Positions 1 through 64,000 of a stretch of DNA of 64,000 bases are shown piece after piece. The stretch spans positions 186,001 through 250,000 of the forward strand of contig NZ_QPMJ01000001.1 in the NCBI RefSeq assembly GCF_003369835.1. The letters are read 5' to 3'. A model generated the notes under the pieces. The model saw nothing but the letters and a program-made list of their open reading frames with translations, was not told the DNA's origin and searched no databases. A program made the position numbers and the translations under genes. Every line of letters begins with the position of its first letter. Position 1 is the first letter of the stretch. The DNA comes from Halorussus rarus. Its GTDB lineage: Archaea; Halobacteriota; Halobacteria; Halobacteriales; Haladaptataceae.

Positions 1-201
1 TGCGCGGTGGTCCGGGAGGGCGCCGACCTCTCGGCCGAGGACCTGCTGGCCTTCCTCGACGGGGAGTTCCCGGACTGGTGGCTTCCGGACGACGTCGCCT
101 TCGTCGAGGAGGTCCCCCGGACCGCGACCGGCAAGTTCGACAAGAAGGTGCTGCGCGACCGGTTCGCCGACCCCGATCTCCGGTTCACACCCGGAGAGTA
201 A
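1..201 (+). CDS. Acyl-CoA synthetase, AMP-forming (C-terminal end only)
   Basis: This is the last 66 residues of an adenylate-forming acyl-CoA synthetase; the rest lies before the window. The visible part carries the A10 motif PRTATGKFDKK, whose lysine acts in adenylation. Enzymes of this family activate a carboxylic acid with ATP and join it to CoA. The next gene on the same strand is a beta-oxidation fusion enzyme 143 bases downstream, so the synthetase probably feeds the same pathway. Its substrate cannot be told from this fragment. Confidence 0.88.
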   Translation, partial: CAVVREGADLSAEDLLAFLDGEFPDWWLPDDVAFVEEVPRTATGKFDKKVLRDRFADPDLRFTPGE

Positions 202-344
202 TCCGGCGCTCACCGGAGGAAGTTAACAACGGCTGGATTTCGACGACGAAAGACACCGATGTTTCCGATACGACCGCAACTATTTTACAGAGATAACTCG
301 CTCCCGGTGGAGTTAAGGCGGCATGTCGCGAAACGGCGTAGCGT

Positions 345-2306
345 ATGACACGTCCTGACATCCGACGAGTGACGGTGCTCGGCGCGGGCAACATGGGCCA
401 CGGCATCACCGAGGTCGCCGCGATGGCGGGCTACGACGTCACGATGCGCGACATCGAGGAGGACCTCGTCGAAGACGGCTACGACGACATCGAGTGGAGC
501 CTCGAGAAACTGGCCGAGAAGGACCGCCTCGACGAGCCGGTCGAGGAGATCCTCGGGCGCATCGACACCGCGACCGACCTCGAGGCGGCGGTGTCGGACG
601 CCGACCTCGTCGTCGAGGCGGCCCCCGAGCAGATGGACCTCAAGAAGGACATCTTCGGCGACCTCGACGAGTTCGCGCCCGACGATGCGATTCTGGCGTC
701 GAACACCTCCAGCCTGAGCATCACCGAGATGGCGACCGCGACCTCGCGGCCCGAGGACGTGGTCGGGATGCACTTCTTCAACCCGCCGGTGAAGATGGAC
801 CTCGTGGAGGTCATCTACGGCGAGGAGACCGACGACGACACCGCCGAGACCGCCTACGAGTTCGTGGAGTCGCTGGGCAAGACCCCTATCTACGTCCGGA
901 AGGACGTCAACGGGTTCGTGGTCAACACGGTGCTCGGGCCGTTCACCGACGAGTCCGCGTGGATGGTCTCGAACGGCGAAGCCACCGTCCGGGAGGTCGA
1001 CGCCGCGATGGTCCACCAGCGCGGGTACCCGATGGGGCCCTTCGAGCTCGCCGACCTGACCGGCATCGACGTGGGCTACCACGTCCGGAAGGAGGCCGGT
1101 CGGCCGATTCCACCCATCACCGAGGAGAAGGTCGAGAACGACGAGCTCGGCCGGAAGACCGGCAAGGGGTTCTACGACTACGAGGACGGTGAGGGCGTGA
1201 ACTACGAACCGGGCGACGGCGAGGGCTTCGACACGCTGCGCGTCGAGGCCCGGATGATCAACGAGGCCGCCCGACTCGTCGGCGACGACGTGGCGACCCC
1301 CGAGGAGGTCGACACCGGGGTCAAGCTCGGGCTGGGCTTCCCGGAGGGCATCTGCCGGCGCGCGGACAAAATCGGGCTCGACACCGTCCTCGACAAACTC
1401 CGGACCCTCCGCGAGGAGACCGGCGAGGACCGGTTCGCGCCCGACGACTACCTGGTCGAACTCGTCGAGTCGGGCCGGACCGGCGAGGAGGCGGGCGCTG
1501 GCTTCCACGAGTACGGCGGCGCGGGCGACGGCCCCGGCGACTACCGGTTGCTGAACTACGAACTGTCGGACGACGGGCTCCTCGAAATCGAACTCGACCG
1601 GCCCGAGCGCATGAACGCGCTGTCGACCGATTTGCTGGACGAAATCGACGACCTGCTGTCGTCGGCCGACGTCGACGAGGTCCGGTGCGTCACCTTCGAG
1701 GGCGCGGGCGATCGGGCGTTCAGCGCCGGCGCCGACATCGGCGGATTCGCCGACGTCGACCCCACCGACGCGATGGACGTCACGCCCGCGTTCGAGACGG
1801 TCAACGACTTCGAGCGTCCGGTCGTCGCGAAGGTCGACGGCTACTGTCTGGGTGCGGGGCTGGAGCTTGCGCTCGCCTGCGACCTCCGCATCGCGACCGA
1901 GGGGAGCGAGTTCGGCTCGCCCGAGATCGGCCTGGGGCTCATCCCCGGCGGCGGCGGCACCCAGCGCCTGCTCCGCCTGCTCGGCGAGACCCGCGCGAAG
2001 GAACTCGTCTTTCGGGGCAACCGCATCGACGCCGAGCGGGCCGAGGAGTGGGGGCTGATCAACCGCGCCGTCCCCGCCTCGGAGTTCGAGGACACCGTCG
2101 CCGAGTTCGTCGACGACGTGCTGGAGGGCCCGCCCATCGGGCTCAAGGTCGCCAAGAAGGTGCTGAACGAGGGCGCCGACGCCAGCCTCGACGCCGCGCT
2201 CGCCCTCGAGAGCCAGGGGTTCGGCCTGCTCATGGGCACGGAGGACGTCCGCGAGGGGACCGCGGCGTTCCGCGACGACCGCGAGCCGGAGTTCCGCGGT
2301 GAGTAA
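345..2306 (+). CDS. Bifunctional 3-hydroxyacyl-CoA dehydrogenase / enoyl-CoA hydratase
   Basis: The 653-residue protein joins two enzymes of beta-oxidation. Residues 1 to about 390 are an NAD-dependent 3-hydroxyacyl-CoA dehydrogenase: the Rossmann motif GAGNMG begins at residue 13 and the HFFNPP motif lies near residue 142. Residues from about 400 onward are a crotonase domain with the oxyanion-hole segments AFSAGADIGGF and PEIGLGLIPGGGG. The dehydrogenase comes first, the reverse of bacterial FadB; archaeal crotonyl-CoA hydratase/3-hydroxybutyryl-CoA dehydrogenases share this order. A TATA-like GTTAAGG lies about 31 bases before the start. The next gene overlaps the 3' end by 8 bases, which points to an operon. 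Confidence 0.93.
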   Translation: MTRPDIRRVTVLGAGNMGHGITEVAAMAGYDVTMRDIEEDLVEDGYDDIEWSLEKLAEKDRLDEPVEEILGRIDTATDLEAAVSDADLVVEAAPEQMDLKKDIFGDLDEFAPDDAILASNTSSLSITEMATATSRPEDVVGMHFFNPPVKMDLVEVIYGEETDDDTAETAYEFVESLGKTPIYVRKDVNGFVVNTVLGPFTDESAWMVSNGEATVREVDAAMVHQRGYPMGPFELADLTGIDVGYHVRKEAGRPIPPITEEKVENDELGRKTGKGFYDYEDGEGVNYEPGDGEGFDTLRVEARMINEAARLVGDDVATPEEVDTGVKLGLGFPEGICRRADKIGLDTVLDKLRTLREETGEDRFAPDDYLVELVESGRTGEEAGAGFHEYGGAGDGPGDYRLLNYELSDDGLLEIELDRPERMNALSTDLLDEIDDLLSSADVDEVRCVTFEGAGDRAFSAGADIGGFADVDPTDAMDVTPAFETVNDFERPVVAKVDGYCLGAGLELALACDLRIATEGSEFGSPEIGLGLIPGGGGTQRLLRLLGETRAKELVFRGNRIDAERAEEWGLINRAVPASEFEDTVAEFVDDVLEGPPIGLKVAKKVLNEGADASLDAALALESQGFGLLMGTEDVREGTAAFRDDREPEFRGE

Positions 2307-2799
2307 TCCCATGGGCGAGGAGCGATCCGCCGACGCCGCGACCCAGATGCAGGCGTTCGTCGACCGCCACGGCTACCTCTCGTGGCTCGGGGTGACCGTC
2401 GAGGACGTCGCGCCCGGCCGGCTGGTGATGTCGGTCCCGTACGACGAGAAGCTGGTCAACCCCGACCCGGAGGGGACCCCGGTCGTCCACGGCGGCATCG
2501 CCGCGACGCTGGTCGACACCGCCAGCGGGTTCGTCCTCCGGACCACGTTCGACGACCCCGCCGAGGCCGCGCTCACGACCGCCGACCTCAACGTCTCGTA
2601 CCTCCGGCCGGCGACCGGCGACCTCCGGGCCCAGGCCGAGGTGGTCCGGGCCGGCGGGTCGATGGGCGTGACCGAGGTGACCGTGACGAGCGCGGACCCC
2701 GGGAGTGCGGACCCCGAGGACGACGGCGAGGAACCGACCGAAGTCGCGGTCGGACGGGCGAGCTACCGGCTGTTCCGAGAAGAGGGGAAGGACCGGTGA
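2299..2799 (+). CDS. PaaI-type hotdog acyl-CoA thioesterase
   Basis: This 166-residue hotdog-fold protein resembles PaaI/YdiI thioesterases, which hydrolyse acyl-CoA or hydroxyphenylacetyl-CoA to release CoA. The typical segment VVHGGIAATLVDTASGF (about residue 56) has the family's HGG motif and an acidic residue on the following helix. The GTG start at 2299 overlaps the upstream stop codon. An ATG at 2311 is an alternative. The following MaoC gene overlaps by four bases (GTGA), so the three genes are probably co-translated. In a catabolic cluster the enzyme may relieve CoA trapping. Confidence 0.85.
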   Translation: MSNPMGEERSADAATQMQAFVDRHGYLSWLGVTVEDVAPGRLVMSVPYDEKLVNPDPEGTPVVHGGIAATLVDTASGFVLRTTFDDPAEAALTTADLNVSYLRPATGDLRAQAEVVRAGGSMGVTEVTVTSADPGSADPEDDGEEPTEVAVGRASYRLFREEGKDR

Positions 2800-3233
2800 C
2801 CGTCCCCTTCGAGGAACTGGAAGTCGGTCGCACCGTCACGACGCCCACGCGGACTATCACCGAGGCCGACGTCACGAACTTCGCCGGCGTCAGCGGCGAC
2901 TTCAATCCACTCCACACGAGCAAGGCCGCGGGCGAGGCGTCGGCCTTCGGCGAGCGAGTCGCCCACGGCGCGCTCGTGTTCTCCGCGATGACCGGGCTGA
3001 CCCGGCGGGTCCGCGCCGAGCGGGCCGAGGTGGTGGCGTTCTACGGCGTCGACCGCCTGCGGTTCACCGGCCCGGTGCGACTGGGCGATACGATCCGGGT
3101 AGAACTCGAACTGGTCGAGAAGGAGGAGCGAGACCACCCGACGGCGAGCGGCGTGGTCCGGTACGAGGCCGAGGTGGTGACCCAGGACGACGAGACCGTG
3201 CTGTCGTGCGAACTGCTCTCGCTCGTGAAGTAG
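2796..3233 (+). CDS. MaoC-like (R)-specific enoyl-CoA hydratase
   Basis: The 145-residue hotdog protein carries the hydratase-2 signature: FAGVSGDFNPLH followed by FGERVAHGAL, with the catalytic Asp and His of SGDFNPLH. Enzymes of this family add water to 2-enoyl-CoA to give the (R)-3-hydroxyacyl-CoA. The GTG start is fixed by the GTGA overlap with the thioesterase gene. It is the last gene of the four-gene plus-strand run and converges on the regulator at 3328. The stereochemistry would differ from that of the neighbouring fusion hydratase, so it may serve another branch or a branched or unusual substrate. Confidence 0.87.
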   Translation: MTVPFEELEVGRTVTTPTRTITEADVTNFAGVSGDFNPLHTSKAAGEASAFGERVAHGALVFSAMTGLTRRVRAERAEVVAFYGVDRLRFTGPVRLGDTIRVELELVEKEERDHPTASGVVRYEAEVVTQDDETVLSCELLSLVK

Positions 3234-3327
3234 GCTGGGCCGAGGGCGGTTCAGACCGATCGAAGCGGCGATTCGTCCGGTGTGGGTGGTCCCGAGTTGT
3301 TCGGCGGGAACGGCCCTCCGACGCCCG

Positions 3328-3855
3328 CTACTCCCGGTACTCGCCGTTCAGACCCTCGAATATCTCGGGGTCGGTGCCGAACTTGAGCACGTTGTGGATG
3401 ACCGAGTTGCGGATGTTGGCGATGACGTCGCCGTGCTCCTTGTAGCACTCGTGGATCCAGCGCGACTCGTCCGCCCTGGTCGGGAACATCATCACGGTCT
3501 TCCACTGGTACTCGCCGTCCGAGAGGAAGTAGAACAGGGTGTGGGGGTCGTCGCGGATGTACTCCATGGCGTCGCGCCACCCCTCCGCGAAGTGCTCGGT
3601 GTTGAACTTGAACTCGAAGAGGCCGAAGATGTAGTACTCCTCGTTCGGGATGATGGCCTCCCGGAACACGCCCTCGTTGCGCATCTCGCGGATGGACTCG
3701 CTGACCGTGACGTGCGAGACCTCGATGTCGTACTCCTCGGCGAGGATGGTGGTGAGCTCCCGCGACGAGAGCTGGGGGTCGCGGGTCAGCTCCCGGAGGA
3801 TCGCGATGTCGCGGTCCTTGAAGCTCCAGTTCGGCGGGTCCGCTCCGTTAGTCAT
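3328..3855 (-). CDS. Winged-helix regulator, Lrp/AsnC-like
   Basis: The 175-residue protein starts with a winged helix (about residues 13-70): DRDIAILRELTRDPQLSSREL and a recognition helix in HVTVSESIREMRNEG. The C-terminal 100 residues form a small alpha/beta domain with many aromatic residues, resembling a RAM-like effector domain but not clearly of that family. I chose the ATG at 3855 because the reading frame upstream of it belongs to the hydrolase gene on the same strand. It lies between two fatty-acid-type gene groups and could be their local regulator. The ligand is unknown. Confidence 0.8.
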   Translation of the reverse strand: MTNGADPPNWSFKDRDIAILRELTRDPQLSSRELTTILAEEYDIEVSHVTVSESIREMRNEGVFREAIIPNEEYYIFGLFEFKFNTEHFAEGWRDAMEYIRDDPHTLFYFLSDGEYQWKTVMMFPTRADESRWIHECYKEHGDVIANIRNSVIHNVLKFGTDPEIFEGLNGEYRE

Positions 3856-3878
3856 GGTAGGTGGTTCCCACGAGCGGT

Positions 3879-4778
3879 TTATGACCCTTGCTCTTTCAGG
3901 AACGATTCGAGCCGGTCGCGGTAGGCCTCGGTTCGGTCCTCGACGACCCAGTGGTACGCGTCGTCGAGCGTCACCACCTCGGCGCTGCCGATATCGTCGG
4001 CGAGACGCTCGGCGTACGAGAGTGGTTGGAGGACGTCGTCGCCGCCCCACAGCAGCAGCGTCTCGGCGTCGATGGCCCCGTAGTCGAGTTCGGTGGTGTG
4101 GTTCGTGTTGGTCGCGACAGCGTTCCGCGACAGCGACAGTTTGCCTTCCTCGGACTGCCAGGGCGCCTTCATCCCCTCGACGAACTCCTCGTGGCCCCCG
4201 TCGTCGTAGAGGCCGTCGGCGAACGCGAAGTCGAGTTTGGCGTCGAGCTCCTCGTCCGACAGCTCGGCGGTCGACGGGAGCCCGAGGTCGTTGACGAACT
4301 CGACCGGCCACGAGTCGTAGCAGACCGCGTTCGAGAGCACCAGTTCGCCCACGGCGTCCGGGTTGTGCGCGGCGTAGCGGAGCGCGACCCCGCCGCCGAT
4401 GTCGTGGGCGACCAGCGACGCCGTCTCGATGCCGAGGTCGGCGAGCAGCGCGTCGAGCATCTCCTCCTGCGCGCGGATGGACCGGTCGAAGCCGTCGCGC
4501 ATCGCGGAGTTGCCGTAGCCCAGCAGGTCGGGCGCGATTACGCGGCGGTCCTCGGCGATGGCGGGCGCGACGTCGCGCCAGAGGAACGACCACGTCGGGA
4601 TGCCGTGGAGGAAGACGACCGGCTGGTCGCCGCCTCCCGTCTCGCGGTTGTCACCGCCCGCGTTCTCCGAGGCGCTCCGCGCCTCGCCGTCCTCGTAGTA
4701 CGCTACGTCCAGGTCGTGACCGTCGACGGTCAGGGTCGCGGCCTCCTGCCGGTCGGTCCACGCCTCGTGTCCGGGCAT
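3879..4778 (-). CDS. Alpha/beta hydrolase with aspartate nucleophile (dehalogenase/epoxide-hydrolase type)
   Basis: The 299-residue protein has the alpha/beta-hydrolase landmarks: HGIPTWSFLWRD (H58) for the oxyanion hole, nucleophile elbow HDIGG with Asp126 in place of Ser, acid candidates D247/D248 in WGGDD, and H276 in AYHW. An Asp at the elbow is typical of haloalkane and haloacetate dehalogenases and epoxide hydrolases, which pass through an ester intermediate. The tryptophan that follows Asp in many haloalkane dehalogenases is replaced by Ile, so the halide pocket is not clearly present. It ends 2 bases after the acyl-CoA dehydrogenase gene and is probably cotranscribed with it. Confidence 0.85.
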   Translation of the reverse strand: MPGHEAWTDRQEAATLTVDGHDLDVAYYEDGEARSASENAGGDNRETGGGDQPVVFLHGIPTWSFLWRDVAPAIAEDRRVIAPDLLGYGNSAMRDGFDRSIRAQEEMLDALLADLGIETASLVAHDIGGGVALRYAAHNPDAVGELVLSNAVCYDSWPVEFVNDLGLPSTAELSDEELDAKLDFAFADGLYDDGGHEEFVEGMKAPWQSEEGKLSLSRNAVATNTNHTTELDYGAIDAETLLLWGGDDVLQPLSYAERLADDIGSAEVVTLDDAYHWVVEDRTEAYRDRLESFLKEQGS

Positions 4779-4780
4779 GG

Positions 4781-5920
4781 TCACTGGAGGTTGTCGGCGA
4801 TGATGTTCTTCTGTATCTCGCTGGTCCCCTCGTAGATCTTCGTGATGCGGGCGTCGCGGTAGTAGCGCTCGACCGGGTGGTCGGTGACGAAGCCCGCCCC
4901 GCCGTGGACCTGGATGGCCTCGTCGGCCACGTCGACCGCGCGCTCGCTGGCGAACAGCTTCGCCATGCTCGCGAACTGGGTGGCGAGCTGGTCGTCGCCG
5001 TCCTCGACGTACGACGCGGCGCGGTAGGTCAGCGACCGGGCCGCCTCGACGCTGGTCGCCATCTCCGCGAGCTTGTGCTCGATGGCCTGGAACTCGCCGA
5101 TCTTCTGACCGAACTGCTCGCGCTCGTCGGCGTAGTCGAGCGCGGCGTCGAGCGCGGCCGTGGCCGCCCCGACCGCCTGGCCCGCGACGCTGGTCCGACC
5201 GCTGGCGAAGAAGTCCATGAGCTGGTAGAACCCCTCGTCGACCTCGCCGATGACGTTCTCCTCGGGCACGCGGACGCCGTCGAGGATGACCTCCGCGAGG
5301 TCCGAGGCCCGGATGCCGAGCTTGTTGTCGATCTTCTCGGTCCGGAACCCGTCGAGGTCCGTCGGGACCAGGAACGCGGTGATGCCGCGGTGGCCCTCGT
5401 CGGGCGAGGTCTTGGTCATCACCACGGCGACGTCGGCGACCGTGCCGTTCGTGATCCACATCTTGTTGCCGTCGATGACGAACTCGTCGCCGTCTCGTTC
5501 CGCCCGCGTCTCGATGCCCGCCACGTTCGAGCCGTGAGCGGGCTCGGAGATGCAGCTACAGCAGGCCGACTCGCCCGACGCGATGCGCGGGAGCCACTCC
5601 TCCTTCATCCACTCGTCGCCGTACTTCCGTATCATGTTGGAGCCGAACCCCCGGCTCCCGATGGCGCTCCCGATGCCCGGGTCGGCGCGCCACAGCTCCT
5701 CGGTCACGATGATCGTCGACAGCATGTCCATGCCCGCGCCGCCGTACTCGACGGGGATGGAGGGCGCGACGAAGTCGAGCTCCGCGGCCTTCTCGACCAG
5801 GTCTGCGGGGTACTCCTTCCGCTCGTCGTGCTCCCTGGCGACCGGTTCGATCTCCTCCTCGCCGAACGCCCGGACCGCGTCGCGGACGGCGCGCTGCTCG
5901 TCTGACAGTCGGAATGCCAT
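4781..5920 (-). CDS. Acyl-CoA dehydrogenase
   Basis: The 379-residue flavoprotein catalyses the first oxidation of an acyl-CoA to a 2-enoyl-CoA with FAD. It has the family signatures SEPAHGSN followed by KMWITNG, and the C-terminal block QVHGGAGFVTDHPVERYYRD and YEGTSEIQ; the Glu in YEGT is the usual catalytic base. The start at 5920 (MAFRLSDEQ) is the one aligned with relatives, and a TATA-like TTTTTATTG lies about 25 bases before it, so the transcript is probably leaderless. The hydrolase gene follows almost without a gap. Confidence 0.94.
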   Translation of the reverse strand: MAFRLSDEQRAVRDAVRAFGEEEIEPVAREHDERKEYPADLVEKAAELDFVAPSIPVEYGGAGMDMLSTIIVTEELWRADPGIGSAIGSRGFGSNMIRKYGDEWMKEEWLPRIASGESACCSCISEPAHGSNVAGIETRAERDGDEFVIDGNKMWITNGTVADVAVVMTKTSPDEGHRGITAFLVPTDLDGFRTEKIDNKLGIRASDLAEVILDGVRVPEENVIGEVDEGFYQLMDFFASGRTSVAGQAVGAATAALDAALDYADEREQFGQKIGEFQAIEHKLAEMATSVEAARSLTYRAASYVEDGDDQLATQFASMAKLFASERAVDVADEAIQVHGGAGFVTDHPVERYYRDARITKIYEGTSEIQKNIIADNLQ

Positions 5921-6010
5921 ACCCCCACATCGCCTTCCAATAAAAAGTAGTTTTGGTGGCAGCGGCACTACTGTTAACGAAACCGCCACGAAACGCGTAC
6001 AGTCTGGCGT

Positions 6011-6019
6011 AGTTTTATA
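6011..6019 (+). promoter_or_regulatory. TATA box of the alcohol dehydrogenase gene
   Basis: TTTTATAT sits about 28 bases before the ATG at 6044, the spacing of haloarchaeal leaderless promoters. On the other strand TTTTTATTG (about 5939-5947) serves the acyl-CoA dehydrogenase gene, so this 123-base gap is a divergent promoter region. Confidence 0.6.
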
Positions 6020-6043
6020 TGGGCGAGCGTACAGGAACTCGGT

Positions 6044-7105
6044 ATGCGCGCAGCCGTGTTACGCGAGTACGGCGAGCCCCTGGAGATCGCCGACGTCGAC
6101 CGGCCGGAACCGGCCCCCGACGGCGTCGTGGTCGAGACCGAGGCCTGCGGCATCTGCCGGAGCGACTGGCACGCCTGGCAGGGCGACTGGGAGTGGATCG
6201 GCGCCAAGCCCCCGAAGGGCCAGATTCTGGGCCACGAGCCCGCCGGCACCGTTGTCGAAGTCGGCGCGGACGTCACCCGTCTCGGCGAGGGCGACAGCGT
6301 GGCGGTCCCGTTCAACCTCAGCGACGGCACCTGTCCGATGTGCCGGAACGGCCACTCGAACGTCTGCGAGAACGTCCTGCCGCTGGGGTTCGCCGAGGCC
6401 GCGCCGGGCGCGTTCGCCGAGGCGGTGCACGTCCCGCACGCCGACCAGAACGCCGTGACGCTGCCCGACGGCGTCTCGCCCGTGGCGATGGCCGGCCTCG
6501 GCTGCCGGTTCGTCACCGCCTTCCACGCGCTGGTCCACCGCGCGGACGTGAGCGCGGGCGACTGGGTCGCGGTCCACGGCTGCGGCGGCGTGGGGCTCTC
6601 GGCGGTTCACATCGCGGACGCCATCGGCGCGAACGTGGTCGCCGTGGATTTGAACGAGGAGAAACTGACGAAGGCCGAGGACCTGGGCGCGGCCGCGACC
6701 GTCAACGCCGTCGAAACCGAGAACGTCCCCCGCACTATCGTGGGCGTCACGGACGGCGGCGCCGACGTCTCGGTCGACGCGCTGGGCATCGCCGAGACCT
6801 GCCGGAACTCGGTGAACTGCCTGGGCCGGCTGGGCCAGCACGTCCAGATCGGGCTCACGACGCAGGACGAGCACGGTACCGTGGAGCTACCGACGGACGC
6901 GATGACGACGAAGGAGATCGAGTTCATCGGCTCCTACGGGATGCAGCCCCCGCGCTACGACGAGATATTCCGGATGGTCGAGGCGGGCACGCTCGACCCG
7001 AGCGCGGTCGTCTCCGAGACGGTGACCCTCGACGACGTGCCCGACCGCCTCGCCGCGATGAGCGACTACGGGACGATGGGCATCCCGGTCGTCGACGAGT
7101 TCTGA
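6044..7105 (+). CDS. Zinc-dependent medium-chain alcohol dehydrogenase
   Basis: The 353-residue enzyme belongs to the MDR family. Catalytic-zinc motif CGICRSDWH starts at Cys35 and is followed by GHEPAG. The structural-zinc loop CPMCRNGHSNVCEN has fewer cysteines than the canonical four-Cys lobe. The NAD(P)-binding motif is HGCGGVGLSAVH in the middle. It oxidises an alcohol or reduces an aldehyde; the substrate is unknown. TTTTATAT at 6011-6018 lies about 28 bases before the ATG, so the mRNA is probably leaderless. The gene is divergent from the acyl-CoA dehydrogenase gene. Confidence 0.92.
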   Translation: MRAAVLREYGEPLEIADVDRPEPAPDGVVVETEACGICRSDWHAWQGDWEWIGAKPPKGQILGHEPAGTVVEVGADVTRLGEGDSVAVPFNLSDGTCPMCRNGHSNVCENVLPLGFAEAAPGAFAEAVHVPHADQNAVTLPDGVSPVAMAGLGCRFVTAFHALVHRADVSAGDWVAVHGCGGVGLSAVHIADAIGANVVAVDLNEEKLTKAEDLGAAATVNAVETENVPRTIVGVTDGGADVSVDALGIAETCRNSVNCLGRLGQHVQIGLTTQDEHGTVELPTDAMTTKEIEFIGSYGMQPPRYDEIFRMVEAGTLDPSAVVSETVTLDDVPDRLAAMSDYGTMGIPVVDEF

Positions 7106-7133
7106 GCGCCGGAACGACGGTTCGACGCGCTTC

Positions 7134-7313
7134 TCAGAGGTCGACGGTGCAGCACGCCCCGTCGACAAGGTTCGCTTCGTCGATGTGCGCCGACAGGCAG
7201 GCGTAGTTGCAGAACTGCCCGGTCTCCTCGCGCTCGTCGCCGCGCTGCTCGGCCACGAACACGGGATCGTGTTCGGACACGTCGCTCCCGCAGTACGTGC
7301 AGTCGCCGGTCAT
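7134..7313 (-). CDS. Small four-cysteine zinc-binding protein (59 aa)
   Basis: This short gene reads as 59 residues from the ATG at 7313. It has CTYCG at residues 5-9 and CNYAC at residues 35-39, followed by a CC pair near the end. CxxC plus CxxxC with intervening acidic sequence suggests one treble-clef or TRASH-like zinc site, as in many tiny haloarchaeal proteins. The function is unknown. It is convergent with the alcohol dehydrogenase gene, whose stop is 28 bases away. Confidence 0.72.
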   Translation of the reverse strand: MTGDCTYCGSDVSEHDPVFVAEQRGDEREETGQFCNYACLSAHIDEANLVDGACCTVDL

Positions 7314-7367
7314 GGTCGACTCAAAGCGTCGGAGGCAGTAATGGACTTCGCTGCCCCTCGCGACCTC

Positions 7368-7784
7368 TCACTCCCCGTCGACGCGCTCGCGGATCCGGTC
7401 GGCGAACGCCTCGCGCTCGACGACCGCGTGGCGCATCCGGCTCGTGGCGGCTACGTCGCCCTCGTCCTCGACCGTCCCGGTGGAGACGAGGTGGCCGCGC
7501 TCGACGTCGACCTCCTCGACCTCGATGGATACCACAATTTCTTCACCCGCGGGCGTGGGCGCGCGGTGGTCGCACTCGATGCGGACGCCCACGATGCGGT
7601 GGCCGTCGGGGAGCCGGGGGACGACCCCGTCGTAGACGGTCTTCTCCATGGCGCCGATGATCTCGGGCGTGGCGGCGATCTCGATGCCGTCGGTGACCGT
7701 CTGGGGCTCCAGCCGGCCGGCCTCCCACGTCGTCTCGTACTCGAAGCCCGGTTCGACCTCCGCGAGCGGACTATCGTCGGTCAC
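7368..7784 (-). CDS. Hotdog thioesterase, FlK-like
   Basis: The 138-residue hotdog protein resembles the FlK-like thioesterase group: an N-terminal strand, the helix PEIIGAMEKTVYDGV, and a strand with VGVRIECDHRAPTPAGEEIVV. FlK hydrolyses fluoroacetyl-CoA, but most relatives have unknown short acyl-CoA substrates. It begins one base after the end of the enoyl-CoA hydratase gene on the same strand and is probably cotranscribed with it. It is the second hotdog thioesterase in this catabolic block. Confidence 0.75.
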   Translation of the reverse strand: MTDDSPLAEVEPGFEYETTWEAGRLEPQTVTDGIEIAATPEIIGAMEKTVYDGVVPRLPDGHRIVGVRIECDHRAPTPAGEEIVVSIEVEEVDVERGHLVSTGTVEDEGDVAATSRMRHAVVEREAFADRIRERVDGE

Positions 7785-7785
7785 G

Positions 7786-8580
7786 TCACCGCCCCTCGAA
7801 CGCGGGCTCGCGGTCCTCCAGGAAGGCCGCCACGCCCTCCTCGTGGTCGTCGGTCTCGAAGACGATCCCCTGGGCGGTCGCCTCGTCGCTCATCGCGCGC
7901 TGGACCGACTTGTCGAGGCCCTCGGCGAGCAGGCGCTTGGCGTGGCGGAGCGCCACGGTCGGCCCGGTCGCGACGCGCTCGACGAACTCGTCGGCCCGCT
8001 CGTCGAACTCGTCGGCCGGGTAGACGCGGTTGAACAGCCCCAGGTCGAGCGCGCGCTCGGCGCCGACGAGTTCGCCCGTGAACACCAGTTCCTTGGCGAC
8101 GTTCTCGCCGACGACGCGCGGGAGCAGGTAGGAGGTGCCCGCGTCGACGCAGAGGCCGACCTGGCGGAAGCCGAAGCCGATGGAGGCGTCGTCGCTGGCC
8201 AGCTGGACGTCGCAGGCGATGGCGAGGTTCGCGCCCGCGCCGAACGCCGGGCCGTCGACCTTCGCGACAGTCGGCAGCGGGAAGGTCGCGAGCCGGGCGA
8301 TGGTCTCGCTGGTCGTGCGCTCGAGCTCCCGGACGCGCTCGTCGACGGGGACGTCCGAGTCGAGGCGCTCGCGCATCGCGGCGATGTCCCCGCCGGCCGA
8401 GAATGCCCCGCCCGCGCCCTCGACGACGACGCACCGGGCGTCGCTCCCGTCGATCTCGGCGAGCGCGTCGCGGATTCCGGCCGAGATCTCGGTCGAGAGC
8501 GCGTTGCGGCGGTCGGGCTCGCTCAGGGTGACGGTCGCCACGCCGTCCTGAATATCGAGGCGGACTGCTTCGTCGGTCAC
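7786..8580 (-). CDS. Enoyl-CoA hydratase / isomerase family protein
   Basis: A stand-alone 264-residue crotonase. Oxyanion-hole segments are GAGGAFSAGGDIAAM and GPAFGAGANLAIACDVQLA. In the segment FGFRQVGLCVDAGTSYLL the usual catalytic Glu of the P-E-x-G-L-x-P block is replaced (RQVGL), so it may be an isomerase or another crotonase activity and not a classical hydratase. It lies between the acyl-CoA synthetase (8630) and the hotdog thioesterase. Confidence 0.88.
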   Translation of the reverse strand: MTDEAVRLDIQDGVATVTLSEPDRRNALSTEISAGIRDALAEIDGSDARCVVVEGAGGAFSAGGDIAAMRERLDSDVPVDERVRELERTTSETIARLATFPLPTVAKVDGPAFGAGANLAIACDVQLASDDASIGFGFRQVGLCVDAGTSYLLPRVVGENVAKELVFTGELVGAERALDLGLFNRVYPADEFDERADEFVERVATGPTVALRHAKRLLAEGLDKSVQRAMSDEATAQGIVFETDDHEEGVAAFLEDREPAFEGR

Positions 8581-8629
8581 GGACGGATTCCTCCCATGGC
8601 GAAGCCGCCCCGCCGATTCCGTTCCCCGG

Positions 8630-10207
8630 TCACTCGGCCGCCTCCGAATCCTGCTCCCGGAGCCCGAACTTCTGGACCTTGCCCGTCGTGGTCCGGGGGA
8701 GCTCCTCGACGAACTCGACCTCGCGGGGGTGCTTGTACTCCGCGAGGTTGTCCAGGCAGAACTGCTTGAGGTCCTCCGGGGTCGCCTCGGCGTCGGGCGT
8801 CGGCACCACGAACGCCTTCACGGTCTCGCCCCGGCGCTCGTCGGGGATGCCGACCACCGCGACGTCGGCCACGTCCTCGTGCTCGAACAGCAGCTCCTCG
8901 ACCTCGCGGGGGTAGACGTTGTACCCCGCGGTGTTGATCATGTGCTTCTTCCGGTCGACGACGTAGAAGAAGCCGTCCTCGTCCCAGTAGCCGATGTCGC
9001 CGGTGTGGAACCACCGCTTGCCGTCGCGCTCGGTGAACGCCCCCTCGTTGGCGTCGGGCAGGCCGGCGTACCCCTTCATCACGTTCGGGCCGGCGACCAC
9101 GAGCTCGCCGGTGATCTCGTCGAGGTCGGTCTCCTCCTCGTCGACCGGGCCGCGCTCGACGCGGGGCCGCTCCTCGAAGTTTCCGTCGACGATCTTCGCG
9201 TCGACGCCCGGCAGCGTCTTGCCGATGCTGCCGACCCGCCGGCCCTGCTCGGGGCTGTTGAAGTGGGTCACCGGGCTGGTCTCGGTCAGGCCGTACCCCT
9301 CGTACACCTTGACGTCGTAGAGCTCCTCGAACCGCCGGAGCACCTCGACCGGGATACCCGACCCGCCGACGCCCGCCAGCCGGAGCGACGAGAGGTCGAA
9401 CTCCTCGGCGTTCGGCTGGTTGATGACGTCGTTGTACATCGCGGGCACGCCGTGCATCAGCGTCAGGTCCTCGTCCTCGATGAGCGAGACCGCCTCCTGG
9501 GCGTCCCACTCGGGCAGCGGATAGTAGGCCCCGCCGTTGAACAGCGTCGCGTTCATCACCACGGTCATCCCGTAGATGTGGAACAGGGGGAGCACGCCCA
9601 GCTGCTTGTCGTCTGTCCGGATGCCGTCGGGGACCAGCCCCGCGGCGGTCTCTGCGTTCGAGGTGAGGTTCCGGTGGGTCAGCTGGACGCCCTTGGGCTG
9701 GCCGGTCGTCCCGCTGGTGTAGGGCTGGACCGCCACGTCGTCCTCGTCGCGTTCGACTGCCTCGAACTCGTGGTCGTCGCCGAGGAACGCCTCGAAGTCG
9801 GTGCCCGCGTCCGCAGCCTCGCCGACGGTGACGACGTGCTCGACGTCGGTGTCGTCGCGGACCTCCTCGACGAACGGGACGAGGTCCGACAGCGTCACCA
9901 CAACGCGGGCGCCGCTGTCGGCCAGCAGGTGGCTGATCTCCCTGGACTTGTACTGGGGGTTCATCGGCACCACGACGCCGCCCGCCCGGAGCGTGCCGTG
10001 GAACGCGGTCACGAACTGGGGGACGTTCGGGAGGTACACCGCGACCCTGTCGCCCTCGCCGACGCCTCGCTCGTCGAGTCCGGCCGCGAACTGCCCGGTC
10101 CGCGCCCAGAACTCGCGGTACGTCACGTCCTGGCCCCGGAAGGAGACCGCGACCTCGTCGGGGTGCTCCGCGGCGACCGACCGAATGCTCGTGGCAAGGT
10201 TTGCCAT
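8630..10207 (-). CDS. Acyl-CoA synthetase (AMP-forming)
   Basis: The 525-residue enzyme activates a carboxylic acid to its CoA thioester. The phosphate-binding loop is YTSGTTGQPKGV near residue 164. The hinge A8 motif is VDRKKHMI and the A10 motif is LPRTTTGKVQK, whose lysine is catalytic. The ATG at 10207 is preceded by CTTTAGAGG at about -28, suggesting a leaderless transcript. The Liv importer operon ends 127 bases upstream on the same strand, so import and activation may be linked. The chain-length class is not visible. Confidence 0.93.
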   Translation of the reverse strand: MANLATSIRSVAAEHPDEVAVSFRGQDVTYREFWARTGQFAAGLDERGVGEGDRVAVYLPNVPQFVTAFHGTLRAGGVVVPMNPQYKSREISHLLADSGARVVVTLSDLVPFVEEVRDDTDVEHVVTVGEAADAGTDFEAFLGDDHEFEAVERDEDDVAVQPYTSGTTGQPKGVQLTHRNLTSNAETAAGLVPDGIRTDDKQLGVLPLFHIYGMTVVMNATLFNGGAYYPLPEWDAQEAVSLIEDEDLTLMHGVPAMYNDVINQPNAEEFDLSSLRLAGVGGSGIPVEVLRRFEELYDVKVYEGYGLTETSPVTHFNSPEQGRRVGSIGKTLPGVDAKIVDGNFEERPRVERGPVDEEETDLDEITGELVVAGPNVMKGYAGLPDANEGAFTERDGKRWFHTGDIGYWDEDGFFYVVDRKKHMINTAGYNVYPREVEELLFEHEDVADVAVVGIPDERRGETVKAFVVPTPDAEATPEDLKQFCLDNLAEYKHPREVEFVEELPRTTTGKVQKFGLREQDSEAAE

Positions 10208-10334
10208 GTAGGCAGGTATCGTAGCTCACCCTCTAAAGAGTTACCCTCGTCGGTGCCAATTTTTCCCGCAGCCCGACAAACGGCTAACAGTCGTAGCGAT
10301 ACGGGGGAAAATTCTTACGGTGGTAGCGACGGGG

Positions 10335-11107
<773 letters not shown>

Positions 11108-11111
<4 letters not shown>

Positions 11112-11905
11112 ACCGAATCACCCCCCAGATACGCCTCCTGGACGCGCTGATTCTGCTTTATCTGCTCGGGCCGGCCCTCGGCGATCTTCGAGCCGAACTG
11201 GATGACCACCCCGCGGTCGATGAGCGACAGCAGCCCGCGCATGTTGTGGTCGACCACCACCAGCGTGATGCCGTCGTCCCGGAGCGTCTCCAGCAGGTCG
11301 GAGATCTCGCCGACCTCCTGGTTCGAGAGGCCGGCGAACGGCTCGTCGACCAGCAGCAGGTCGGGGTCGGTCGCCAGGGCACGGCCGAGCTCCAGCCGGA
11401 GCAGCCCGGCGTGGGGGAGCTCGTCGGGGAACTGGTCGAGCCGGTCGCCCAGCCCGACCCGCTCGCAGATGCGGGTCGCGCGCCGGCGGGTCTCGCCCCG
11501 GAGCCCCGACAGCGAGAACACGCGGTCGGGCACCAGCGCGAGCGCGACGTTCCGGACGATGGAGCGGTCCTCCAGCGGCCGGAACGACTGGAACGTCCGG
11601 GCCATCCCGCGCTTGACCATCTCGTGGGCGGGCTCGCCGGTCACGTCCTCGCCGCGGTACCAGACGGTCCCCTCGGTCGGCGGGTACGTCCCGGTCACGC
11701 AGTTGAACGTCGTGGACTTGCCCGCGCCGTTGGGGCCGATGAACCCGAGTATCTCGCCCTCCCCGACCGAAAAGGAGAGGTCGTCGACCGCGGTCAGGCC
11801 GCCGAACCGCTTGGTCAGTCCGTCCAGCACGAGGATGCCGTCGTCGGGGCCGTACGACTCGGTCGCTGCCGATGCGTCGGTTCCAGCGGGGGTGTCAGTG
11901 CTCAT
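11108..11905 (-). CDS. livG: Liv-type ABC importer ATPase LivG, degenerate signature motif
   Basis: The 265-residue ATPase partner of LivF has Walker A GPNGAGKSTTFN (near residue 57) and Walker B LLLVDEPFAGLS. Where LivG proteins usually have an LSxGQ-type signature, this one reads ELPHAGLLRLELGRAL. The signature serine and glutamine are therefore missing, while the helix after it is normal. The C-terminal extension IAEGRPEQIKQNQRVQEAYLG is typical of LivG. It overlaps livM by 11 bases and livF by 4. Confidence 0.9.
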
Positions 11906-13085
11906 GGTCTTCCTCCTGCGAGTTGCCGATATCGTCGAACGCCTCGCGGTACGAGGCCAGCGTCCGTTCGAGTGGACCCTCTCTGTCCTGGGGCTCGCCC
12001 CCGTCCGGGACGGTCTGCGGGGCGTCCCGACCGCCCCGGCGGAGCACCCACCGCCCGAGGCCGATGGTCCCGCGGACGATGCCGCCCGGCAGCACGAACA
12101 GCAACACGAGGGTGGCTAGCGAGAACAGCAGCAGGTCGAGCTCCGCGATCGGCGCCCCGAGCACCGGCACGGTCGCGGTCACGCCGCCCAGGTAGTCCCG
12201 GAACATGTAGAAGAACAGCCCGCCGACCGCCGGGCCGACGATGGTCCCCATCCCGCCCAGCACGGCCGCGATGATCACCTCGATGCTCACCGTGAGCACG
12301 AGCAGCTGGCTGGGCTGGGGGTTGCCGACCGGCGTGTGGACGAACATCGCGCCGGCGAGCCCGCCGACCGCGGCGCTCAGCACGAACGCGAATATCTTGA
12401 ACTTGGCCGGGTTGAGTCCGGCCGCGGCGACCGCGTCCTCGTCCTCGCGAATGGCGGTGAACACCGACCCGGCGTCCGAGCGCGTGACCGCCAGCAGCAG
12501 CGCCAGCACCCCGACGAACAGGCCGAACGCGAGGTAGTAGTTGGCCGTGATGGCGGTCTCGAAGCTCTCGAAGACCAGCAGGTTCTCGGGGCTCGCCAGG
12601 CCGAGCTCGCCGCCGAAGATGTCGCTGAACACGACGAATACCTGGAGCAGGATGAGCGGCGCGACCAGCGTGATCAGCGAGAGGTACGGCCCCTCCAATC
12701 GGAGCGCGGGAACGCCGACGACGACGCCGGCGACCGCGGCCATCGCCATGCCGGCGACGACCGTGAGCGCCGGGTCGAACCCCCAGTGGAGGTTGAGCAG
12801 CGCCGACGTGTAGCCGCCGACAGCGAAGAACAGCGCGTGGCCGAAGCTGATCTGGCCGGTGTATCCCGAGACGGCGTCCCAGCTCATGGCGAACACCGCG
12901 AAGTACAGCGCGCCCGTCAGCTTCAGCACCAGCAGCCGGTCGACGCCCAGCGGGAGCAGCCCGAGCGCGAGCAGCCCGATCGCGCCGAAGACGTGGCGCA
13001 GCCCGACCGAGGACGGGTCGATCAGGTCCCGGCTGGCGTCGGCCTCGGAGTCGGTCTCGGCGTCGGTTGGCAGTTCCTCGGACAT
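11895..13085 (-). CDS. livM: Liv-type ABC importer permease LivM
   Basis: The 396-residue inner-membrane permease has about ten hydrophobic segments after an acidic N-terminal tail of 25 residues. The LivM signature region reads ALRLEGPYLSLITLV, and the cytoplasmic loop contacting the ATPase is AIREDEDAVAAAGLN. The C-terminus adds a charged tail of about 55 residues with no known domain. It follows livH after 3 bases and overlaps livG. Confidence 0.92.
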   Translation of the reverse strand: MSEELPTDAETDSEADASRDLIDPSSVGLRHVFGAIGLLALGLLPLGVDRLLVLKLTGALYFAVFAMSWDAVSGYTGQISFGHALFFAVGGYTSALLNLHWGFDPALTVVAGMAMAAVAGVVVGVPALRLEGPYLSLITLVAPLILLQVFVVFSDIFGGELGLASPENLLVFESFETAITANYYLAFGLFVGVLALLLAVTRSDAGSVFTAIREDEDAVAAAGLNPAKFKIFAFVLSAAVGGLAGAMFVHTPVGNPQPSQLLVLTVSIEVIIAAVLGGMGTIVGPAVGGLFFYMFRDYLGGVTATVPVLGAPIAELDLLLFSLATLVLLFVLPGGIVRGTIGLGRWVLRRGGRDAPQTVPDGGEPQDREGPLERTLASYREAFDDIGNSQEEDHEH

Positions 13086-13088
13086 GGG

Positions 13089-13955
13089 TCAGGCCTCCGC
13101 GAGCTCGCGGCCGAACAGTCCCTCGGGCCGGACCAGCAGCACGACGACCAGCACGACCAGCGAGGCGAGCCCGCTCAGGCTCGAATCCACGTACGAGACG
13201 GTGAACACCTCGAGGAAGCCGATGAGGTACGCCCCGAGCACGCTGCCCCGGATGGAGCCGATGCCGCCCAGCACCACGATGGAGAACGAGAGGATGAGCG
13301 GGCCCCGTCCCATCGTGTAGCTGGCGGTCCGGTACGACGCGAGGAAGACCCCCGCGATGCCGGCGAGCGCGCCCGCGAGCAGCCAGGTGTAGAGGTACAT
13401 CCGGTCGCTCTCGATGCCGACCAGCGCCGCGCCCTTCGCGGACATGCTGGTCGCGAGGATGGCCTTGCCGGTCCGGGTGTAGTTGACCGCCACGACGAGC
13501 CCGCCGATGAGCAGCCACGACAGCACGAACGTCAGCGCCTGGTTCGTCTGGACGGTGAGGCCCGCGAACGTCAGCTGACCCGGCAGCAGTGACGGGACCG
13601 CCTTGGCCTGGGTCCCGACCGTGACCACGAAGAACTGCTCGATGGCGATGGAGGTCACGAGCGTGAGTATCATCACCAGTATGGGTTCGTCCTGGACCCA
13701 CCGGATCATCCCGAGGTACATCGCCGCGCTGAACAGCCCGCCCACCGCCAGCGCGGCGGCCGCGCCGACCCAGATGCCCAGCCCGAGCGCGCTCGTGGCG
13801 TAGTAGGCGGTGAACGCGCCGACGGTGAGTATCGCGCCGTGCGCGAGGTTCAGGACGCCACCCACGCCGAATATCAGCGTGAAGCCGATGGCGACGAGGG
13901 CGTACAGTGCGCTGATCGTGACGGCGTTGATCGTCGTAGTGAGTACGTCTACCAT
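13089..13955 (-). CDS. livH: Liv-type ABC importer permease LivH
   Basis: The 288-residue permease has eight or so membrane segments with the LivH start AVTISALYALVAIGFTLIFG and the conserved GGVLNLAHG loop. It forms the channel with LivM. The loop GGIGSIRGSVLGAYLIG near residue 228 is typical of the family. It lies 24 bases after the binding-protein gene, so the operon order is livK-livH-livM-livG-livF. Confidence 0.93.
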   Translation of the reverse strand: MVDVLTTTINAVTISALYALVAIGFTLIFGVGGVLNLAHGAILTVGAFTAYYATSALGLGIWVGAAAALAVGGLFSAAMYLGMIRWVQDEPILVMILTLVTSIAIEQFFVVTVGTQAKAVPSLLPGQLTFAGLTVQTNQALTFVLSWLLIGGLVVAVNYTRTGKAILATSMSAKGAALVGIESDRMYLYTWLLAGALAGIAGVFLASYRTASYTMGRGPLILSFSIVVLGGIGSIRGSVLGAYLIGFLEVFTVSYVDSSLSGLASLVVLVVVLLVRPEGLFGRELAEA

Positions 13956-13979
13956 AGTAAAGGGGGTGAGTGTCGTCGG

Positions 13980-15338
13980 TCAGACCCACGGCGGGGACTG
14001 ATACTCGGTCGTCGAGAGGTCGTCGGGCCAGATGACCTGCTGGCTCCCGCTGCCCTCGGCCTCGCGCCACTGGAGCCAGAGCGGCCACGCGTACTCCTTC
14101 CCGTACTTCACGTCGTGGGGGTACTGGTGGTCCTGCCCGTAGAACTCCAAGTTCGCGGTCGTGGTGCCGGTGAAGGACATGTTCTCGAGCTTGGGGATGA
14201 CCTGCCCCGCCTCCTTGCTGCCGGCCTGCTGGACCGCCTGGGCGTACATCTTCACCGCGTCGAAGGTGATGTAGCCGGTGTAGACGGGGTACTTCCCGTT
14301 GGCCTCCTGGTAGGCGTTGGCGTACGGCACCGTCTTGTCGGTGATCTCGCTGGTCGGCGTCGCGGAGTTCTGGGTCACCGCGTACCGGCACGCGCCGTTG
14401 ACCGACCCGTAGTAGGAGGGCAGCTGCATCGGCACGTGGATGCCGCCGAACCCGAACGGCCGCTGCTGCTTGGCCCACTGGACCACCGCGGAGGTGCCGG
14501 TGTGGGCCATCACGACGTACGCCGCGTCGACGTCCGCGCTCGCCACCTCGTCGTAGATGGGCGAGAAGTTCTCGGTCCCGCCGGCGTAGCGCTGGTTGAC
14601 CGGGACGTCGATGCCCGCGTCGCCGAGCGACCCGTTGAGCGCCTCCGAGATTGGCTCGGTCCAGGTGTAGTCCTCGGCCAGGATGGCGACCGAGTCCCAC
14701 CCCATCGACTCGAAGTTGGCCGTCGCGAAGTCGACCATGTTCTGGCCGAGGTAGTGGGAGTTGACCGGGCCGGTCCGGAAGTAGTACTTGAACCGGTCGT
14801 AGTTCTCCGCGACCCGGCGGGTCGTCTCGGGCGAGGCCGCCCCGGTGTTCAGGTGGAGCGTCTGCTGCTGGGCGATCGAGGACATCAGGTTCAGCTGGAC
14901 CTCGCTGGTGAACACGCCGGTCGTCAGGTCCACCTGCTCGCCGACGGTCAGCTCCTGGTACGCCCGCTGGCCGGTCGCGGGGTCCTCCTTGGTGTCCTTC
15001 ACGACAACCTCGACGTTCGAGCCGAGGACGCCGCCGTCCTCGTTGAGCTGGTTCGCCGCGAGCTTCGCCGAGTTCGCTATCGACGCGCCGATCGGGTTGT
15101 TCCCGGGTTCGGGCGCGAGCACGCCGATCTTTATCGGCCCGTCGAGCTGCTGGTTCGCGTCGCTCGACTGGCTCCCGCCCGTGCAGCCCGCGAGCGACGC
15201 CGTCGCCACGCCCGCCCCGGCGAACTGGAGGAACCGACGCCGGTCGACGCCCGCCGCCTTCTTATCATTGTTTCCTCCTGCCCCAGTCCGCTTTCCAGTT
15301 GTCCGTTTCTCGCCCGTTCCGCTACCATCGTTAACCAT
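13980..15338 (-). CDS. Liv-type substrate-binding lipoprotein (Tat-exported)
   Basis: The 452-residue protein has a twin-arginine signal, DRRRFLQFAGAGVA, then a lipobox LAGC near residue 53, so it is exported folded and lipid-anchored outside the cell. The mature part is a type I periplasmic-binding fold: IKIGVLAPEPGNNPIGASIANSAKLAANQ starts the N-lobe. Liv-type proteins bind branched-chain amino acids but also amides and aromatic or cyclic acids. The adjacent acyl-CoA genes suggest an organic acid here, which is inference. The n-region before the RR is unusually long (about 32 residues). Confidence 0.9.
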   Translation of the reverse strand: MVNDGSGTGEKRTTGKRTGAGGNNDKKAAGVDRRRFLQFAGAGVATASLAGCTGGSQSSDANQQLDGPIKIGVLAPEPGNNPIGASIANSAKLAANQLNEDGGVLGSNVEVVVKDTKEDPATGQRAYQELTVGEQVDLTTGVFTSEVQLNLMSSIAQQQTLHLNTGAASPETTRRVAENYDRFKYYFRTGPVNSHYLGQNMVDFATANFESMGWDSVAILAEDYTWTEPISEALNGSLGDAGIDVPVNQRYAGGTENFSPIYDEVASADVDAAYVVMAHTGTSAVVQWAKQQRPFGFGGIHVPMQLPSYYGSVNGACRYAVTQNSATPTSEITDKTVPYANAYQEANGKYPVYTGYITFDAVKMYAQAVQQAGSKEAGQVIPKLENMSFTGTTTANLEFYGQDHQYPHDVKYGKEYAWPLWLQWREAEGSGSQQVIWPDDLSTTEYQSPPWV

Positions 15339-15366
15339 GGGTCTCGGTACCAGTTTCCATAACTAT

Positions 15367-15380
15367 CCACATAAATGTGG
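15367..15380. promoter_or_regulatory. Palindrome over the liv operon TATA box
   Basis: CCACAT-AA-ATGTGG is a perfect 14-base inverted repeat about 30-40 bases upstream of the livK start. Read on the minus strand it contains the TATA-like ATTTATG. A protein bound here would block TBP, so it is a candidate operator for the importer operon. Confidence 0.5.
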
Positions 15381-15565
15381 GGGGTAGTATCACGGTCCTT
15401 CGTGACAGTTCAGTTCCCAACCGGCGATTACTCGTCGTCTGCAGGCCTCACGTCACCGCCGACTGAACTGCCAGTACCGTCGGCTGCACTCGCCGTTCCT
15501 GGCCGCGACGGGGGATTGATTTCACAGGAGTAGGTTTTTAACACATCGGGCGCAAGCCCGGCGTA

Positions 15566-16351
15566 ATGGTCGAGGCGTTCGCGGTAGCCAGCGGCAAGGG
15601 CGGCACCGGCAAGACCACGACCACGGTGGCGCTCGGGATGGCGCTGGCAGAGGAGTACGACGTGACCGTCGTCGACGCCGACACCGGGATGGCGAACCTG
15701 CTCTTCCACACCGGCCTGACCGACGCCGACGCCACGCTTCACGACCTGCTCGTCGCCGACGAGGCCGAGCGGGGCGAGGTGTCGGTCGACGACGCCGTCT
15801 ACGAGCGGTTCGGGATGTCGGTCGTGCCGTGCGGCACCAGCCTCGCCGCCTTCGAGGCGGCCGACCCCGACCGACTCCGCGCGGTGATCGCCGACCTCGC
15901 GGCCGACACCGACGTCCTGCTGCTGGACTCGCCCGCCGCGCTCGGGTCGAAGAGCGCGGTCCTGCCGGTCGTGCTCGCCGACCGCGCGGTGGTCGTGCTC
16001 CAGCCCACGATTCCGGCGCTCAGCGACGGCCTGAAGGTCCAGGAGTACGCCCACTCCTACGGCACCGACACCGCGGGCGTGGTGTTCAACAAGGTCCACG
16101 ACCCCGGCGGCGCGGCGGGCGTCACCGAGAAGGCCGAGCGCTACTTCGACGGCCCGACGCTGGCGGCGGTGCCCGACGCCGACGCCGCCCGGTCGGCTCG
16201 CCGCGCCGGCGAACCCCTGCTCGCCCACGCCCCGGACAGCGAGGCTGCCCGGGCGTACCGCGAGGCCGCCGCGGCGCTCGACGTTCGCCCGGGCGGATCG
16301 GACGACGTGGCCGACCGCTTCCGGAGCGCCGTAGTTCCCGACTCGCCATGA
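15566..16351 (+). CDS. MinD/ParA-family ATPase
   Basis: The 261-residue P-loop ATPase has the deviant Walker A motif GKGGTGKTT (residues 10-18) and VVDADTGMANLLFHTG for switch I. The DSPA box is replaced by LLLDSPAALGS. Such proteins position cell components by cycling between ATP- and ADP-bound dimers. No C-terminal amphipathic membrane helix is evident, so it may not be a canonical MinD. TATA-like TTTTTAAC lies about 30 bases before the ATG. The next gene overlaps by four bases, suggesting a partner protein. Confidence 0.88.
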   Translation: MVEAFAVASGKGGTGKTTTTVALGMALAEEYDVTVVDADTGMANLLFHTGLTDADATLHDLLVADEAERGEVSVDDAVYERFGMSVVPCGTSLAAFEAADPDRLRAVIADLAADTDVLLLDSPAALGSKSAVLPVVLADRAVVVLQPTIPALSDGLKVQEYAHSYGTDTAGVVFNKVHDPGGAAGVTEKAERYFDGPTLAAVPDADAARSARRAGEPLLAHAPDSEAARAYREAAAALDVRPGGSDDVADRFRSAVVPDSP

Positions 16352-17064
16352 CTCGGTCGAACTCGGAGAACGGGGCGCCGCCCGATTCCGCGCCACGCGG
16401 AGAGGTGCCGGACGCCGGCAATCCGGGGGGCGACGCGCCGACCGAGGAGACGCCGGACGGAGACGCCGCGAGTGCGGACGCGCCGACCCTCCCGTCCGGG
16501 ACGCTCCCCGAGGGGACCCTGCTCCGCTCGCGCGTCGAGTCCGACCCGGCCGTCCCGCTGGCCGCGGCGCTCGACCGCGAGCTCACCGGGTACGCCGTGC
16601 TCGAACCGCAGGACGCGCTTCTACTCGACGCCGACGGGGCGGGCCTGGTCGCGTTCGAGGACGGGGTGCCCCGGTTCGCCTACCACACGGGCACCGACCG
16701 CGGCGGCCCCGAGGCGCTGGCCGACCTCGCCGCGCCGGGCCCCTACGACGTGGCGCTGCGCCGCTTGCCCGACGACGCGCTCGCCCGGCACGACCGGCCC
16801 GACCTCCGGGTCCCGCCGGGACTGGCCGCCGAGCGCCTCGCGGGCGACCCCGACCTCGCCGAGCGCACGCGGGCGGCCGTCCCGGACGACAGCCGGGGCG
16901 ACGACCGCGGAGGGGCGGTCGACGAGACGCCCGGCGGGGAGTCGCTCGACGCGGTCGAGGCGTTCCTGGAGGACGAGGAGAAGATCGAGGCGATACGCGA
17001 CCGCGCCCGCGAGGAGGCCAGGGAGCGAGCGGCCGAGTGGGGTCTGGACGGGGAACTGCAGTAA
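16348..17064 (+). CDS. Haloarchaeal protein of unknown function, partner of the MinD-like ATPase
   Basis: The 238-residue protein starts with about 50 low-complexity residues rich in Pro, Gly, Asp and Glu. A folded region of about 120 residues follows (LRSRVESDPAVPLAAALDREL onward). It ends in a charged helix, EEKIEAIRDRAREEARERAAE, likely a coiled coil. I do not recognise the family. The ATG start at 16348 overlaps the ATPase stop (ATGA), so the pair is probably translationally coupled. The helix could be where the ATPase docks, which is inference. Confidence 0.75.
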   Translation: MTRSNSENGAPPDSAPRGEVPDAGNPGGDAPTEETPDGDAASADAPTLPSGTLPEGTLLRSRVESDPAVPLAAALDRELTGYAVLEPQDALLLDADGAGLVAFEDGVPRFAYHTGTDRGGPEALADLAAPGPYDVALRRLPDDALARHDRPDLRVPPGLAAERLAGDPDLAERTRAAVPDDSRGDDRGGAVDETPGGESLDAVEAFLEDEEKIEAIRDRAREEARERAAEWGLDGELQ

Positions 17065-17183
17065 TCTCCTCGCGCGCCGAACGCGCGGTTTCGGCGCTCG
17101 GCCGGACAACCGACCGACGGGAAGCGGCAACCCGAGCGCGATTAGAATGATTGATATGTTCGCCGACCGCTAGTTTAACTGGT

Positions 17184-17339
17184 ATGGTGAACCAGGTGTC
17201 CGACTACGCCGGACAGCAGCCGAACAGCGAGATGAGCGCCATCGGCTACGCCGTCGGGATCGGGGCCGCAGTGCTGCTGATTCCCGCCCTGCCGCTCATC
17301 GTCGCGCTGTTCGTCTTCCAGAAGCTGACCGGCAAGTAG
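17184..17339 (+). CDS. Small membrane protein (51 aa)
   Basis: The 51-residue protein has a polar N-terminus (MVNQVSDYAGQQPNSEMS) and one hydrophobic segment (GIGAAVLLIPALPLIVALFV, about residues 25-44) ending in QKLTGK. The ATG at 17184 was chosen because the upstream frame holds TAGTTTAACTGG, where TTTAAC lies too close to be coding. No family is assigned. Confidence 0.6.
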   Translation: MVNQVSDYAGQQPNSEMSAIGYAVGIGAAVLLIPALPLIVALFVFQKLTGK

Positions 17340-17517
17340 CGAACCGGCATCGGCGTCGACCGACGCGGCACGTTCCCGCTTCTCGTCATACGATACGTTC
17401 AGGCAGTACTATCTGTCGTCGCGCCTCGAACCGTCGGGGGAACCACCTCGCGACCGAGACGGCGACCGTGACAGCTGAAACACAAGAGCCTTGTGTCGAA
17501 CGTCTGAACGGAGCGAC

Positions 17518-18426
17518 ATGCCCGCCATCGAACTACGGTCCCTCAGCAAGCGGTTCGGCGACGTCGTCGCCCTCCGCGGCCTCGACCTCGCGGTCGAGGA
17601 GGGCGAGGTGTTCGGCTTCCTCGGCCCGAACGGCGCCGGTAAGTCCACCACCATCGACATCGTGCTCGACTTCGTCCGACCCAGCGGCGGTCGCGCCGAG
17701 GTGTTCGGCCTCGACGCCCAGGCCGAGACCAAGCAGATCCGCCGGCGCGTCGGCGTCCTGCCCGACGGCTACCACCTCGACGGCCACCTGACCGCGCGCC
17801 ACCACCTCGAGTTCGCCATCGACTCGAAGGACGCCGACGACGACCCGCGGGCCCTCCTCGACCGCGTCGGGCTCGGCGACGTGCTCGACCGCCGGGTCGG
17901 CGGCTTCTCGAAGGGGATGGCCCAGCGCCTCCTGCTGGGGATGGCGCTGGTCGGCGACCCCGACCTGCTCATCCTCGACGAACCCTCCACGGGCCTCGAC
18001 CCCAACGGGGCGCGCCGGATGCGCGAGATCGTCCTCGAAGAGGCCGACCGGGGCGCGACCGTCTTCTTCTCGAGCCACATCCTCGGGCAGGTCGAGGCGG
18101 TCTGCGATCGGGTCGGCATCCTGGCCGACGGCGACCTCGTGGCTGTCGACACCATGGAAGGCCTCCAGGAGACGGTCGGCTCCGAGGCGACCATGACGGT
18201 CACGCTCGACGGGTCGCCCGACGGTCGCCTCGAAGCCGTCCGCGAGGTCGACGGGGTGTCGAACGTCTCGGTCGACGGGACCGCGGTGTCGCTGTCGTGC
18301 CCCGACGACCGGAAGATCGACGCGCTCGACGCGCTCCGCGCCGACGGGGCGATGGTCCGCAACATCGAGACGAGCGACGCGTCGCTCGACGAGCTGTTCG
18401 CGGCGTACACGGAGGGTCGGGCGTGA
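17518..18426 (+). CDS. ABC-2 type exporter ATPase (paralogue 1)
   Basis: The 302-residue ATPase has Walker A GPNGAGKST, signature SKGMAQRLLLGMAL, Walker B LLILDEPSTGLDPNGARRM, and the C-terminal domain typical of drug/lipid ABC-2 exporters. ATP hydrolysis would power the permease encoded next, through a GTGA overlap. It closely resembles the ATPase at 26985; the two share the whole segment from LDPNGAR through SSHILGQVEAVCDRVGI. The start MPAIELRS matches the paralogue's MAAIRTEN. Confidence 0.92.
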   Translation: MPAIELRSLSKRFGDVVALRGLDLAVEEGEVFGFLGPNGAGKSTTIDIVLDFVRPSGGRAEVFGLDAQAETKQIRRRVGVLPDGYHLDGHLTARHHLEFAIDSKDADDDPRALLDRVGLGDVLDRRVGGFSKGMAQRLLLGMALVGDPDLLILDEPSTGLDPNGARRMREIVLEEADRGATVFFSSHILGQVEAVCDRVGILADGDLVAVDTMEGLQETVGSEATMTVTLDGSPDGRLEAVREVDGVSNVSVDGTAVSLSCPDDRKIDALDALRADGAMVRNIETSDASLDELFAAYTEGRA

Positions 18427-19208
18427 GCTGGCTCGTCGTCGCCGAGCGCAACGCGCTGGACCCGCACCGGTCGCGGTCCGGCTGGGTGTACCTCGCGGTG
18501 TACGTCCTGCTGTTCGGGCTGCTGGCGTACGTCTCGGCCGGCAGCATGCCGCTGGGCTCCTCGCTCGCGACCGTCGCGGCGTACTTCGTCCCGCTGACGG
18601 CTCTCACCGCCGGCTACCAGGGCGTCGTCGGGAGCCGCCAGAACGGCGGGCTCCGCGTCGTGCTGTCGTTCCCCCATACCCGCCGAGAGGTCGCGGTCGG
18701 GACCGCGGTGGGTCGCGCGGCCGTCATCGCGACGCTGGTGACCGTCAGCTTCGCCGTCGCCGCGCTGATTCGCCTCGTCACCGACGGCGTTCCGGACCTC
18801 GGCGTGCTCGCGGTCGCCTGGGTACTCACGGTGGCGCTGGGGGCCGCGGTCGCGAGCCTCGCGGTCGGGCTCTCGGCGAGCGTCCGGACGACCAACCGGG
18901 CCGCGGTGCTGGCGTTCGGCTCGTTCCTGCTGTTCGCGGGCCTGTGGAGCCAAATACCGACTATCGTCCGGTACGTCCTCAACGGCTTTTCGTTCCCGTC
19001 CGGACCGACGCCGGAGTGGGTCGCGGCGTTCGCCCAGCTGAACCCCACGACCGCGTTCCAGACGGCGGTCCGCGGACTGGCTCCCGGGAGCTCGCTCCCC
19101 GGCGGGGCGTTCTACCAGACCGCGTGGTTCGCCCTGCTCGTGCTCGCCGCCTGGCTCTGCATCCCGCTCGCGCTCGGAACGCTGCGATTCGAGCGCAGCG
19201 ACCTGTAG
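18423..19208 (+). CDS. ABC-2 type exporter permease (paralogue 1)
   Basis: The 261-residue membrane protein has six predicted segments and belongs to the ABC-2 permease family. It starts with GTG (SWLVVAERN) overlapping the ATPase stop codon; the paralogous pair at 27899 starts the same way (SWLVVARKD). The conserved cytoplasmic segment reads SRQNGGLRVVLSFPHTRREVAVG. Substrate is unknown. It ends 55 bases from the convergent pilus cluster. Confidence 0.85.
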   Translation: MSWLVVAERNALDPHRSRSGWVYLAVYVLLFGLLAYVSAGSMPLGSSLATVAAYFVPLTALTAGYQGVVGSRQNGGLRVVLSFPHTRREVAVGTAVGRAAVIATLVTVSFAVAALIRLVTDGVPDLGVLAVAWVLTVALGAAVASLAVGLSASVRTTNRAAVLAFGSFLLFAGLWSQIPTIVRYVLNGFSFPSGPTPEWVAAFAQLNPTTAFQTAVRGLAPGSSLPGGAFYQTAWFALLVLAAWLCIPLALGTLRFERSDL

Positions 19209-19262
19209 CCGGACGACGGCTCAGGCCGTCGGCTCGCGGACCTCCCGCAACCGAGGAACTTC

Positions 19263-19850
19263 TCATCCGAGGGCGCCGACGACGGTCGTGAACTCCATCT
19301 CAGCGTCGTCGGTCGTCACGCGCACGTCGAACGCCACCGCCAGGACGTGCGTCTCGCCGGCGCGCTCCTGGACGACCACGCCACGCCTCGCGTCGCAGTA
19401 GCCGAACTGCCGGTCCGGCCCGACGGGGCAGTTGGCGCGCCGCCACGCCTCGGCCGCCGACCGGTTGTACTCGACCTGGTAGACGGTCCCGGATTCGACC
19501 CGCGAGGACCGGAGCGCGTCGAGCCTGGGCCGCAGGTCGGCGTGCACCGCGGCCGCGGCCTCCCCGCGCTCGTCCCACGCGAATTTACCGGGCACGCCGG
19601 TCGCGGCGCCGTGGACCGCCCGCGTGAGCAGGCGCTCGGCGTTCCGGCCCGGCGCGTCGAACTGCCCGCCGGCGGTCACGTCGGCGTGGTAGCCCAGCTG
19701 GAGGTACGCCATCACGACGGGAGCGAGCGCGACGGCGACTATCGCGGCCGCCGCGAGCACGAGCTGGCCGCGGTCGGTCGGGGGCTGGGCCGGCGCCGCC
19801 CCGCGGTCCGTCGCGTCGGGGTCCGAACCGCCGACCGTCACGCGTACCAC
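19263..19850 (-). CDS. Pilus-cluster membrane protein (195 aa)
   Basis: The 195-residue protein has one N-terminal membrane helix (GQLVLAAAAIVAVALAPVVM) followed by an extracellular beta-rich domain with CDARRGVVV. The helix near the N-terminus with a charged stretch before it resembles class III pilin-like or pseudopilin proteins. It belongs to a haloarchaeal family known only from such clusters. It is the last gene of the PilB/PilC cluster and overlaps the next gene upstream by 13 bases. Function inferred only from position. Confidence 0.72.
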   Translation of the reverse strand: MVRVTVGGSDPDATDRGAAPAQPPTDRGQLVLAAAAIVAVALAPVVMAYLQLGYHADVTAGGQFDAPGRNAERLLTRAVHGAATGVPGKFAWDERGEAAAAVHADLRPRLDALRSSRVESGTVYQVEYNRSAAEAWRRANCPVGPDRQFGYCDARRGVVVQERAGETHVLAVAFDVRVTTDDAEMEFTTVVGALG

Positions 19851-20281
19851 ACCCAGATCGTCACGTCGCCGTGCGCGGTGCTCACCGTGGCCGACCCGAC
19901 CGCAGCCCCGGCCGGCTTCCGGAACCCGACCGCTCCGTGGGGCGTCCGGACCCGGAACAGCAGGTTGTCGGGCAGGATGCGCTCGACCCGCCGCCGGAGC
20001 GCGGAGCGCTCTCGGTCGAAGGCGTCGGGCGAGCGGACGACCTCCGAGAGCCGGGTCGCCCCGCCGTGGCGCGGCGGTTCGCCCGCGAGCACGGTCGCGG
20101 CGTCCTCGGCGTAGAGGTCCAGCTGGGCCGACCCGTCGGCGGCCGACGGGACGCCCAGCGCGAACCCCATCGCGACCGCGAGCACCAGCACCGCGCCGAC
20201 GCCGGCCTCGACGACCGACAGCGAGAGCTGTCCTCTGACCGGTCGCGGCGGGGAACGGCCGCCGGCTCGCCCCTCAGTCAT
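19838..20281 (-). CDS. Pilus-cluster pseudopilin-like protein (147 aa)
   Basis: The 147-residue protein begins with a short charged tail, then RGQLSLSVVEAGVGAVLVLAV, a helix after a conserved Gln-Leu-Ser start; this looks like the hydrophobic spine of a pilin-like protein. The mature part is small and mainly beta. It overlaps the genes on both sides (8 and 13 bases), so the whole set is likely one transcript. No catalytic residues are visible. Confidence 0.72.
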   Translation of the reverse strand: MTEGRAGGRSPPRPVRGQLSLSVVEAGVGAVLVLAVAMGFALGVPSAADGSAQLDLYAEDAATVLAGEPPRHGGATRLSEVVRSPDAFDRERSALRRRVERILPDNLLFRVRTPHGAVGFRKPAGAAVGSATVSTAHGDVTIWVWYA

Positions 20282-20960
20282 CGACGGTCACCGCCAGCAC
20301 CGCCTTCCGGGTCTCGGCCGGATAGTAGGTCAGTTCCAGGCTCCCCGTGGGGAGCGGACCGTCGGTCTCGAACGCGAGCGTCGCGGTCTCGAACCGCGAG
20401 AGGTCGACCGAGAACGTCCCCTCCAGCCCCGAGACGTTCCGGAGGACGATCCGACCGTTCGCCCGGACCGCGGTCACGTCGGTTCCGGCGGGCGGGGCGA
20501 GCGCGACGGTGACCCGGGGCGACCGGCGCGGGAGCGTCACGGCCGGGGCGTTCGCCGAGAGGTTCGGCGTCAGCGACGCCGCGGTCCGGTTCTCCACCAG
20601 CACGATGCGCCGGACCGTCGTCCCGCCCGTGGGCTCGCCCGCGGCCGCGACCGTCCGGTCGCCGAGCCGGACCCGCACGTCCTTGCCCTCGGCCACCGGA
20701 AACAGAGACCGGAGTCGGCTGGCGTTCAGCCTCGAGACGGTACCGGCGTCGAGGACGTTGGTGCGGGCGGTGACCCGCGACTCGGGGCCGACGAATCGCT
20801 CCGAGAGCGCGACCGCGACCCGGTGCCGGTCGGCGTCGCGCTCGGCGCTCAAATACGCCCGGTCGGCCATCCCGACGCTCACGACCGTCACGGTGGTCAC
20901 GACGAGCAGCGCGACCGCCAGCGCGGGCAGGTTCATCTGGGCGCGGTCGCGGCGGGTCAT
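20274..20960 (-). CDS. Pilus-cluster pseudopilin-like protein (228 aa)
   Basis: The 228-residue protein begins RDRAQMNLPALAVALLVVTTV, a single N-terminal helix with the AQMN start similar to the AQSN pilin-type start of the gene at 21495. The extracytoplasmic part of about 190 residues is rich in Val, Thr and Arg with a beta-sandwich-like pattern (SGLEGTFSVDLSRFETATLAF). It overlaps the gene at 20957 by four bases (ATGA). It is probably a minor pilin or anchor; that is inference. Confidence 0.72.
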   Translation of the reverse strand: MTRRDRAQMNLPALAVALLVVTTVTVVSVGMADRAYLSAERDADRHRVAVALSERFVGPESRVTARTNVLDAGTVSRLNASRLRSLFPVAEGKDVRVRLGDRTVAAAGEPTGGTTVRRIVLVENRTAASLTPNLSANAPAVTLPRRSPRVTVALAPPAGTDVTAVRANGRIVLRNVSGLEGTFSVDLSRFETATLAFETDGPLPTGSLELTYYPAETRKAVLAVTVDD

Positions 20961-21502
20961 CCATCCCCTCCGCTGGTGCCGACCCGGCCGCTGTCGCGTC
21001 TACCACTTGATTCGAGTCGGACAGCCAGGTCGTCACCGTGGCTCCGGACCACTACGAACGCCGGGTCTCGACTCGACCAGTTGCCCCGGACCGAGTCGAC
21101 GATTTCGGGGAGCGCGAGCGCGACCCGACCGCCGACCCCGTCTCGCGGGTGGTCAAGCACCAGGGTCCGGTTCACGACCCGGACGGCGTACGCTCGCCCG
21201 CGGATTGTCCGAGGGAGCGACACTGCGGTGCGACTCTCGACCGCGCGGGCGTCGGGCGGCACGGCCTGCTGGACGCGCGCGGCCGACTGGGCCAGCACGC
21301 GCTCGCCGACCTCCGCGCCCGCCGCGGTCCGGTACTCGGGGACGACCCCGCCGTAGAGGGTCGCCGAGAGGAAGGCGACGTAGAGGACGACGATACTGGC
21401 CTCCAGGGCCTTCCCGACGACCGGCGAGACCGCTCGCTCGTCGGCGAATGCGGCGCGACCCCGATTCCGACTGCGATTCGGGCCGCGACGACGGTCAGGC
21501 AT
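20957..21502 (-). CDS. Pilus-cluster membrane protein (181 aa)
   Basis: The 181-residue protein has an Arg-rich N-terminus (MPDRRRGPNRSRNRGR) and then DERAVSPVVGKALEASIVVLYVAF, a helix with the AVSPVVG start that is typical of haloarchaeal pilin-like proteins. The rest is a small extracytoplasmic domain (about residues 45-155) and a disordered tail. It overlaps both neighbours. The SPVVG motif makes it a probable prepilin-peptidase substrate, although no peptidase gene is in the window. Confidence 0.74.
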   Translation of the reverse strand: MPDRRRGPNRSRNRGRAAFADERAVSPVVGKALEASIVVLYVAFLSATLYGGVVPEYRTAAGAEVGERVLAQSAARVQQAVPPDARAVESRTAVSLPRTIRGRAYAVRVVNRTLVLDHPRDGVGGRVALALPEIVDSVRGNWSSRDPAFVVVRSHGDDLAVRLESSGRRDSGRVGTSGGDG

Positions 21503-22412
21503 GCCGCACCTCCAGTCGCATGTCGTGGACGACGAGGTAGGCCACCCGCTCGCCCGGGTACGAGGCCACGACGCTGGTGACGCCGTCGCCGTCGAAGTCC
21601 CGGGTCGTCGCCGTCGCGTTCCGACGCTCGAAGTGGCGGCGCCACGCCTCGGGGGTCGCGGTCTCGACCGCTACCCGGTAGGTGCCGTTGCCCAGCGCGG
21701 TCCGGTGGTGGCTGACGCTCGTCCGGAGGACGACCGATCCGCCCCCGGTCGCCGAGACGGCCGCCGATCCGTTCAGCTTCGGCGCACCGACCACGAGCAC
21801 GCCCGGTTGGTCTCCTCCGCTCGCGCCGCCTCCGCCGCGCGAGGCCGTGACCGGTGGCGCCGTCCGTAGCCGAGCGTTGTCGGGCGGGCCACGCACGACC
21901 GCGCCGGCGAGGAACGCCACCCGGCGGTCGCCCGCGGTGAAGACGAGCGCGTCGACCCGAATCCGCCGCACCACTCCGGTCTCGTTCAGCACGCGGAGGT
22001 CCCGTTCGACGGTCCGGAGTTGCCCCTCGGTGAACGACACGCGGCCCCGGTGGACGCCGGTCGCCGCGACGGGGTCGAGCGCCGCGTCGAAGTCGGCGGC
22101 CACGCGGGCCGAGTCGGCCGCCGCGGCGTTCTCTTCGACGACCGTTCCGATGCCGGCGGTCAGCGATCCGAGCGCGACCACGACCACCCCGAGCAGGACG
22201 GCGACGCCGACGACGTTCGACTGGGCGCGGTCGCGGTTCCCGAATGGAAGTCCGCGAGTCCGACGCCCGTCGGCGTCGGTGCGACGGCTCCGCCAACTGA
22301 GCCGCGATGTCCGAGTCCGATGCCCATCGGCATCGATGCAAACATCGCGGCTACTGAGTCGTAGTTCTCGATTCCGACGCCCGTCGGCGTCGGTGCGACA
22401 GCTACGACTCAC
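21495..22412 (-). CDS. Pilin-like protein with repeat-encoded N-terminal extension
   Basis: The 305-residue product has a pilin-type segment DRAQSNVVGVAVLLGVVVV (near residues 57-75) and a large extracytoplasmic beta domain. The only in-frame start I can find is GTG at 22412, overlapping the pilC stop (GTGA). This adds about 56 Arg-rich residues before the pilin motif, made of three 19-residue repeats with TDADGRR, IDADGHR, TDADGRR. They are encoded by the 57-base palindromic repeat at 22260-22393. The Arg-rich tail is unlike the acidic neighbours and may be an insertion read through by chance. Confidence 0.7.
   Translation of the reverse strand: MSRSCRTDADGRRNRELRLSSRDVCIDADGHRTRTSRLSWRSRRTDADGRRTRGLPFGNRDRAQSNVVGVAVLLGVVVVALGSLTAGIGTVVEENAAAADSARVAADFDAALDPVAATGVHRGRVSFTEGQLRTVERDLRVLNETGVVRRIRVDALVFTAGDRRVAFLAGAVVRGPPDNARLRTAPPVTASRGGGGASGGDQPGVLVVGAPKLNGSAAVSATGGGSVVLRTSVSHHRTALGNGTYRVAVETATPEAWRRHFERRNATATTRDFDGDGVTSVVASYPGERVAYLVVHDMRLEVRHA
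22260..22393. repeat. Three 57-base palindrome-containing repeats
   Basis: Three palindromes of the form CCGACGCC-CGTC-GGCGTCGG occur at 22260-22279, 22317-22336 and 22374-22393, spaced exactly 57 bases. The middle copy (CCGATGCC-CATC-GGCATCGA) has matching changes in both arms that keep the stem except at one end. The intervening bases are less conserved and less GC-rich. They lie inside the start of the pilin-like gene. Confidence 0.85.
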
Positions 22413-24361
22413 ACCATCCCGACCCCCGCGAACACGAAGTACGCGACCCCGACCAGCGCGCCCGAGTGGAGCAGCGCCTCGTATCGCCCGCGGCTGGCGT
22501 ACCCGGCGAACCACCCGCAGGCCAGCATCGTCGCCTGCGTGACGACGTAGAACCGTCGGCGGTCGCGCGCGGGTTGCACGGCGTCGGCGTCGAGCGCGAT
22601 GCCGGCGTCGGCGGTCGAGATGGACGAGAGCTGGGCGAAGCTGTCGAGGACGTAGGCGTCGACCGCGACCATGATGCCGACGACCAGCAACGCCGTGGTC
22701 CACCCGACCGCGACGTACACCAGCATGTTCGCGCGCAGCGACTTCCGCTCGTGGTAGAGCCGACCGATCTCGACCTGGAGGGTCTCGAACACCGCCTCGG
22801 CGTCGCCGCCGGCGTCGAGCGCGCCCGTGACGAGGCCGATGGTCTGGTCGGCCAGCGGCGTGCCGACCCGGTCGACGAACCGCGAGAGCGCGGCGGCCTG
22901 GCGGTCGCCGTCGCGCGTGGTCAGGTTGACGTTGAAGGCGAGGTCTGCCACGTCGTCGTTCAGCGCGCCGAGATCCACGTCCCGTGCGACGCGCTCGACC
23001 GCGGCGGAGAACGGCCGACCGAGGCTGACGTGGCCCGAGACCGCGTGGACGAAGTCGGTTATCTCGCGGTCCTTGGCGTCGTCGATGTTGGCCCGCCGGA
23101 GCGCGACCAGCCCCACCGGGACCGACAGCGCGACGTAGCCCAGCAGGACGGCGTCGACCGGTCGATAGTCGGCCGTCAGGAGCGCGCCGCCGAAGGCGAC
23201 CGCGGGTGGTGCGAACACGACTAACGCGCTCGCGGGGTTCCGGAACGCGCTGGCGAGTGTCGCGAGCGGTCCGGCCGGACGTCGGTAGTCCCGACCCGAC
23301 TGGTCCTGGGGGCGCAGCGAGCCGACCACCGCGGCCGCGACGCCGCCGACGATCAGGATGAACCCGGCGCTCCCGTAGACGAGCAGCGCCCGGACCGTGA
23401 TCGGGCCGAGCGGCGTCGCGGTGGTTTCGCCTAGCCCAGGCGCGAGCACACTCATCACGGTCACGACGATGACGAGCAGCGCCGGGAGCACCAGCAGGAC
23501 GACGAACATCTCGGCCATGAGTTCGAGGAAGTCGCCGGCCTGCTCGCGGTCCCTGGCCTGGCGGTTCGACAGCATCCGGCTCTCCATCTGGAGGTACTGG
23601 GCCAGCGCGTCGGGTCCCTGCTCGGCGTGCTCGCGGAACTTCACCAGGAACGGCGCGAGCGCGTCCCGGGAGGGCGTGTCCCGCGAGACCGCCCGCAGCC
23701 CCTCGCCGAGGCTCCCGGTCAGGGTCGCTCTGTTGAGCGCCTTCCGGAACGCCACGGCGGTCTCGCCGTACGCCTGCTGGCGGTCGGCGACCTTCCGGAG
23801 CATGGCCGCCCCGTCGTCGCTCCCCGACGAGAGCGCGTGGAGGTACCGGACCGCGCCCGGAAGCGTTCGCTCGATGTTCGACCGCCGGGCGCTCGCGAGC
23901 CACTCGAGGTAGCGTCCGCCGAGCGCGACGGTCGCGCGCTTGGCCGCGAGGCCGACCGCGACCCCCGTCCCCGCGGCCGCCGCGTTCCGCGAGACGGCCG
24001 GCGCGCCCACGGTTTCGAGGCCGGGGACCCCGCGCCGGAGGAAGCCGGCTGCGGCCCCGAGCGTGGCGTCGGGCAGCGCCACGACGGTGACGAACGTCCA
24101 CCCGCCGACGAGCGCGAGTGCGAGCCACGACAGGCCGTAGGTCCGAGAGAGGTAGACGTCGAAGCTCGCGCTCACGTCGGTCGCACGGTAGCGCTTGCGG
24201 TCGGCGTCGTGCCGCGTCGCGTCGGCGTGCCGGGAGAACAGCGCGTAGAGCGCCCGGTCCAGCACCGAGAGCGTGGGCGTGCCGGCCGCCTCGGCCGTTG
24301 CGTACGCGTCGCTCGCCTCCGTGGTCGCGCCCGCAGGTTCCGCCTCAGTTGCAGTGGTCAC
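22409..24361 (-). CDS. Archaeal pilus membrane platform protein, PilC/TadC-like
   Basis: The 650-residue protein has two type II secretion F domains, each a cytoplasmic four-helix part followed by membrane helices. The first includes LARVGP-free SSGSDDGAAMLRKVADRQQ and the second FVHAVSGHVSLGRPFSAAVERV. It is the membrane base on which the ATPase at 24499 acts. The GTG at 24361 has a strong GAGGAGG ribosome site 8 bases upstream, inside a short leader ORF. It is followed by a GTGA overlap with the pilin-like gene. Confidence 0.88.
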   Translation of the reverse strand: MTTATEAEPAGATTEASDAYATAEAAGTPTLSVLDRALYALFSRHADATRHDADRKRYRATDVSASFDVYLSRTYGLSWLALALVGGWTFVTVVALPDATLGAAAGFLRRGVPGLETVGAPAVSRNAAAAGTGVAVGLAAKRATVALGGRYLEWLASARRSNIERTLPGAVRYLHALSSGSDDGAAMLRKVADRQQAYGETAVAFRKALNRATLTGSLGEGLRAVSRDTPSRDALAPFLVKFREHAEQGPDALAQYLQMESRMLSNRQARDREQAGDFLELMAEMFVVLLVLPALLVIVVTVMSVLAPGLGETTATPLGPITVRALLVYGSAGFILIVGGVAAAVVGSLRPQDQSGRDYRRPAGPLATLASAFRNPASALVVFAPPAVAFGGALLTADYRPVDAVLLGYVALSVPVGLVALRRANIDDAKDREITDFVHAVSGHVSLGRPFSAAVERVARDVDLGALNDDVADLAFNVNLTTRDGDRQAAALSRFVDRVGTPLADQTIGLVTGALDAGGDAEAVFETLQVEIGRLYHERKSLRANMLVYVAVGWTTALLVVGIMVAVDAYVLDSFAQLSSISTADAGIALDADAVQPARDRRRFYVVTQATMLACGWFAGYASRGRYEALLHSGALVGVAYFVFAGVGMV

Positions 24362-24389
24362 CGCAGCACCCTCCTCGAATCGCGTTCAT
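24345..24389 (-). CDS. Leader mini-ORF before pilC (14 aa)
   Basis: ATG at 24389 opens a 14-codon ORF (MNAIRGGCCGDHCN) that stops at 24345, 17 bases into the pilC frame. TTTAAG at 24415-24422 lies 29 bases before the ATG, right for a leaderless start. The ORF contains the GAGGAGG that serves the pilC GTG. Coupled translation is inferred. Confidence 0.45.
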   Translation of the reverse strand: MNAIRGGCCGDHCN

Positions 24390-24498
24390 GAGGGTTATTC
24401 CATTCTTTGTAGTACTTAAATTCAGGTACTTATAGCGATAATATGTGGTTTCCGAGATGGAGGCTCTGCGCTGTGGTGAAAGGGATTCTGCGCCGTCG

Positions 24499-26724
24499 CT
24501 ACGGCGTTCCCTCTCGCTTCACGCGCTCGACGGTCGCGGCCTCGTCGTTCCGGAGGTCCGCGAGGAACGCGAACAGGTCCTCGAAGTCGTTCATACCTTC
24601 CCGGGCCATGTACTGGACGTAGCGGTGCTTGCGGTGGAACTCGTCCTCGACCGCGTCGGGGGTGCGGTCGGTCCGCTCGGCGAGGCGGTCGAAGAAGCGG
24701 AGTCCCCTGTCCGCCGCCTCGTCGCCCAGCCGCGGGTGGTCGTACGCCAGTTGGAACTCGCCGTCGGTGTCGCGCCACGCGACCGCGTTCCAGTAGACGG
24801 TCGCGCCGTCCTTCTCGACCGCGCCGCATCGCGCTTCCGTCGGGTCCAGTCTCTCGTACTCGGATTCGGTGAGCAGTTCGACGACTTCGCCGACGTAGCG
24901 GTCGCCGTCGACCAGCCGGGGGAAGACGACGAGGTCCAGCTCCCGGAGGTGGTACGGCGGCAGCCCCTGCTCGACGACTCGGTTGATCAGCTTCTCGACG
25001 TCCTCGGCGTGGGTGGTGCCGATGATGCCGTGACCCGTATTCAGGCTCTCGGCGAACGTCTCGAAGCTCGCCGGCGTGTTGATCTCGGCGATGACCTCGA
25101 CGTCCGGATTGAGATAATTGCACTCGGTCATCAGGTCGGCCATCGTGACCCGCTTGTAGTCGCTCTCGTGGTCGCGGGTGGTGAGCGAGACGCCGGTCTC
25201 GTGGGGCAGTCGCACCTCCCGAGAGCCCTCGTCGATGGAGATGGGCCGGTCGCGGTACGGGATGAACGGCATGTGCGAATTCATCAGCGTCGTCTTCCCA
25301 GTGCCCGTCGGTCCCGAGAAGAGGACGACGCCGTGGTGCTCGTACACCTGCCAGAGCAGCGTGACCATCTCGGTCGAGAGGCTACCCGACTCCAGCAGGT
25401 CGACGGGCGTCATCGCCTCGGGGGCCTGCTTCCGGATGGAGATGTGCGGGCCGTCCTCGCTGATGACCCCGAGCGCCAGCGCGGCCCGGATGGTCACCTC
25501 CTCGGACACGCCCTCGGGCCGGAGGTTCACCTTCGCGCTGGGGTTCGAGGCGTTGAGCTCGGTGCCGTCGCTGGCGGCCATCTGGGTCACGACGTTGGCG
25601 AACTCGGCCTCGTCCTCGAACGCGAGGTTGGTCGGCGCGCGCTCGCCGTGGCCGATCTCCCGGCCGCGCGGCACCACCTTGATGCGCTCGCCGACCCGGT
25701 TGGCCTCGATGTCCTCCAGCAGGTCGTCGCGGATGGGGACGGTCAGCTTCCCGTGGCCGACGAAGTCCCGCATCACGTAGTAGACCAGGTCCGAGAGGCG
25801 GTCGGCCGAGAACCGGTGGTTCACGGGCGGGACCGCCAGATCGTACTCCGCGAGCGCGGTCCGGACCCGGTAGGCGGCGGCGTCGAGCCACGCCCTGGTG
25901 TTGCGCGCGGTCAGTCGCCGCGAGAGGAAGGTCCGGGCGCGCTCGCGGACGAACGCCGCGCGGTCCTCGACCACGCCGTCGACGTTGGTCTCCCAGATCC
26001 GGTCTTTGCACTCCTGGATGAGTTCCTCGTCGCCCGGTAGCAGGTCGGGTTCGAGCACCGCGTACTTGGTCGCGAACGAGTCGTTGGCCAACAGGTGCTC
26101 GCGGTAGACCACGACCGGCACCCGGAACTCCCGGAAGGCGACGGTGTGGCGCTCGACGCGCTCGCTGGCGAACCGCTCGAGGTACTCGGCGTCGGCCGGC
26201 AGGTCGGTGTCGGCCGGCGCGTAGTCGTCGGTGTGGACCACGAGCCGGTCGCTCGCGCTGTCGGCCACCTCGATGTCGTCGTCGAGCGCCAGCGGCGTCA
26301 GTTCGCCGAGACACCGCAGGTCCCGGAGCGCGTAGTACTCGACCGCCCGTCGGCTCTCGGGCGGCAAATCTGTCAGCCGGTCGACGATGCGGCGGTACTT
26401 CGGATCGAAGCCGGCCGCCATCCGCTCGCCGGCGCCCTCCCGGGTCAGCGGCCGGGCGAGGTTGGCGTCGGCGAAGTGGTCCTCGACGGTCGCCAGAGCG
26501 TCCTCGCCGCCGGGCGAGAGCGGCGGTTCCCGCACGCGGTAGTCGAATCCGTCGCCGGTCTCGGCGATTGTGGCGACGACGTCAGGGTGGAGTTCGTACT
26601 GCGCCCGGACCTCTGGCGCGTACCACGCCTCGGGGTCGTCCGGCGGCTTCGGCGGCGGCACCTGCGGCGGCGTTTCGGCGGGCCCGGCGCCGCTCGTCGG
26701 GAGCGTTTCGGTCACACCAACCAT
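24499..26724 (-). CDS. Archaeal type II/IV secretion ATPase, PilB-like
   Basis: The 741-residue ATPase powers the pilus assembly platform. Walker A is SGPTGTGKTTLMN near residue 470, and a Pro-rich N-terminal tail (PPQVPPPKPPDDPEAWY) precedes the folded part. The Walker B region ECNYLNPDVEVIAEIN and the HGIIGTTHAEDVEKLINRVV segment are conserved in archaeal GspE/PilB ATPases. TATA-like ATTTAAG about 24-28 bases before the ATG suggests a leaderless transcript. The 137-base gap to pilC holds a second promoter. Confidence 0.92.
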   Translation of the reverse strand: MVGVTETLPTSGAGPAETPPQVPPPKPPDDPEAWYAPEVRAQYELHPDVVATIAETGDGFDYRVREPPLSPGGEDALATVEDHFADANLARPLTREGAGERMAAGFDPKYRRIVDRLTDLPPESRRAVEYYALRDLRCLGELTPLALDDDIEVADSASDRLVVHTDDYAPADTDLPADAEYLERFASERVERHTVAFREFRVPVVVYREHLLANDSFATKYAVLEPDLLPGDEELIQECKDRIWETNVDGVVEDRAAFVRERARTFLSRRLTARNTRAWLDAAAYRVRTALAEYDLAVPPVNHRFSADRLSDLVYYVMRDFVGHGKLTVPIRDDLLEDIEANRVGERIKVVPRGREIGHGERAPTNLAFEDEAEFANVVTQMAASDGTELNASNPSAKVNLRPEGVSEEVTIRAALALGVISEDGPHISIRKQAPEAMTPVDLLESGSLSTEMVTLLWQVYEHHGVVLFSGPTGTGKTTLMNSHMPFIPYRDRPISIDEGSREVRLPHETGVSLTTRDHESDYKRVTMADLMTECNYLNPDVEVIAEINTPASFETFAESLNTGHGIIGTTHAEDVEKLINRVVEQGLPPYHLRELDLVVFPRLVDGDRYVGEVVELLTESEYERLDPTEARCGAVEKDGATVYWNAVAWRDTDGEFQLAYDHPRLGDEAADRGLRFFDRLAERTDRTPDAVEDEFHRKHRYVQYMAREGMNDFEDLFAFLADLRNDEAATVERVKREGTP

Positions 26725-26984
26725 TCACTATATTATAGACTTAAATTTTCGCCAATTCAGATGATGGAGTGTCGATCGCTGGCGAGGTGTGGCGACGCTG
26801 CCGATCGCAACGAGCGAGCGCGACGGCGGGTCGGGACCGGTCGGAGCAGACGAACCGGTCGACCATCGTCGCGCGGTTGCCGTCGTCCTCTTCCGGTCCA
26901 GGGCCGCGGAGTCCGCGGGACGAATCCGACCTGACCGAACGTTCAATGCGAACTTTGAATAGAAAACGCTCTGACAATTATTGC

Positions 26985-27902
26985 ATGGCGGCTATCCGAA
27001 CCGAGAATCTGACGAAGCGATTCGGCGATGACGTGGTCGCCGTCGACGACTTGAACCTCACCGTCGAGGAGGGCGAGGTGTTCGGCTACCTCGGGCCGAA
27101 CGGCGCGGGCAAGTCCACCACCATCAACGTGCTGCTCGACTACATCCGGCCGACCACGGGCACCGCGACCGTCCTCGGTCACGACGCCCAGGAGGAGACC
27201 CAGGCCATCCACCGGCGCATCGGCATCCTGCCCGAGGGGTTCGACCTCTACGACCGGCTCACCGGCCGCAAGCACGTCGAGTTCGCCGTCGACTCGAAGG
27301 GCACCGACGACGACCCCGGCGAGATCCTCGACCGGGTCGGGCTCGACCCGGAGGCGGCCGACCGGAAGGCCGGCGGCTACTCGACCGGGATGAGCCAGCG
27401 CCTCGCGCTCGGGATGGCGCTGGTCGGCGACCCCGACCTGCTCATCATGGACGAACCCTCCTCTGGCCTCGACCCCAACGGCGCGCGCCAGATGCGCGAG
27501 ATAGTGCGCGACGAGGCGGGCCGCGGCACGACCGTCTTCTTCTCGAGCCACATCCTGGGCCAGGTCGAGGCGGTCTGCGACCGGGTCGGCATCATGAACG
27601 AGGGCCGGCTGGTCGCCGAGGACACCATCGAGGGGCTCCGGGAGTCGGTCGGCCGCGGGTCGACGCTCGAACTCGCGGTCGACCGCGTGCCCGACGACCT
27701 CGACCTCAGCGGCATCGAGGCGGTCAGCGACGTGATGGCGGCCGGCGACGTCATCCGGGTCACGGTCAGCGACCCGGGGGTCAAGTCCGAGATCATCAAC
27801 CAGGTCGAGGCCCAGGGCGCGACCGTCACCGACATCTCGACCACGGAGGCGTCGCTGGAGGACCTGTTCGCGGCCTACACCACCGAGGGGGTGTCGGCGT
27901 GA
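26985..27902 (+). CDS. ABC-2 type exporter ATPase (paralogue 2)
   Basis: The 305-residue ATPase has Walker A GPNGAGKST, signature STGMSQRLALGMAL, Walker B LLIMDEPSSGLDPNGARQM, and a C-terminal domain of about 80 residues. It is a close paralogue of the ATPase at 17518. ATG at 26985 is preceded by a weak AT-rich stretch (GAATAGAAAACG). The permease follows with a GTGA overlap. The 260-base gap before it holds the pilB promoter on the other strand and no gene. Confidence 0.92.
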   Translation: MAAIRTENLTKRFGDDVVAVDDLNLTVEEGEVFGYLGPNGAGKSTTINVLLDYIRPTTGTATVLGHDAQEETQAIHRRIGILPEGFDLYDRLTGRKHVEFAVDSKGTDDDPGEILDRVGLDPEAADRKAGGYSTGMSQRLALGMALVGDPDLLIMDEPSSGLDPNGARQMREIVRDEAGRGTTVFFSSHILGQVEAVCDRVGIMNEGRLVAEDTIEGLRESVGRGSTLELAVDRVPDDLDLSGIEAVSDVMAAGDVIRVTVSDPGVKSEIINQVEAQGATVTDISTTEASLEDLFAAYTTEGVSA

Positions 27903-28738
27903 GCTGGCTCGTCGTCGCGCGCAAGGACTTCGACGACGCGGTGCGCTCGCGGATGCTCTGGGCCATCACCGCCCTCTTCCTGCTGTTCACCGCGGGCGCG
28001 GTGTACGTCCGGGAGTCGGTCCTGGGCGAGACGCCGGGGCTGCCCGACGTGCTCCAGTTCGTCACCGTCCCGGCGAGCCTCATCATCCCGCTCACGGCGC
28101 TCGTGGTGGCGTACCTCGCCATCGCCGGCGAGCGCGAGTCGGGCAGCATCAAGCTCCTGCTCGGCCTGCCCCACACGCGCGCAGACGTTGTGTTCGGGAA
28201 GCTCGTCGGGCGGACCGCGGTGGTCGCGGTCGGCATCGTCGTCGCGTTCGTCGGCGCGGCCGTCACCGCGCTCGCGCTGTTCGGCGACCTCGCAGTCGTG
28301 GACTTCGTCCTCGTGACGCTCGTGACCGTTCTGTTCGGGCTCACGTACGTGGGCATCGCCATCGGCGCGTCGGCGTTCGCGGCCACCCGGTCGCGGGCCA
28401 TGGCGCTGGCCGTCGGCGCGTTCTTCCTCTTCCAGGTCCTCTGGAACGTCGTTCCGCTCGGCGTCTACTACCTCGTGGAGGGCGCGCTGCCCGGCGCCAC
28501 GAGCCGGCTCCCGGCGTGGTACTACCTGGTCCAGGTGCTCAACCCCAACAACGCCTACTCGCAGGCCGCCGACCTCGTGTTCTCGGGCGCCGGTTCTATC
28601 GTTCCGGCCGAGGCGCTGGCCGGGTCGTCGGTCCCGTTCTACGTCCAGAACTGGTTCGGCCTGGTCATCCTGGTCGTCTGGCTGGTCGTGCCGGTGGCGC
28701 TGGGCTACTGGCGGTTCCAGCGCGTCGACATCGACTGA
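27899..28738 (+). CDS. ABC-2 type exporter permease (paralogue 2)
   Basis: The 279-residue permease has six membrane segments and the conserved loop SGSIKLLLGLPHTRADVVFGK, equivalent to the FPHTRREV loop of paralogue 1. The GTG start at 27899 overlaps the ATPase stop. A long loop after segment 4 (EGALPGATSRLPAWYYLVQV) is followed by NPNNAYSQAADLVFSG. Its substrate is unknown. Confidence 0.87.
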   Translation: MSWLVVARKDFDDAVRSRMLWAITALFLLFTAGAVYVRESVLGETPGLPDVLQFVTVPASLIIPLTALVVAYLAIAGERESGSIKLLLGLPHTRADVVFGKLVGRTAVVAVGIVVAFVGAAVTALALFGDLAVVDFVLVTLVTVLFGLTYVGIAIGASAFAATRSRAMALAVGAFFLFQVLWNVVPLGVYYLVEGALPGATSRLPAWYYLVQVLNPNNAYSQAADLVFSGAGSIVPAEALAGSSVPFYVQNWFGLVILVVWLVVPVALGYWRFQRVDID

Positions 28739-28846
28739 CCGCGGCGGTCGCTTCCACCCGTTCCGGTCCGCTTCTCGGATTCTGCCGCTCTCGTCGGGGG
28801 CCGTCTCGACACCAACTATTAGCCGGTCGGCCGACTGGCACAACTC

Positions 28847-28894
28847 ATGAACCACCGCGACGCCGACGAGTTGCGAGGAGGCCACGAACCGTGA
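28847..28894 (+). CDS. Leader mini-ORF before hyuA (15 aa)
   Basis: ATG at 28847 opens MNHRDADELRGGHEP, stopping at 28894 so that its TGA overlaps the hyuA GTG (GTGA). TATA-like ACTATTAG about 28 bases before the ATG suggests a leaderless start. The GAGGAGG inside the ORF is the ribosome site of hyuA. Termination-reinitiation coupling is inferred. Confidence 0.45.
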   Translation: MNHRDADELRGGHEP

Positions 28895-30969
28895 CCGGCG
28901 AGGTCCGGGTCGGCGCCGACGTGGGCGGCACCTTCACCGACGTCGTCCTGCTCGCGGGCGACGGCGAACTCGTCACCGCGAAGGTCCCGACTACCGACGA
29001 CCAGAGCGAGGGGGTCCTGGAGGGCGTCCGGAGGGCGTGCGCGAAGGCCGACCTCGACCCCGGCGACGTCGACGTCTTCTCCCACGCGATGACCGTCTCG
29101 ACGAACGCACTGCTCGAGGGCGAGGGCGCCAGGACCGCGCTGGTCACCACCGAGGGGTTCCGCGACGTGCTCGAGATCGGCCGCCAGGACCGGCCCGCGC
29201 TGTACGACCTGGACGCCGAGAAGCCCGACCCGCTGGTCCCCCGGCGACGGCGCTTCGAGGTGGCCGAGCGCGCGACTCCCGACGGCGTCGAGCGCGCGGT
29301 CGAGGAGAGCGAGGTCCGGGCGCTCGCCGACGACATCCGGGACAGCGGCGCCGAGAGCGTCGCGGTCTCGCTGCTCCACGCCTACGCCGAACCGGGCAAC
29401 GAGCGGGTCGTCGCCGAGGTGCTGCGCGACGAACTCGACGTCCCGGTCTCGGCGTCCCACGAGGTGCTGGCGGCGTTCCGTGAGTACGAGCGCACCGCCA
29501 CGACCGCGGTCGACGCCTACGTGACCCCGAAGATAGACGACTACCTCGGCCGACTGGTCGAGCGCGCCGGGGACGCCGGGGTACCGGCCCCGCTCGTGAT
29601 GCAGTCGAACGGCGGCATCGCCGACGCCGCCACCGTCCGCGAGCACGCCGTGACGACCTGCCTCTCCGGCCCCGCTGCGGGGGTCGTCGGCGCGGACGCA
29701 ACCGCGAGGGGAGCGGCCGCGGACGCCGAAGGCGCGGACGCCCCGACCGAATCGGCGTCCGAGGCGCGGGACCTGGTCACCTTCGACATGGGCGGCACCT
29801 CCAGCGACGTGAGCCTCGTCCGGGACGGCGAGGTCGAGCGCACCACCGAGGCCGAGATCGGCGACCGTCCCGTGGGCGTCCCGATGGTGGACGTGACCAC
29901 GGTGGGTGCGGGCGGCGGGAGCCTCGCGTGGGTCGACGACGGCGGCGCGCTCCGGGTCGGCCCCGAATCGGCGGGCGCCGATCCCGGTCCGGCGTGCTAC
30001 GGCCGCGGCGGCACCGACCCCACCGTCACCGACGCGAACGTCGTGCTGGGCTATCTGGGCGGGGACACCGCGCTGGGCGGCGAACTCTCGCTCGACGTCG
30101 ACGCCGCCCGCGAGGCACTCGCCGACCTCGCCGAGCAAGCGGACCTCGCGGGACCGGTCGAGGCCGCCCGCGGCGTCTACCGGGTGGCCAACGCCAGCAT
30201 GACCCGGGCGGTCCGGGCGGTCACGGTCGAGCGCGGCCACGACCCCCGGGCGTTCGCGCTGGCGGCGTTCGGCGGCGCGGGGCCGATGCACGCCGCCGCG
30301 CTCGCCGACCACCTCGACGTCGAGCGGGTGGTCGTCCCGCGGGCCTGCGGGGTCCTCTCGGCGTTCGGCCTGCTCGCGGCCGACGAGACCCGCGACGCGG
30401 TCCGGACCCACCGCGCCTCGCTCGCCGACGCCGATTCGGACGAGATCGAGGCGGTCCTCGCGGACCTGGCGGACGAAGCCCGAGGCGACCTCCGGAACCC
30501 CGACGCCGCCGCGGTCGACCGCCGCGCCGACCTGCGGTACGCCGGCCAGAGCTTCGAGCTGTCGGTGGCGGTCGGCGAGCCGTTCGACCCCGAGGCGGTC
30601 GCCGAGCGGTTCCACGCGGCCCACGAGACGACCTACGGCTACCGGATGAACGAGGCGGTCGACCTCGTCGGTCTGCGAGTGAGCGCGACCGTCGCGCGCG
30701 AGACGCCCGCGGTCGCCTACGAGCACTCGGGCGAGGCCCGGGTCGGGGAGCGCGAGGCCGACTTCGGGGACGGGTTCCGCGAGACGCCGGTCTACCGCCG
30801 GGAGGCGCTGCCGGCGGGCGAGTCGTTCGCCGGGCCCGCGATCTGCGAGCAGGCCGACAGCACCGTGGTCGTCCCGCCGGGGTGGCGGGCGTCGGTCCGC
30901 GACGACGGGACGCTGGTGCTGTCGAGGGATCGGCGAGGCAGTAGTACCGACGAGGAGGGAGCGCGATGA
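28891..30969 (+). CDS. hyuA: Hydantoinase/oxoprolinase subunit A
   Basis: The 692-residue protein has the N-terminal ASKHA-type nucleotide fold (VGADVGGTFTDVVL, residues 6-19) of the hydantoinase A/5-oxoprolinase family. The phosphate-2 region is TFDMGGTSSDVSLVRDG. It hydrolyses a cyclic amide such as hydantoin or 5-oxoproline with ATP, working with subunit B. The GTG start was chosen for the GAGGAGG ribosome site 9 bases before it and the overlap with the leader ORF. It overlaps hyuB by four bases. Confidence 0.9.
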   Translation: MTGEVRVGADVGGTFTDVVLLAGDGELVTAKVPTTDDQSEGVLEGVRRACAKADLDPGDVDVFSHAMTVSTNALLEGEGARTALVTTEGFRDVLEIGRQDRPALYDLDAEKPDPLVPRRRRFEVAERATPDGVERAVEESEVRALADDIRDSGAESVAVSLLHAYAEPGNERVVAEVLRDELDVPVSASHEVLAAFREYERTATTAVDAYVTPKIDDYLGRLVERAGDAGVPAPLVMQSNGGIADAATVREHAVTTCLSGPAAGVVGADATARGAAADAEGADAPTESASEARDLVTFDMGGTSSDVSLVRDGEVERTTEAEIGDRPVGVPMVDVTTVGAGGGSLAWVDDGGALRVGPESAGADPGPACYGRGGTDPTVTDANVVLGYLGGDTALGGELSLDVDAAREALADLAEQADLAGPVEAARGVYRVANASMTRAVRAVTVERGHDPRAFALAAFGGAGPMHAAALADHLDVERVVVPRACGVLSAFGLLAADETRDAVRTHRASLADADSDEIEAVLADLADEARGDLRNPDAAAVDRRADLRYAGQSFELSVAVGEPFDPEAVAERFHAAHETTYGYRMNEAVDLVGLRVSATVARETPAVAYEHSGEARVGEREADFGDGFRETPVYRREALPAGESFAGPAICEQADSTVVVPPGWRASVRDDGTLVLSRDRRGSSTDEEGAR

Positions 30970-32618
30970 CCGCCGCCGCCGACATCGACTCCGTCGAGCT
31001 CGAGATTCTGCGGAATCAACTCGAGAGCGTCGCCGAGGAGATGGGACAGGTGCTGATTCGCGGGGCGTACTCGCCCAACATCAAGGAGCGCCAGGACTGC
31101 TCGACCGCGCTGTTCGACGCCGAGGGCCGGCTGGTCGCCCAGGCCGAGCACATCCCGGTCCACCTCGGCGCGATGCCCGAGGCGGTCGACGCCGTCCTCG
31201 ACTGCGACCCCGAACCCGGCGACACCTTCGTCGTCAACGACCCCTTCGCGGGCGGGACCCACCTGCCGGACGTGACGCTGGTCTCGCCGCTCGCGCCCGA
31301 AGTGGCGGCCGACGCCGGTTCTCGCGAGGAGGTCGCCATCGGAGACGAGCAGATCGTCGGGTACGCGGTCTCCCGCGCCCACCACGCCGACGTCGGCGGG
31401 ATGACGCCCGGCAGCATGCCCGCGGGCGCGCGAGAAATCTATCAGGAGGGCCTGCGCCTGCCGCCGGTCCGACTCGTCGCGGGCGGCGAGGTGAACGAGG
31501 ACGTGCGCGACCTGCTGCTGGCGAACGTCCGGACGCCCGACGAGCGGCGGGCCGACCTCCGTGCCCAGCTGGCCGCCAACGACCGGGCCGAGGAGCGGCT
31601 GGGCGACCTGCTGGCCGACCACGGCGACCGGCTGCTCGCGGCGTTCGACGCCGTCATCGACTACTCCCGCGAGCGGGTCGAGTCGGAGATCGCGGACCTG
31701 CCCGACGGCGAGTACGCGGCCACCGACGTCCTCGAAGGCGACGGCGTCACGGACGACGACATCCCGATCGAGGCCACCGTCACCGTCGAGGGCTCCTCGC
31801 TCGCGGTCGACTTCGCGGGCACCGCCGACCAGGTGGCGGGCAACCTCAACGCGCCGCTGGCGGTCGCCAAGAGCGCGGTCTACTTCGTCGTCCGGTGCGC
31901 GACCGACCCCGGGATTCCGCCGAACCACGGGTGCTACGCCCCGGTCTCGGTCAGCGCGCCCGAGGGGTCCCTGTTGAACCCGAGACCGCCCGCCGCGGTC
32001 GTCGGGGGCAACGTCGAGACCAGCCAGCGCGTCACCGACGTCGCGTTCCGCGCGCTGGCCGAGGCGGTGCCCGAGCGCGTGCCCGCCGAGGGGCAGGGCA
32101 CGATGAACAACCTGATCATCGGGGGCCGTGACGGTGACTTCACTTACTACGAGACCGTCGGCGGCGGCTTCGGCGCCCGCCCGGCGTCGGACGGCATGGA
32201 CGGCGTCCAGGTCGGGATGACCAACACGCTCAACACCCCCGTCGAGGCCCTCGAAGCCGAGTACCCCCTGCGGGTCGACCGCTACGCGCTCCGGCCCGAC
32301 ACCGGCGGCGCGGGCGAGTACCGCGGCGGCCTCGGGCTCGAACGCGCGGTCACGGTCGAGACGAGCGCGACGGTCTCGCTGCTCACCGAGCGCCGGCGAC
32401 ACGCGCCGAAGGGCCTCGACGGCGGCCAATCGGGCGCGCTCGGCGAGAACCGCGTCGACGGCGAGCGCGTCGGCGCGAAGGCCACCGTCGAGGTCGAGCC
32501 CGGGACCACCGTCGCGGTGCTGACCCCCGGCGGGGGCGGGCGCGGCGACCCGGCCGACCGCGACCCCGGAGCGCGCGAGGCCGACCGGGTGGACGAGAAA
32601 GTGACCGGCGACGAGTGA
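30966..32618 (+). CDS. hyuB: Hydantoinase/oxoprolinase subunit B
   Basis: The 550-residue protein is the B subunit of the hydantoinase/oxoprolinase complex. It has the family's N-terminal [21 protein letters not shown], and [11 protein letters not shown] near residue 98. The ATGA overlap with hyuA implies coupled expression. Specific substrate (hydantoin, oxoproline or N-methylhydantoin) cannot be told. The transcript ends in a GC-rich gap before the next cluster. Confidence 0.9.
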
Positions 32619-32753
32619 GCGGTCGCGGCCGCCCGTTCGGACCCAGCCGCCGCCCTCGACTGCGCAAGTATTCGGCCGAAACCGCAGGAAAGAAACGCCG
32701 CGTCCCGAGGACGAGGCAGAACCTCTAAGTTATCAATCCGTCTACCTTCCACC

Positions 32754-33788
32754 GTGGACCGTGACACCGTACGCCCCGTCGTCCTCGCGCTGCTCGCAGT
32801 CGTCGCCATCGGCTTCGCGGCGGCGACGCTCGACTCGGCCGTCCGGACCGACTCGGGCGGGTTCGGCTTCGGTTCGCCGAGCTCCGACGCGGGCGCACCC
32901 GAGGGCGGCCAGCCCAGCATCGGGCTGGGGAACCGGTCGTCGCCGCCCGCCGGCGGCGGCTCGCTGCTGGACGTCCCCTGCTACGCGTTCCTCGACTCGT
33001 GGTGGGCCATCACCGCCATCGTCGGGGTCTTCGGGCTCGGCGCGTACGTCGCCTTCCGCCGGCTCGGGGGCGTCGGCGTCGTCGCCTACGCCGGCCCGGT
33101 GGGCATCCCGCTGCTGTTCGCCCACGCCGTCCTGACGAGCTGCACCCAACCGCTGCCGAAGGTCAGCCAGTCGATGTTCGGCGGCAACATGACGCTCGTG
33201 CCGGAGGGCGGCAGCGGCGTGCCCGGCGGCGCCACCGGGACGAGCGTCACCGACCCCTCGTTCCTGCTGATGGCGGGCCTCGGCGTCGCGCTGCTCGCCG
33301 CGGTCGCGCTGCTGTTCGTCTCCTCCTCGGGCGACGACTCCGACGAGGAGTTCGCCGAACCCGACACCGCCGAGGACGTGCGCGCCGTCGGCCGGGCCGC
33401 GGGCGAGGCCGCCGACCGCATCGAGGACGCCACCGACGTGGACAACGAGGTGTTCCGCGCGTGGCGCGAGATGACCGACCACCTCCGGGTCAGCAACCCC
33501 GCCTCGAGCACGCCCGCGGAGTTCGCCGCGGCCGCGGTCGACGCGGGCATGGCCCGCGAGGACGTCGACCGGCTCACCGCGCTGTTCGAGGAGGTCCGGT
33601 ACGGCGGCGAGGCGCCGACCGAGGAGCGCGAACAGCAGGCCCTCGACGCGCTGCGTCGCATCGAACGCGAGTACGCCGGTACCGAGCCGGGCGACGCTAA
33701 TCGGGGCGGAAACACCGATTCGGAGGGACGCACCGGTCCGGACGGAGACGCCGGTTCGGACGCCGACGACGGAGGTGACGCCGCGTGA
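32754..33788 (+). CDS. DUF4129-domain membrane protein of the MoxR/DUF58 cluster
   Basis: The 344-residue protein has an N-terminal helix (VVLALLAVVAIGFAAATL), then two or three further helices, then a DUF4129 cytoplasmic domain (residues about 205-305; FRAWREMTDHLRVSN and STPAEFAAAAVDAG). DUF4129 domains occur in transglutaminase-like proteins of MoxR-DUF58 clusters; here the transglutaminase itself is missing. The GTG start is preceded by a TATA-like TAAGTTAT at about -28, suggesting leaderless transcription. The next gene overlaps by four bases. Confidence 0.8.
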   Translation: MDRDTVRPVVLALLAVVAIGFAAATLDSAVRTDSGGFGFGSPSSDAGAPEGGQPSIGLGNRSSPPAGGGSLLDVPCYAFLDSWWAITAIVGVFGLGAYVAFRRLGGVGVVAYAGPVGIPLLFAHAVLTSCTQPLPKVSQSMFGGNMTLVPEGGSGVPGGATGTSVTDPSFLLMAGLGVALLAAVALLFVSSSGDDSDEEFAEPDTAEDVRAVGRAAGEAADRIEDATDVDNEVFRAWREMTDHLRVSNPASSTPAEFAAAAVDAGMAREDVDRLTALFEEVRYGGEAPTEEREQQALDALRRIEREYAGTEPGDANRGGNTDSEGRTGPDGDAGSDADDGGDAA

Positions 33789-34630
33789 CCGACGACAACG
33801 ACCATCCGATTCTGACCGTCGTCGGCGTGGTCGCGGTCGCGCTCGGCCTGCTGATGGCGTTCGTCCCCGGCTTCGCCGCGGCCGTCGGCACCGGCTACGC
33901 CGCCGTGACCGCGGTGGGTCTGCTCGCGCTGGTCCAGGGGCTCCGGGTCGCCCGGGCCCGCCAGGCCGCCGAGGTCGAGGCCGCCGAGACGCCCGACGTC
34001 GAGACCGTCGAGTCGGTGCCGACGCCGGGCGAGGAGTTCGACCGGACCGTCGCCGAACTCCGGTCGGGGCCCCGACGGATGCTCGTCCGCGAGCGGTCGG
34101 ACCTCCGGGACACGCTCAGGGAGGCCGCGGTCACGGCGGTCGCCGACCGGGACAACTGCTCGCCCGAGCGGGCCCGCGAGCGCATCGCGGCCGGGACGTG
34201 GACCGACGACCCCCACGCCGCGGCGTTCCTCGGCGGCGACGACGCGCCGTCGCCCCCGCTGCTCGACAGGCTGCGGCTCGCGGCCAGCACCGAGTCGCGC
34301 AACCAGCACCGCATCCGCCGGACCGCCGACGCCGTCGCCCGGGCCGCGGGCGTCGCCCCGGACGACGAGGCGTCGAGCGACGGCCCGGACGACGACGGCA
34401 CCGGGTCGAGGGGCTCCCGGACCGAGGGCTGGCTGTCGCGCCTCCGGTCGTGGCGGACCGACACCGGCGGACCGGGCGACGCGCCGTCCCCGGACGCGGA
34501 CGCCGCGTCCGCCGGGACCGAATCGGCTGACCGCGGCGGCTCGACCCCGGACGCAGAGCGGGCGACCGAGGCCGACCGAGGCGGAGCCGAACCGGCCGAC
34601 GCCGACCGTCGAACGGAGGCCGAAGCGTGA
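33785..34630 (+). CDS. Membrane protein of the MoxR/DUF58 cluster (281 aa)
   Basis: The 281-residue protein has two N-terminal membrane helices (ILTVVGVVAVALGLLMAFVPG and TAVGLLALVQGL), then a cytoplasmic domain of about 120 residues (TPGEEFDRTVAELRSGPRRM), and a disordered acidic tail of about 100 residues. This is a haloarchaeal-specific family found between DUF4129 and DUF58 genes. GTG start overlaps the previous gene; the next gene overlaps by ATGA. Confidence 0.77.
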   Translation: MTDDNDHPILTVVGVVAVALGLLMAFVPGFAAAVGTGYAAVTAVGLLALVQGLRVARARQAAEVEAAETPDVETVESVPTPGEEFDRTVAELRSGPRRMLVRERSDLRDTLREAAVTAVADRDNCSPERARERIAAGTWTDDPHAAAFLGGDDAPSPPLLDRLRLAASTESRNQHRIRRTADAVARAAGVAPDDEASSDGPDDDGTGSRGSRTEGWLSRLRSWRTDTGGPGDAPSPDADAASAGTESADRGGSTPDAERATEADRGGAEPADADRRTEAEA

Positions 34631-35904
34631 AGTCGATCCGCCGGACCCGCCGGTGGAAGGGCGTGAGCGCGGTCGCGCTGCTGGCCGGCGGGCTCGGCGT
34701 GCTGTTCAGTCGACCGCTGGTGCTGCTGTCGGGCGTCGTCGGGGTCGCGTTCGCGGCCTACGCCCGGACCGCGGGCACGCCCGAGGTCGACCTCGACGTG
34801 ACACGGACCGTCAGCGACGACGAACCGCTGCCCGGCGACGAGGTCCGGGTCCGGGTGGTCGTCGAGAACGTCGGCGACGCGATGCTGGCAGACGTCCGCC
34901 TCGTCGACGGGGTACCAGACGCCCTGCCGGTGACCGACGGCTCGGCCCGGCTCGGGACCGCGCTCCGGCCGGGGAAGACGGCATCTTTCACGTACACCGT
35001 CGAGGCCGAGCGCGGCGAGCACGAGTTCGACCCCGTGACCGCCGTCGTCCGGGACTTCAGCGGGGCCGTCGAGGTCGAGACCGCAGTCGAGTGCGAGACG
35101 ACGCTCCGGTGCGTCCCGAAGCTCGGGACGACCGTCGACGTGCCCCTGCGCGCCCAGACCACCCAGTACACCGGCCGGGTCACGACCGACACCGGCGGGT
35201 CGGGCGTCGAGTTCCACGCCACCCGGGAGTACCGCCCGGGCGACCCGCTCTCGCGGGTCGACTGGAACCGGCTCGCGCGCACGGGCGAGCTCACCACCGT
35301 CGAGTTCCGCGAGGAGCGGGCCGCCAGCGTGGTCGTGGTCGTCGACACCCGCGAGCAGGCGTACCTCGCGCGCGGCGAGAGCGAGCGCAACGCGGTCCAG
35401 TTCGGCGTCGACGCCGCGGGCAAGATGGTCACGAAGCTGCTCGACGCGGGCGACCGCGTGGGGCTGGCGTCGTTCGGGCCCGCGGACTGCTGGCTGGCGC
35501 CGGGCGCGGGCACCGACCACCAGGCCCGGGCGCGCGACCTGCTGGCGACCCACCCTGCGTTCGCGCCGACGCCCTCGGACGAGATGTTCTACCCGGTCAC
35601 GCGGCTGAAGCAGCTCCGCAAGCGGCTGCCCGCCGCCTCGCAGGTGGTGTTCGTCACGCCGCTGTGCGACGAGTTCGGCCCGGAGGTCGCCCGCCGGCTC
35701 GACGCCCAGGACCACCTCGTGACCGTAGTGAGCCCGGACCCGACCGCGACGGCGACCGCCGGACAGCGGTTCGCCCGGACCCAGCGGAGTCAGCGCGTCT
35801 CCGAGCTCCGGGGGGCCGGCGTCCGGGTCGTCGACTGGGACGTCGACGAGACGCTGGGCGTGGCGCTGGCCCGGACCGCCCGGGTCGCGGGAGGTGGCGC
35901 GTGA
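34627..35904 (+). CDS. DUF58-domain protein
   Basis: The 425-residue protein has two N-terminal helices, a beta domain (residues 55-180) and then the DUF58 core: FHATREYRPGDPLSRVDWN is the family signature. A von Willebrand-like fold follows (VVVVVDTREQAY near residue 238). DUF58 proteins work with MoxR ATPases, probably to remodel or assemble membrane-associated complexes; the client here is unknown. It is coupled by overlaps to the genes on both sides. Confidence 0.88.
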   Translation: MKSIRRTRRWKGVSAVALLAGGLGVLFSRPLVLLSGVVGVAFAAYARTAGTPEVDLDVTRTVSDDEPLPGDEVRVRVVVENVGDAMLADVRLVDGVPDALPVTDGSARLGTALRPGKTASFTYTVEAERGEHEFDPVTAVVRDFSGAVEVETAVECETTLRCVPKLGTTVDVPLRAQTTQYTGRVTTDTGGSGVEFHATREYRPGDPLSRVDWNRLARTGELTTVEFREERAASVVVVVDTREQAYLARGESERNAVQFGVDAAGKMVTKLLDAGDRVGLASFGPADCWLAPGAGTDHQARARDLLATHPAFAPTPSDEMFYPVTRLKQLRKRLPAASQVVFVTPLCDEFGPEVARRLDAQDHLVTVVSPDPTATATAGQRFARTQRSQRVSELRGAGVRVVDWDVDETLGVALARTARVAGGGA

Positions 35905-36401
35905 ACCGCGAGATCGACCGGTCGCCCGCTCGCCTCTCGTCGGCGCTGTCGGTGACTGCGGCCGGGCTCTCGGCCGGCACCAGCGCGCTCACGGGGTCCG
36001 TCGGGCTCGCGGTCGGCGCGGCCGGGTTCCTCGCGGTCGCGCTCGGCGTGTTTCGGGGGTCGCTGCGGGCCGTCACCCTCGGGGCGACCGCGCTGCTGAT
36101 CGCGGCGCTGGCGGGCGGCCTGGCGGTCGGCGCGCCGTTCCTGCTGCTGCCGGGCGTCATCGCCACGGTGCTGGCGTGGGACCTGGGCGAGCAGGCCATC
36201 AACGTCGGCGACCAGCTGGGGCGGGGAGCCGACACGACCCAGCTCGAAGCGACCCACGCCGCCGGGAGCACCGTGGTCGCGGTGGGCGCGGGCGGACTCG
36301 GCTACGGGGTCTACCTGGCGTCGGCCGGCGGCCGGCCGGTGACCGCGCTGGTGTTCCTGCTGCTGGCCGCGGTCGTCCTCACGTCGGCGCTCCGGGCCTG
36401 A
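35901..36401 (+). CDS. Membrane protein, last gene of the MoxR/DUF58 cluster (166 aa)
   Basis: The 166-residue protein has about five hydrophobic helices, including GLAVGAAGFLAVALGVF and FLLLPGVIATVLAWDLGEQAI, and almost no soluble part. GTG at 35901 overlaps the DUF58 stop codon. It is a haloarchaeal family always in this context. No active-site motif is visible. Confidence 0.75.
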   Translation: MNREIDRSPARLSSALSVTAAGLSAGTSALTGSVGLAVGAAGFLAVALGVFRGSLRAVTLGATALLIAALAGGLAVGAPFLLLPGVIATVLAWDLGEQAINVGDQLGRGADTTQLEATHAAGSTVVAVGAGGLGYGVYLASAGGRPVTALVFLLLAAVVLTSALRA

Positions 36402-36408
36402 CGGGGTT

Positions 36409-36834
36409 CTACCGCCTCGCCCCTCTCGATTCCCGCAGTCCGACGCCGATTGCGAACCCGACGGTTCCGACGACCGTACCGTACAGCCCCAGCACGAACA
36501 GGAAGAGTCCCATCGTGAACGCGAGCGACGGGTCCCCGACCGAGGTGCTGGTCAGCGTGTACCCGAGGTTTATCGGCGTGAACTGGATTCCGGCGACGAG
36601 CCAGCTCACGACCAGCCCGCTGTTGTAGTAAGCGTGGACCGCCGCGCCGCCGAGTGAACTCACCGCGAGGACGGCGACGTACACGTCCGGCCGGTACCAG
36701 TCGGGCAGCGGGCCGACCGCGCCGGGTATCGAGAAGACGAGTGCGAGCGCGAGCGCGACCGCCAGCGCCTCGAGCGCGTACGCCCGTTGCCGGCCGACGA
36801 ACGCCGCCCGAGCGGGATATGTCTCGGAGGACAT
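36409..36834 (-). CDS. Small polytopic membrane protein (141 aa)
   Basis: The protein has four predicted helices (YALEALAVALALALVFSIPG, DVYVAVLAVSSLGGAAVH, VVSWLVAGIQFTPINLGY, FTMGLFLFVLGLYGTVVG). I chose the ATG at 36834 (MSSETYPAR); an ATG at 36861 is an in-frame alternative. It is convergent with the DUF58 cluster, ending 8 bases from it. No family is recognised. Confidence 0.68.
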   Translation of the reverse strand: MSSETYPARAAFVGRQRAYALEALAVALALALVFSIPGAVGPLPDWYRPDVYVAVLAVSSLGGAAVHAYYNSGLVVSWLVAGIQFTPINLGYTLTSTSVGDPSLAFTMGLFLFVLGLYGTVVGTVGFAIGVGLRESRGARR

Positions 36835-36904
36835 CCTTGCGACGATAACATCTCCGAACACTTAGCGGTTGGTCTGCCGAGACGATTCGACGGGCCGCGC
36901 CCGC

Positions 36905-37048
36905 TCAGCCCCGCATCTCGCGCTGGAGTCGCCGCAGTTGTCGCTCGACTCGTCGAGCCTGCTCCTCGGCGTTCGGGTCGAGGTCCGCGAGGTCCTTCTC
37001 CTCGTCCTGTTCGGTCTCCGAACCCTCCCCGGATTCGTCTGCGTTCAT
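36905..37048 (-). CDS. Small acidic coiled-coil protein (47 aa)
   Basis: The 47-residue protein is acidic at the N-terminus (MNADESGEGSETEQDEEKD) and ends in a basic amphipathic helix (ARRVERQLRRLQREMRG). TATA-like TTTATAT at 37072-37078 is about 27 bases before the ATG, so the mRNA is probably leaderless. This promoter fit is the main support that the gene is real. Function unknown. Confidence 0.6.
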   Translation of the reverse strand: MNADESGEGSETEQDEEKDLADLDPNAEEQARRVERQLRRLQREMRG

Positions 37049-37071
37049 ACCCTGCGTTGCTCGACGAGTTG

Positions 37072-37078
37072 ATATAAA
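37072..37078 (-). promoter_or_regulatory. TATA box of the 47-residue protein gene
   Basis: On the minus strand TTTATAT is centred about 27 bases before the ATG at 37048, which fits a leaderless haloarchaeal transcript. Confidence 0.55.
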
Positions 37079-37222
37079 GCCGAGCCAACCGCGGCGGAAG
37101 TGAAACTGGGGGCGGGCGGCCGGGTCGACCGCCGGTCAGACGGGTGTCTGACGGGGTTCGGAACGACGGCTCGCGCCGCAGTCGTAGGTCTCGTCGGGGT
37201 CGTCTGGAGGCCAACGGACGGC

Positions 37223-38173
<951 letters not shown>

Positions 38174-38275
38174 ACCCGACCACGTCGCGGGGAACCTGCT
38201 TCAAGGTGACGGTCGACTGAAGAAATGACCCGGAATCGAAATCCCTAAGACGGAACGGGGATTACGTGGAAGTGA

Positions 38276-38361
38276 GCCGAGGTAGCCTAGCCTGGCCAAG
38301 GCGGTTGCTTCGAGAGCAACTGTCCTTCACGGACTCAGGAGTTCAAATCTCCTCCTCGGCG
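38276..38361 (+). tRNA. tRNA-Ser (anticodon CGA)
   Basis: The 86-base gene folds as a class II tRNA. The acceptor GCCGAGG pairs with CCTCGGC, with discriminator G. The D-stem is GCC/GGC. The anticodon arm GTTGC-TTCGAGA-GCAAC has anticodon CGA, reading UCG. The long variable arm contains TCC/GGA, and the T-arm is AGGAG-TTCAAAT-CTCCT. No intron is seen and CCA is not encoded. Confidence 0.95.
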
Positions 38362-38437
38362 CTCCCGACATTTCTTTAGCTTTTCACCGCAACGAGCGAC
38401 GGGTATTCGACCTCCTTGCGTCTCGTTTCGTCTCTCC

Positions 38438-38881
38438 CTAGAACAGGAACATGAAGTTGTGGACCCCGAGGAACCCGTACCAGGCGGCCGCCGAGCAGTA
38501 GGTCACGACCCGGAACGCGTCGGAGTAGCCGTCCGGCGCCCACCCTTCCGGCGTCAGCCTGGCGACGGCCTCGCCGCTCTCGGCCAGCACCGCCACGCCG
38601 ACCACGGCGAGCACCACCGTGGCGAGCACGCCCGGGACCATCCCGATCTCGTGGATGAGCGTGCGCGTGAGCCACACCGACTCGTAGACGTCCTCCCGGA
38701 GCGAGAGGACTGTGACGGTGCTCACGGCGTCGAGCGCCTTGCCGACGACCAACACCACGAGCAGCGAGTAGCGATTCGCTCCGACGGCGAAGCGGCCGCC
38801 CCCGAAGGCGTACGACCCTGGAACCGAACTGTTCGACACGTCACGTGCGACGCCGCTCCCACCCTTTGTTATAGACCCCAA
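38438..38881 (-). CDS. Membrane protein of unknown function (147 aa)
   Basis: The protein has about 35 polar residues, then three or four helices (YSLLVVLVVGKALDAVSTVTV, VPGVLATVVLAVVGVAVL, VVTYCSAAAWYGFLGVHNF). I do not recognise the family. The start MGSITKGG at 38881 could be replaced by a later one, since the N-terminal stretch is unusually polar. It lies between tRNA-Ser and tspO. Confidence 0.68.
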   Translation of the reverse strand: MGSITKGGSGVARDVSNSSVPGSYAFGGGRFAVGANRYSLLVVLVVGKALDAVSTVTVLSLREDVYESVWLTRTLIHEIGMVPGVLATVVLAVVGVAVLAESGEAVARLTPEGWAPDGYSDAFRVVTYCSAAAWYGFLGVHNFMFLF

Positions 38882-38966
38882 AAACCTCCATTAACGGCCG
38901 TCCAATGCCGGGTCAGGCTCTCGTTGTCGCGGTGAGCGCGACGGTAACGACCAAATACTGGTGCGG

Positions 38967-38983
38967 GTGCGATTAGCTCGCAC
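38967..38983 (-). terminator. Hairpin downstream of tspO
   Basis: GTGCGA-TTAGC-TCGCAC is a perfect 6-base stem with a 5-base loop about 35 bases past the tspO stop codon. No T-run follows, so a role in termination is only a suggestion. Confidence 0.3.
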
Positions 38984-39017
38984 ACTCCCGACTCGGCCGA
39001 CCGCTCCTCACGACGAG

Positions 39018-39527
39018 TCAGGGATTGAGCTGCCAGATGCGATAGTTGAGCGCGGTGGCGAACCCGACCCAGAGCAGGTACGGGACCAGCAGGGCCGCCG
39101 CCCGACGGTCGACCCGGGCGAACGCCGCGACGGTGGCGAGGATGACCGCGAGCAGTGCCACGATGACGACCAGGCCGCCGAAGATGGCCTGCGAGCCGAA
39201 GAACACCAGCGTCCACGCCGCGTTGAGCGCCAGCTGGACCCCGAATATCGCGAGCGCGAGCTTTCGGCGCCGACCGTAGTCGCTCCGCCAGACCAGGTAC
39301 AGCGCGACGCCCATCAGGAGGTAGAGGGTCGTCCAGACCGGGCCGAACACCCAGCTCGGCGGAGTGAACGCGGGTTTCGCGAGCGTGGGGTACCACGTCG
39401 CCACGTCGTCGGCGGTCAGCAGCGACGGGACGACGCCGGCGAGTTCGCAGCCGACGACGCTGGCGAACAGGGCGACCCACTCGATGCTTCCGCCGTCGTC
39501 GCGTTTCAGGCTCTCGGTGACGCTCAT
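39018..39527 (-). CDS. tspO: TspO/MBR family tryptophan-rich sensory protein
   Basis: The 169-residue membrane protein has five helices and the family motifs WYPTLAKPAFTPPSWVFGPVW and ALNAAWTLVFFG. TspO binds porphyrins and sterols and regulates light- or oxygen-responsive pigments in some microbes. The start at 39527 (MSVTESL) gives the usual N-terminus; 39545 is an alternative. A role in haem or carotenoid control is known for the family only. Confidence 0.9.
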   Translation of the reverse strand: MSVTESLKRDDGGSIEWVALFASVVGCELAGVVPSLLTADDVATWYPTLAKPAFTPPSWVFGPVWTTLYLLMGVALYLVWRSDYGRRRKLALAIFGVQLALNAAWTLVFFGSQAIFGGLVVIVALLAVILATVAAFARVDRRAAALLVPYLLWVGFATALNYRIWQLNP

Positions 39528-39628
39528 GATGCCTGTACGGTTCAAACGGGGAAAGAGGTTGAGGCCCGTCGAGAGTGGCTCCGGCGCTCGACCGCAACGT
39601 TCAGCACGGACCTCCCCGTTCGGCCCGT

Positions 39629-39910
39629 ATGGCGCCGACAGTCGACGACCTCCGGAACGACATCCGAACAGCTGTAGGACGATACGAGCGCATCGAGTCG
39701 ACCGCCTTCACCAAGGAGGCGCTCGCGGCGATCTGCACCGCGGTGAACTACGACATCGACGCGGACCGGCTTCCCCCGAAGCCGCAGATGCGGGCGGGAA
39801 TCCTCTGGAAGATCGGCGTGCTGGACGACGACGACCCGGAGAACGCCGAGCGGCCCTTCCGGAAGGCGGAACTCGAATCGGTCGCCGAGGCTGTTCGGGA
39901 CGAGGACTGA
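39629..39910 (+). CDS. Small haloarchaeal protein of unknown function (93 aa)
   Basis: The 93-residue acidic protein is mostly helical (TVDDLRNDIRTAVGRYERI; FTKEALAAICTAVNYD), with a conserved-looking LPPKPQMRAGILWKIGV in the middle. The pattern of helices could be a small DNA- or protein-binding domain, but no motif identifies it. ATG at 39629 is used. It stands alone between tspO and the synthase at 40190. Confidence 0.65.
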   Translation: MAPTVDDLRNDIRTAVGRYERIESTAFTKEALAAICTAVNYDIDADRLPPKPQMRAGILWKIGVLDDDDPENAERPFRKAELESVAEAVRDED

Positions 39911-39983
39911 CTTTATCGGGGGACGATCGCTAAGACGGCTCGGCCGCGGGAACTGTCCTCGAAAACACCGTGACGTCTACTTC

Positions 39984-40007
39984 GAAAGCCCCCGCGCGGC
40001 CCCTTTT
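39984..40007. repeat. Collapsed copy of the 114-nt four-way-junction element
   Basis: GAAAG-CCC-CCG then CGG-CCC-CTTTT matches both ends of the 114-base elements at 59109 and 59408, with the whole middle missing. The flank TAGTCCCACC also matches the outer flank of the element at 59408 (CAGTCCCGCC on the minus strand). It can still fold as a short hairpin. The remainder of this 279-base gap shows no gene. Confidence 0.6.
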
Positions 40008-40189
40008 AGTCCCACCGGCGGCGGTTTGGTTGGACGAGTGGAGGGTAGACCGTCCAGTGGAGCGCCCGCAGGTCAACTGGTCCGGCGCCGTCCCGAAATC
40101 CACCGTGACACACTGTTGCGGCAGTTCGTCCGTGTTACCGCGCCAAAGAAGGAAAACACCCCATTCCGCGACCGGACTGACTCCGACGG

Positions 40190-41794
40190 TCAGTCGTCCG
40201 CGACCGCCGGGTCGGCCGCCTCGTCGGCGACCAGCAGGCGGTCGAGCGCGTCCACCATCGCGGTGACGCTCGCCCGGGTGATGTCGCCGTCGCTCGACGC
40301 GACGGTCACCGTCCGGTCGCCCCGGCGCATCTCGACCTCGACCGTGACCACCGCGTCGGTGCCGCCGGTGATGGCGTCGACGTGGTACGATTCGAGGTTG
40401 GCGTCGGCCGCCACCGCCGTCGAGTCGCCCGACCCGCCGACCGCCTCCCGGACCGCGGTCACCGCGGCGTCGACCGGGCCGTCGCCGGTGCCGCTGGCCA
40501 CGCGCTCCTCGCCGTCGACCGCGAGCCGGACGCTCGCCGTCGGGATGCGCCCGCCGCTGGTCGCGGCCAGTTCCAGGAGTTCGATGCGGCGGTCGCGCTC
40601 GCGGCCCTGGACGTCCTCGGCGATGGCGAGCAGGTCGGCGTCGGTCACCCGCTTGTTGCGCTCGGCGAGGTCCTGGACGCGAGCGACCACCTCCTGGAGT
40701 TCGTCGTCGTCCACTTCGACGCCGTGCTCGGCGAGCGCGGCCTTCGCGCCCGCCCGGCCGGTGTGCTTGCCGAGCACGAGCCGTCGCTCCCGGCCGACCG
40801 TCTCGGGCGGGTAGGGCTCGTACATCTGCTCGTCCTTGAGCGTGCCGTCGGTGTGGATGCCCGACTCGTGGGCGAAGGCGTTCTCGCCGACGACCGCCTT
40901 GTTCGGCGCGAGCGGGACGTCGGTCGCGTCGGCCACCGTCCGCGCGAGGTCGTAGAGCTCGGTCAGCTCGACCGTCTCCACGTCGTAGCGGTGGGCGAGC
41001 GCGATGGCGACCTCCTCGAGGGCCACGTTGCCCGCGCGCTCGCCGACGCCGTTGACCGTGGCGTGGACCAGGTCCGCGCCCGCGGCGACGCTGGCGAGGG
41101 CGTTGGTCACCGCGAGCCCGAGGTCGTCGTGGGTGTGGGTGCTGGTCGGCCCGAGGTCGGTGAGCCGCGAGACAGCCTCGTAGGCGTGCTCGGGGCCGGT
41201 GTGGCCGACCGTGTCGGCGAAGCAGAACCGGTCGGCGCCCGCCTCGTGGGTGGCCTCGGCGAGCCGTTCGAGGAAGTCGAGGTCGGCCCGCGAGCCGTCC
41301 TCGCCGATGACCTCGACCCAGAGGCCGTGGTCGCGGGCGTGCTCGACGAGGTCGGCGGTCGTCTCGACCACCTCGTCGCGGGTCGTGCCGACCTTCCCCT
41401 CGACGTGGCGGTCGCTCGCCGGGACGACGAGGTGGACGCCGTCGACGCCGCAGTCGACCGCGAGGTCGACGTCGGCCTCGACCCCGCGGGCGAAGCTGGT
41501 GACCGTCGCGTCGAGGTCGAGGTCGGCGACCCGCCGGATGGTCGCGCGCTCGCCGTCGCCGGTGCAGGCGCTGCCGGCCTCGACGACGTCGACGCCCGCC
41601 CGGTCGAGCGCCCGGGCTATCTCGGCCTTCTCGTCGGGGGTCAGCGAGACGCCCGGCGCCTGCTCGCCGTCGCGCAGCGTGGTGTCTAGGAGCTCCACGT
41701 CCCGGTCCGAGAACCGACTGTCGCGTTCGTCGTGCTGTACGTCACCGTTCGATGGGGATGTGTTATCGGGGAAGCCCCCGAATAAATCGTTCAC
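40190..41794 (-). CDS. (R)-citramalate synthase / 2-isopropylmalate synthase family protein
   Basis: The 534-residue enzyme condenses acetyl-CoA with pyruvate or 2-oxoisovalerate in isoleucine or leucine synthesis. The N-terminal catalytic part starts ELLDTTLRDGEQAPGVSL (near residue 34). The metal-binding HTHDDLGLA and the HESGIHTDG motif follow, and residues from about 390 form the LeuA allosteric domain. Sequence alone does not separate the citramalate and isopropylmalate activities. The GTG start at 41794 is weakly supported; a leader ORF (MASERFIRGLPR) starts 7 bases before it. Confidence 0.87.
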   Translation of the reverse strand: MNDLFGGFPDNTSPSNGDVQHDERDSRFSDRDVELLDTTLRDGEQAPGVSLTPDEKAEIARALDRAGVDVVEAGSACTGDGERATIRRVADLDLDATVTSFARGVEADVDLAVDCGVDGVHLVVPASDRHVEGKVGTTRDEVVETTADLVEHARDHGLWVEVIGEDGSRADLDFLERLAEATHEAGADRFCFADTVGHTGPEHAYEAVSRLTDLGPTSTHTHDDLGLAVTNALASVAAGADLVHATVNGVGERAGNVALEEVAIALAHRYDVETVELTELYDLARTVADATDVPLAPNKAVVGENAFAHESGIHTDGTLKDEQMYEPYPPETVGRERRLVLGKHTGRAGAKAALAEHGVEVDDDELQEVVARVQDLAERNKRVTDADLLAIAEDVQGRERDRRIELLELAATSGGRIPTASVRLAVDGEERVASGTGDGPVDAAVTAVREAVGGSGDSTAVAADANLESYHVDAITGGTDAVVTVEVEMRRGDRTVTVASSDGDITRASVTAMVDALDRLLVADEAADPAVADD

Positions 41795-41875
41795 TGGCCA
41801 TGCTTGACCACGACTGTCGTTCCCGGCGGGGGTAGTTAAGCGAGTCTCTGTGACAGACGGGTCTGTCGGACCGGG

Positions 41876-42247
41876 CTACTCCACCCTGACCGCGTCGCCG
41901 ACCGCCACGCCGTCGGCGCTTCCGGCCGGCAGTTCGATGAGTCGGTCGGCCTCCGCTTCGGCCAGCCCGGTCCAGGCCGAGAGCTGTTCGGTCCGGACGA
42001 CCTCGTCGTCCACTATCCAGAGCACGTCCAGCGGGAAGGGAACGAACACCATGTGGACGTCCCGGACCGCCGCGCCGTCGAACCGGAACACAAGCGCGTA
42101 GTCGTCGGGGATCGACCGCCGGAACATCAGCCCGCGGGCCCGCGAGAGGAAGGAGTCGGCGGTGTCGACCTCGGTCGCCAGCGTCCGTTCGGACCGCCCG
42201 TCGTCGTGTACCACTCGCACGACCCGAGGTGTTCGCGGGGGTGACAA
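41876..42247 (-). CDS. DUF192 family protein
   Basis: The 123-residue protein belongs to the DUF192 family: SFLSRARGLMFRRSIPDDYA is the family start and VHMVFVPFPLDVLWIVDDEVV the core. DUF192 proteins are small beta-barrels, often secreted in bacteria, with unknown function. No signal peptide is present here. It stands between the synthase and the AT-richer gap at 42248. Confidence 0.85.
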   Translation of the reverse strand: MSPPRTPRVVRVVHDDGRSERTLATEVDTADSFLSRARGLMFRRSIPDDYALVFRFDGAAVRDVHMVFVPFPLDVLWIVDDEVVRTEQLSAWTGLAEAEADRLIELPAGSADGVAVGDAVRVE

Positions 42248-42497
42248 AAGCGTTTCCGTCGCCGTGCTCCCCGACGCTCACCGCCGACCGCGGAACGCTC
42301 CGGGAGGGTCGCAACCGTCCGTTCTTCGGTCCCGGTAACGAGACGAATCCCCGCGGTTCAAGCCGTGAGAATCCTACTTTCTTCGGCCTGTAATCGGACC
42401 GTTCCGCACCCGATAACGGTGACGTACCCGACGGTTGCAGCAGCTTCGTGAGTGCTTGAACCGCGAGTCGTGGTACCGTCTCGAACTGTAACAAACT

Positions 42498-42519
42498 GTT
42501 TACTCGGTAGTGAGTAAAC
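42498..42519. promoter_or_regulatory. Operator-like perfect palindrome beside a TATA box
   Basis: GTTTACTC-GGTAGT-GAGTAAAC is a perfect 8-base inverted repeat with a 6-base spacer, directly before TTTTAAAA at 42521-42528. The site overlaps where TFB would contact DNA, so a dimeric regulator bound here would likely repress or compete with TFB. Confidence 0.65.
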
Positions 42520-42520
42520 T

Positions 42521-42528
42521 TTTTAAAA
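42521..42528 (+). promoter_or_regulatory. TATA box for the leader ORF and gene at 42598
   Basis: TTTTAAAA is centred 26 bases before the ATG at 42551. This spacing predicts a transcript that begins at the leader ORF and not at the larger gene. Confidence 0.6.
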
Positions 42529-42550
42529 TTCCCCGCTCTACATTGAGTCG

Positions 42551-42601
42551 ATGATGAAGTCCCCCACCACTTCCCCCACTCGAACGGAGCGACGACCATG
42601 A
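42551..42601 (+). CDS. Leader mini-ORF (16 aa)
   Basis: ATG at 42551 begins MMKSPTTSPTRTERRP, which stops at 42601 within an ATGA overlap with the gene at 42598. The TATA box lies 26 bases before it. GGAG inside the ORF could serve as ribosome site of the next gene. Confidence 0.45.
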   Translation: MMKSPTTSPTRTERRP

Positions 42602-42924
42602 TGTGGCAGGACCTGGTCTTCCTCGCGGGCAGCGTCTTCTCGCTGGTCGTGCTCGTCCCGACCCTCCGGGACTCGATGGCCAACGTCCCGCTCGGCACCG
42701 CACTCCCCTCGGCGACCATCGGCTTCGTCTACGGCACGGCGTTCCTGACCCTCGGGATGACGATGTCCGCGCTCGGCTCGGTGCTCACGGGCGTCATGTG
42801 GAGTCTCATCGCCGCGGTTCGCTCGCCCCACCCGTACAATCCGACGATGGAGTCCGACGCCGCGGCCTCCTCCAGCGACTCGTCGTCGAACTCGACGACG
42901 AGCGCAGCTCCGCACGCCGACTGA
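42598..42924 (+). CDS. Small membrane protein (108 aa)
   Basis: The protein has three hydrophobic helices (LVFLAGSVFSLVVLVPTL; ATIGFVYGTAFLTLG; ALGSVLTGVMWSLIAAV) and a Ser/Thr-rich disordered tail of about 35 residues. The ATG at 42598 overlaps the leader ORF stop; an ATG at 42601 follows it. It is probably under the control of the palindrome at 42498. No family is assigned. Confidence 0.72.
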   Translation: MMWQDLVFLAGSVFSLVVLVPTLRDSMANVPLGTALPSATIGFVYGTAFLTLGMTMSALGSVLTGVMWSLIAAVRSPHPYNPTMESDAAASSSDSSSNSTTSAAPHAD

Positions 42925-43051
42925 CGAGGCCTCGCCGCTTCTCCGCCGAACCGCCCGCCGAGTGACGACGCTCCTTCGCGAACCCCTGCGCCGGCGGCGC
43001 CGCGGGAGTCCGACCGTTTTTATCCCGGGCCGCCCGATGCAGTGACTGAGC

Positions 43052-43594
43052 ATGAAGGAGACGCCCTCCGGGACCCCCGTCGGCGTGGACGACCCCTACG
43101 ACCACGCCGGGGTCTGCGATCACCTCACCAACGAGGGCAAGTGCCGGTACGCCTTCGAGCACCCCCGACAGGACCCCGAGTTCGCCCGCGAGCGCCGCGA
43201 GGACGACCTGCGGTGTCCGGCGGCCGACCCCGATGGCGACTGGGACTGGGAGTCCTGCCCCCACTACCGGTGCCGGAACCGGGACCGCGAGTGCATCCGC
43301 TGCGGGCTCGAAGAGCGCCGGATGGCCCACTCCGACGAGCGCCCGCTGCTGGAGGAGCATCACCTCTCGTACGCGGGCGAGGGCGAGACCCTCGGCCACG
43401 AGATCACGGTGTACCTCTGCCGGTGGTGCCACGCCAGGGTCCACAAGTCGTGGGCCCGCATCGACGACGACGTCAACCCCGACCCGGAGGCCATCGCCGA
43501 GAAGGAGGGCCGCCGGTCGCGCGAGCAGGAGGAACTGTCGTTCGAGTCGGCGGCCGAGCGGTACGACGTCGACGAAGACGGTGGGAGCGAATAG
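43052..43594 (+). CDS. HNH-like zinc protein of unknown function (180 aa)
   Basis: The 180-residue protein holds many Cys and His. A CxxxC-type cluster (CPHYRCRNRDRECIRCG, about residues 69-85) is followed by EEHHLSYAGEGE and LCRWCHARVHKSW near residue 124-136. This resembles a His-Cys or HNH nuclease core: HH, then CxxCHxxVH. HNH domains cut DNA or RNA, but no partner gene nearby points to a restriction or mobile system. ATG at 43052 follows a GC-rich gap with TTTTTATCCC. Confidence 0.7.
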   Translation: MKETPSGTPVGVDDPYDHAGVCDHLTNEGKCRYAFEHPRQDPEFARERREDDLRCPAADPDGDWDWESCPHYRCRNRDRECIRCGLEERRMAHSDERPLLEEHHLSYAGEGETLGHEITVYLCRWCHARVHKSWARIDDDVNPDPEAIAEKEGRRSREQEELSFESAAERYDVDEDGGSE

Positions 43595-43723
43595 CAGTAC
43601 TTCGTCACGCGGCTTGTTCACTCAGCGCAGTCGGTGAGACCATCGGTATGTAAAGAGCGTTATGCTCGTGGTTTGGTGGTACGGACACCAGTCCTTTACT
43701 GATAGCGAGTCACGATTCGAACA

Positions 43724-44380
43724 ATGGCTACCGAAGCCACATTTACGGTTCCGTCCGACCAGTTCCCCCTCGGTACTGTGTTTGAACAACTGCCGGGAGC
43801 GATAGTCGAACTGGAGCGGATCATCCCGGCCCAAGACGTTGTGATTCCCTATTTTTGGGTGCGCGGGACCGACGTTGACGAGATTGAGGACGCTTTTTTC
43901 GACCATCCGGGCGTCGAGGACATCCGACCCGTCGATTCCGTCGAAGACGAGTATCTGTTGCGCGTCGAGTGGACGCTGGAGTACGACGGTGTACTGAGCA
44001 CGCTGATAGAAACGGGGGTTCCCCTTATTGAAGCGGTCGGCACGAGCGAGCAATGGACGTTCGATATTCGGGGTGACGACCGACGAGATATCGCGGCATT
44101 TCAAGACCGCTGTCGAGAGCTAAACATCCCGATTACGCTCACCAAATTGCACGCGCTCACGCCCATCGAGTCGGAGGCCGAGAGCGCACTCACCGACACC
44201 CAACAGGAGGCGCTGGTACTCGCGTACGAACAAGGATACTTCAACACGCCCCGCGACGTGTCGATGGCCGACCTCGGCAATGAACTCGGCATCTCACAGC
44301 AGGCGGTCTCCGAGCGACTCCGACGCGGGATTAGTTCAATCCTCGGCGGTACGCTGGCCGAACTCCGTCCATCGGCCTGA
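43724..44380 (+). CDS. Bat-type HTH-10 regulator
   Basis: The 218-residue protein ends with an HTH-10 domain as in the bacterio-opsin activator family (LTDTQQEALVLAYEQGYFN; LGISQQAVSERLRRGI). The N-terminal 150 residues are an adaptor domain (FTVPSDQFPLGTVFEQLPG) of the type joined to HTH-10 in haloarchaea. Codon use is more AT-rich than in neighbours. TATA-like CTTTACTG about 28 bases before ATG suggests a leaderless transcript. It may control the small genes that follow. Confidence 0.88.
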   Translation: MATEATFTVPSDQFPLGTVFEQLPGAIVELERIIPAQDVVIPYFWVRGTDVDEIEDAFFDHPGVEDIRPVDSVEDEYLLRVEWTLEYDGVLSTLIETGVPLIEAVGTSEQWTFDIRGDDRRDIAAFQDRCRELNIPITLTKLHALTPIESEAESALTDTQQEALVLAYEQGYFNTPRDVSMADLGNELGISQQAVSERLRRGISSILGGTLAELRPSA

Positions 44381-44418
44381 AGACTGCTTAAAAGGTACTT
44401 GTAATCACAAGGACAGCG

Positions 44419-44792
44419 GTGAACCGCGTAGGTTGTTTACAGAAGTGTATGGATGGGGCACCTGAGCTCGACACGGTTCTCAACGTCTGTGAACACAAGC
44501 ATTGTCGCATCGTCCTCGCGGCACTCGCAAATCAACAGTCGATTTCGATAAACGACCTTACAAACGCAATCATCAAACACAATCATCATACGTCACCGAC
44601 AGAGACTGCTGACGAGACAGTCACAGCGATTCAGACCGGCCTGCATCCGTCCATCTTCCGAAGTTAGCCGATGCCGGGTTCATCCAATACGACCTTGAGC
44701 GGCAAGTGCTGGAGTCAACAGTCCAGTTCGACCAAGAAGAGTCCCACCTTTCGGCAATCCTCGCTGTCGATTCTGAGCTTCCAACCACATGA
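44419..44792 (+). pseudogene. Winged-helix DUF7344-like gene with a frameshift
   Basis: The first frame runs from GTG at 44419 (TATA-like TTAAAAG 27 bases upstream; ATG at 44449 is an alternative) and reads ELDTVLNVCEHKHCRIVLAAL, a common haloarchaeal winged-helix start. It stops at 44667 just after HPSIFRS. In the next frame the expected continuation appears at once: SVHLPKLADAGFIQYDLE, running to a TGA at 44792 that makes an ATGA overlap with the next gene. One base is missing near 44640-44650. It is a recent pseudogene or a sequencing error. Confidence 0.75.
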
Positions 44793-44971
44793 AGGACGCG
44801 AACCAGCATACTATGACGACCAATGACCCCACACCCGTCGATGGCACGCCCGTGACCGAACAGAAAAGAGTGGTCGAAGCACTCACCAAAGCACTCGAAA
44901 CCGAAGAGGTGGACGAAAAAGACTACCAGATTCGACAAGCACTCCAGCTACTCGCCTTGAAGAACGGATAA
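44789..44971 (+). CDS. Small acidic protein (60 aa)
   Basis: The 60-residue protein has a polar first half (MKDANQHTMTTNDPTPVDG) and an amphipathic helix at the end (YQIRQALQLLALKNG). It starts at the ATG at 44789 in an ATGA overlap with the end of the frameshifted winged-helix gene, so the two were once a translationally coupled pair. Codon use is AT-rich. Function unknown. Confidence 0.6.
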   Translation: MKDANQHTMTTNDPTPVDGTPVTEQKRVVEALTKALETEEVDEKDYQIRQALQLLALKNG

Positions 44972-45064
44972 AGTGGGTCGATAATCAATTCGCACCACGA
45001 GCTGGGTGATTCAGGTCAAGGGTTTATCGTCAGCACTTAGTACAGGTATTGAACCAGAAGTCGT

Positions 45065-45244
45065 ATGTCCGTATACAAGGCTGTGCTTATCGAACTGTTT
45101 GCGATAGTCTGGATTCTGTTCATAGGCTTTATGCCTCAGGGATGGCACGGGGCACTCGCATTTGGTGTTTTCCTTGGTCTCGTTGGTATCATGTACGGGT
45201 TCTACGCAGATGACGTCCGTAAGCAATCGTCAGACAGTGGTTGA
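45065..45244 (+). CDS. Small membrane protein (59 aa)
   Basis: The 59-residue protein reads from the ATG at 45065 and has two helices: LIELFAIVWILFIGFM and LAFGVFLGLVGIMYGFYA, with a short polar tail. Codon use is more AT-rich than in the flanking genes. TTTATCG lies about 45 bases upstream. Function unknown; it belongs to the lower-GC islet. Confidence 0.6.
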   Translation: MSVYKAVLIELFAIVWILFIGFMPQGWHGALAFGVFLGLVGIMYGFYADDVRKQSSDSG

Positions 45245-45345
45245 TACGCACCACGCACGTACCGAATCCGCGTTCTCGTTTTCCGACCGAAGACGGATAG
45301 CGAAACCGTGCTACCGACTGCAGATAAGAGAGCGACCCGAGTCCG

Positions 45346-47847
45346 TCACTCGGTCCGCGAGACGCTCACGGACTCGTCGGTGTCGACGGGGTCGTACCCG
45401 TCCTGTTCGTCACCGTCAGCCTCGGCCGCAGGGGCACCGACGTCCGCGTCGCCGCCGTTCGCGTCGACCCGGAAGTCCTCCAGCATCTCCATCAGTTCGT
45501 CGGCCTGCCGGGCGAGGTGGTCGGCGCTCTCGGTGACCTCCGACACCGCCGCGGACTGCTCCTGGGTCGCGGCCGCGACCTGCTCGGCCTCGTCGGCCGA
45601 CTCCTCGCTGAGCCGGGTCACGTCGTCCATCATCGAGACGACCTCCTCGGTCGAGGCGGCCTGCTCGTCGGTCGCGGAGTTGATCTGCTGGATGCCGACC
45701 GCGGTCTCCTCGACGTTCTCGACGATGGCCTCCAGCGACTCCTGGGCCTCGTCGACCGCGTCGACGCCGTCGGCGACCTGCGACTGGGTCGCCCGGATGT
45801 CGGCGACCGCCTCGTCGGTCTCGTCCTGGATCTCCTCGATCTGGTCCTCGATGTCGTCGACCGCCTCCTTGGACTCCTCGGCCAGCGCCTTGATCTCGTC
45901 GGCGACCACCGCGAACCCGTCGCTGTCGCCGTCGGCGGCCGCGGCCTCGATGTTGGCGTTGAGCGCGAGCAGGTTGGTCTGGTCGGCGATGTCCCGGATG
46001 AGGTCGACGATCTCGCCGATGCGCTCCATCTCCGACTGGAGGCCGTCGATCTGCTCGACGGTGGCCTCGGTCTCGGTCTCGACCGCGCGCATCGTCTCGA
46101 TGGCCTCCCGGGCGGCCTCGCGGCCGTCCTCGCCGAGTTCCTCGGTGCTCTCGGCGGCCTGGGCCACCTCGTCGGCCGAGGCCGCGACCTCCTCGATGGT
46201 CGCCGAGAGGGTGCTGATCTCGCTCGAGGTGGTGTCCAGGTTCTCCTGCTGGTCGCGGGCGCCCGCCGAGAGCTGCTGGCTCGCCTGGCTGACCTGGGTG
46301 CTCGAGTCCTCGATGTCCGCGGTCCGGGCGGTGACCTGCTCGCTCGCGCTGGCCACGCTCTCGGCGAACGTCCGGACGTCGCCGACCGTGGCCTCGAGCT
46401 CGGCCATCATCGCGTTGAACTCCCGGGCGATCTGCTCCATCGCCTCGCTCTCGGCGTCGGCGTCCATCCGGCGGGTCAGGTCGCCGTCGGCGGCCGCCTC
46501 CATCACGCCGCTGAACGCCTCGGCCTCCCGGACCAGCGACTCGGAGAGCGCCTCGGCCTCCTGCTTGGCGGCCTCGGCCTCGTCGCGGGCCCGCTTGACG
46601 TCGGTGACCATCGTCTCGAGGTCCTCGCCCATCCGGTCGAGCGCGTCGCCGAACGTCCCGGGCACGTCCTCGTCGAGCACCGGGTCGTCGAACTCCTGGG
46701 CGGCCAGCGCGCCCGCCTGGTCGGCCACGGTGTTGAGGTACGACCGCATCGACCCGAACGAGTCGAACAGCGACCCCATCTCGTCGACCCGCCGCGAGTC
46801 GGGGAGGTCGACGTCGAGCTCGCCCCGGGCGATGGCGTCGGCCTTCGCCGCGAGCATGTCGAGCGACTTGGCGGTCTGGCGGCCGATGGTGACGGCGACC
46901 AGCCCCAGGCCGACCAGCATCACGACCAGCAGGCCGCCGATGTTCCGGCTCACCTGGGTCTGGAGCGCGTAGGCCTGCTGCTTCGGGACGTGGTACGTGA
47001 GCACCCAGTCGGTCCCGATGACCGGCGCTGTGGCCATCACGTACCGCCCGTCGGCCATCCCGGTCTGGGCCGAGACGGTGCCGAAGCCGGTGGTCCCCTC
47101 GAAGCCGGCCGCCACCCCGTCGGGCAGGTCGCCGTCCTGCCCGTAGGAGTCCAGCAGGTTCCCGTTCCGGTTGTCGAGCACGACCGTGCCCTCGGCGTTG
47201 ACCACCTTGATGTCCCCGGTGGCGATGGGGGAGTTGAAGCCCCGCGAGCGCTTCTCCAGCGACGCGGTGAGCACGAGGGTCCGGGCGTCGCCGACGGGCG
47301 TGAGGAACGCAACGACCGGCCCCGCGTCGGTCTCGTACGGCGCGGAGACGCTGACGCTCCCGGTCGGCAGCGCGGTGAGGTTGGCGGCCCACGGCGCGCC
47401 GTCGGCGGTGACGGTCGAGCCGACGACGGCGTCGTCGGTGCTCTCGACCACGGTCGCGCTGCTGGTGTCGAGGTAGTGTATCGACTGGACGTCGCCGGGT
47501 AGCTCGACCAGCCGACGCTCCAGGGTGGTCCCGACCGCGCTCTGGTCGTCGGCCGCGACCGACGAGGCGATGAACGACGTCGTCGACTTCTTCTTGGTCA
47601 CCCAGCTCCGGACCGCCTCGGACTCCTCGTGAGCGATGCCGGTGATCCGGGCCTCGGTGTCGTCCTGGACGAGCCCCTTGGTGTCGAAGTGGATGAACAG
47701 GCCGATGGCCCCGACCAGCACGACCACCAGTATCAGCACGAGGTTGAACTTCGCGGCGTAGCTCCGGCGGACCCGGTTCGGCAGCCGCCGCTCGAGCCAC
47801 CGGGCGGGGGCGCCGAGCCGGTCGCGGAGTCCCTTCCGGTCGGCCAT
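45346..47847 (-). CDS. Halobacterial chemotaxis transducer (methyl-accepting protein)
   Basis: The 833-residue protein has a membrane helix (FNLVLILVVVLVGAIGLFIHF, residues 34-54), an extracellular Cache-like domain, a second helix near residue 300, a HAMP region, and a long methyl-accepting signalling coiled coil. The hairpin tip with IADQTNLLALNANIEA lies near residue 620. It signals to CheA/CheW in the flagellar pathway. It starts one base after the substrate-binding protein gene, so that protein probably delivers its ligand. Confidence 0.92.
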   Translation of the reverse strand: MADRKGLRDRLGAPARWLERRLPNRVRRSYAAKFNLVLILVVVLVGAIGLFIHFDTKGLVQDDTEARITGIAHEESEAVRSWVTKKKSTTSFIASSVAADDQSAVGTTLERRLVELPGDVQSIHYLDTSSATVVESTDDAVVGSTVTADGAPWAANLTALPTGSVSVSAPYETDAGPVVAFLTPVGDARTLVLTASLEKRSRGFNSPIATGDIKVVNAEGTVVLDNRNGNLLDSYGQDGDLPDGVAAGFEGTTGFGTVSAQTGMADGRYVMATAPVIGTDWVLTYHVPKQQAYALQTQVSRNIGGLLVVMLVGLGLVAVTIGRQTAKSLDMLAAKADAIARGELDVDLPDSRRVDEMGSLFDSFGSMRSYLNTVADQAGALAAQEFDDPVLDEDVPGTFGDALDRMGEDLETMVTDVKRARDEAEAAKQEAEALSESLVREAEAFSGVMEAAADGDLTRRMDADAESEAMEQIAREFNAMMAELEATVGDVRTFAESVASASEQVTARTADIEDSSTQVSQASQQLSAGARDQQENLDTTSSEISTLSATIEEVAASADEVAQAAESTEELGEDGREAAREAIETMRAVETETEATVEQIDGLQSEMERIGEIVDLIRDIADQTNLLALNANIEAAAADGDSDGFAVVADEIKALAEESKEAVDDIEDQIEEIQDETDEAVADIRATQSQVADGVDAVDEAQESLEAIVENVEETAVGIQQINSATDEQAASTEEVVSMMDDVTRLSEESADEAEQVAAATQEQSAAVSEVTESADHLARQADELMEMLEDFRVDANGGDADVGAPAAEADGDEQDGYDPVDTDESVSVSRTE

Positions 47848-47848
47848 G

Positions 47849-49093
47849 TCAGTTCTCCCTCCCGGCGAAGAACGAGGTCTTCACCAGTTCGAGGTCCTCG
47901 ACCGTCCCGGCCCGGACTCGCTGGATGACGTAGGGGTTGAGCGGCTCGAGGTTCGCGTTGAGGTCGACGCTGCTCGACGCACCCTCGTAGTTGACCTCGC
48001 GACCGGCCGCCAGCAGCTTCTTCGCGCGGCCGAACTCGCCGACGGTGACGGTGTGGCCCCGGCCGCCCGACACCGCCCGCAGGTTCGTCGCGACCGCCTC
48101 GGGCGTCGCCTCGCCCGCCCGTTCGACCGCCAGCGCCTGCAGGAACAGCGCGTCGTAGGCGTGCTGGGTGTAGGCGGGCAGCGGCGCGATGTCGTCGAGC
48201 TTCCGGGCGAGCTTCTGAGCGCCGGTCGACCGCCGGGACGCCATCGTCGCGCCGTAGAGGCCGTCGTAGTAGCGCGGCGGCGAACTCGGGATGAGCCCCG
48301 CGCTCAGCACCCAGTCGCCCGCGTAATCGCTGCCGACGCCCGCCCGGAGCACGCCCTGCGTGCTGCCGGGCGAGCTCACGAGCGCGACGGCGTCGGGGTC
48401 GTCGCTCGTGACCTCGGCGATGGTGTCGCCGTAGGCGTCGGCGCCCGGGTCGAACGGCACCTCCGCGGTCACGCTCCCGTCGACCGCGTCGGCCACCTCG
48501 CGGGCGAGGCTGTTGCCGAAGGCGTTGTTCTGGTAGAGGATGCCCACCTCCTCCGCGCCCACGTGCTTGGCGTCGTTGAGCGCCTTGGCCATCACGAACG
48601 CCTGCTGGATGTCGTTGGGCGCGGTCCGGCCGACGTACTTGGTGTCGCCGACGTAGCCCCGACTGGCGAGCGCCGGCGTCGTGCTCGACGGGCTCACCTG
48701 CGCCACGGGGTTGTCGCTCACGAACGCCGCGAGCGCGAGCGACACGTCGCTGACCAGCGCGCCGACGAACCCGACGGCGCCCGCCTCGAGGAGCGCCCGG
48801 CACTGCTCGACCGCGGCCTCGCCGTCGACCTCGCTGTCGCGCGCGAGCAGTTCGACGTCGCGGTCGAGCGGGCCGCCCGCCGACCGGACGTCGGCGACCG
48901 CGGCCTCCACCGCGCGCGTGTGGCTCTCGCCGAGGTCGCCGAGCAGTCCGTCGGCCGAGAGCGGCAGGATAGAGCCGAAGGTGACCGTCCCGCCGCCGCG
49001 GAGCCGTCCGGCGCAGCCGGCGAGCGCACCGACGCCGGCGAGCGCCGCCCCGCTCCGGACGAGGTAGGACCGTCGAGAGTAACTGGAATCCAT
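47849..49093 (-). CDS. Liv-type binding lipoprotein for chemotaxis (BasB-like)
   Basis: The 414-residue protein has a Tat lipoprotein signal (SRRSYLVRSGAALAGVGALAGC, lipobox Cys near residue 27). The mature part is a type I periplasmic-binding fold starting GSILPLSADGLLGDLGESHT. No permease or ATPase is nearby; the partner is the transducer at 45346. In Halobacterium the binding proteins of the BasB/BasT type deliver branched-chain amino acids to transducers. TATA-like ATATAAAT lies 26 bases before the ATG at 49093, so the start is well supported. Confidence 0.87.
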   Translation of the reverse strand: MDSSYSRRSYLVRSGAALAGVGALAGCAGRLRGGGTVTFGSILPLSADGLLGDLGESHTRAVEAAVADVRSAGGPLDRDVELLARDSEVDGEAAVEQCRALLEAGAVGFVGALVSDVSLALAAFVSDNPVAQVSPSSTTPALASRGYVGDTKYVGRTAPNDIQQAFVMAKALNDAKHVGAEEVGILYQNNAFGNSLAREVADAVDGSVTAEVPFDPGADAYGDTIAEVTSDDPDAVALVSSPGSTQGVLRAGVGSDYAGDWVLSAGLIPSSPPRYYDGLYGATMASRRSTGAQKLARKLDDIAPLPAYTQHAYDALFLQALAVERAGEATPEAVATNLRAVSGGRGHTVTVGEFGRAKKLLAAGREVNYEGASSSVDLNANLEPLNPYVIQRVRAGTVEDLELVKTSFFAGREN

Positions 49094-49114
49094 CGGTCGG
49101 AAATTCAAAAATCG

Positions 49115-49123
49115 TATTTATAT
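49115..49123 (-). promoter_or_regulatory. TATA box of the binding-protein/transducer operon
   Basis: On the minus strand AATATAAAT is centred about 26 bases before the ATG at 49093, so the transcript is probably leaderless. Confidence 0.65.
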
Positions 49124-49253
49124 TCATTCCGGTACGACCGCCAAGAAGTAAGAGGGCTTATACTTGTGCGGTCGACCGGCTTCGACGCCGAGGTCGAATC
49201 GGCGGTGCTCGGCCGGTAGCAAGCGCGTCCGAGTCGCCCGGAATGGAACCGCC

Positions 49254-51254
49254 TTACGACGCCGCGAGGAAGAAGATGAGCAGGCTGACCGCCATCGCGG
49301 CCAGCACGACGGTCGCCGCCAGCGCCGCGCCCATCGAGATGACCGCGTTGGCGTGGCTGGCGAGCGTCTCGGTCCGGTCGTTGCCGAACACCGTCACCTC
49401 CGCCCGCTCGCTGGCCATCCCCGCCTCGACCGGTTCGACGTCCGCGGCCGCCTCGGCGGCGAGGCGCTCGACGACCGCGAGCAGGTCGTCGGCGTCGATG
49501 GCCTCCCCGACCTGGTTCGAGGCCTCGACCTGGTTGACGATGTGGGTGTCGGTGGTCATCACCTCGGCCTCGTCGGCGGCGGGGATCGCCGCCCCGTCGG
49601 CCGCCACGGCCGCCGCGTCCTCCGCCGCGACCTCGTCGGGGGCGTCTGCGTCGCCCTCGTCGGTGAGCCGGGCCACGATGCGGTCGCGCAGGCCGGGCTC
49701 CATGTTGTTGCCGTCGACGAGGACGTAGACGGTGCGGTGGTCCCCGACCTCCAGCACCGAGACACGGACCCCGAGCGGCCCGATGCCGTCTCGGGGCTCC
49801 CACTCGGTCTCGTCCCACGCGACGCCGAGCCGCATCGGGGCCTGCTCGGCGTCGGCGAGCCGGCCGCCCGACTCGGCGGCGGCCTGCATCATGTCGAACG
49901 AGCGCTCGCTGCCCGGGTAGACGTGGCCGAGGTCCGGGCCCTCCAGCCCGTTGTTGCAGTTGTGGGCGTCGACCAGCATCACGTCGTCGACGCCGGCCGA
50001 CCGGGCCTCCGCGGCGGCCGAGAGCCCGACCGCGTACTCGACGTCGTCGGCGAACTCCGGCGAGTAGGTCGCGACCAGCAGCGCGTCGTCGCCGAACGCC
50101 TGGCCGACCACCTTGGCGTCGCCCTCCTGCACGCGGATCGAGGGCGTTGCGGTGTCGTGGTACTCGATGTTCGCGAACGCCTCGTCGGCGGTCGCGATGA
50201 GCTCGTCGACCTCGCGCTCGGTGACGAGGTTGAAGTCGTGGCCCGCCGTGGCGTGGGGCGGGAAGGCGACGCCCTCGGCCGATTCGGCCACGCGCTGGGG
50301 GAGGTTGCCCCCGCCGATCTCGCCCATCGGCCCGGGGTGTATCATCGGCAGAACGAACCGGGCCTTCTCGGTGGCGCCATCGGAACCCTCCGCGTTCCGA
50401 TTGCTCGCCGAGGTCCCCTCGGCGGTGTCCTTCCGGCGGAACGCCAGCACCGTGACCGGCACCACCGCCTCCTCGCCGATGTCCTCGAAGAACCCCTCGA
50501 GCTCGTTGGTACCCTCCGCGATGTGGCCGATGAACCCCCGGATGAAGTCGAGGACGCTCACGTCGAGGCTCCGCTTCCACGGCCGGTCGATGAACTTGAC
50601 GAACGCCCAGACCGCGACGCCGTAGACGAGACACATCAACCCGAGGAGCGCGAAGTCCTGGACCTCGATGACGTTGAGCGCTCGCGGGGCCTCCTCGACC
50701 CGGTTGAAGAACACCTCGACGAGCGGCCCGCCGCCGACGTGGAGGTACTTCATCGTCCCGCTGTAGATGAAGAACAGCAGGGCGGCCGCGCCGGTCTGGA
50801 GGCTGGCGGGCACCGCGGCCGTGAGCACCGGCGTGCCCGAGACCGCCATGACGACCAGCAGCCGGAGCGCGAACACCGAGGCCAGCCCGACGATGAGCGT
50901 GTCGAAGACGAACTGCTGGCCGAGTCTGGCCGACAGGACGGCCACCGCGCCCGCGCCCGCCATGATGGCGACGATGACGGCCTCGCAGGTCAGCGCCAGC
51001 AGCGACGACCGGTTGTACGTGAGCTGGCCGCCCAGGCGGCGGTCGACCGGCGTGGTCAGCAGGCTGGCGACGACCGTCGGGACGCCGATGAAGAACACGC
51101 CCTGCCACGCGTCCTCCAGCACGAACCCCGCGTCGAACGCGCCCACCCCCGCGACCGCGGCGATGAGCAGCGCGAACGCCACGCTGGCGTACCACCGCGG
51201 CGCGCGGAAGATGAACCGCGAGAGGGAGGCGAGGTCGCCCTGCGTCGCTGTCAT
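49254..51254 (-). CDS. DUF2070 family membrane protein
   Basis: The 666-residue protein has about seven N-terminal membrane helices (YASVAFALLIAAVAGVGAF and following) and a large soluble domain with two characteristic segments (FVLPMIHPGPMGEIGGGN, MLVDAHNCNNG), ending with another helix (GAALAATVVLAAMAVSLLI). DUF2070 is an archaeal family of unknown function. The His, Asp and Asn residues in the soluble part suggest a hydrolase site, which is inference. Confidence 0.9.
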   Translation of the reverse strand: MTATQGDLASLSRFIFRAPRWYASVAFALLIAAVAGVGAFDAGFVLEDAWQGVFFIGVPTVVASLLTTPVDRRLGGQLTYNRSSLLALTCEAVIVAIMAGAGAVAVLSARLGQQFVFDTLIVGLASVFALRLLVVMAVSGTPVLTAAVPASLQTGAAALLFFIYSGTMKYLHVGGGPLVEVFFNRVEEAPRALNVIEVQDFALLGLMCLVYGVAVWAFVKFIDRPWKRSLDVSVLDFIRGFIGHIAEGTNELEGFFEDIGEEAVVPVTVLAFRRKDTAEGTSASNRNAEGSDGATEKARFVLPMIHPGPMGEIGGGNLPQRVAESAEGVAFPPHATAGHDFNLVTEREVDELIATADEAFANIEYHDTATPSIRVQEGDAKVVGQAFGDDALLVATYSPEFADDVEYAVGLSAAAEARSAGVDDVMLVDAHNCNNGLEGPDLGHVYPGSERSFDMMQAAAESGGRLADAEQAPMRLGVAWDETEWEPRDGIGPLGVRVSVLEVGDHRTVYVLVDGNNMEPGLRDRIVARLTDEGDADAPDEVAAEDAAAVAADGAAIPAADEAEVMTTDTHIVNQVEASNQVGEAIDADDLLAVVERLAAEAAADVEPVEAGMASERAEVTVFGNDRTETLASHANAVISMGAALAATVVLAAMAVSLLIFFLAAS

Positions 51255-51288
51255 ACTCGGGTCTTTCGGTCGGGAGGGATAAAAGGTG

Positions 51289-51657
51289 CTACTCCCGTTC
51301 GGTCGAATCGACCGACGGCTCGCCGCCGTCGTGCGATTCGCCCCCCGCGTTCGGGTCGAACGCGTCCGAGACGGCGAACTGCGTGACCTCGATGTCGTCG
51401 ACGTCGCCGCCGAGGACGTCGGGGAGGGTCTCCATCCAGTCCCGGTAGTGGTCGGTCTCGCCGTGGGCGTCGAGCGCGGCCCGGTCCTCGTACCGCTCGA
51501 AGAACCGGACGACGTTGGGGTCGTCGAGGTCGGTGGTCGCGTGGTAGTCGACTACCCCGTCCTCGGCCCGTGACTGCTCGGCCAGAGTTCGGACGCGTTC
51601 GAGCGCCTCCTCGCGCCGGTCGGAGTCGATGGGGACGGCGGCGTGCACCACTATCAT
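51289..51657 (-). CDS. Antibiotic biosynthesis monooxygenase (ABM) domain protein
   Basis: The 122-residue protein is a ferredoxin-like dimeric alpha-beta barrel (MIVVHAAVPIDSDRREEALERVR; VVRFFERYEDRAALDAH). ABM-domain proteins are cofactor-free monooxygenases or simply small binding proteins. The start at 51657 gives the usual N-terminal strand. The C-terminal 20 residues are acidic and disordered. Function unclear. Confidence 0.8.
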   Translation of the reverse strand: MIVVHAAVPIDSDRREEALERVRTLAEQSRAEDGVVDYHATTDLDDPNVVRFFERYEDRAALDAHGETDHYRDWMETLPDVLGGDVDDIEVTQFAVSDAFDPNAGGESHDGGEPSVDSTERE

Positions 51658-51732
51658 CGTCAGTCCCGTCACGGGCGGAAGACAAAAAGGTTAGTCAGCG
51701 TAGGTGACGCGGACGAGAGCCGCCCCGTCAGC

Positions 51733-52281
51733 CTACTCGCAGATCGCGACGAAGTTCTCGAACACTTCCTCGCCCTCGGCGGTGTGGGCGACCTCGGGGT
51801 GCCACTGGACGCCGTAGCGGTCCCGGTCGGGGTCGCTCATCGCCTCGACGCCGCAGACGTCGCTGGTCGCGGTGCGGGCGAACCCCTCCGGGACCGCCTT
51901 GACCTCGTCGGCGTGGCTGGCCCAGACGCGGGTCTCGGGCGCGAGCGAGCCGACGAGCGGGTCCTCGTCGTCCAGCACGTCGACGGTCACGTCGGCGTAG
52001 CCGCCGTAGTCGCCCTCGCCGACCTCGCCGTCGAGGACGTGCGCGATGGCCTGCATGCCCAGACAGATGCCGAGGACCGGGACGTCGAGGTCGAGGTAGT
52101 CGGCGCAGTTGCCGATGTCGTCGATGCTCGGGCCGCCCGAGAGGACGAGGCCGTCGGCCTCTATCTCCTCGGCCGGCGTCGTGTTGTCGACGATCTCGGT
52201 GTCGACGCCCATGTCCCGGAGCGCGCGATGTTCGAGGTGCGTGAACTGCCCGTGGTTGTCCACCACGACGATGCGGGTCAT
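51733..52281 (-). CDS. guaA: GMP synthase glutaminase subunit A
   Basis: The 182-residue class I glutamine amidotransferase releases ammonia from glutamine for GMP synthesis; archaea split this from the ATP-pyrophosphatase subunit. The catalytic triad is C73 in GICLGMQ, with H161 and E163 in WHPEVAH. The start at 52281 (MTRIVVVDNHGQFTHLEHRA) matches the family. The B subunit is not in the window. TATA is not obvious. Confidence 0.93.
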   Translation of the reverse strand: MTRIVVVDNHGQFTHLEHRALRDMGVDTEIVDNTTPAEEIEADGLVLSGGPSIDDIGNCADYLDLDVPVLGICLGMQAIAHVLDGEVGEGDYGGYADVTVDVLDDEDPLVGSLAPETRVWASHADEVKAVPEGFARTATSDVCGVEAMSDPDRDRYGVQWHPEVAHTAEGEEVFENFVAICE

Positions 52282-52374
52282 TGGAGAGTCGTAGTCAGCA
52301 GGCCCACAAAAGGCGTTCGATGCCAGGGAACCGCCGGCGCCCGGAGAGTCCGACACCGCGCCCGACCCCGCCGC

Positions 52375-52815
52375 TCACTCGCCGAGCGCCTCGGGGTCGA
52401 ACCGCCGGTTCTCGCCGCGCCACTCCTCGCGGTCGGTCTCGTCGCGGGTGTCGAGGTACACCTCCAGGCCGTTCCCGTCGGGGTCCTCGAAGTACAGCGC
52501 CTTGCTGATGCGGTGGTCGACCGGCGAGACCTCGACGCCGCGCTCGCGGAGGCGGCGGTGCGTCTCGCGGAGCGCGTCGGCGTCGTCGACCTCGAACGCG
52601 GCGTGGTAGAGGCCGACCCCGCGGCCCGGCCCCGGCGCATCGTCTCCCACCCCTTGGAGCGCGACGTCGTGGTGGTGGTCGCCGTACGAGAGGAACGCGT
52701 ACCGCCCGGCGCGCTCGACCGCATCGAGGCCGAGCACCTCGCGGTAGAACTCGACCGCGCGGTCGACGTCCCGGACCTTGAGGTGGACGTGACCGAGCTC
52801 GGTAGGGTGGCTCAT
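52375..52815 (-). CDS. Glyoxalase/VOC family protein
   Basis: The 146-residue protein is a vicinal-oxygen-chelate fold with two beta-alpha-beta-beta-beta units: LGHVHLKVRDVDRAVEFYRE and GVGLYHAAFEVDDADALRE. Metal-ligand candidates are H9, H71 and the Glu in NGLEVY (residue 118). Such proteins are extradiol dioxygenases, glyoxalases or resistance proteins; the substrate is unknown. Confidence 0.85.
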   Translation of the reverse strand: MSHPTELGHVHLKVRDVDRAVEFYREVLGLDAVERAGRYAFLSYGDHHHDVALQGVGDDAPGPGRGVGLYHAAFEVDDADALRETHRRLRERGVEVSPVDHRISKALYFEDPDGNGLEVYLDTRDETDREEWRGENRRFDPEALGE

Positions 52816-52931
52816 ACGGGCGACTTCGGCCGTAGGGACCAAATACGGGCGGGTGTCGGCGAGACCGGCCACGATTCGCCCGGTACTCGGTCGCAGGACG
52901 CGACTCGGTCGCGGGACCCGCTTCGCGTCCC

Positions 52932-53858
52932 TCACTCGGGGTGCGGGTCGTACCCCTCGCCGACGGCGACCCGGAGCGCGCCCGGTCGGACGTCGATGGT
53001 CACGCGCTCGAACTCCCGGATCTCGCCGTCGAGGCTGAAGGTCACCGACTCGCCGTCCCGGTGCTCGAAGTCGAGTCGCCTGGCGTGGCCCTCCGTGACG
53101 TGGGGCGTGTCCCGCTCGAGGGCCCGCTGCTCGACGTACTCGACCAGCGCGTCGCTCGCGGGCAGTTCCTCGATGACGGTGACCGCCAGCAGGCCGTCCT
53201 CGGCGTCGGCCTGTCCCCCGGCTCCGGCGAACTTCCGGACGTTGCCCACCAGAATCGCGGCGGCCTCGCCCGACCACTCGACCTCGTCGCCGTCGGTGAC
53301 CGCGTCGATGCGGACGCGGAGGCCGTCGAACGCCAGCGCCTCCTCGACGCCCGCGACGACGAACGCGACCGGGCCGAGGCTGTTCTTGCGGTCGTGGGTC
53401 GCCGCGGCGCTGGCGTCGGCGGGCAGCCCGGCGATGGCCGACAGCACGAACGGCTCGTCGCCCGCCATCCCGAGGTCGAGCCGCCGCACGTCGCCGCGGT
53501 CGGCCGCGTCGAACCCGTCTTCGAGCGACCGGATGCTCAGGTCCTCGGCGAAGAAGTTCTCGGTTCCCGCGGGGACGACGCACATCGTGACGTCGTCGAG
53601 GGCCTCGGCCCGGACGAGCCCGGCCACCGCCTCGTGGAGCGTGCCGTCGCCGCCGCAGACCGCCAACAGCTCCGCGCCGCCGTCGGCGGCGTCCTCCGCG
53701 AGGTCGACGGCGTGGCCCGCGCGTTCGGTCTCGACGACCGCGAATCCGCGGTCGGCGGCGAGACTGCGGACGCGCTCGACGTGTCCGCCGCCCCCGCTCG
53801 TGGGATTCAGGATCAGCCGGCGCGGGCCCGCCTCGCCGTCCGGCGCGTCGCGGTCCAT
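52932..53858 (-). CDS. Diacylglycerol/lipid kinase family protein
   Basis: The 308-residue protein has the DAGK catalytic fold: LILNPTSGGGG near residue 15 and CGGDGTLHEAVAG near residue 68. The second domain is beta-rich (FSLDGEIREFERVTIDVRPG). It phosphorylates a lipid or sphingosine-like substrate with ATP at the membrane. In archaea the substrate could be an ether lipid; that is inference. Confidence 0.9.
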   Translation of the reverse strand: MDRDAPDGEAGPRRLILNPTSGGGGHVERVRSLAADRGFAVVETERAGHAVDLAEDAADGGAELLAVCGGDGTLHEAVAGLVRAEALDDVTMCVVPAGTENFFAEDLSIRSLEDGFDAADRGDVRRLDLGMAGDEPFVLSAIAGLPADASAAATHDRKNSLGPVAFVVAGVEEALAFDGLRVRIDAVTDGDEVEWSGEAAAILVGNVRKFAGAGGQADAEDGLLAVTVIEELPASDALVEYVEQRALERDTPHVTEGHARRLDFEHRDGESVTFSLDGEIREFERVTIDVRPGALRVAVGEGYDPHPE

Positions 53859-53934
53859 GCGATTCCCTACGGGCCGGTCGCGTAAATGCTCGGAGGCCGG
53901 AGTATCCCGGCGTCAGACCGGTCTACCTTCGGAC

Positions 53935-54036
53935 CGGTCGGCGACTGCGCTCCACGACCGGCTCGCCGAGGTGAAGGCGGCCTACGACCCGGAGGACGTG
54001 TTCCGGGACCACCAGAACGTGACGCCGGGCGAGTGA
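53935..54036 (+). pseudogene. Fragment: C-terminal end of a berberine-bridge FAD oxidase
   Basis: About 30 residues, RLAEVKAAYDPEDVFRDHQNVTPGE, match the end of FAD-linked oxidases of the berberine bridge enzyme (BBE) family. There is no start codon in frame and no upstream body; the frame is open on the plus strand into the lipid kinase gene, where it does not look coding. It is a leftover of a deleted gene. Confidence 0.6.
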
Positions 54037-54226
54037 TGTGCGACGAGCGTTGCGACTCCGCGGCCGGCGTCGAAAGAACACCGCAAGGTACCCCTACCCG
54101 CGGTATTTCATCGAATCAAAGAGGCCAGTAATATGTTTTGTGGTGTCCGACGCCGCGGCGTCGCGTCGACCCGAGATCGCCGAGTGAGAAGCGCAACTGG
54201 CGGCCGGCCTCACCCGCGTCCTCGTT

Positions 54227-54493
54227 TCAATCCGCGTCCGTGTCCGTGTCCGCGTCCTCGGCCTCGGCGAACAGGTCGTCGACGGCCGACCGGGCCGTCA
54301 GCGCGGCGTCCTCGGCGATCTGCTCCTCGTTCGGGGCGTCGGGCGCGTTGAGGTAGACGTCCACGTCGAGGATGCCGTCCTCGAACTCGACGGTCACGTC
54401 GACGTCCGTGACCGCCGATTTCTTCAGCCGCGAGAAAATCAGCCCTTCGGCCGCTTCGGCGGCCGTGCGGACGATCTCGTCGTCGCTCGGCAT
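54227..54493 (-). CDS. DUF3194 family protein
   Basis: The 88-residue acidic protein belongs to DUF3194, found beside prefoldin beta in many archaea. Key segment FSRLKKSAVTDVDVTVEFEDG gives a small alpha-beta fold. It starts one base after the prefoldin stop codon, which supports co-expression. Function unknown. Confidence 0.85.
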   Translation of the reverse strand: MPSDDEIVRTAAEAAEGLIFSRLKKSAVTDVDVTVEFEDGILDVDVYLNAPDAPNEEQIAEDAALTARSAVDDLFAEAEDADTDTDAD

Positions 54494-54895
54494 CTACGCG
54501 CCGCCGGGGCCGCCGCCCATGCCCGGTCCCTGCGGGCCGCCGGGGCCGCCACCGCCGCCGAGCATGTTCTGGAGCTCCGACTGGAGGCTCTCGAACTGCT
54601 CCTGGACGCGCTCCTCCTGCTTCTCGAGGGTCTCGACCCGGATCTCGAGGCTGTCGACCTTCTCATCGAGGTCGTCCTGGGCCTGGTCGAAGTCGGTCTT
54701 GACGAGCAGCTCGCCGACCTCGCGGTACATCGTGGTGTCCTCGTCGATGTCGTCGAGCTCGTCGAGCGCGGTCTGGGCCTCGTTCAGCTGGGTCTCGGCC
54801 TGGTTCTTCTGGACGGCGACCTGCTGTGCGGTCTCCTGGAGGTCCTGAAGCTCCTCGAGCTTCTCCTGTGCTTCCGGTGGCAGATTACCCTGCAT
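54494..54895 (-). CDS. pfdB: Prefoldin subunit beta
   Basis: The 133-residue protein is the beta subunit of the hexameric chaperone that holds unfolded proteins. It has an N-terminal coiled coil ([20 protein letters not shown]), the beta hairpin ([16 protein letters not shown]), a second coiled coil, and a Gly-rich tail. The tail [20 protein letters not shown] is longer than usual. DUF3194 follows it. Confidence 0.93.
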
Positions 54896-54998
54896 ACCTC
54901 GGACGACGGGGGCCGGACAGAAAAACCCCCGCTTTCGGTCCGCGGACCGCGTCGACCGACGGCGCCGGGTCTCGGCGGTCTCGCGACTCCTCGCGGGG

Positions 54999-55325
54999 CT
55001 ACCCGAGTGCGGTCGTCCGCTCGGCGACCTCGACCAGCGACCCCCACGTGTTGCACCCGGCGCGGAGCGCCACGAGGTCGTCGGCGACGACCCGGACCGC
55101 GACCGTGCGTTCGTCGCGGTCGACGACCGCGGCCGAGCGGTCGCCGTCGATCTCGCCGACCTCCTGGGCCACGGCCCGGGCGACCGCTCGGGCCCGCGCG
55201 GGCGACTCGTACTCGAATCGGAGCGTCGCGTCGTGGGGACGGCGCGCCGCGTCGGCCGACGCGTCGCTCGCCGGGGGAGTCGCGTCTCGAGACGGGTCGT
55301 CGGCGCCGCGGGGTCGGTCGCCCAT
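54999..55325 (-). CDS. pcc1: KEOPS complex subunit Pcc1
   Basis: The 108-residue protein is the dimerisation subunit of KEOPS, which makes t6A in tRNA. Key region is [20 protein letters not shown] near residue 34. The start at 55325 (MGDRPRG) gives an acidic low-complexity lead of 32 residues. It follows rpoP closely on the same strand. Confidence 0.82.
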
Positions 55326-55342
55326 GGAGAAGAGGTCCGCAG

Positions 55343-55477
55343 TTACAGCACGTCGATTTCCTTCACGTCGCGGCTGCGCTCCTTCAGGAGGACGCGGTGC
55401 CCGCAGTACGGACACCGGACGCCGCCGTACTCGTCAAGTTCGACGTCGCGTTTGCACCGCGAGCACTTGTAGCTCAT
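55343..55477 (-). CDS. rpoP: RNA polymerase subunit Rpo12 (RpoP)
   Basis: The 44-residue zinc-ribbon protein is subunit P of archaeal RNA polymerase. Zinc ligands are CSRC (residues 5-8) and CPYC (22-25). The C-terminus [12 protein letters not shown] is basic as usual. The ATG at 55477 makes an ATGA overlap with the rpl37ae stop codon, and pcc1 follows after 17 bases. Confidence 0.9.
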
Positions 55478-55755
55478 TCGTCGTCTTCACCGAGGGCGGC
55501 GCGGATGGAGCGCGTGACCGTCCGGCCAGCGGGCGTCTCGGGGCGGTAGGTGCCGCCGGCGTACTTGTAGCCGCAGCGCCCGCACTGCCAGATGCCGGTG
55601 CCCTGCCGGCCCACGTCGTCGGCGCCGCACTCGGGACAGGCGTGGTCGTCGTTCATGTCGCTCTCGATCTCGGCGACGCGCTTGCGGGCGACCCGCCCGT
55701 ATCGCGCCCCGAAGCGGCCGGCGCTGCCGGTTCGGCTCTGGGTGTTTTCGGCCAT
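55474..55755 (-). CDS. rpl37ae: Ribosomal protein L37Ae
   Basis: The 93-residue protein of the large ribosomal subunit has a zinc ribbon: C40, C43 in CPEC and C58, C61 in CGRC. The N-terminal basic helix and glycine-rich tail bind rRNA. TTTATCAG lies about 37 bases before the ATG, so a short leader may exist. The gene order rpl37ae-rpoP-pcc1-pfdB is common in archaea. Confidence 0.94.
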
Positions 55756-55843
55756 AGTACTGCGAATTTACGCCGGGTCGCTGATAAAGCCTTTGAGTCG
55801 AGACGGCCGTCGGGCTCCCTGCGACCCGCCGCGCGCGGCGGCG

Positions 55844-56014
55844 TCACTCCCCGTCGCCGCCGGTCGGCGGATTGAACAGCTCGTGGCCGATGACCGCGAG
55901 CGAGGCCACCATCCCCGCGATGGCCCCCGGCAGCCCCGTGAACTGGCCGACCAGCACCCCTCCCCCGGAGAGCAGCGGGATGAGCGCGAGGACCGCGTCG
56001 TAGTGGCTGACCAT
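55844..56014 (-). CDS. Small membrane protein (56 aa)
   Basis: The 56-residue protein has two hydrophobic stretches (AVLALIPLLSGGGVLVGQF; IAGMVASLAVIGHELF) and the tail NPPTGGDGE. ATG at 56014 fits; the longer frame from 56044 begins MTLVIRYNYAM. TATA-like TATAAT and TAATTAG occur just upstream. Function unknown. Confidence 0.65.
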   Translation of the reverse strand: MVSHYDAVLALIPLLSGGGVLVGQFTGLPGAIAGMVASLAVIGHELFNPPTGGDGE

Positions 56015-56300
56015 TGCGTAATTATATCTAATTACCAGGGTCAAGAAGGTTGGGGCCTTCGGTTGGCAGACCTCGTCACCCCGTCGCTCACCACGGCGGC
56101 GGCCCTCAAAGTCATGCGGTGCCTAACCGGGTGCATGGCCGACCGATACCGGTCAACCGCGGCCTACCGTCTCGTCGGTGTCCGTCCTACCGTCTCGCCG
56201 GGTCGCGTTTCGGACGGCTCGCCCGTCCAGCCCGTCGCTCCCGCGCCCGACCGTGTTTCCGGCCCCGACTACGGCTCCGGGTCCGGCCACTGCCGCCCGG

Positions 56301-57023
56301 CTACTGCAGGTCGGCCTCGGCGAGCGCGTCGTTGAGGTCGGCCCGGACCCGCTCGCCGCGCTCGCGGTCCATCGCGGTCGTGACGACCCGGTTCTCCTGG
56401 ACGCTCGACCCGTCGCGGAGCAACAATCGGACGTTGCCGTTCTCGTCGGCCCGGGTGGCCTTCGCCCGGACGCCGGTCCGGCTCCCCGACCCGCCGGCGT
56501 CGATGGGGCCCGGGATGATCTTCTTGACGTGCGGGTGGCTCGCGACGGTCTGGACCGCCTTCCGGCCGGCCCGGTCGCCGATGAGCGTCGAGTGGCTGCC
56601 GCCCAGCTTCTCGGCGGGCGCGGCGTCGACGACCTCCAGCGCGCGGTCGCCCCGGCGCGCGAGCACCGCCTCGACCGGGTCCTCGTCGTCGCCGACCCGG
56701 TAGAACGAGTAGTGGAGCTGGTCGCGGGTCGCCCGGAGCACGTCGCGGTCGCCCGCGGCGTACACCTCCTCGGGGCGCTTGCGCCGGACCTCGTCGGCGA
56801 CCCGGCCCGCGAAGTTCCGGAGCTCGACCACGCCGGCCTCCCCGCCGTCCTCGGGCGTGGTCGTCACGTGGCTCTCGCCGACGACCGTCTCGTCGTCGAG
56901 CATCGTCAGCGTCGCGCGGTCGCGGGCGAGGTCCAGCACCACGGTGTCGCAGTTCGGCTCCCGACAGACAAGGCAGTAGTCGCCCGGTCGCTCGAGCGGG
57001 GAGGCGCACTGCCGACACTCCAT
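56301..57023 (-). CDS. DUF2103 family zinc-binding protein
   Basis: The 240-residue protein begins with zinc-ribbon cysteines (C3, C6, C17, C20, C25). The middle part, residues about 45-150, includes EVYAAGDRDVLRATRDQLHYS. The C-terminal domain has VASHPHVKKIIPGPID. DUF2103 is an archaeal family of unknown function, and the C-terminal region resembles RNA-binding domains. It lies in the housekeeping group and is not obviously coupled to another gene. Confidence 0.85.
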   Translation of the reverse strand: MECRQCASPLERPGDYCLVCREPNCDTVVLDLARDRATLTMLDDETVVGESHVTTTPEDGGEAGVVELRNFAGRVADEVRRKRPEEVYAAGDRDVLRATRDQLHYSFYRVGDDEDPVEAVLARRGDRALEVVDAAPAEKLGGSHSTLIGDRAGRKAVQTVASHPHVKKIIPGPIDAGGSGSRTGVRAKATRADENGNVRLLLRDGSSVQENRVVTTAMDRERGERVRADLNDALAEADLQ

Positions 57024-57138
57024 TACCGTCCCTAACCCGGGTGCGGATTTAATCCCAATGCTTTCGTCCGCCGGCGGTCGGGTGAAGACGGTCCGGGGGT
57101 CGGTCGGCGACTACCGTCGTTCCGCTCGACGCGTCGCG

Positions 57139-57504
57139 TCACCGCTCGGTCAGGTCGGTCTCGGTCGCGCCCGTGGCTTCGACGCCCAGCAGTTCGGTCC
57201 CGCAGTTCTGGCAGTAGCTCGCGTCCGGCGCGACCGACGCGCCGCACTCCGGACAACTGGTGCCCTCGCGCAGGACCCGGCGCTGGGAGTCGTTGAGGTA
57301 CTTGTACCCGCCGTAGACCAGGTTGACGAGGCCGAACGACCACCAGCCCGTCAGGAGTGCGAGTATCAGGTGGACGCCGAGGCTGCCGACGTTGCGCTTG
57401 ACCATGACGACCCGCTCGGGGGTCTCGGACTCGATGCGCCAGCCGCGGGCGATGAGGTCGTCGATCTCCCGCTGGAGGCTCTCGGATCGGTTGGCGTAGC
57501 TCAT
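57139..57504 (-). CDS. Zinc-ribbon membrane protein (121 aa)
   Basis: The protein has an N-terminal helix (SLQREIDDLIARGWRIE), two membrane helices (GVHLILALLTGWWSFGLVNLVY) and a C-terminal zinc ribbon (CPECGASVAPDASYCQNCG). The arrangement is common in small haloarchaeal membrane proteins. Function unknown. Confidence 0.8.
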   Translation of the reverse strand: MSYANRSESLQREIDDLIARGWRIESETPERVVMVKRNVGSLGVHLILALLTGWWSFGLVNLVYGGYKYLNDSQRRVLREGTSCPECGASVAPDASYCQNCGTELLGVEATGATETDLTER

Positions 57505-57583
57505 TCCGACTTCGATACGACGGCGTCGGGGATATGGTTTGAGGTTGTCGTCACTCCTCGGCGGCGTCGGTTCGAGGCGTCCC

Positions 57584-58969
57584 TCACTCCTCGACGGGGT
57601 CGGTCTTCAGGAACTCCCGGAGCACGACGGTCGCGTACGACCCCTTCGGGAGCGCGAAGTCGAACGTCAGCGCCCCGTCGTCCGGGTCGCCGTCGTCCGA
57701 CTCGCCTGCGCTTCCGGTCCCGCGTTCGACGTCGAGGTCGGTCCGGACCAGGATCGCCCGCCGGGTCCCGGTCGAGTGGAACTCGCCCGGAAGGTCGAAG
57801 TCCGCCGGCGCGAGGTCGAGGTCGTCCAGCACCTCGCGCTCGACGTCGCCGGGCTCGCCGTCGGCCAGTTCTGTCTCGGTCCCGACCAGCGGCGCGGTCA
57901 CGAACGCCCGGCCGCGCTCGCAGTGGCGCGCGACCGTCTCGACCCGCCGGTCCGTGACGCGCTGCTCGCGGTCGGGGTCCGGCAGGGCGACGTCGCCGAC
58001 CGTCTCGGCGAAGCAGGCCACGTCGCCCGCGACGGGACGGTCGAATGGCAGTCCCCGCTCCAGGCGTTCGCTCAGGATGCGGTTGAAGGCGTACGACTGG
58101 GCGGCGTTGACGAACAGGCGCTGGAGGTTCGAGGGGACCGCTTCCAGCGCGGTCCGGAACTCCGCGGGGGAGTCGCCGCCCGATTCGACGAGGGCGTTCA
58201 GCATCGCGCGCTCGAACCCGAGTCGCCGGGGCGTGGCGTCCAGGGCGGCCTGCCAGTCCCGGTCGTCGAAGGCGTCGGCCACCTCCCGGCGGGCGCGCTG
58301 GCTGTCCTCGGGTTCGGTCTCGTATGGGTTGGCGACGTACTGCCTGACGGCCTCCTCCCACTCGCCGCGGACGACCCGGAGGCCGACCTCGTGGGTGACC
58401 GGTCGGCGACTGCCGAACCGCTGCTGGCCGAAGTAGTTGGGGACGCCGACGGTCCCCGCTGTGGAGTCCCCGCCGAACGCCGCCAGCTCCTCGCGAATCG
58501 GCTCGGCGTTCTCGGGGCGCTCGGGGTTTCGGACGACGATCTCGAACTCGTTGCCCGCGAGGTCGCCGAACTGGAGGCCGCGGCCGGCCCGCCCGACCAC
58601 TTCGACGTCGGCGTCGTAGATCGACACGTCCGCGAGATCCGCGGCGTCGACCTTCCGGAGGGTGAACAGCTGGGTCGTGACCGCGTACTTGTCCTTGGTG
58701 CCGGCCCACGAGACCCGCTCGCGGCTGATGCCCAGCGCGTCCGAGAGGCGCTTGGCGAAGTCGTTGGTGTCCCACTCCCGGAGGGTGGCCCGGACCACCA
58801 GGAAGGGGTACGAGCCGGGGTCGGCGTCGGCGGGCTCGGCGCCGAACCGCTCGACCTCCCGGACCCGGAAGTCCTCGGGCGACTCGCGGAGGCGGCCGCC
58901 GACGCCGTCCGCGTCGCTGACGAAGAAAGCGATGCCGACCGCCCGCTCGACTGGGTGCGCCTCGCGCAT
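57584..58969 (-). CDS. truD: tRNA pseudouridine(13) synthase TruD
   Basis: The 461-residue enzyme makes pseudouridine at tRNA position 13. The catalytic Asp lies in [12 protein letters not shown] (about residue 94), and the TruD-specific domain [10 protein letters not shown] with insertion DYFG-like motif is present. The start at 58969 ([13 protein letters not shown]) is chosen over upstream starts because the frame before it has no conserved residues. The leader region ahead of it contains the inverted element pair at 59109. Confidence 0.93.
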
Positions 58970-59108
58970 TCGTGTCGGGGTTGGGGGTCGGGTCGCTTGT
59001 ATCTGACTTCCTGCGATGAACAACGCGTACGTGAACCAGGCGGGAGGCGGAACGACGAACCGCAACAGAAGTACGAACCAACGAGCACGAATGGAGGAAG
59101 AACGCCCA

Positions 59109-59222
59109 GAAAGCCCCCGCCCGGTCGCGGTCGCTCAGCGACATATCGGCGCTCTCCGCACCGCCCGCGCCGATAGAGGTCGCTGAGGCGACTACAATGA
59201 ACGCGACCGGGCGGCCCCTTTC
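59109..59222. ncRNA. Structured 114-nt element, copy 1
   Basis: On the minus strand the element reads 5' GAAAG-GGG then a 13-base arm (CCGCCCGGTCGCG), then three hairpins, then the complementary arm (CGCGACCGGGCGG), GGG and CTTTC. The closing stem is 5 + 13 bases around a GGG/GGG bulge. The three arms are GTCGC-CTCA-GCGAC, TATCGGCGC/GCGCCGATA, and GTCGC-TGA-GCGAC. Whether it is transcribed is unknown. Copy 2 at 59408 is in the opposite direction. Confidence 0.7.
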
Positions 59223-59407
59223 ATCCACCCCACGGCACCGCAACCGCAGTCCTCGACCCTCCCCAGCCTCCTGCGCTTCTCGGCCTACGGCCTGCGATGC
59301 TCGTCCCTCGCGGGGCGAAGGCGCGACACGAGGTCGCGCCAGCACGCGCCACTGGCGGAGTCTTCCACGAGCGACGACGAATCGACCGAACCACCGCGGG
59401 CGGGACT
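59223..59407. other. Structured spacer between the two inverted elements
   Basis: This 185-base segment has no gene. It contains an 8-base hairpin GGCGCGAC-ACGAG-GTCGCGCC (59320-59340), a short GGCC-TAC-GGCC hairpin and CCC-TCGC-GGG. Because it also folds, the whole region 59109-59521 may be one transcribed unit or a mobile element body. Confidence 0.55.
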
Positions 59408-59521
59408 GAAAGGGGCCGCGGGCTCGCGTTTACCTGGTCGTCTCGGCGACCCCTATCCGAGGCGAACCGAAGGTGAGCCGAGGATATGTCGGCGAGCGAC
59501 CGCGAGCCCGCGGGGGCTTTC
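59408..59521. ncRNA. Structured 114-nt element, copy 2 (inverted relative to copy 1)
   Basis: On the plus strand: GAAAG (59408), GGG, arm CCGCGGGCTCGCG (59416-59428), hairpin GTCGT-CTCG-GCGAC (59437-59450), then TATCC-GA-GGC-GA-ACC-GAA-GGT-GA-GCC-GA-GGATA (59454-59486). After that come GTCG-GCGAG-CGAC (59488-59500), arm CGCGAGCCCGCGG (59501-59513), GGG and CTTTC. Both arms of the closing stem differ from copy 1, but both still pair. The second hairpin has tandem G-A pairs between its helices. Confidence 0.7.
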
Positions 59522-59604
59522 GGAAACCTCGTTCCTGCTATGGTCGTTGCTGACGACGTCGAGGCACTCGCTCCCCCGATTCCCAGCCAAACAGACTCCA
59601 GAAC

Positions 59605-59943
59605 TCAGTACAGCGACAGATGCCCGGTCACCTTGTCCACCAGGTCGTCGTCGGCCGGGCCGACCGCCAGCGCAGTGACCGTGCCCGGGTCGAGCTGGGT
59701 GTGGCCGGCGTCCCGGACGACCGCGTGGGGCAGCCCCTCGGCGCGGGCCTTCTCGGCGAGTTCGAAAATCTCGCTCTCGCCGTCGGCCTTCAGGACGACC
59801 TTCTTCTGGCCTTCCCCCTTCCACCGCTTGCGCGCCTTGCTCCCGGTGTCCTCGTAGGCCGACAGCGCGGCGTGGGCGACCTGGGCGGCCAGCTTCCCCT
59901 GGCCCATGCCGATGTCCGTGCGGGCGACGATGGCCTGCTTCAT
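59605..59943 (-). CDS. pth2: Peptidyl-tRNA hydrolase, archaeal type (Pth2)
   Basis: The 112-residue enzyme frees tRNA from stalled peptidyl-tRNA. Family motifs are [20 protein letters not shown] at the N-terminus and [17 protein letters not shown] near the end. Start at 59943; TATA-like TCTATACG lies about 28 bases upstream, consistent with a leaderless transcript. It is divergent from dcd. Confidence 0.93.
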
Positions 59944-60044
59944 GGGTCGAACTGCGCCGGCGGCGCGTATAGACCTGATGATGGCCGGTCCGGCCGCTGG
60001 GGCGGACCGCCACGCTTTACCTCTCTCCACCCACTGCTTCGACT

Positions 60045-60668
60045 ATGATACTCTCGGACGCCGACATCCTCGACCGGATGGCGGCCGGCGACCTCGTGGT
60101 CGAACCGCTCGACGACCCCGACCTCCAGATACAGCCCGCGAGCGTCGACCTCCGGCTGGGTCGGGAGTTCCTGGAGTTCCAGCGCACCAACATCCCCTGC
60201 ATCCACCCGACCAGCGACGAGGAGGTCTCGGAGTACGTCACCGAGACCACGGTCGACGAGGGCGACGACTTCATCCTCCACCCCGGCGACTTCGTGCTCG
60301 GCACCACGAGGGAGCGCGTCGAGATCCCGGCCGACCTCATCGCCCACGTCGAGGGCCGGTCGTCGCTGGGCCGGCTGGCGGTCGTGGTCCACGCCACCGC
60401 GGGCCTCTGCGACCCGGGCTACCGGGGCCAGATCACGCTCGAACTGTCGAACCTCGGCACCGCGCCGGTCGCGCTCGAACCCGGGATGCGGGTCTCGCAG
60501 CTCACGTTCACCGAACTCAAGTCGCCCGCCGACCGGCCCTACGGCGAGGAGCGCGGCTCGAAGTACCAGGGCCAGTCGGGCCCGCAGGCCTCCCGCATCC
60601 AGAGCGACCACGAGTTCGGCGGCGACCAGAAGGGGAAATCGGCCGATCCCGAGGAGACCGACCGATGA
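60045..60668 (+). CDS. dcd: dCTP deaminase
   Basis: The 207-residue enzyme converts dCTP to dUTP, or to dUMP if bifunctional. The family motif [25 protein letters not shown] lies near residue 105, and the N-terminal [10 protein letters not shown] binds the nucleotide. TATA-like CTTTACCT lies about 28 bases before the ATG. The C-terminus ends in a charged tail. The next gene overlaps by ATGA. Confidence 0.92.
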
Positions 60669-61564
60669 GGTTCGCCGAGGAGATCGTCGTCGAGGAGTTC
60701 CTCCCGACCGTCCGGTCGATGCTGGCCGAGGACCTGCGGGACCGCGGGCTCACCCAGAGCGAGGTCGCCGACCTGCTGGGTATCAGCCAGAGCGCGGTCT
60801 CGAAGTACGCCAACGGCGAGGTCGAGCGCAACGACCGGTTCCTGAACGACGAGCGCGTCCGGAACCTCGTCGCCCGCCTGGGCGAGGGGCTGGCCGAGGG
60901 GACGATGAGCCGGGTCGAGGCGCTCATCGAGATCGAGGTGCTCGTCCGGCGGCTCGAGGACCGCGACGTCATCGCCGAGCTCCACGAGCTCCAGATGCCC
61001 GAGCTCTCGGGCCACGGCGGGGACTTCAACGTCCACGACCCCGAGGGCGACCTCCGGACGACCGAGCGGGTCCGGTCGTCGCTCCGCCGGGGGCTCACCC
61101 TGGTCGAGAGCACCAGCGGGTTCGCCTCGCTCATCCCGGCGGTCGGGTCGAACCTCTGTCAGGCCACGCCCGACGCCGACGGCATCGACGACGTGGCGGG
61201 CGTCCCCGGCCGCATCTTCGACGTGAAGGGCCAGGCCGCCATCCCCGCCGAGCCCGAGTTCGGCGTGAGCGAGCACGTCGCCTCCATCCTGCTGTCGGCC
61301 CGCCGGCACGGCAGCGACGCGCTGGCGGCACTCAACATCCGCTACGACCCCGACATCGTGGCCGCGCTCGAGGACGCCGGCTTCGCCACCGTCGAGTTCG
61401 ACGCCGAGTACGACGACCTCGACGCGGTCGTCGGCGCGGCCCTCGAGGAGCGGCCGGACGCGACCGTGCTCTACCACACCGGCGGCTACGGCATCGAACC
61501 CATCGTCTACCTGCTCGGCGACGACGCCGAGGCGGTCGTGAACGCGGCCCGGAACCTGCTCTGA
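60665..61564 (+). CDS. ThiN-domain HTH regulator (thiamine-type)
   Basis: The 299-residue protein has an N-terminal HTH ([22 protein letters not shown], residues 26-50). After a linker it has a ThiN-like domain (residues about 130-299; [22 protein letters not shown]). ThiN domains are thiamine-phosphate synthases; in archaeal ThiR they sense thiamine phosphate and regulate thiamine genes. Catalytic residues cannot be judged here. ATGA overlap with dcd suggests shared expression. Confidence 0.85.
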
Positions 61565-61600
61565 GCCGGCGCGTCTCCGGACTCCATTTCCCCCGACGGC

Positions 61601-61849
61601 CTACTCCTCCGGCCGGGTCCCCAGCAGCACCTCGCCGTCCTCGATCTCGTCTATCCAGCCGGACTTGAGCGCGTAGGCGTCCTCGTCGGCCTCGTGGCTC
61701 CCCCAGTCGAGTTTCGCCTTCAGCTCCTCGGCCAAGCTGGGGTCGGGTTCGACGTAGGCGGTACCCTCGCGAACCTCGGTGACGACGCCGATCTTCTCGC
61801 GGTCGGCGTCGAACACGGACGCGCCCTCGTCGGCTTCGGTGAACTCCAT
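61601..61849 (-). CDS. PRC-barrel-like protein (82 aa)
   Basis: The 82-residue acidic protein has the beta-barrel pattern of the PRC-barrel/DUF2171-like family: EGASVFDADREKIGVVTEV and a conserved-looking GWIDEIEDGEVLL. It is similar in layout to the gene at 61961, so the two are paralogues. Function unknown; PRC-barrels often bind RNA or photosynthetic proteins. Confidence 0.7.
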   Translation of the reverse strand: MEFTEADEGASVFDADREKIGVVTEVREGTAYVEPDPSLAEELKAKLDWGSHEADEDAYALKSGWIDEIEDGEVLLGTRPEE

Positions 61850-61960
61850 GGCGCAGGATTCGTCGCCCTCGGGGAAAGCGGCTACGGCCTCCGGACTCGA
61901 CGGAGCACCCTAAAAATCTAGTTTTCTGACGGGAAAGAAATGGGCCCCCGCCGATCCCGT

Positions 61961-62203
61961 CTACGCCGAGACGTCGAGGACGATCCGGTCGTCGGTGATG
62001 TCGGCGATGCTCTCGTCGTGGACCGCGTAGGTCTCCTCGTCGATACCGCCCTGCGGGAGCCGGGTCTGCATCTCCTCGACGGTCGACTCGTCGGCCCGGA
62101 CGTGGGCCGCGCCGTGGTGGACGTCCACGACGGTCCCCACCCGCGTCCCCTCGCGGTCCACGACGGCCTTGTCCACGTCCTCCTCCGTGAGTGCGACTGT
62201 CAT
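61961..62203 (-). CDS. PRC-barrel-like protein (80 aa), paralogue
   Basis: The 80-residue protein has the same fold pattern as the gene at 61601: DKAVVDREGTRVGTVVDVHHG, ending IADITDDRIVLDVSA. The start at 62203 (MTVALTEEDV) fits the alignment; 62227 is an alternative. The pair is arranged in the same direction with 111 bases between. Confidence 0.7.
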   Translation of the reverse strand: MTVALTEEDVDKAVVDREGTRVGTVVDVHHGAAHVRADESTVEEMQTRLPQGGIDEETYAVHDESIADITDDRIVLDVSA

Positions 62204-62283
62204 GCGCCGGTAGTACGGCGTCGTCACCCTTCACGCCACCGGCCGACCGGCTTCGTCGCCGTCGGCGGGCGCGTCGTTCTCGC

Positions 62284-62373
62284 GTCCGCGGCGGTGGCCC
62301 TTCGCGGTGGAGGTCGACCCCATCGTTTGTCCGCGGCGGTGGCCCTTCGCGGTGGAGGTCGACCCCATCGTTT
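62284..62373. repeat. Tandem repeat of a 45-base unit (two copies)
   Basis: Two exact copies of 45 bases (62284-62328 and 62329-62373) start with GTCCGCGGCGGTGGCCCTTC and end with GACCCCATCGTTT. They lie just before the ATG of the methyltransferase at 62400. If transcription starts here, the copies would be in the leader or the promoter. Confidence 0.9.
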
Positions 62374-62399
62374 TGTCGCCGGCCGTCGTAGGCTCCGGC

Positions 62400-63077
62400 A
62401 TGGCGACCGACGCGACGGCGGCGGCACAGCGGTTCTACGGGCGGTGGGCCGACCTCTACGACGTGCTCGCGCGTTCGACGCCCGGCCTCGGACGGCTCCG
62501 GGCCCGGGTCGCGGACGCGCTGGCGCTCGACCCCGGCGACACCGTGGTCGAGATGGGCTGTGGCACGGGGGCGAACTTCCCGCACCTCCGCGAGCGGGTC
62601 GGCCCGGAGGGCCGGGTCGTCGGCGTGGACTTCACGCAGGGGATGTTGGTGCGGGCCCGCGACCGCATCGACCGCGAGGGCTGGCGGAACGTCCACTGCG
62701 TCCGGGGCGACGCCACGAGCGTCGCGTTCCGCGAGCCGCCCGACGCGGTGCTCGCCACCTTCGTCGTGGGGATGCTCGGCGACCCCGCGGCCGAGGTGAA
62801 CCGGTGGGCCGACACGGTCGCGCCGGGCGGCCGCCTCGCGCTGCTCGACGCCGCCCAGACCACGCGGTGGTTCGGCTGGCCGGTGAACCGGGCGTTCCGC
62901 GGGCTGGTCGTCGCCTCCTCGCCGAGCGGCGTCGACGCCTACGAGGCGCCGCCGTGGACGGTGCTTGACGGCCGGGTCGCGGCCGCCCGGCGCGCGCTCC
63001 GGGAGCGGGCCGCCGCCACCACTCACGAGGAGCACGCGCTCGGGGTGGTGCGACTCACCGCCGGCCGGATCGAATAG
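62400..63077 (+). CDS. SAM-dependent methyltransferase
   Basis: The 225-residue class I methyltransferase has the SAM motif VVEMGCGTGANFPHL near residue 50, then RVVGVDFTQGML. It resembles UbiE/phospholipid-type methyltransferases. The start at 62400 (MATDATAAAQRF) is chosen because the frame before it is repeat DNA. The target is unknown. Confidence 0.88.
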   Translation: MATDATAAAQRFYGRWADLYDVLARSTPGLGRLRARVADALALDPGDTVVEMGCGTGANFPHLRERVGPEGRVVGVDFTQGMLVRARDRIDREGWRNVHCVRGDATSVAFREPPDAVLATFVVGMLGDPAAEVNRWADTVAPGGRLALLDAAQTTRWFGWPVNRAFRGLVVASSPSGVDAYEAPPWTVLDGRVAAARRALRERAAATTHEEHALGVVRLTAGRIE

Positions 63078-63309
63078 GGCGGCGGGGTTCGGCGATGGCC
63101 GAGGCCGCACCGCCCAGAAGGGTGTCCAGTTTGGGGGTAGTGGTGGGGGATACCAGCCCCGGACGACGGATACTGACAGTCTGAATCGCGACGTCGCCGA
63201 GTAACGCGTGACCTCCCACCAAGGTAAACGGGCCCATCCGACAGGGTCACCTGTCAGAGCCGGCGCTGGCGTGCGAACAGGCCCCACGAACTTCCGGGTC
63301 GCCGCACGA

Positions 63310-64000
63310 CTACCTGACTCGCTTCTCGGCTATCTGGACGTCGCACGCTTCGCACGACGCGACGACGACGTTCACCGGCGGTTGGCAACACGACTCGACG
63401 GTCTCCTCGTCCCGAACGAGCGCGGCCCCGCAGGCGGGACAGTCGCGCCGGAGCGCCCGGAGCGTCGCGAGGGCGTCGAGGCGGTCGTCGACGCCCAGGT
63501 CGTCCCACGACGGCCGGCCCGCCAGTACGCTGCCGGCCGCCGCGTCGGCGACGAGGGCCGGCTCCGAGGGCCACTGGACCAGTCGCTCGCCGCTGACGAA
63601 GAACTGGGCGGGTCCCACGGCCGAGACGTCGTCGGTTTCGACGCCGAGGGCAGCGGCGACCGCCTCTCGTTCCACGTCGGCGGCGTCGATGTCGTCGACG
63701 ACGTCGTTCCACGCGCGCCGGAACTCGGGGGCGAGTCGCCGGTCCCCGCCGGCGTCCCGGTCGACCGCCCCGAACCGGTCGAGGGGGTCGGCCTCCCCCG
63801 ACGGACCGGCCGGTGCGAGGTCGCTCGGCGCGCGGTCGACCGAACTCGGCGCCTTGCCGAACAGGTCGAGCACCGACGCGGGGAGGTACCGCTCGGTCAG
63901 CGCCGGCGTCCCCGGGACGAGGTAGCCCCGGAGGTAGACGACGAGCGCACTCGCCGCGAACGCCGCCGCCCCGACGACGGGCGAGACGACGGCGAGGGCG
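63310..64000 (-). CDS. Zinc-ribbon protein with membrane helix (N-terminal end beyond window)
   Basis: The frame is open to the window edge, so the gene begins after 64000. The visible part reads LAVVSPVVGAAAFAASALVV (a membrane helix), then a polar region, and ends with two zinc-binding clusters, CPACGAALV and CCQPPVNVVVASCEAC. GTG at 63873 could be read as an internal start, but the upstream helix is in frame. Function unknown. Confidence 0.75.
   Translation of the reverse strand, partial: ALAVVSPVVGAAAFAASALVVYLRGYLVPGTPALTERYLPASVLDLFGKAPSSVDRAPSDLAPAGPSGEADPLDRFGAVDRDAGGDRRLAPEFRRAWNDVVDDIDAADVEREAVAAALGVETDDVSAVGPAQFFVSGERLVQWPSEPALVADAAAGSVLAGRPSWDDLGVDDRLDALATLRALRRDCPACGAALVRDEETVESCCQPPVNVVVASCEACDVQIAEKRVR

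Follow-up and report, generated by a model that had tools for sequence, protein, structure and literature searches.

A triplicated 57-nt hairpin in the prepilin leader of a Halorussus pil/tad-like operon: a candidate cis-acting RNA element at a coupled start

Introduction

Archaeal type IV prepilins are made with a signal peptide that has a charged N-terminus, and cleavage of this leader by PibD is described as established in the accessible sections of PMC4371748. In Haloferax, coupled translation by termination-reinitiation has been demonstrated at overlapping gene pairs (PMC6728339, available text). The NTGA-overlapping pairs of Haloferax volcanii resemble the junction described here in their 4-nt stop/start overlap, in the common direction of the two genes, and in their haloarchaeal setting; they differ in that the accessible part of that report gives no role to a conserved in-frame downstream hairpin, and the words "hairpin" and "stem-loop" do not occur in that text. 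A related mechanism is coupling by RNA unfolding, in which structure around the downstream start is opened by the upstream ribosome (as outlined in the available portion of PMC12548453). The Halorussus structure is similar in being close to the downstream start, but it begins at the stop/start itself, lies wholly downstream within the coding region, and may be present as several tandem copies.

Palindromes within or between genes have also been described in other settings. Rickettsia palindromic elements and REPs located in ORFs likewise add in-frame residues, are sometimes clustered, and may be N-terminal (PMC3733652, in the portion accessible), whereas the Halorussus unit is not dispersed and occupies one fixed locus. 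The stem-loops of selective RNA processing and stabilization also lie between co-transcribed genes and could set their ratio, but those treated in the accessible text of PMC8219983 are in 3' UTRs, whereas the Halorussus hairpin is inside the frame of the next gene. The coding palindromes of Nematomorpha mitochondria are similarly inverted repeats within coding sequence; as presented in the available part of PMC6649704 they are perfect, up to 284 bp long, and numerous, whereas those of Halorussus are imperfect, 57 nt long, and restricted to one locus. Open-access papers on Halorussus pilins, haloarchaeal coding palindromes, and archaeal coupling hairpins yielded no account of such a leader hairpin. 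RNA structures that act in cis near the start codon of a coupled gene are a known arrangement; what is unusual is that the present one is coded in a disposable leader and tandemly multiplied.

Results

The prepilin-like gene and its junction with the upstream gene

The window that we analyzed is a 64,000-nt stretch of Halorussus rarus DNA. It includes a pil/tad-like operon with the following features, listed in the order in which they are read.

24499..26724, minus strand, secretion/pilus ATPase gene, upstream (T2SSE, PF00437, E 2.8e-23)
22409..24361, minus strand, TadC/PilC/ArlJ-like membrane platform gene, upstream (T2SSF, PF00482, E 1.3e-17)
22410..22412, minus strand, GTG start codon of the DUF7289 gene, with a 4-nt overlap (GTGA, 22409-22412) with the upstream TGA stop
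21495..22412, minus strand, DUF7289 prepilin-like gene, 305 aa (PF23960, E 1.3e-54, residues 62-301)
20957..21502, minus strand, DUF7266 gene, next in the operon after DUF7289 (PF23928, E 5.9e-56)
20274..20960, minus strand, DUF7263 gene (PF23924, E 1.9e-83)
19838..20281, minus strand, DUF7262 gene (PF23923, E 1.3e-59)
19263..19850, minus strand, DUF7261 gene (PF23922, E 6.4e-69)

ArlJ models matched the platform gene weakly, below the cut-off. No literature on the DUF7289 family was found among open-access papers.

The platform gene ends, on the minus strand, in ATGGTGTGA. Between its stop codon and the hydrophobic domain of the DUF7289 protein, the frame is devoid of ATG, GTG, and TTG codons except for the GTG at 22410-22412, in agreement with the preliminary description, which had seen this as the only available start region. 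The two genes have the same direction and overlap by stop and start, as coupled pairs do, and 56 of the 57 orthologous junctions likewise have the pilin start in a 4-nt NTGA overlap with the upstream stop. From this start, 63 residues (the start codon counted) precede the pilin-like motif QSNVVGVAVLLG, and three 57-nt units lie in frame between the two. The protein has the layout of a type IV prepilin with a class III signal peptide, namely a charged N-terminus, a short cleavage motif, and then a hydrophobic stretch. We take the cleavage site to be at ...RDRA/QSNVVGVAVLLGVVVVALG, and the leader should be cut off by prepilin peptidase.

A tandem array of 57-nt hairpins begins at the overlapping stop

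Three palindromes at an exact spacing of 57 bases, the middle one with matching changes in both arms, had been noticed in the preliminary description, and both observations were confirmed: the 20-nt palindromes are located at 22260-22279, 22317-22336, and 22374-22393, and the changes in the middle copy preserve pairing. Although the palindromes are real, their extent had been understated; read on the minus strand, they are only the tips of larger hairpins of 57 nt that together span 22241-22411.

22355..22411, minus strand, hairpin unit 1 (57 nt), beginning at the upstream TGA stop, fold about -35.0 to -36.6 kcal/mol
22298..22354, minus strand, hairpin unit 2 (57 nt), fold -37.7 kcal/mol, with both arms of both stems changed relative to unit 1
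22241..22297, minus strand, hairpin unit 3 (57 nt), fold -27.0 kcal/mol, with an upper stem identical to that of unit 1

In each unit the lower stem comprises up to 13 bp plus 2 bp and is followed by an uneven internal loop of 2 and 3 nt, above which an upper stem of 8 bp is closed by a loop of 4 nt. Compared to unit 1, unit 2 shows six pairs that were changed on both sides and kept, three that were changed on one side and kept, and four that were broken. Unit 3 has lost the original lower stem and possesses a weak, shifted one instead. Because 57 nt correspond to 19 codons, the reading frame survives tandem duplication.

The predicted fold of 22220-22440 (minus strand) was lower than that of all 200 shuffled sequences (z = -6.6). 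We dropped the rarity of one strong hairpin as an argument, such hairpins being common in this GC-rich window, where single hairpins with 21 bp or more in 57 nt occur at 361 places on the plus strand and 340 on the minus strand. The features that chance does not account for are the 57-nt register of the tandem copies, the core that they share, and their covariation with the units of relatives. Among the six operon junctions in the window, only that between the TadC-like and DUF7289 genes has a strong fold: 0.4% of 760 local windows fold as low, versus 14-98% for the other five. The array gave no match to Rfam even at E values up to 1; membership among cis-regulatory RNA structures does not require a described Rfam family. 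A bulge-helix-bulge reading, with a splicing endonuclease as the actor, was set aside, as we take the loop geometry to misfit the strict motif.

The hairpin occurs in a subset of Halorussus genomes

We compared 18 Halorussus genomes, i.e. the source genome (G000) and 17 others, 12 of which in total have an intact orthologous junction. The remainder comprise G007, G010, G012, and G013, with distant matches only, G008, with a truncated match, and G017, with a fragment. In five of the 12 genomes a hairpin is present exactly after the overlapping start, as three units in the source genome and as one in each of four relatives. The single units of G004 (H. aquaticus) and G015 are close relatives of unit 1, those of G002 and G011 (H. 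amylolyticus) are diverged while sharing the same architecture, and unit 1 is the positional equivalent of all four. The other seven genomes (G014, G016, G005, G001, G006, G003, and G009) have different leaders. At 62 loci from across the haloarchaea we compared the folding energy of the first 57 nt past the upstream stop with that of the flanking sequence, and the five lowest relative values belonged to exactly the five carriers (z of -4.1 to -2.35, with the next at -2.02).

The carriers are scattered over the trees of the two flanking proteins rather than united in a single clade, requiring 3-4 changes, with many weak forks. The trees are compatible both with an ancestral hairpin followed by losses and with several gains. 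The sequence CGCTCCG...CGGACACG, common to G002 and G011, favors common descent, but support for the forks is weak.

As a separate observation on these operons, the TadC-like gene of G017 (L027) is a fragment with two TAG codons and that of G008 (L022) is matched only over residues 6-506, which suggests ongoing decay of the pil operon in some members of the genus.

Pairing is mostly retained while the stems and the encoded residues change

Over the seven available units, 87.6% of 161 cells were paired compared with 77.4% in shuffles (0 of 500 as high), and the covariation score was 0.437 versus 0.218 ± 0.035 in shuffles, a value reached by none of 500; this set includes three units from one genome, the structure was itself derived from these seven units, and related rows inflate the scores. 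When the arms were slid against each other as controls, only 31-40% of the cells were paired. Both sides had changed in 11 of 23 pairs, so that compensatory changes of the kind expected for a cis-regulatory RNA are present within these seven units. Despite the changes in the stems, all seven have kept the internal loop, in which C plus A or T stands opposite three bases. The units of G004 and G015 differ at three pairs, all by single-sided changes and all still paired, and over the same region the encoded amino acids are exchanged (F/S, S/G, and R/C). On the basis of these comparisons, the hairpin fold looks kept while the leader peptide that it encodes varies freely. The mRNA strand has eight G.U juxtapositions versus two A.C (one-sided p 0.055), which weakly suggests that the sense-strand RNA is the molecule that folds.

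The energy predicted for opening the region from -12 to +13 around the start was 19.3-25.5 kcal/mol in the carriers and 11.0-18.8 kcal/mol in the non-carriers (five versus seven genomes, with no overlap), an excess that follows largely from having a hairpin. In the predicted ensembles the start codon is mostly unpaired in G002 and G011, unlike in G000, G004, and G015.

Search for copies at other loci

The core pattern, allowing up to three mismatches, was found at this locus only in the 18 genus genomes, and a reversed control gave no match. A covariance model built from the units scored the seven training units at 58.9-79.7 bits (78.3 bits for unit 1). In the genus search the best score beyond the units and their opposite strand was 39.6 bits, in G006, and in 293 genomes of the order, searched with stricter filters that lose weak matches, the sole other match was in G232 at 40.6 bits. 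We inspected 11 non-training matches from the genus and the order, and none of these outside the units looked homologous. The G006 match is an unrelated, perfect hairpin of 27 bp that lies between genes, some 9 kb away from the pil operon (L110 1501-1558, G006:C1:1113327-1113384; -64.5 kcal/mol), the matches in G013 and G007 are unrelated perfect palindromes, and that in G232 is a weak hairpin that lies within a reading frame and lacks the shared core. One pattern scan of viral contigs and one search of plasmids gave no further copies. The many dispersed copies typical of REP or Rickettsia-type elements were absent from the 18 genus genomes.

Leader peptides of the orthologs

Leaders were compared at 57 of the 62 loci, five (L061, L071, L073, L083, and L084) having been excluded beforehand for an atypical motif or junction. 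They are hypervariable in length and sequence, with a median of 10 residues before the motif; the longest are the 63 residues of the source strain, 35 in G011, and 28 in L021, and L050 has 26. The preliminary description had proposed orthologs with the same long tail in non-repeated DNA as a refutation, and on this point the outcome is mixed: the leaders of L021 and L050 are indeed long and are encoded by different, non-palindromic DNA, so that length by itself is nothing special, but this tail occurs in no ortholog, and no other leader among the 57 reaches 63 residues. The leader is net positive at 40 of the 57 loci and not negative at 50, as would be anticipated from the charged start of a prepilin signal peptide (PMC4371748), so the Arg-rich leader is ordinary, and the doubt about coding that had been raised from its Arg-richness is not supported. 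In four of the five carriers the leader has a GC3 of 0.58-0.62 compared to 0.85-0.91 for the mature part, a difference to be expected of DNA that is shaped by a palindrome instead of by codon choice; the exception is G002, with no drop in the leader (0.88 versus 0.91).

Other kinds of repeat were encountered in this census. In the DUF7289 leader of L040 (Halorussus litoreus) the cleavage-motif sequence is present a second time (RAQSNRNRDRAQSN), apparently through a small tandem duplication. The leaders of L050 and L079, both from MAGs, are composed of Arg-Asp/Arg-Asn dipeptide repeats and so have become long and positive through another kind of repeat.

Discussion

The comparisons directly support the position of the unit, its fold, its covariation with the uneven loop preserved, its restriction to one junction, and the free variation of the peptide. 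The best explanation, which we hold tentatively and at somewhat short of even confidence, is that the unit may be a cis-acting mRNA hairpin at a coupled start, tolerated in a cleavable leader and tandemly triplicated here. The 57-nt unit would thereby act as an RNA hairpin of the pil/tad-like operon mRNA, encoded within the prepilin leader. It would make the start region costly to open, such that pilin initiation would be mainly by ribosomes finishing the TadC-like gene through termination-reinitiation, and the hairpin would set the amount of pilin made per ribosome pass. Alternatively, within the same explanation, it might simply damp pilin translation. Structure just downstream of the upstream stop correlates negatively with coupling efficiency, according to the accessible text of a review (PMC12548453), so that damping fits better than enforcement of pilin translation. 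The hairpin is not needed for coupling because seven of the 12 junction-bearing Halorussus genomes are without it. It would be free to grow and vary since the leader should be removed by prepilin peptidase, and in the source strain the unit would have been duplicated in tandem to three copies with the frame preserved. Points against a regulatory hairpin are the covariation set of only seven units, the mostly unpaired start codon predicted for G002 and G011, and the loss of the original lower stem from unit 3. Of the possibilities raised in the preliminary description, a regulatory array that happens to be in frame is retained, as a role at the RNA level is the best reading; a repeat insertion survives in part, in that the prepilin leader was lengthened in frame, while its dispersed-element form is weakened by the lack of another homologous copy in the genus and order. 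Overall, in-frame lengthening was borne out, an RNA-level role is favored, and the coding doubt was not supported.

A functionless mutational by-product, in which an imperfect palindrome in a leader under little constraint was homogenized arm to arm by replication template switching and expanded by slippage at the hairpin, is the alternative to be taken most seriously, although we consider it improbable on balance. Template switching has been proposed to create and maintain hairpins, giving matched arms without selection (PMC8794818, in the part accessible), and in this account the array would be tolerated since the leader would be cut off and a length of 57 nt, divisible by 3, keeps the frame. 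The hypervariability of the leaders over 57 loci indicates low constraint, matched changes are clustered in neighboring pairs (lower-stem pairs 7-9 and 11-12), and the carriers are scattered on the tree, all in keeping with this account. Copying of one arm from the other would, however, erase the uneven 2/3-nt loop, which is kept in seven of seven units; the G.U pairs in eight cells point to stepwise change; the changes between G004 and G015 are single-sided and yet all keep pairing; and no homologous hairpin was found elsewhere in the 18 genomes, the element being confined to one junction. The strong fold exactly at the TadC/DUF7289 junction, with none at the five further operon junctions of the window, would also suit an mRNA processing or stability element. 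Such an element would mark or protect the end left by a cut between the TadC-like and pilin genes and shift their mRNA ratio. Such operons are described for Clostridium (PMC8219983, accessible text), but here the hairpin is inside translated sequence, and a cut on the 5' side of the hairpin would leave the pilin start uncoupled; we regard this possibility as unlikely.

The patchy distribution of carriers might instead reflect a mobile palindromic element, REP- or RPE-like, that inserted in frame. This reading is disfavored, to the point of being very unlikely, by the absence of dispersed copies from the 18 genus genomes, the 293 order genomes, the viral contigs, and the plasmids, by a position that is always the same, and by the carrier junctions, at which inspection by eye revealed no target duplication. 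The function could also reside in the Arg-rich 19-residue repeat peptide itself, through leader charge, retention, or regulation, a proposal that the net positive charge of 40 of 57 leaders and the recurrence of SR...R(T/S)...TR in most units would favor. The recurring residues are largely forced by the palindrome, however, the leaders are only 4-13 aa long in six of the seven non-carrier Halorussus, and the residues differ between G004 and G015 while pairing stays; we therefore give a peptide function hardly any credence.

If the cis-acting hairpin is correct, cleaved prepilin leaders would be free coding space in which structured RNA can arise and be copied, and archaea would gain an easy way of setting how much pilin is made from a coupled start. 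The more specific proposal of a lineage-specific regulatory hairpin, variable in copy number (1 to 3) in a cleaved leader, with the leader as disposable coding space for RNA switches, the mature pilin unaltered, and pilin dose tuned relative to the assembly platform, is possible but doubtful. Because the peptide made from the same bases should be discarded, the array would also allow selection for an RNA fold to be told cleanly from template-switch mutation.

A long palindrome was also noted in another Halorussus, G007 (L116 1501-1557, G007:C2:201397-201453; -51.5 kcal/mol). It is inside the frame of a CPDCG zinc-ribbon protein, between two zinc motifs, and is perhaps another in-frame coding palindrome.

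Follow-up and report, generated by a model that had tools for sequence, protein, structure and literature searches.

The window analysed here is a stretch of 64,000 nucleotides from a Halorussus genome (4.37 Mb, contig C1), in which the spacer between truD (57584-58975, minus strand, start codon approximate) and pth2, a peptidyl-tRNA hydrolase gene named from its sequence (59605-59943, minus strand), holds two hairpin-forming elements. Copy 1 (59109-59222) lies on the minus strand like both flanking genes, is 114 nt long and reads GAAAGGGGCCG...CGGGGGCTTTC on that strand. It is preceded by a 5' tag, GGGTGGAT (59223-59230, minus strand), assigned from the statistics of the GG.GGR tag given below, and then by a 5' domain (59231-59356, minus strand; GCGCG..GCGAGGGACGAGC..GAGGCTGGGGAGG..) that represents a second repeat and is also found at other copies (L002, L009, L012 and L027) and in other genera. 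Copy 2 (59408-59521, plus strand), again of 114 nt, has the opposite orientation, with its 5' end and its tag GGGCGGGACT (59398-59407, plus strand) toward copy 1. The two inverted copies 185 bp apart that a first-pass annotation had described were thus confirmed, together with the paired changes it had noticed between them (CCGCGGGCTCGCG to CCGCCCGGTCGCG with the matching change in the partner strand, and TATCC/GGATA to TATCG/CGATA). Both fold far more stably than shuffled sequence, with z values of -6.5 for copy 1 on the element strand and -5.7 for copy 2. Most probably the two copies are passengers in the pth2-truD spacer.

An alignment of 22 full-length copies, made by sequence alone, gave a consensus of 37 pairs, 15 of them with double-sided changes, and was used to build a covariance model. 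The consensus fold is one long hairpin in which the element ends pair over 5+13 bp, with GAAAG/CTTTC (5 bp) followed by an invariant GGG/GGG internal loop and a 13-bp stem. Inward of it come a variable bulge of 8-15 nt (a small arm in some copies), a 12-bp stem and the TATCC arm, which carries two interchangeable tips. The four-way junction first proposed for these elements was not supported and was rejected. Minimum free energy folds, RNAalifold and covariation agree on a single long hairpin, nested throughout and with a bulge or arm at its side, and in a count of both sets of pairings the variable columns covaried under the nested fold only, not under the local arms. The two outer "arms" of the junction in fact pair with each other and covary. 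In some variants (L007, L019, L022, L023 and L029) the second stem is separated from the closing stem by an additional block, TCTCGTGAGCGAAGCGAACGAGA..CGTCTTCCGGTGG, of about 80 nt, and some copies bear extra arms at this place.

The claim that the structure is conserved as a single strand was, by contrast with the junction, strongly supported by covariation across 140 copies. In 95 distinct Halorussus copies 98.5% of the pair cells are standard pairs and double changes occur at 22 of the 37 pairs, amounting to 267 double-change cells against 57 in shuffles. The 45 matches from other genera, fitted to the covariance model (which somewhat favours the consensus pairing), have 96.6% standard pair cells and double changes at 28 of the 37 pairs, with 237 double-change cells against 62 in shuffles. 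None of 500 shuffles reached this level of covariation, and the signal was lost when the partner was shifted by one to three columns. The stems of the other genera are quite different in sequence, for example GGGCGTGTCGCG, ACGCCGCTGGCG and GAGGGGATCGCG, each with a matching partner.

G-U pairs make up 1.0-1.75% of the hairpin pairs. We considered this low share as proof of pairing at the DNA level and rejected it, since the RNase P RNA of the same genus is similarly low (about 2% in the three sequences counted), so that the share cannot separate RNA from DNA. On the element strand a genome-level count of events gives more G-T than A-C (47:24, p=0.009), which hints weakly at RNA; the excess is not upheld when columns are counted (31:22).

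With copy 1 as query and a cutoff of E<=1e-3, BLAST retrieved 42 matches from the genome, far more than chance would give, the strongest apart from the query itself having an E value of 2e-34. The first-pass annotation would have been refuted had no further copies with conserved pairing turned up; the covariance model located about 40 loci in the window's Halorussus genome and more throughout the class. Copy number in other Halorussus species goes from 0 (G009), 1 (G014) and 6 (G005) up to at least 64. Within class Halobacteria the model matched in 54 of 292 genomes and 23 of 77 genera, and in a phylum-wide sample matches were confined to the same order. Relatives of the hairpin were also found on 19 haloarchaeal plasmids, where the best-matching places have no annotated gene. 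The hairpins are 109-125 nt long in 96 Halorussus copies and 103-116 nt long in other genera. Rfam gave no match at E<=5 in the window region and, at the Haloarcula locus described below, only matches below the gathering score. We also considered carriage by viruses and rejected it, as no contig in IMG/VR matched the one pattern queried and phage records did not match the queries used.

Gene positions were taken from a gene model trained on an annotated H. salilacus plasmid, and by this measure 138 of the 140 copies are intergenic. The copies lie between ordinary genes in every orientation: 54 are tandem-sense, 33 tandem-antisense, 27 divergent and 20 convergent, the rest being unassigned. Such freedom speaks against a fixed role in a UTR or as a terminator, and a terminator or 3'UTR element was rejected for this reason. 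No TATA peak appears upstream of the Halorussus copies, and only 3 of 94 have a T5 run downstream. Among close pairs (<=1.5 kb) 15 of 16 are inverted, as in the window. An autonomous element enclosed by facing hairpins was sought and discarded, because only ordinary genes were found between them (such as triose-phosphate isomerase and aminotransferase pieces) and no transposase was found between close pairs.

Each unit of the family joins a 5' tag, GGGTGGRCT, to an imperfect palindrome some 103-125 nt long. The motif GG.GGR is found within 11 nt upstream of 89 of 96 Halorussus copies, against a background of 2.3%. Farther upstream some copies have tandem units of about 26-31 nt, one to six in number and specific to the species, and others the second repeat, which precedes five copies of the window genome and occurs in other genera as well. 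The downstream side has between none and four direct repeats, about 54 nt long, whose last part duplicates the 3' arm of the hairpin. The flanks of the hairpins are their own tandem repeats. Species-specific units of both kinds can be seen at L092, L100, L108 and L110, and the 3'-arm copy of the 54-nt units could pair with the hairpin's 5' arm instead. The second intergenic repeat, GCGCG..GCGAGGGACGAGC..GAGGCTGGGGAGGCGTGAGG (59231-59356 in the window), was found both beside hairpins and alone, and in the aroA-aroC spacer (L221) it is present as a large inverted repeat.

A tree of the Halorussus copies requires 32 changes of genome, compared with 48.6 in shuffles (minimum 44), and a tree of the copies from elsewhere requires 9 against 20.6. 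Copies thus cluster by genome, indicating multiplication or homogenisation inside each genome. H. caseinilyticus has four hairpins in a stretch of about 7 kb with genes for aromatic amino acids, and three of the four are identical (L206; G002 C1:1923785-1931039). The 3' flanks of the three identical copies, of 115 nt, diverge exactly at the hairpin end; about 28 nt of 5' flank are common to two of the three and at least one case differs beyond the tag. Two genomes with truD genes 96% identical (G004 and G015) have at least five hairpin loci in common. At the loci where they differ the whole intergenic spacer has been replaced, and at one of them, L287, the hairpin has lost an internal part; copies disappear by deletions of this kind. 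Of the 16 Halorussus genomes whose truD-pth2 spacer could be read, 9 carry a copy there in the orientation of pth2, indicating that copies can be old and kept; in one of the nine (L081) this sense copy has itself been reduced to a remnant by deletion, and internal-deletion remnants lie at truD-pth2 in some other Halorussus species. No clean pair of empty and filled sites was seen at truD-pth2, at aroA-aroC or at five G004/G015 loci, nor a clean insertion with or without a target duplication at the sites compared. The Y1 transposase (PF01797) is absent from the window genome and five other copy-rich genomes (G000, G001, G002, G003, G010 and G011 were searched, with 28 to at least 64 copies each), so an IS200/RAYT engine is not supported and mobilisation of this kind was rejected.

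A different arrangement was found in Haloarcula, whose genomes have one to four copies each, at loci on plasmids such as pNG500 and pHH126, the latter from Haloarcula hispanica. At all 11 Haloarcula loci fetched, a divergent gene annotated as SOSS complex subunit B (OB fold) lies about 500 nt from the hairpin. This SOSS-B-like gene, the product of which has a zinc-finger-like C-terminus, is located at L312:860-2011 and at 11 further Haloarcula loci (L319-L329); the Halorussus genomes searched contain no homologue of the protein at E<=1e-20. In 15 of the 17 Haloarcula loci tested a TATATAA box precedes the hairpin by 266-272 nt, and the intervening leader is highly conserved. Part of this leader is common to the small plasmids pNB101 and pHLAJ5II, as a stretch of about 150 nt, GGCGGTCCCATCGTG..GCGAGTGCCGGATGGGTGAAAGCCCGG..CCTCGTTCCGGCGAG (L312:2268-2430; pNB101 2196-2334; pHLAJ5II 2727-2902), which matches no Rfam family and could represent either an RNA or a signal for replication. 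Judged from its sequence, the Haloarcula unit looks like a promoter-driven non-coding unit with the hairpin as its 3' part.

We consider it somewhat probable that both copies of the window belong to a dispersed, transposase-free family of intergenic palindromic repeats that is present across class Halobacteria and spreads by means of its hairpin. The family is apparently undescribed so far. The first-pass annotation had left the choice between RNA and single-stranded or mobile DNA undecided; in Halorussus the copy number, the patchiness, the clustering by genome, the free orientation and the missing promoter signal all favour a dispersed, mobile repeat. Copies would multiply within a genome through a hairpin of single-stranded or cruciform DNA, which some trans-acting enzyme, other than a Y1/IS200 transposase in the window genome, may nick and join; alternatively, they could be copied by gene conversion limited by the hairpin. 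Pairs would form as neighbours in inverted orientation, the way BIME/REPIN elements do, and the pairing would be maintained because the folded strand is the substrate. Several observations count against a dispersed repeat: the replaced spacers in G004/G015, the old copies that were kept, the fact that no enzyme was found, the Haloarcula hairpin sitting at a single site within a promoter-linked conserved unit, and the G-T excess at genome level.

The last two points belong to the main rival, which we regard as possible although rather doubtful, namely that the hairpin is a functional structured RNA domain, read within longer transcripts, that binds a protein or stabilises or terminates the RNA, the Haloarcula locus being the complete gene. 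It is strongest in Haloarcula, where the TATATAA box at fixed spacing, the conserved leader and the constant SOSS-B neighbour suggest a gene, and in view of this promoter-linked unit the family may have an RNA function. Covariation combined with invariant internal loops and tag, the G-T excess over A-C on the element strand and a mild sense bias among tandem genes (54:33) also agree with it. However, the Halorussus copies have neither promoter signal nor T-run, copies are also located in divergent promoter regions and antisense, sister species have none or nearly none (0 in G009, 1 in G014), and Rfam contains no match. A further reading is an archaeal system similar to SINEs, in which a TATA-driven non-coding RNA of haloarchaeal plasmids, encoded opposite an OB-fold (SOSS-B-like) ssDNA-binding protein, ends in the hairpin, and promoterless hairpin copies have been scattered over the chromosomes of other genera via a hairpin nucleic-acid intermediate; we think this unlikely.

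An architectural or protein-binding DNA site using the cruciform (for the nucleoid, a topoisomerase, replication or partition) would also be palindromic, intergenic, free in orientation and often arranged in inverted pairs, and the Haloarcula copies lie on plasmids beside the gene of an OB-fold protein. But a range from 0 to at least 64 copies within one genus would be surprising for an essential site, and the stem sequences are specific to each genome, which makes such a role quite improbable. Even less credible is a mutational by-product, in which template switching would correct the quasi-palindrome and so hold the arms complementary with no need of selection. The very few unpaired cells (1.5-3.4%) and the deletions typical of palindromes would fit, but nearly every copy leaves the GGG/GGG internal loop and the side bulge unpaired, neither having been corrected.

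The dispersed-repeat interpretation that we prefer can be compared with known systems. That no named family has this form, as was first supposed, holds for Rfam. Of the kinds already described, the nearest are the SMR-A small mobile repeats of Haloquadratum walsbyi (HqIRS42, HqIRS43 and HqIRS55), which are about 110 bp long with prominent inverted ends, lack a transposase and occur in dozens of copies per genome, commonly >95% alike within a type (PMC3119063). The hairpin family resembles these haloarchaeal elements in size, inverted ends, lack of transposase and copy number. Compared by description, SMR-A differ in that they target the near-terminal palindromes of PATE/IS605 elements (PMC3119063), whereas the hairpin copies are intergenic, 5'-tagged and mostly 70-87% alike. 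In 97 kb of Haloquadratum plasmid sequence the covariance model gave no match. Bacterial REP, BIME and REPIN elements, served by RAYT (Y1) transposases, are also tagged intergenic palindromes, often in inverted pairs, but REPs have 20-40 bp and tags of the GTAG/CGTC type (PMC3733652), in contrast to the 103-125 nt and GGGTGGRCT tag found here and to the six copy-rich genomes without a Y1 transposase. PATEs, which have no terminal inverted repeats and carry near-terminal palindromes related to IS605, and MITEs, whose ends are those of a transposon and which often duplicate their target (PMC3119063), are likewise non-coding, transposase-free haloarchaeal repeats; no sign of either relation was seen for the hairpins in an analysis that covered Y1 transposases in six genomes and the genes between close pairs. 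By analogy we favour a family that would work like SMR-A or the bacterial REP elements, yet is probably distinct from them.

Haloarchaeal genomes contain many unannotated intergenic repeats, and this hairpin family is common to much of the class, while its copy number differs more than sixtyfold between species of one genus. This sharing, the conservation of the base pairs and the range of copy numbers make it a natural test case for the spread of repeats without a transposase. The Haloarcula locus, for example on pHH126 of Haloarcula hispanica, offers a direct handle on whether the hairpin acts as an RNA, as a DNA substrate or as both.
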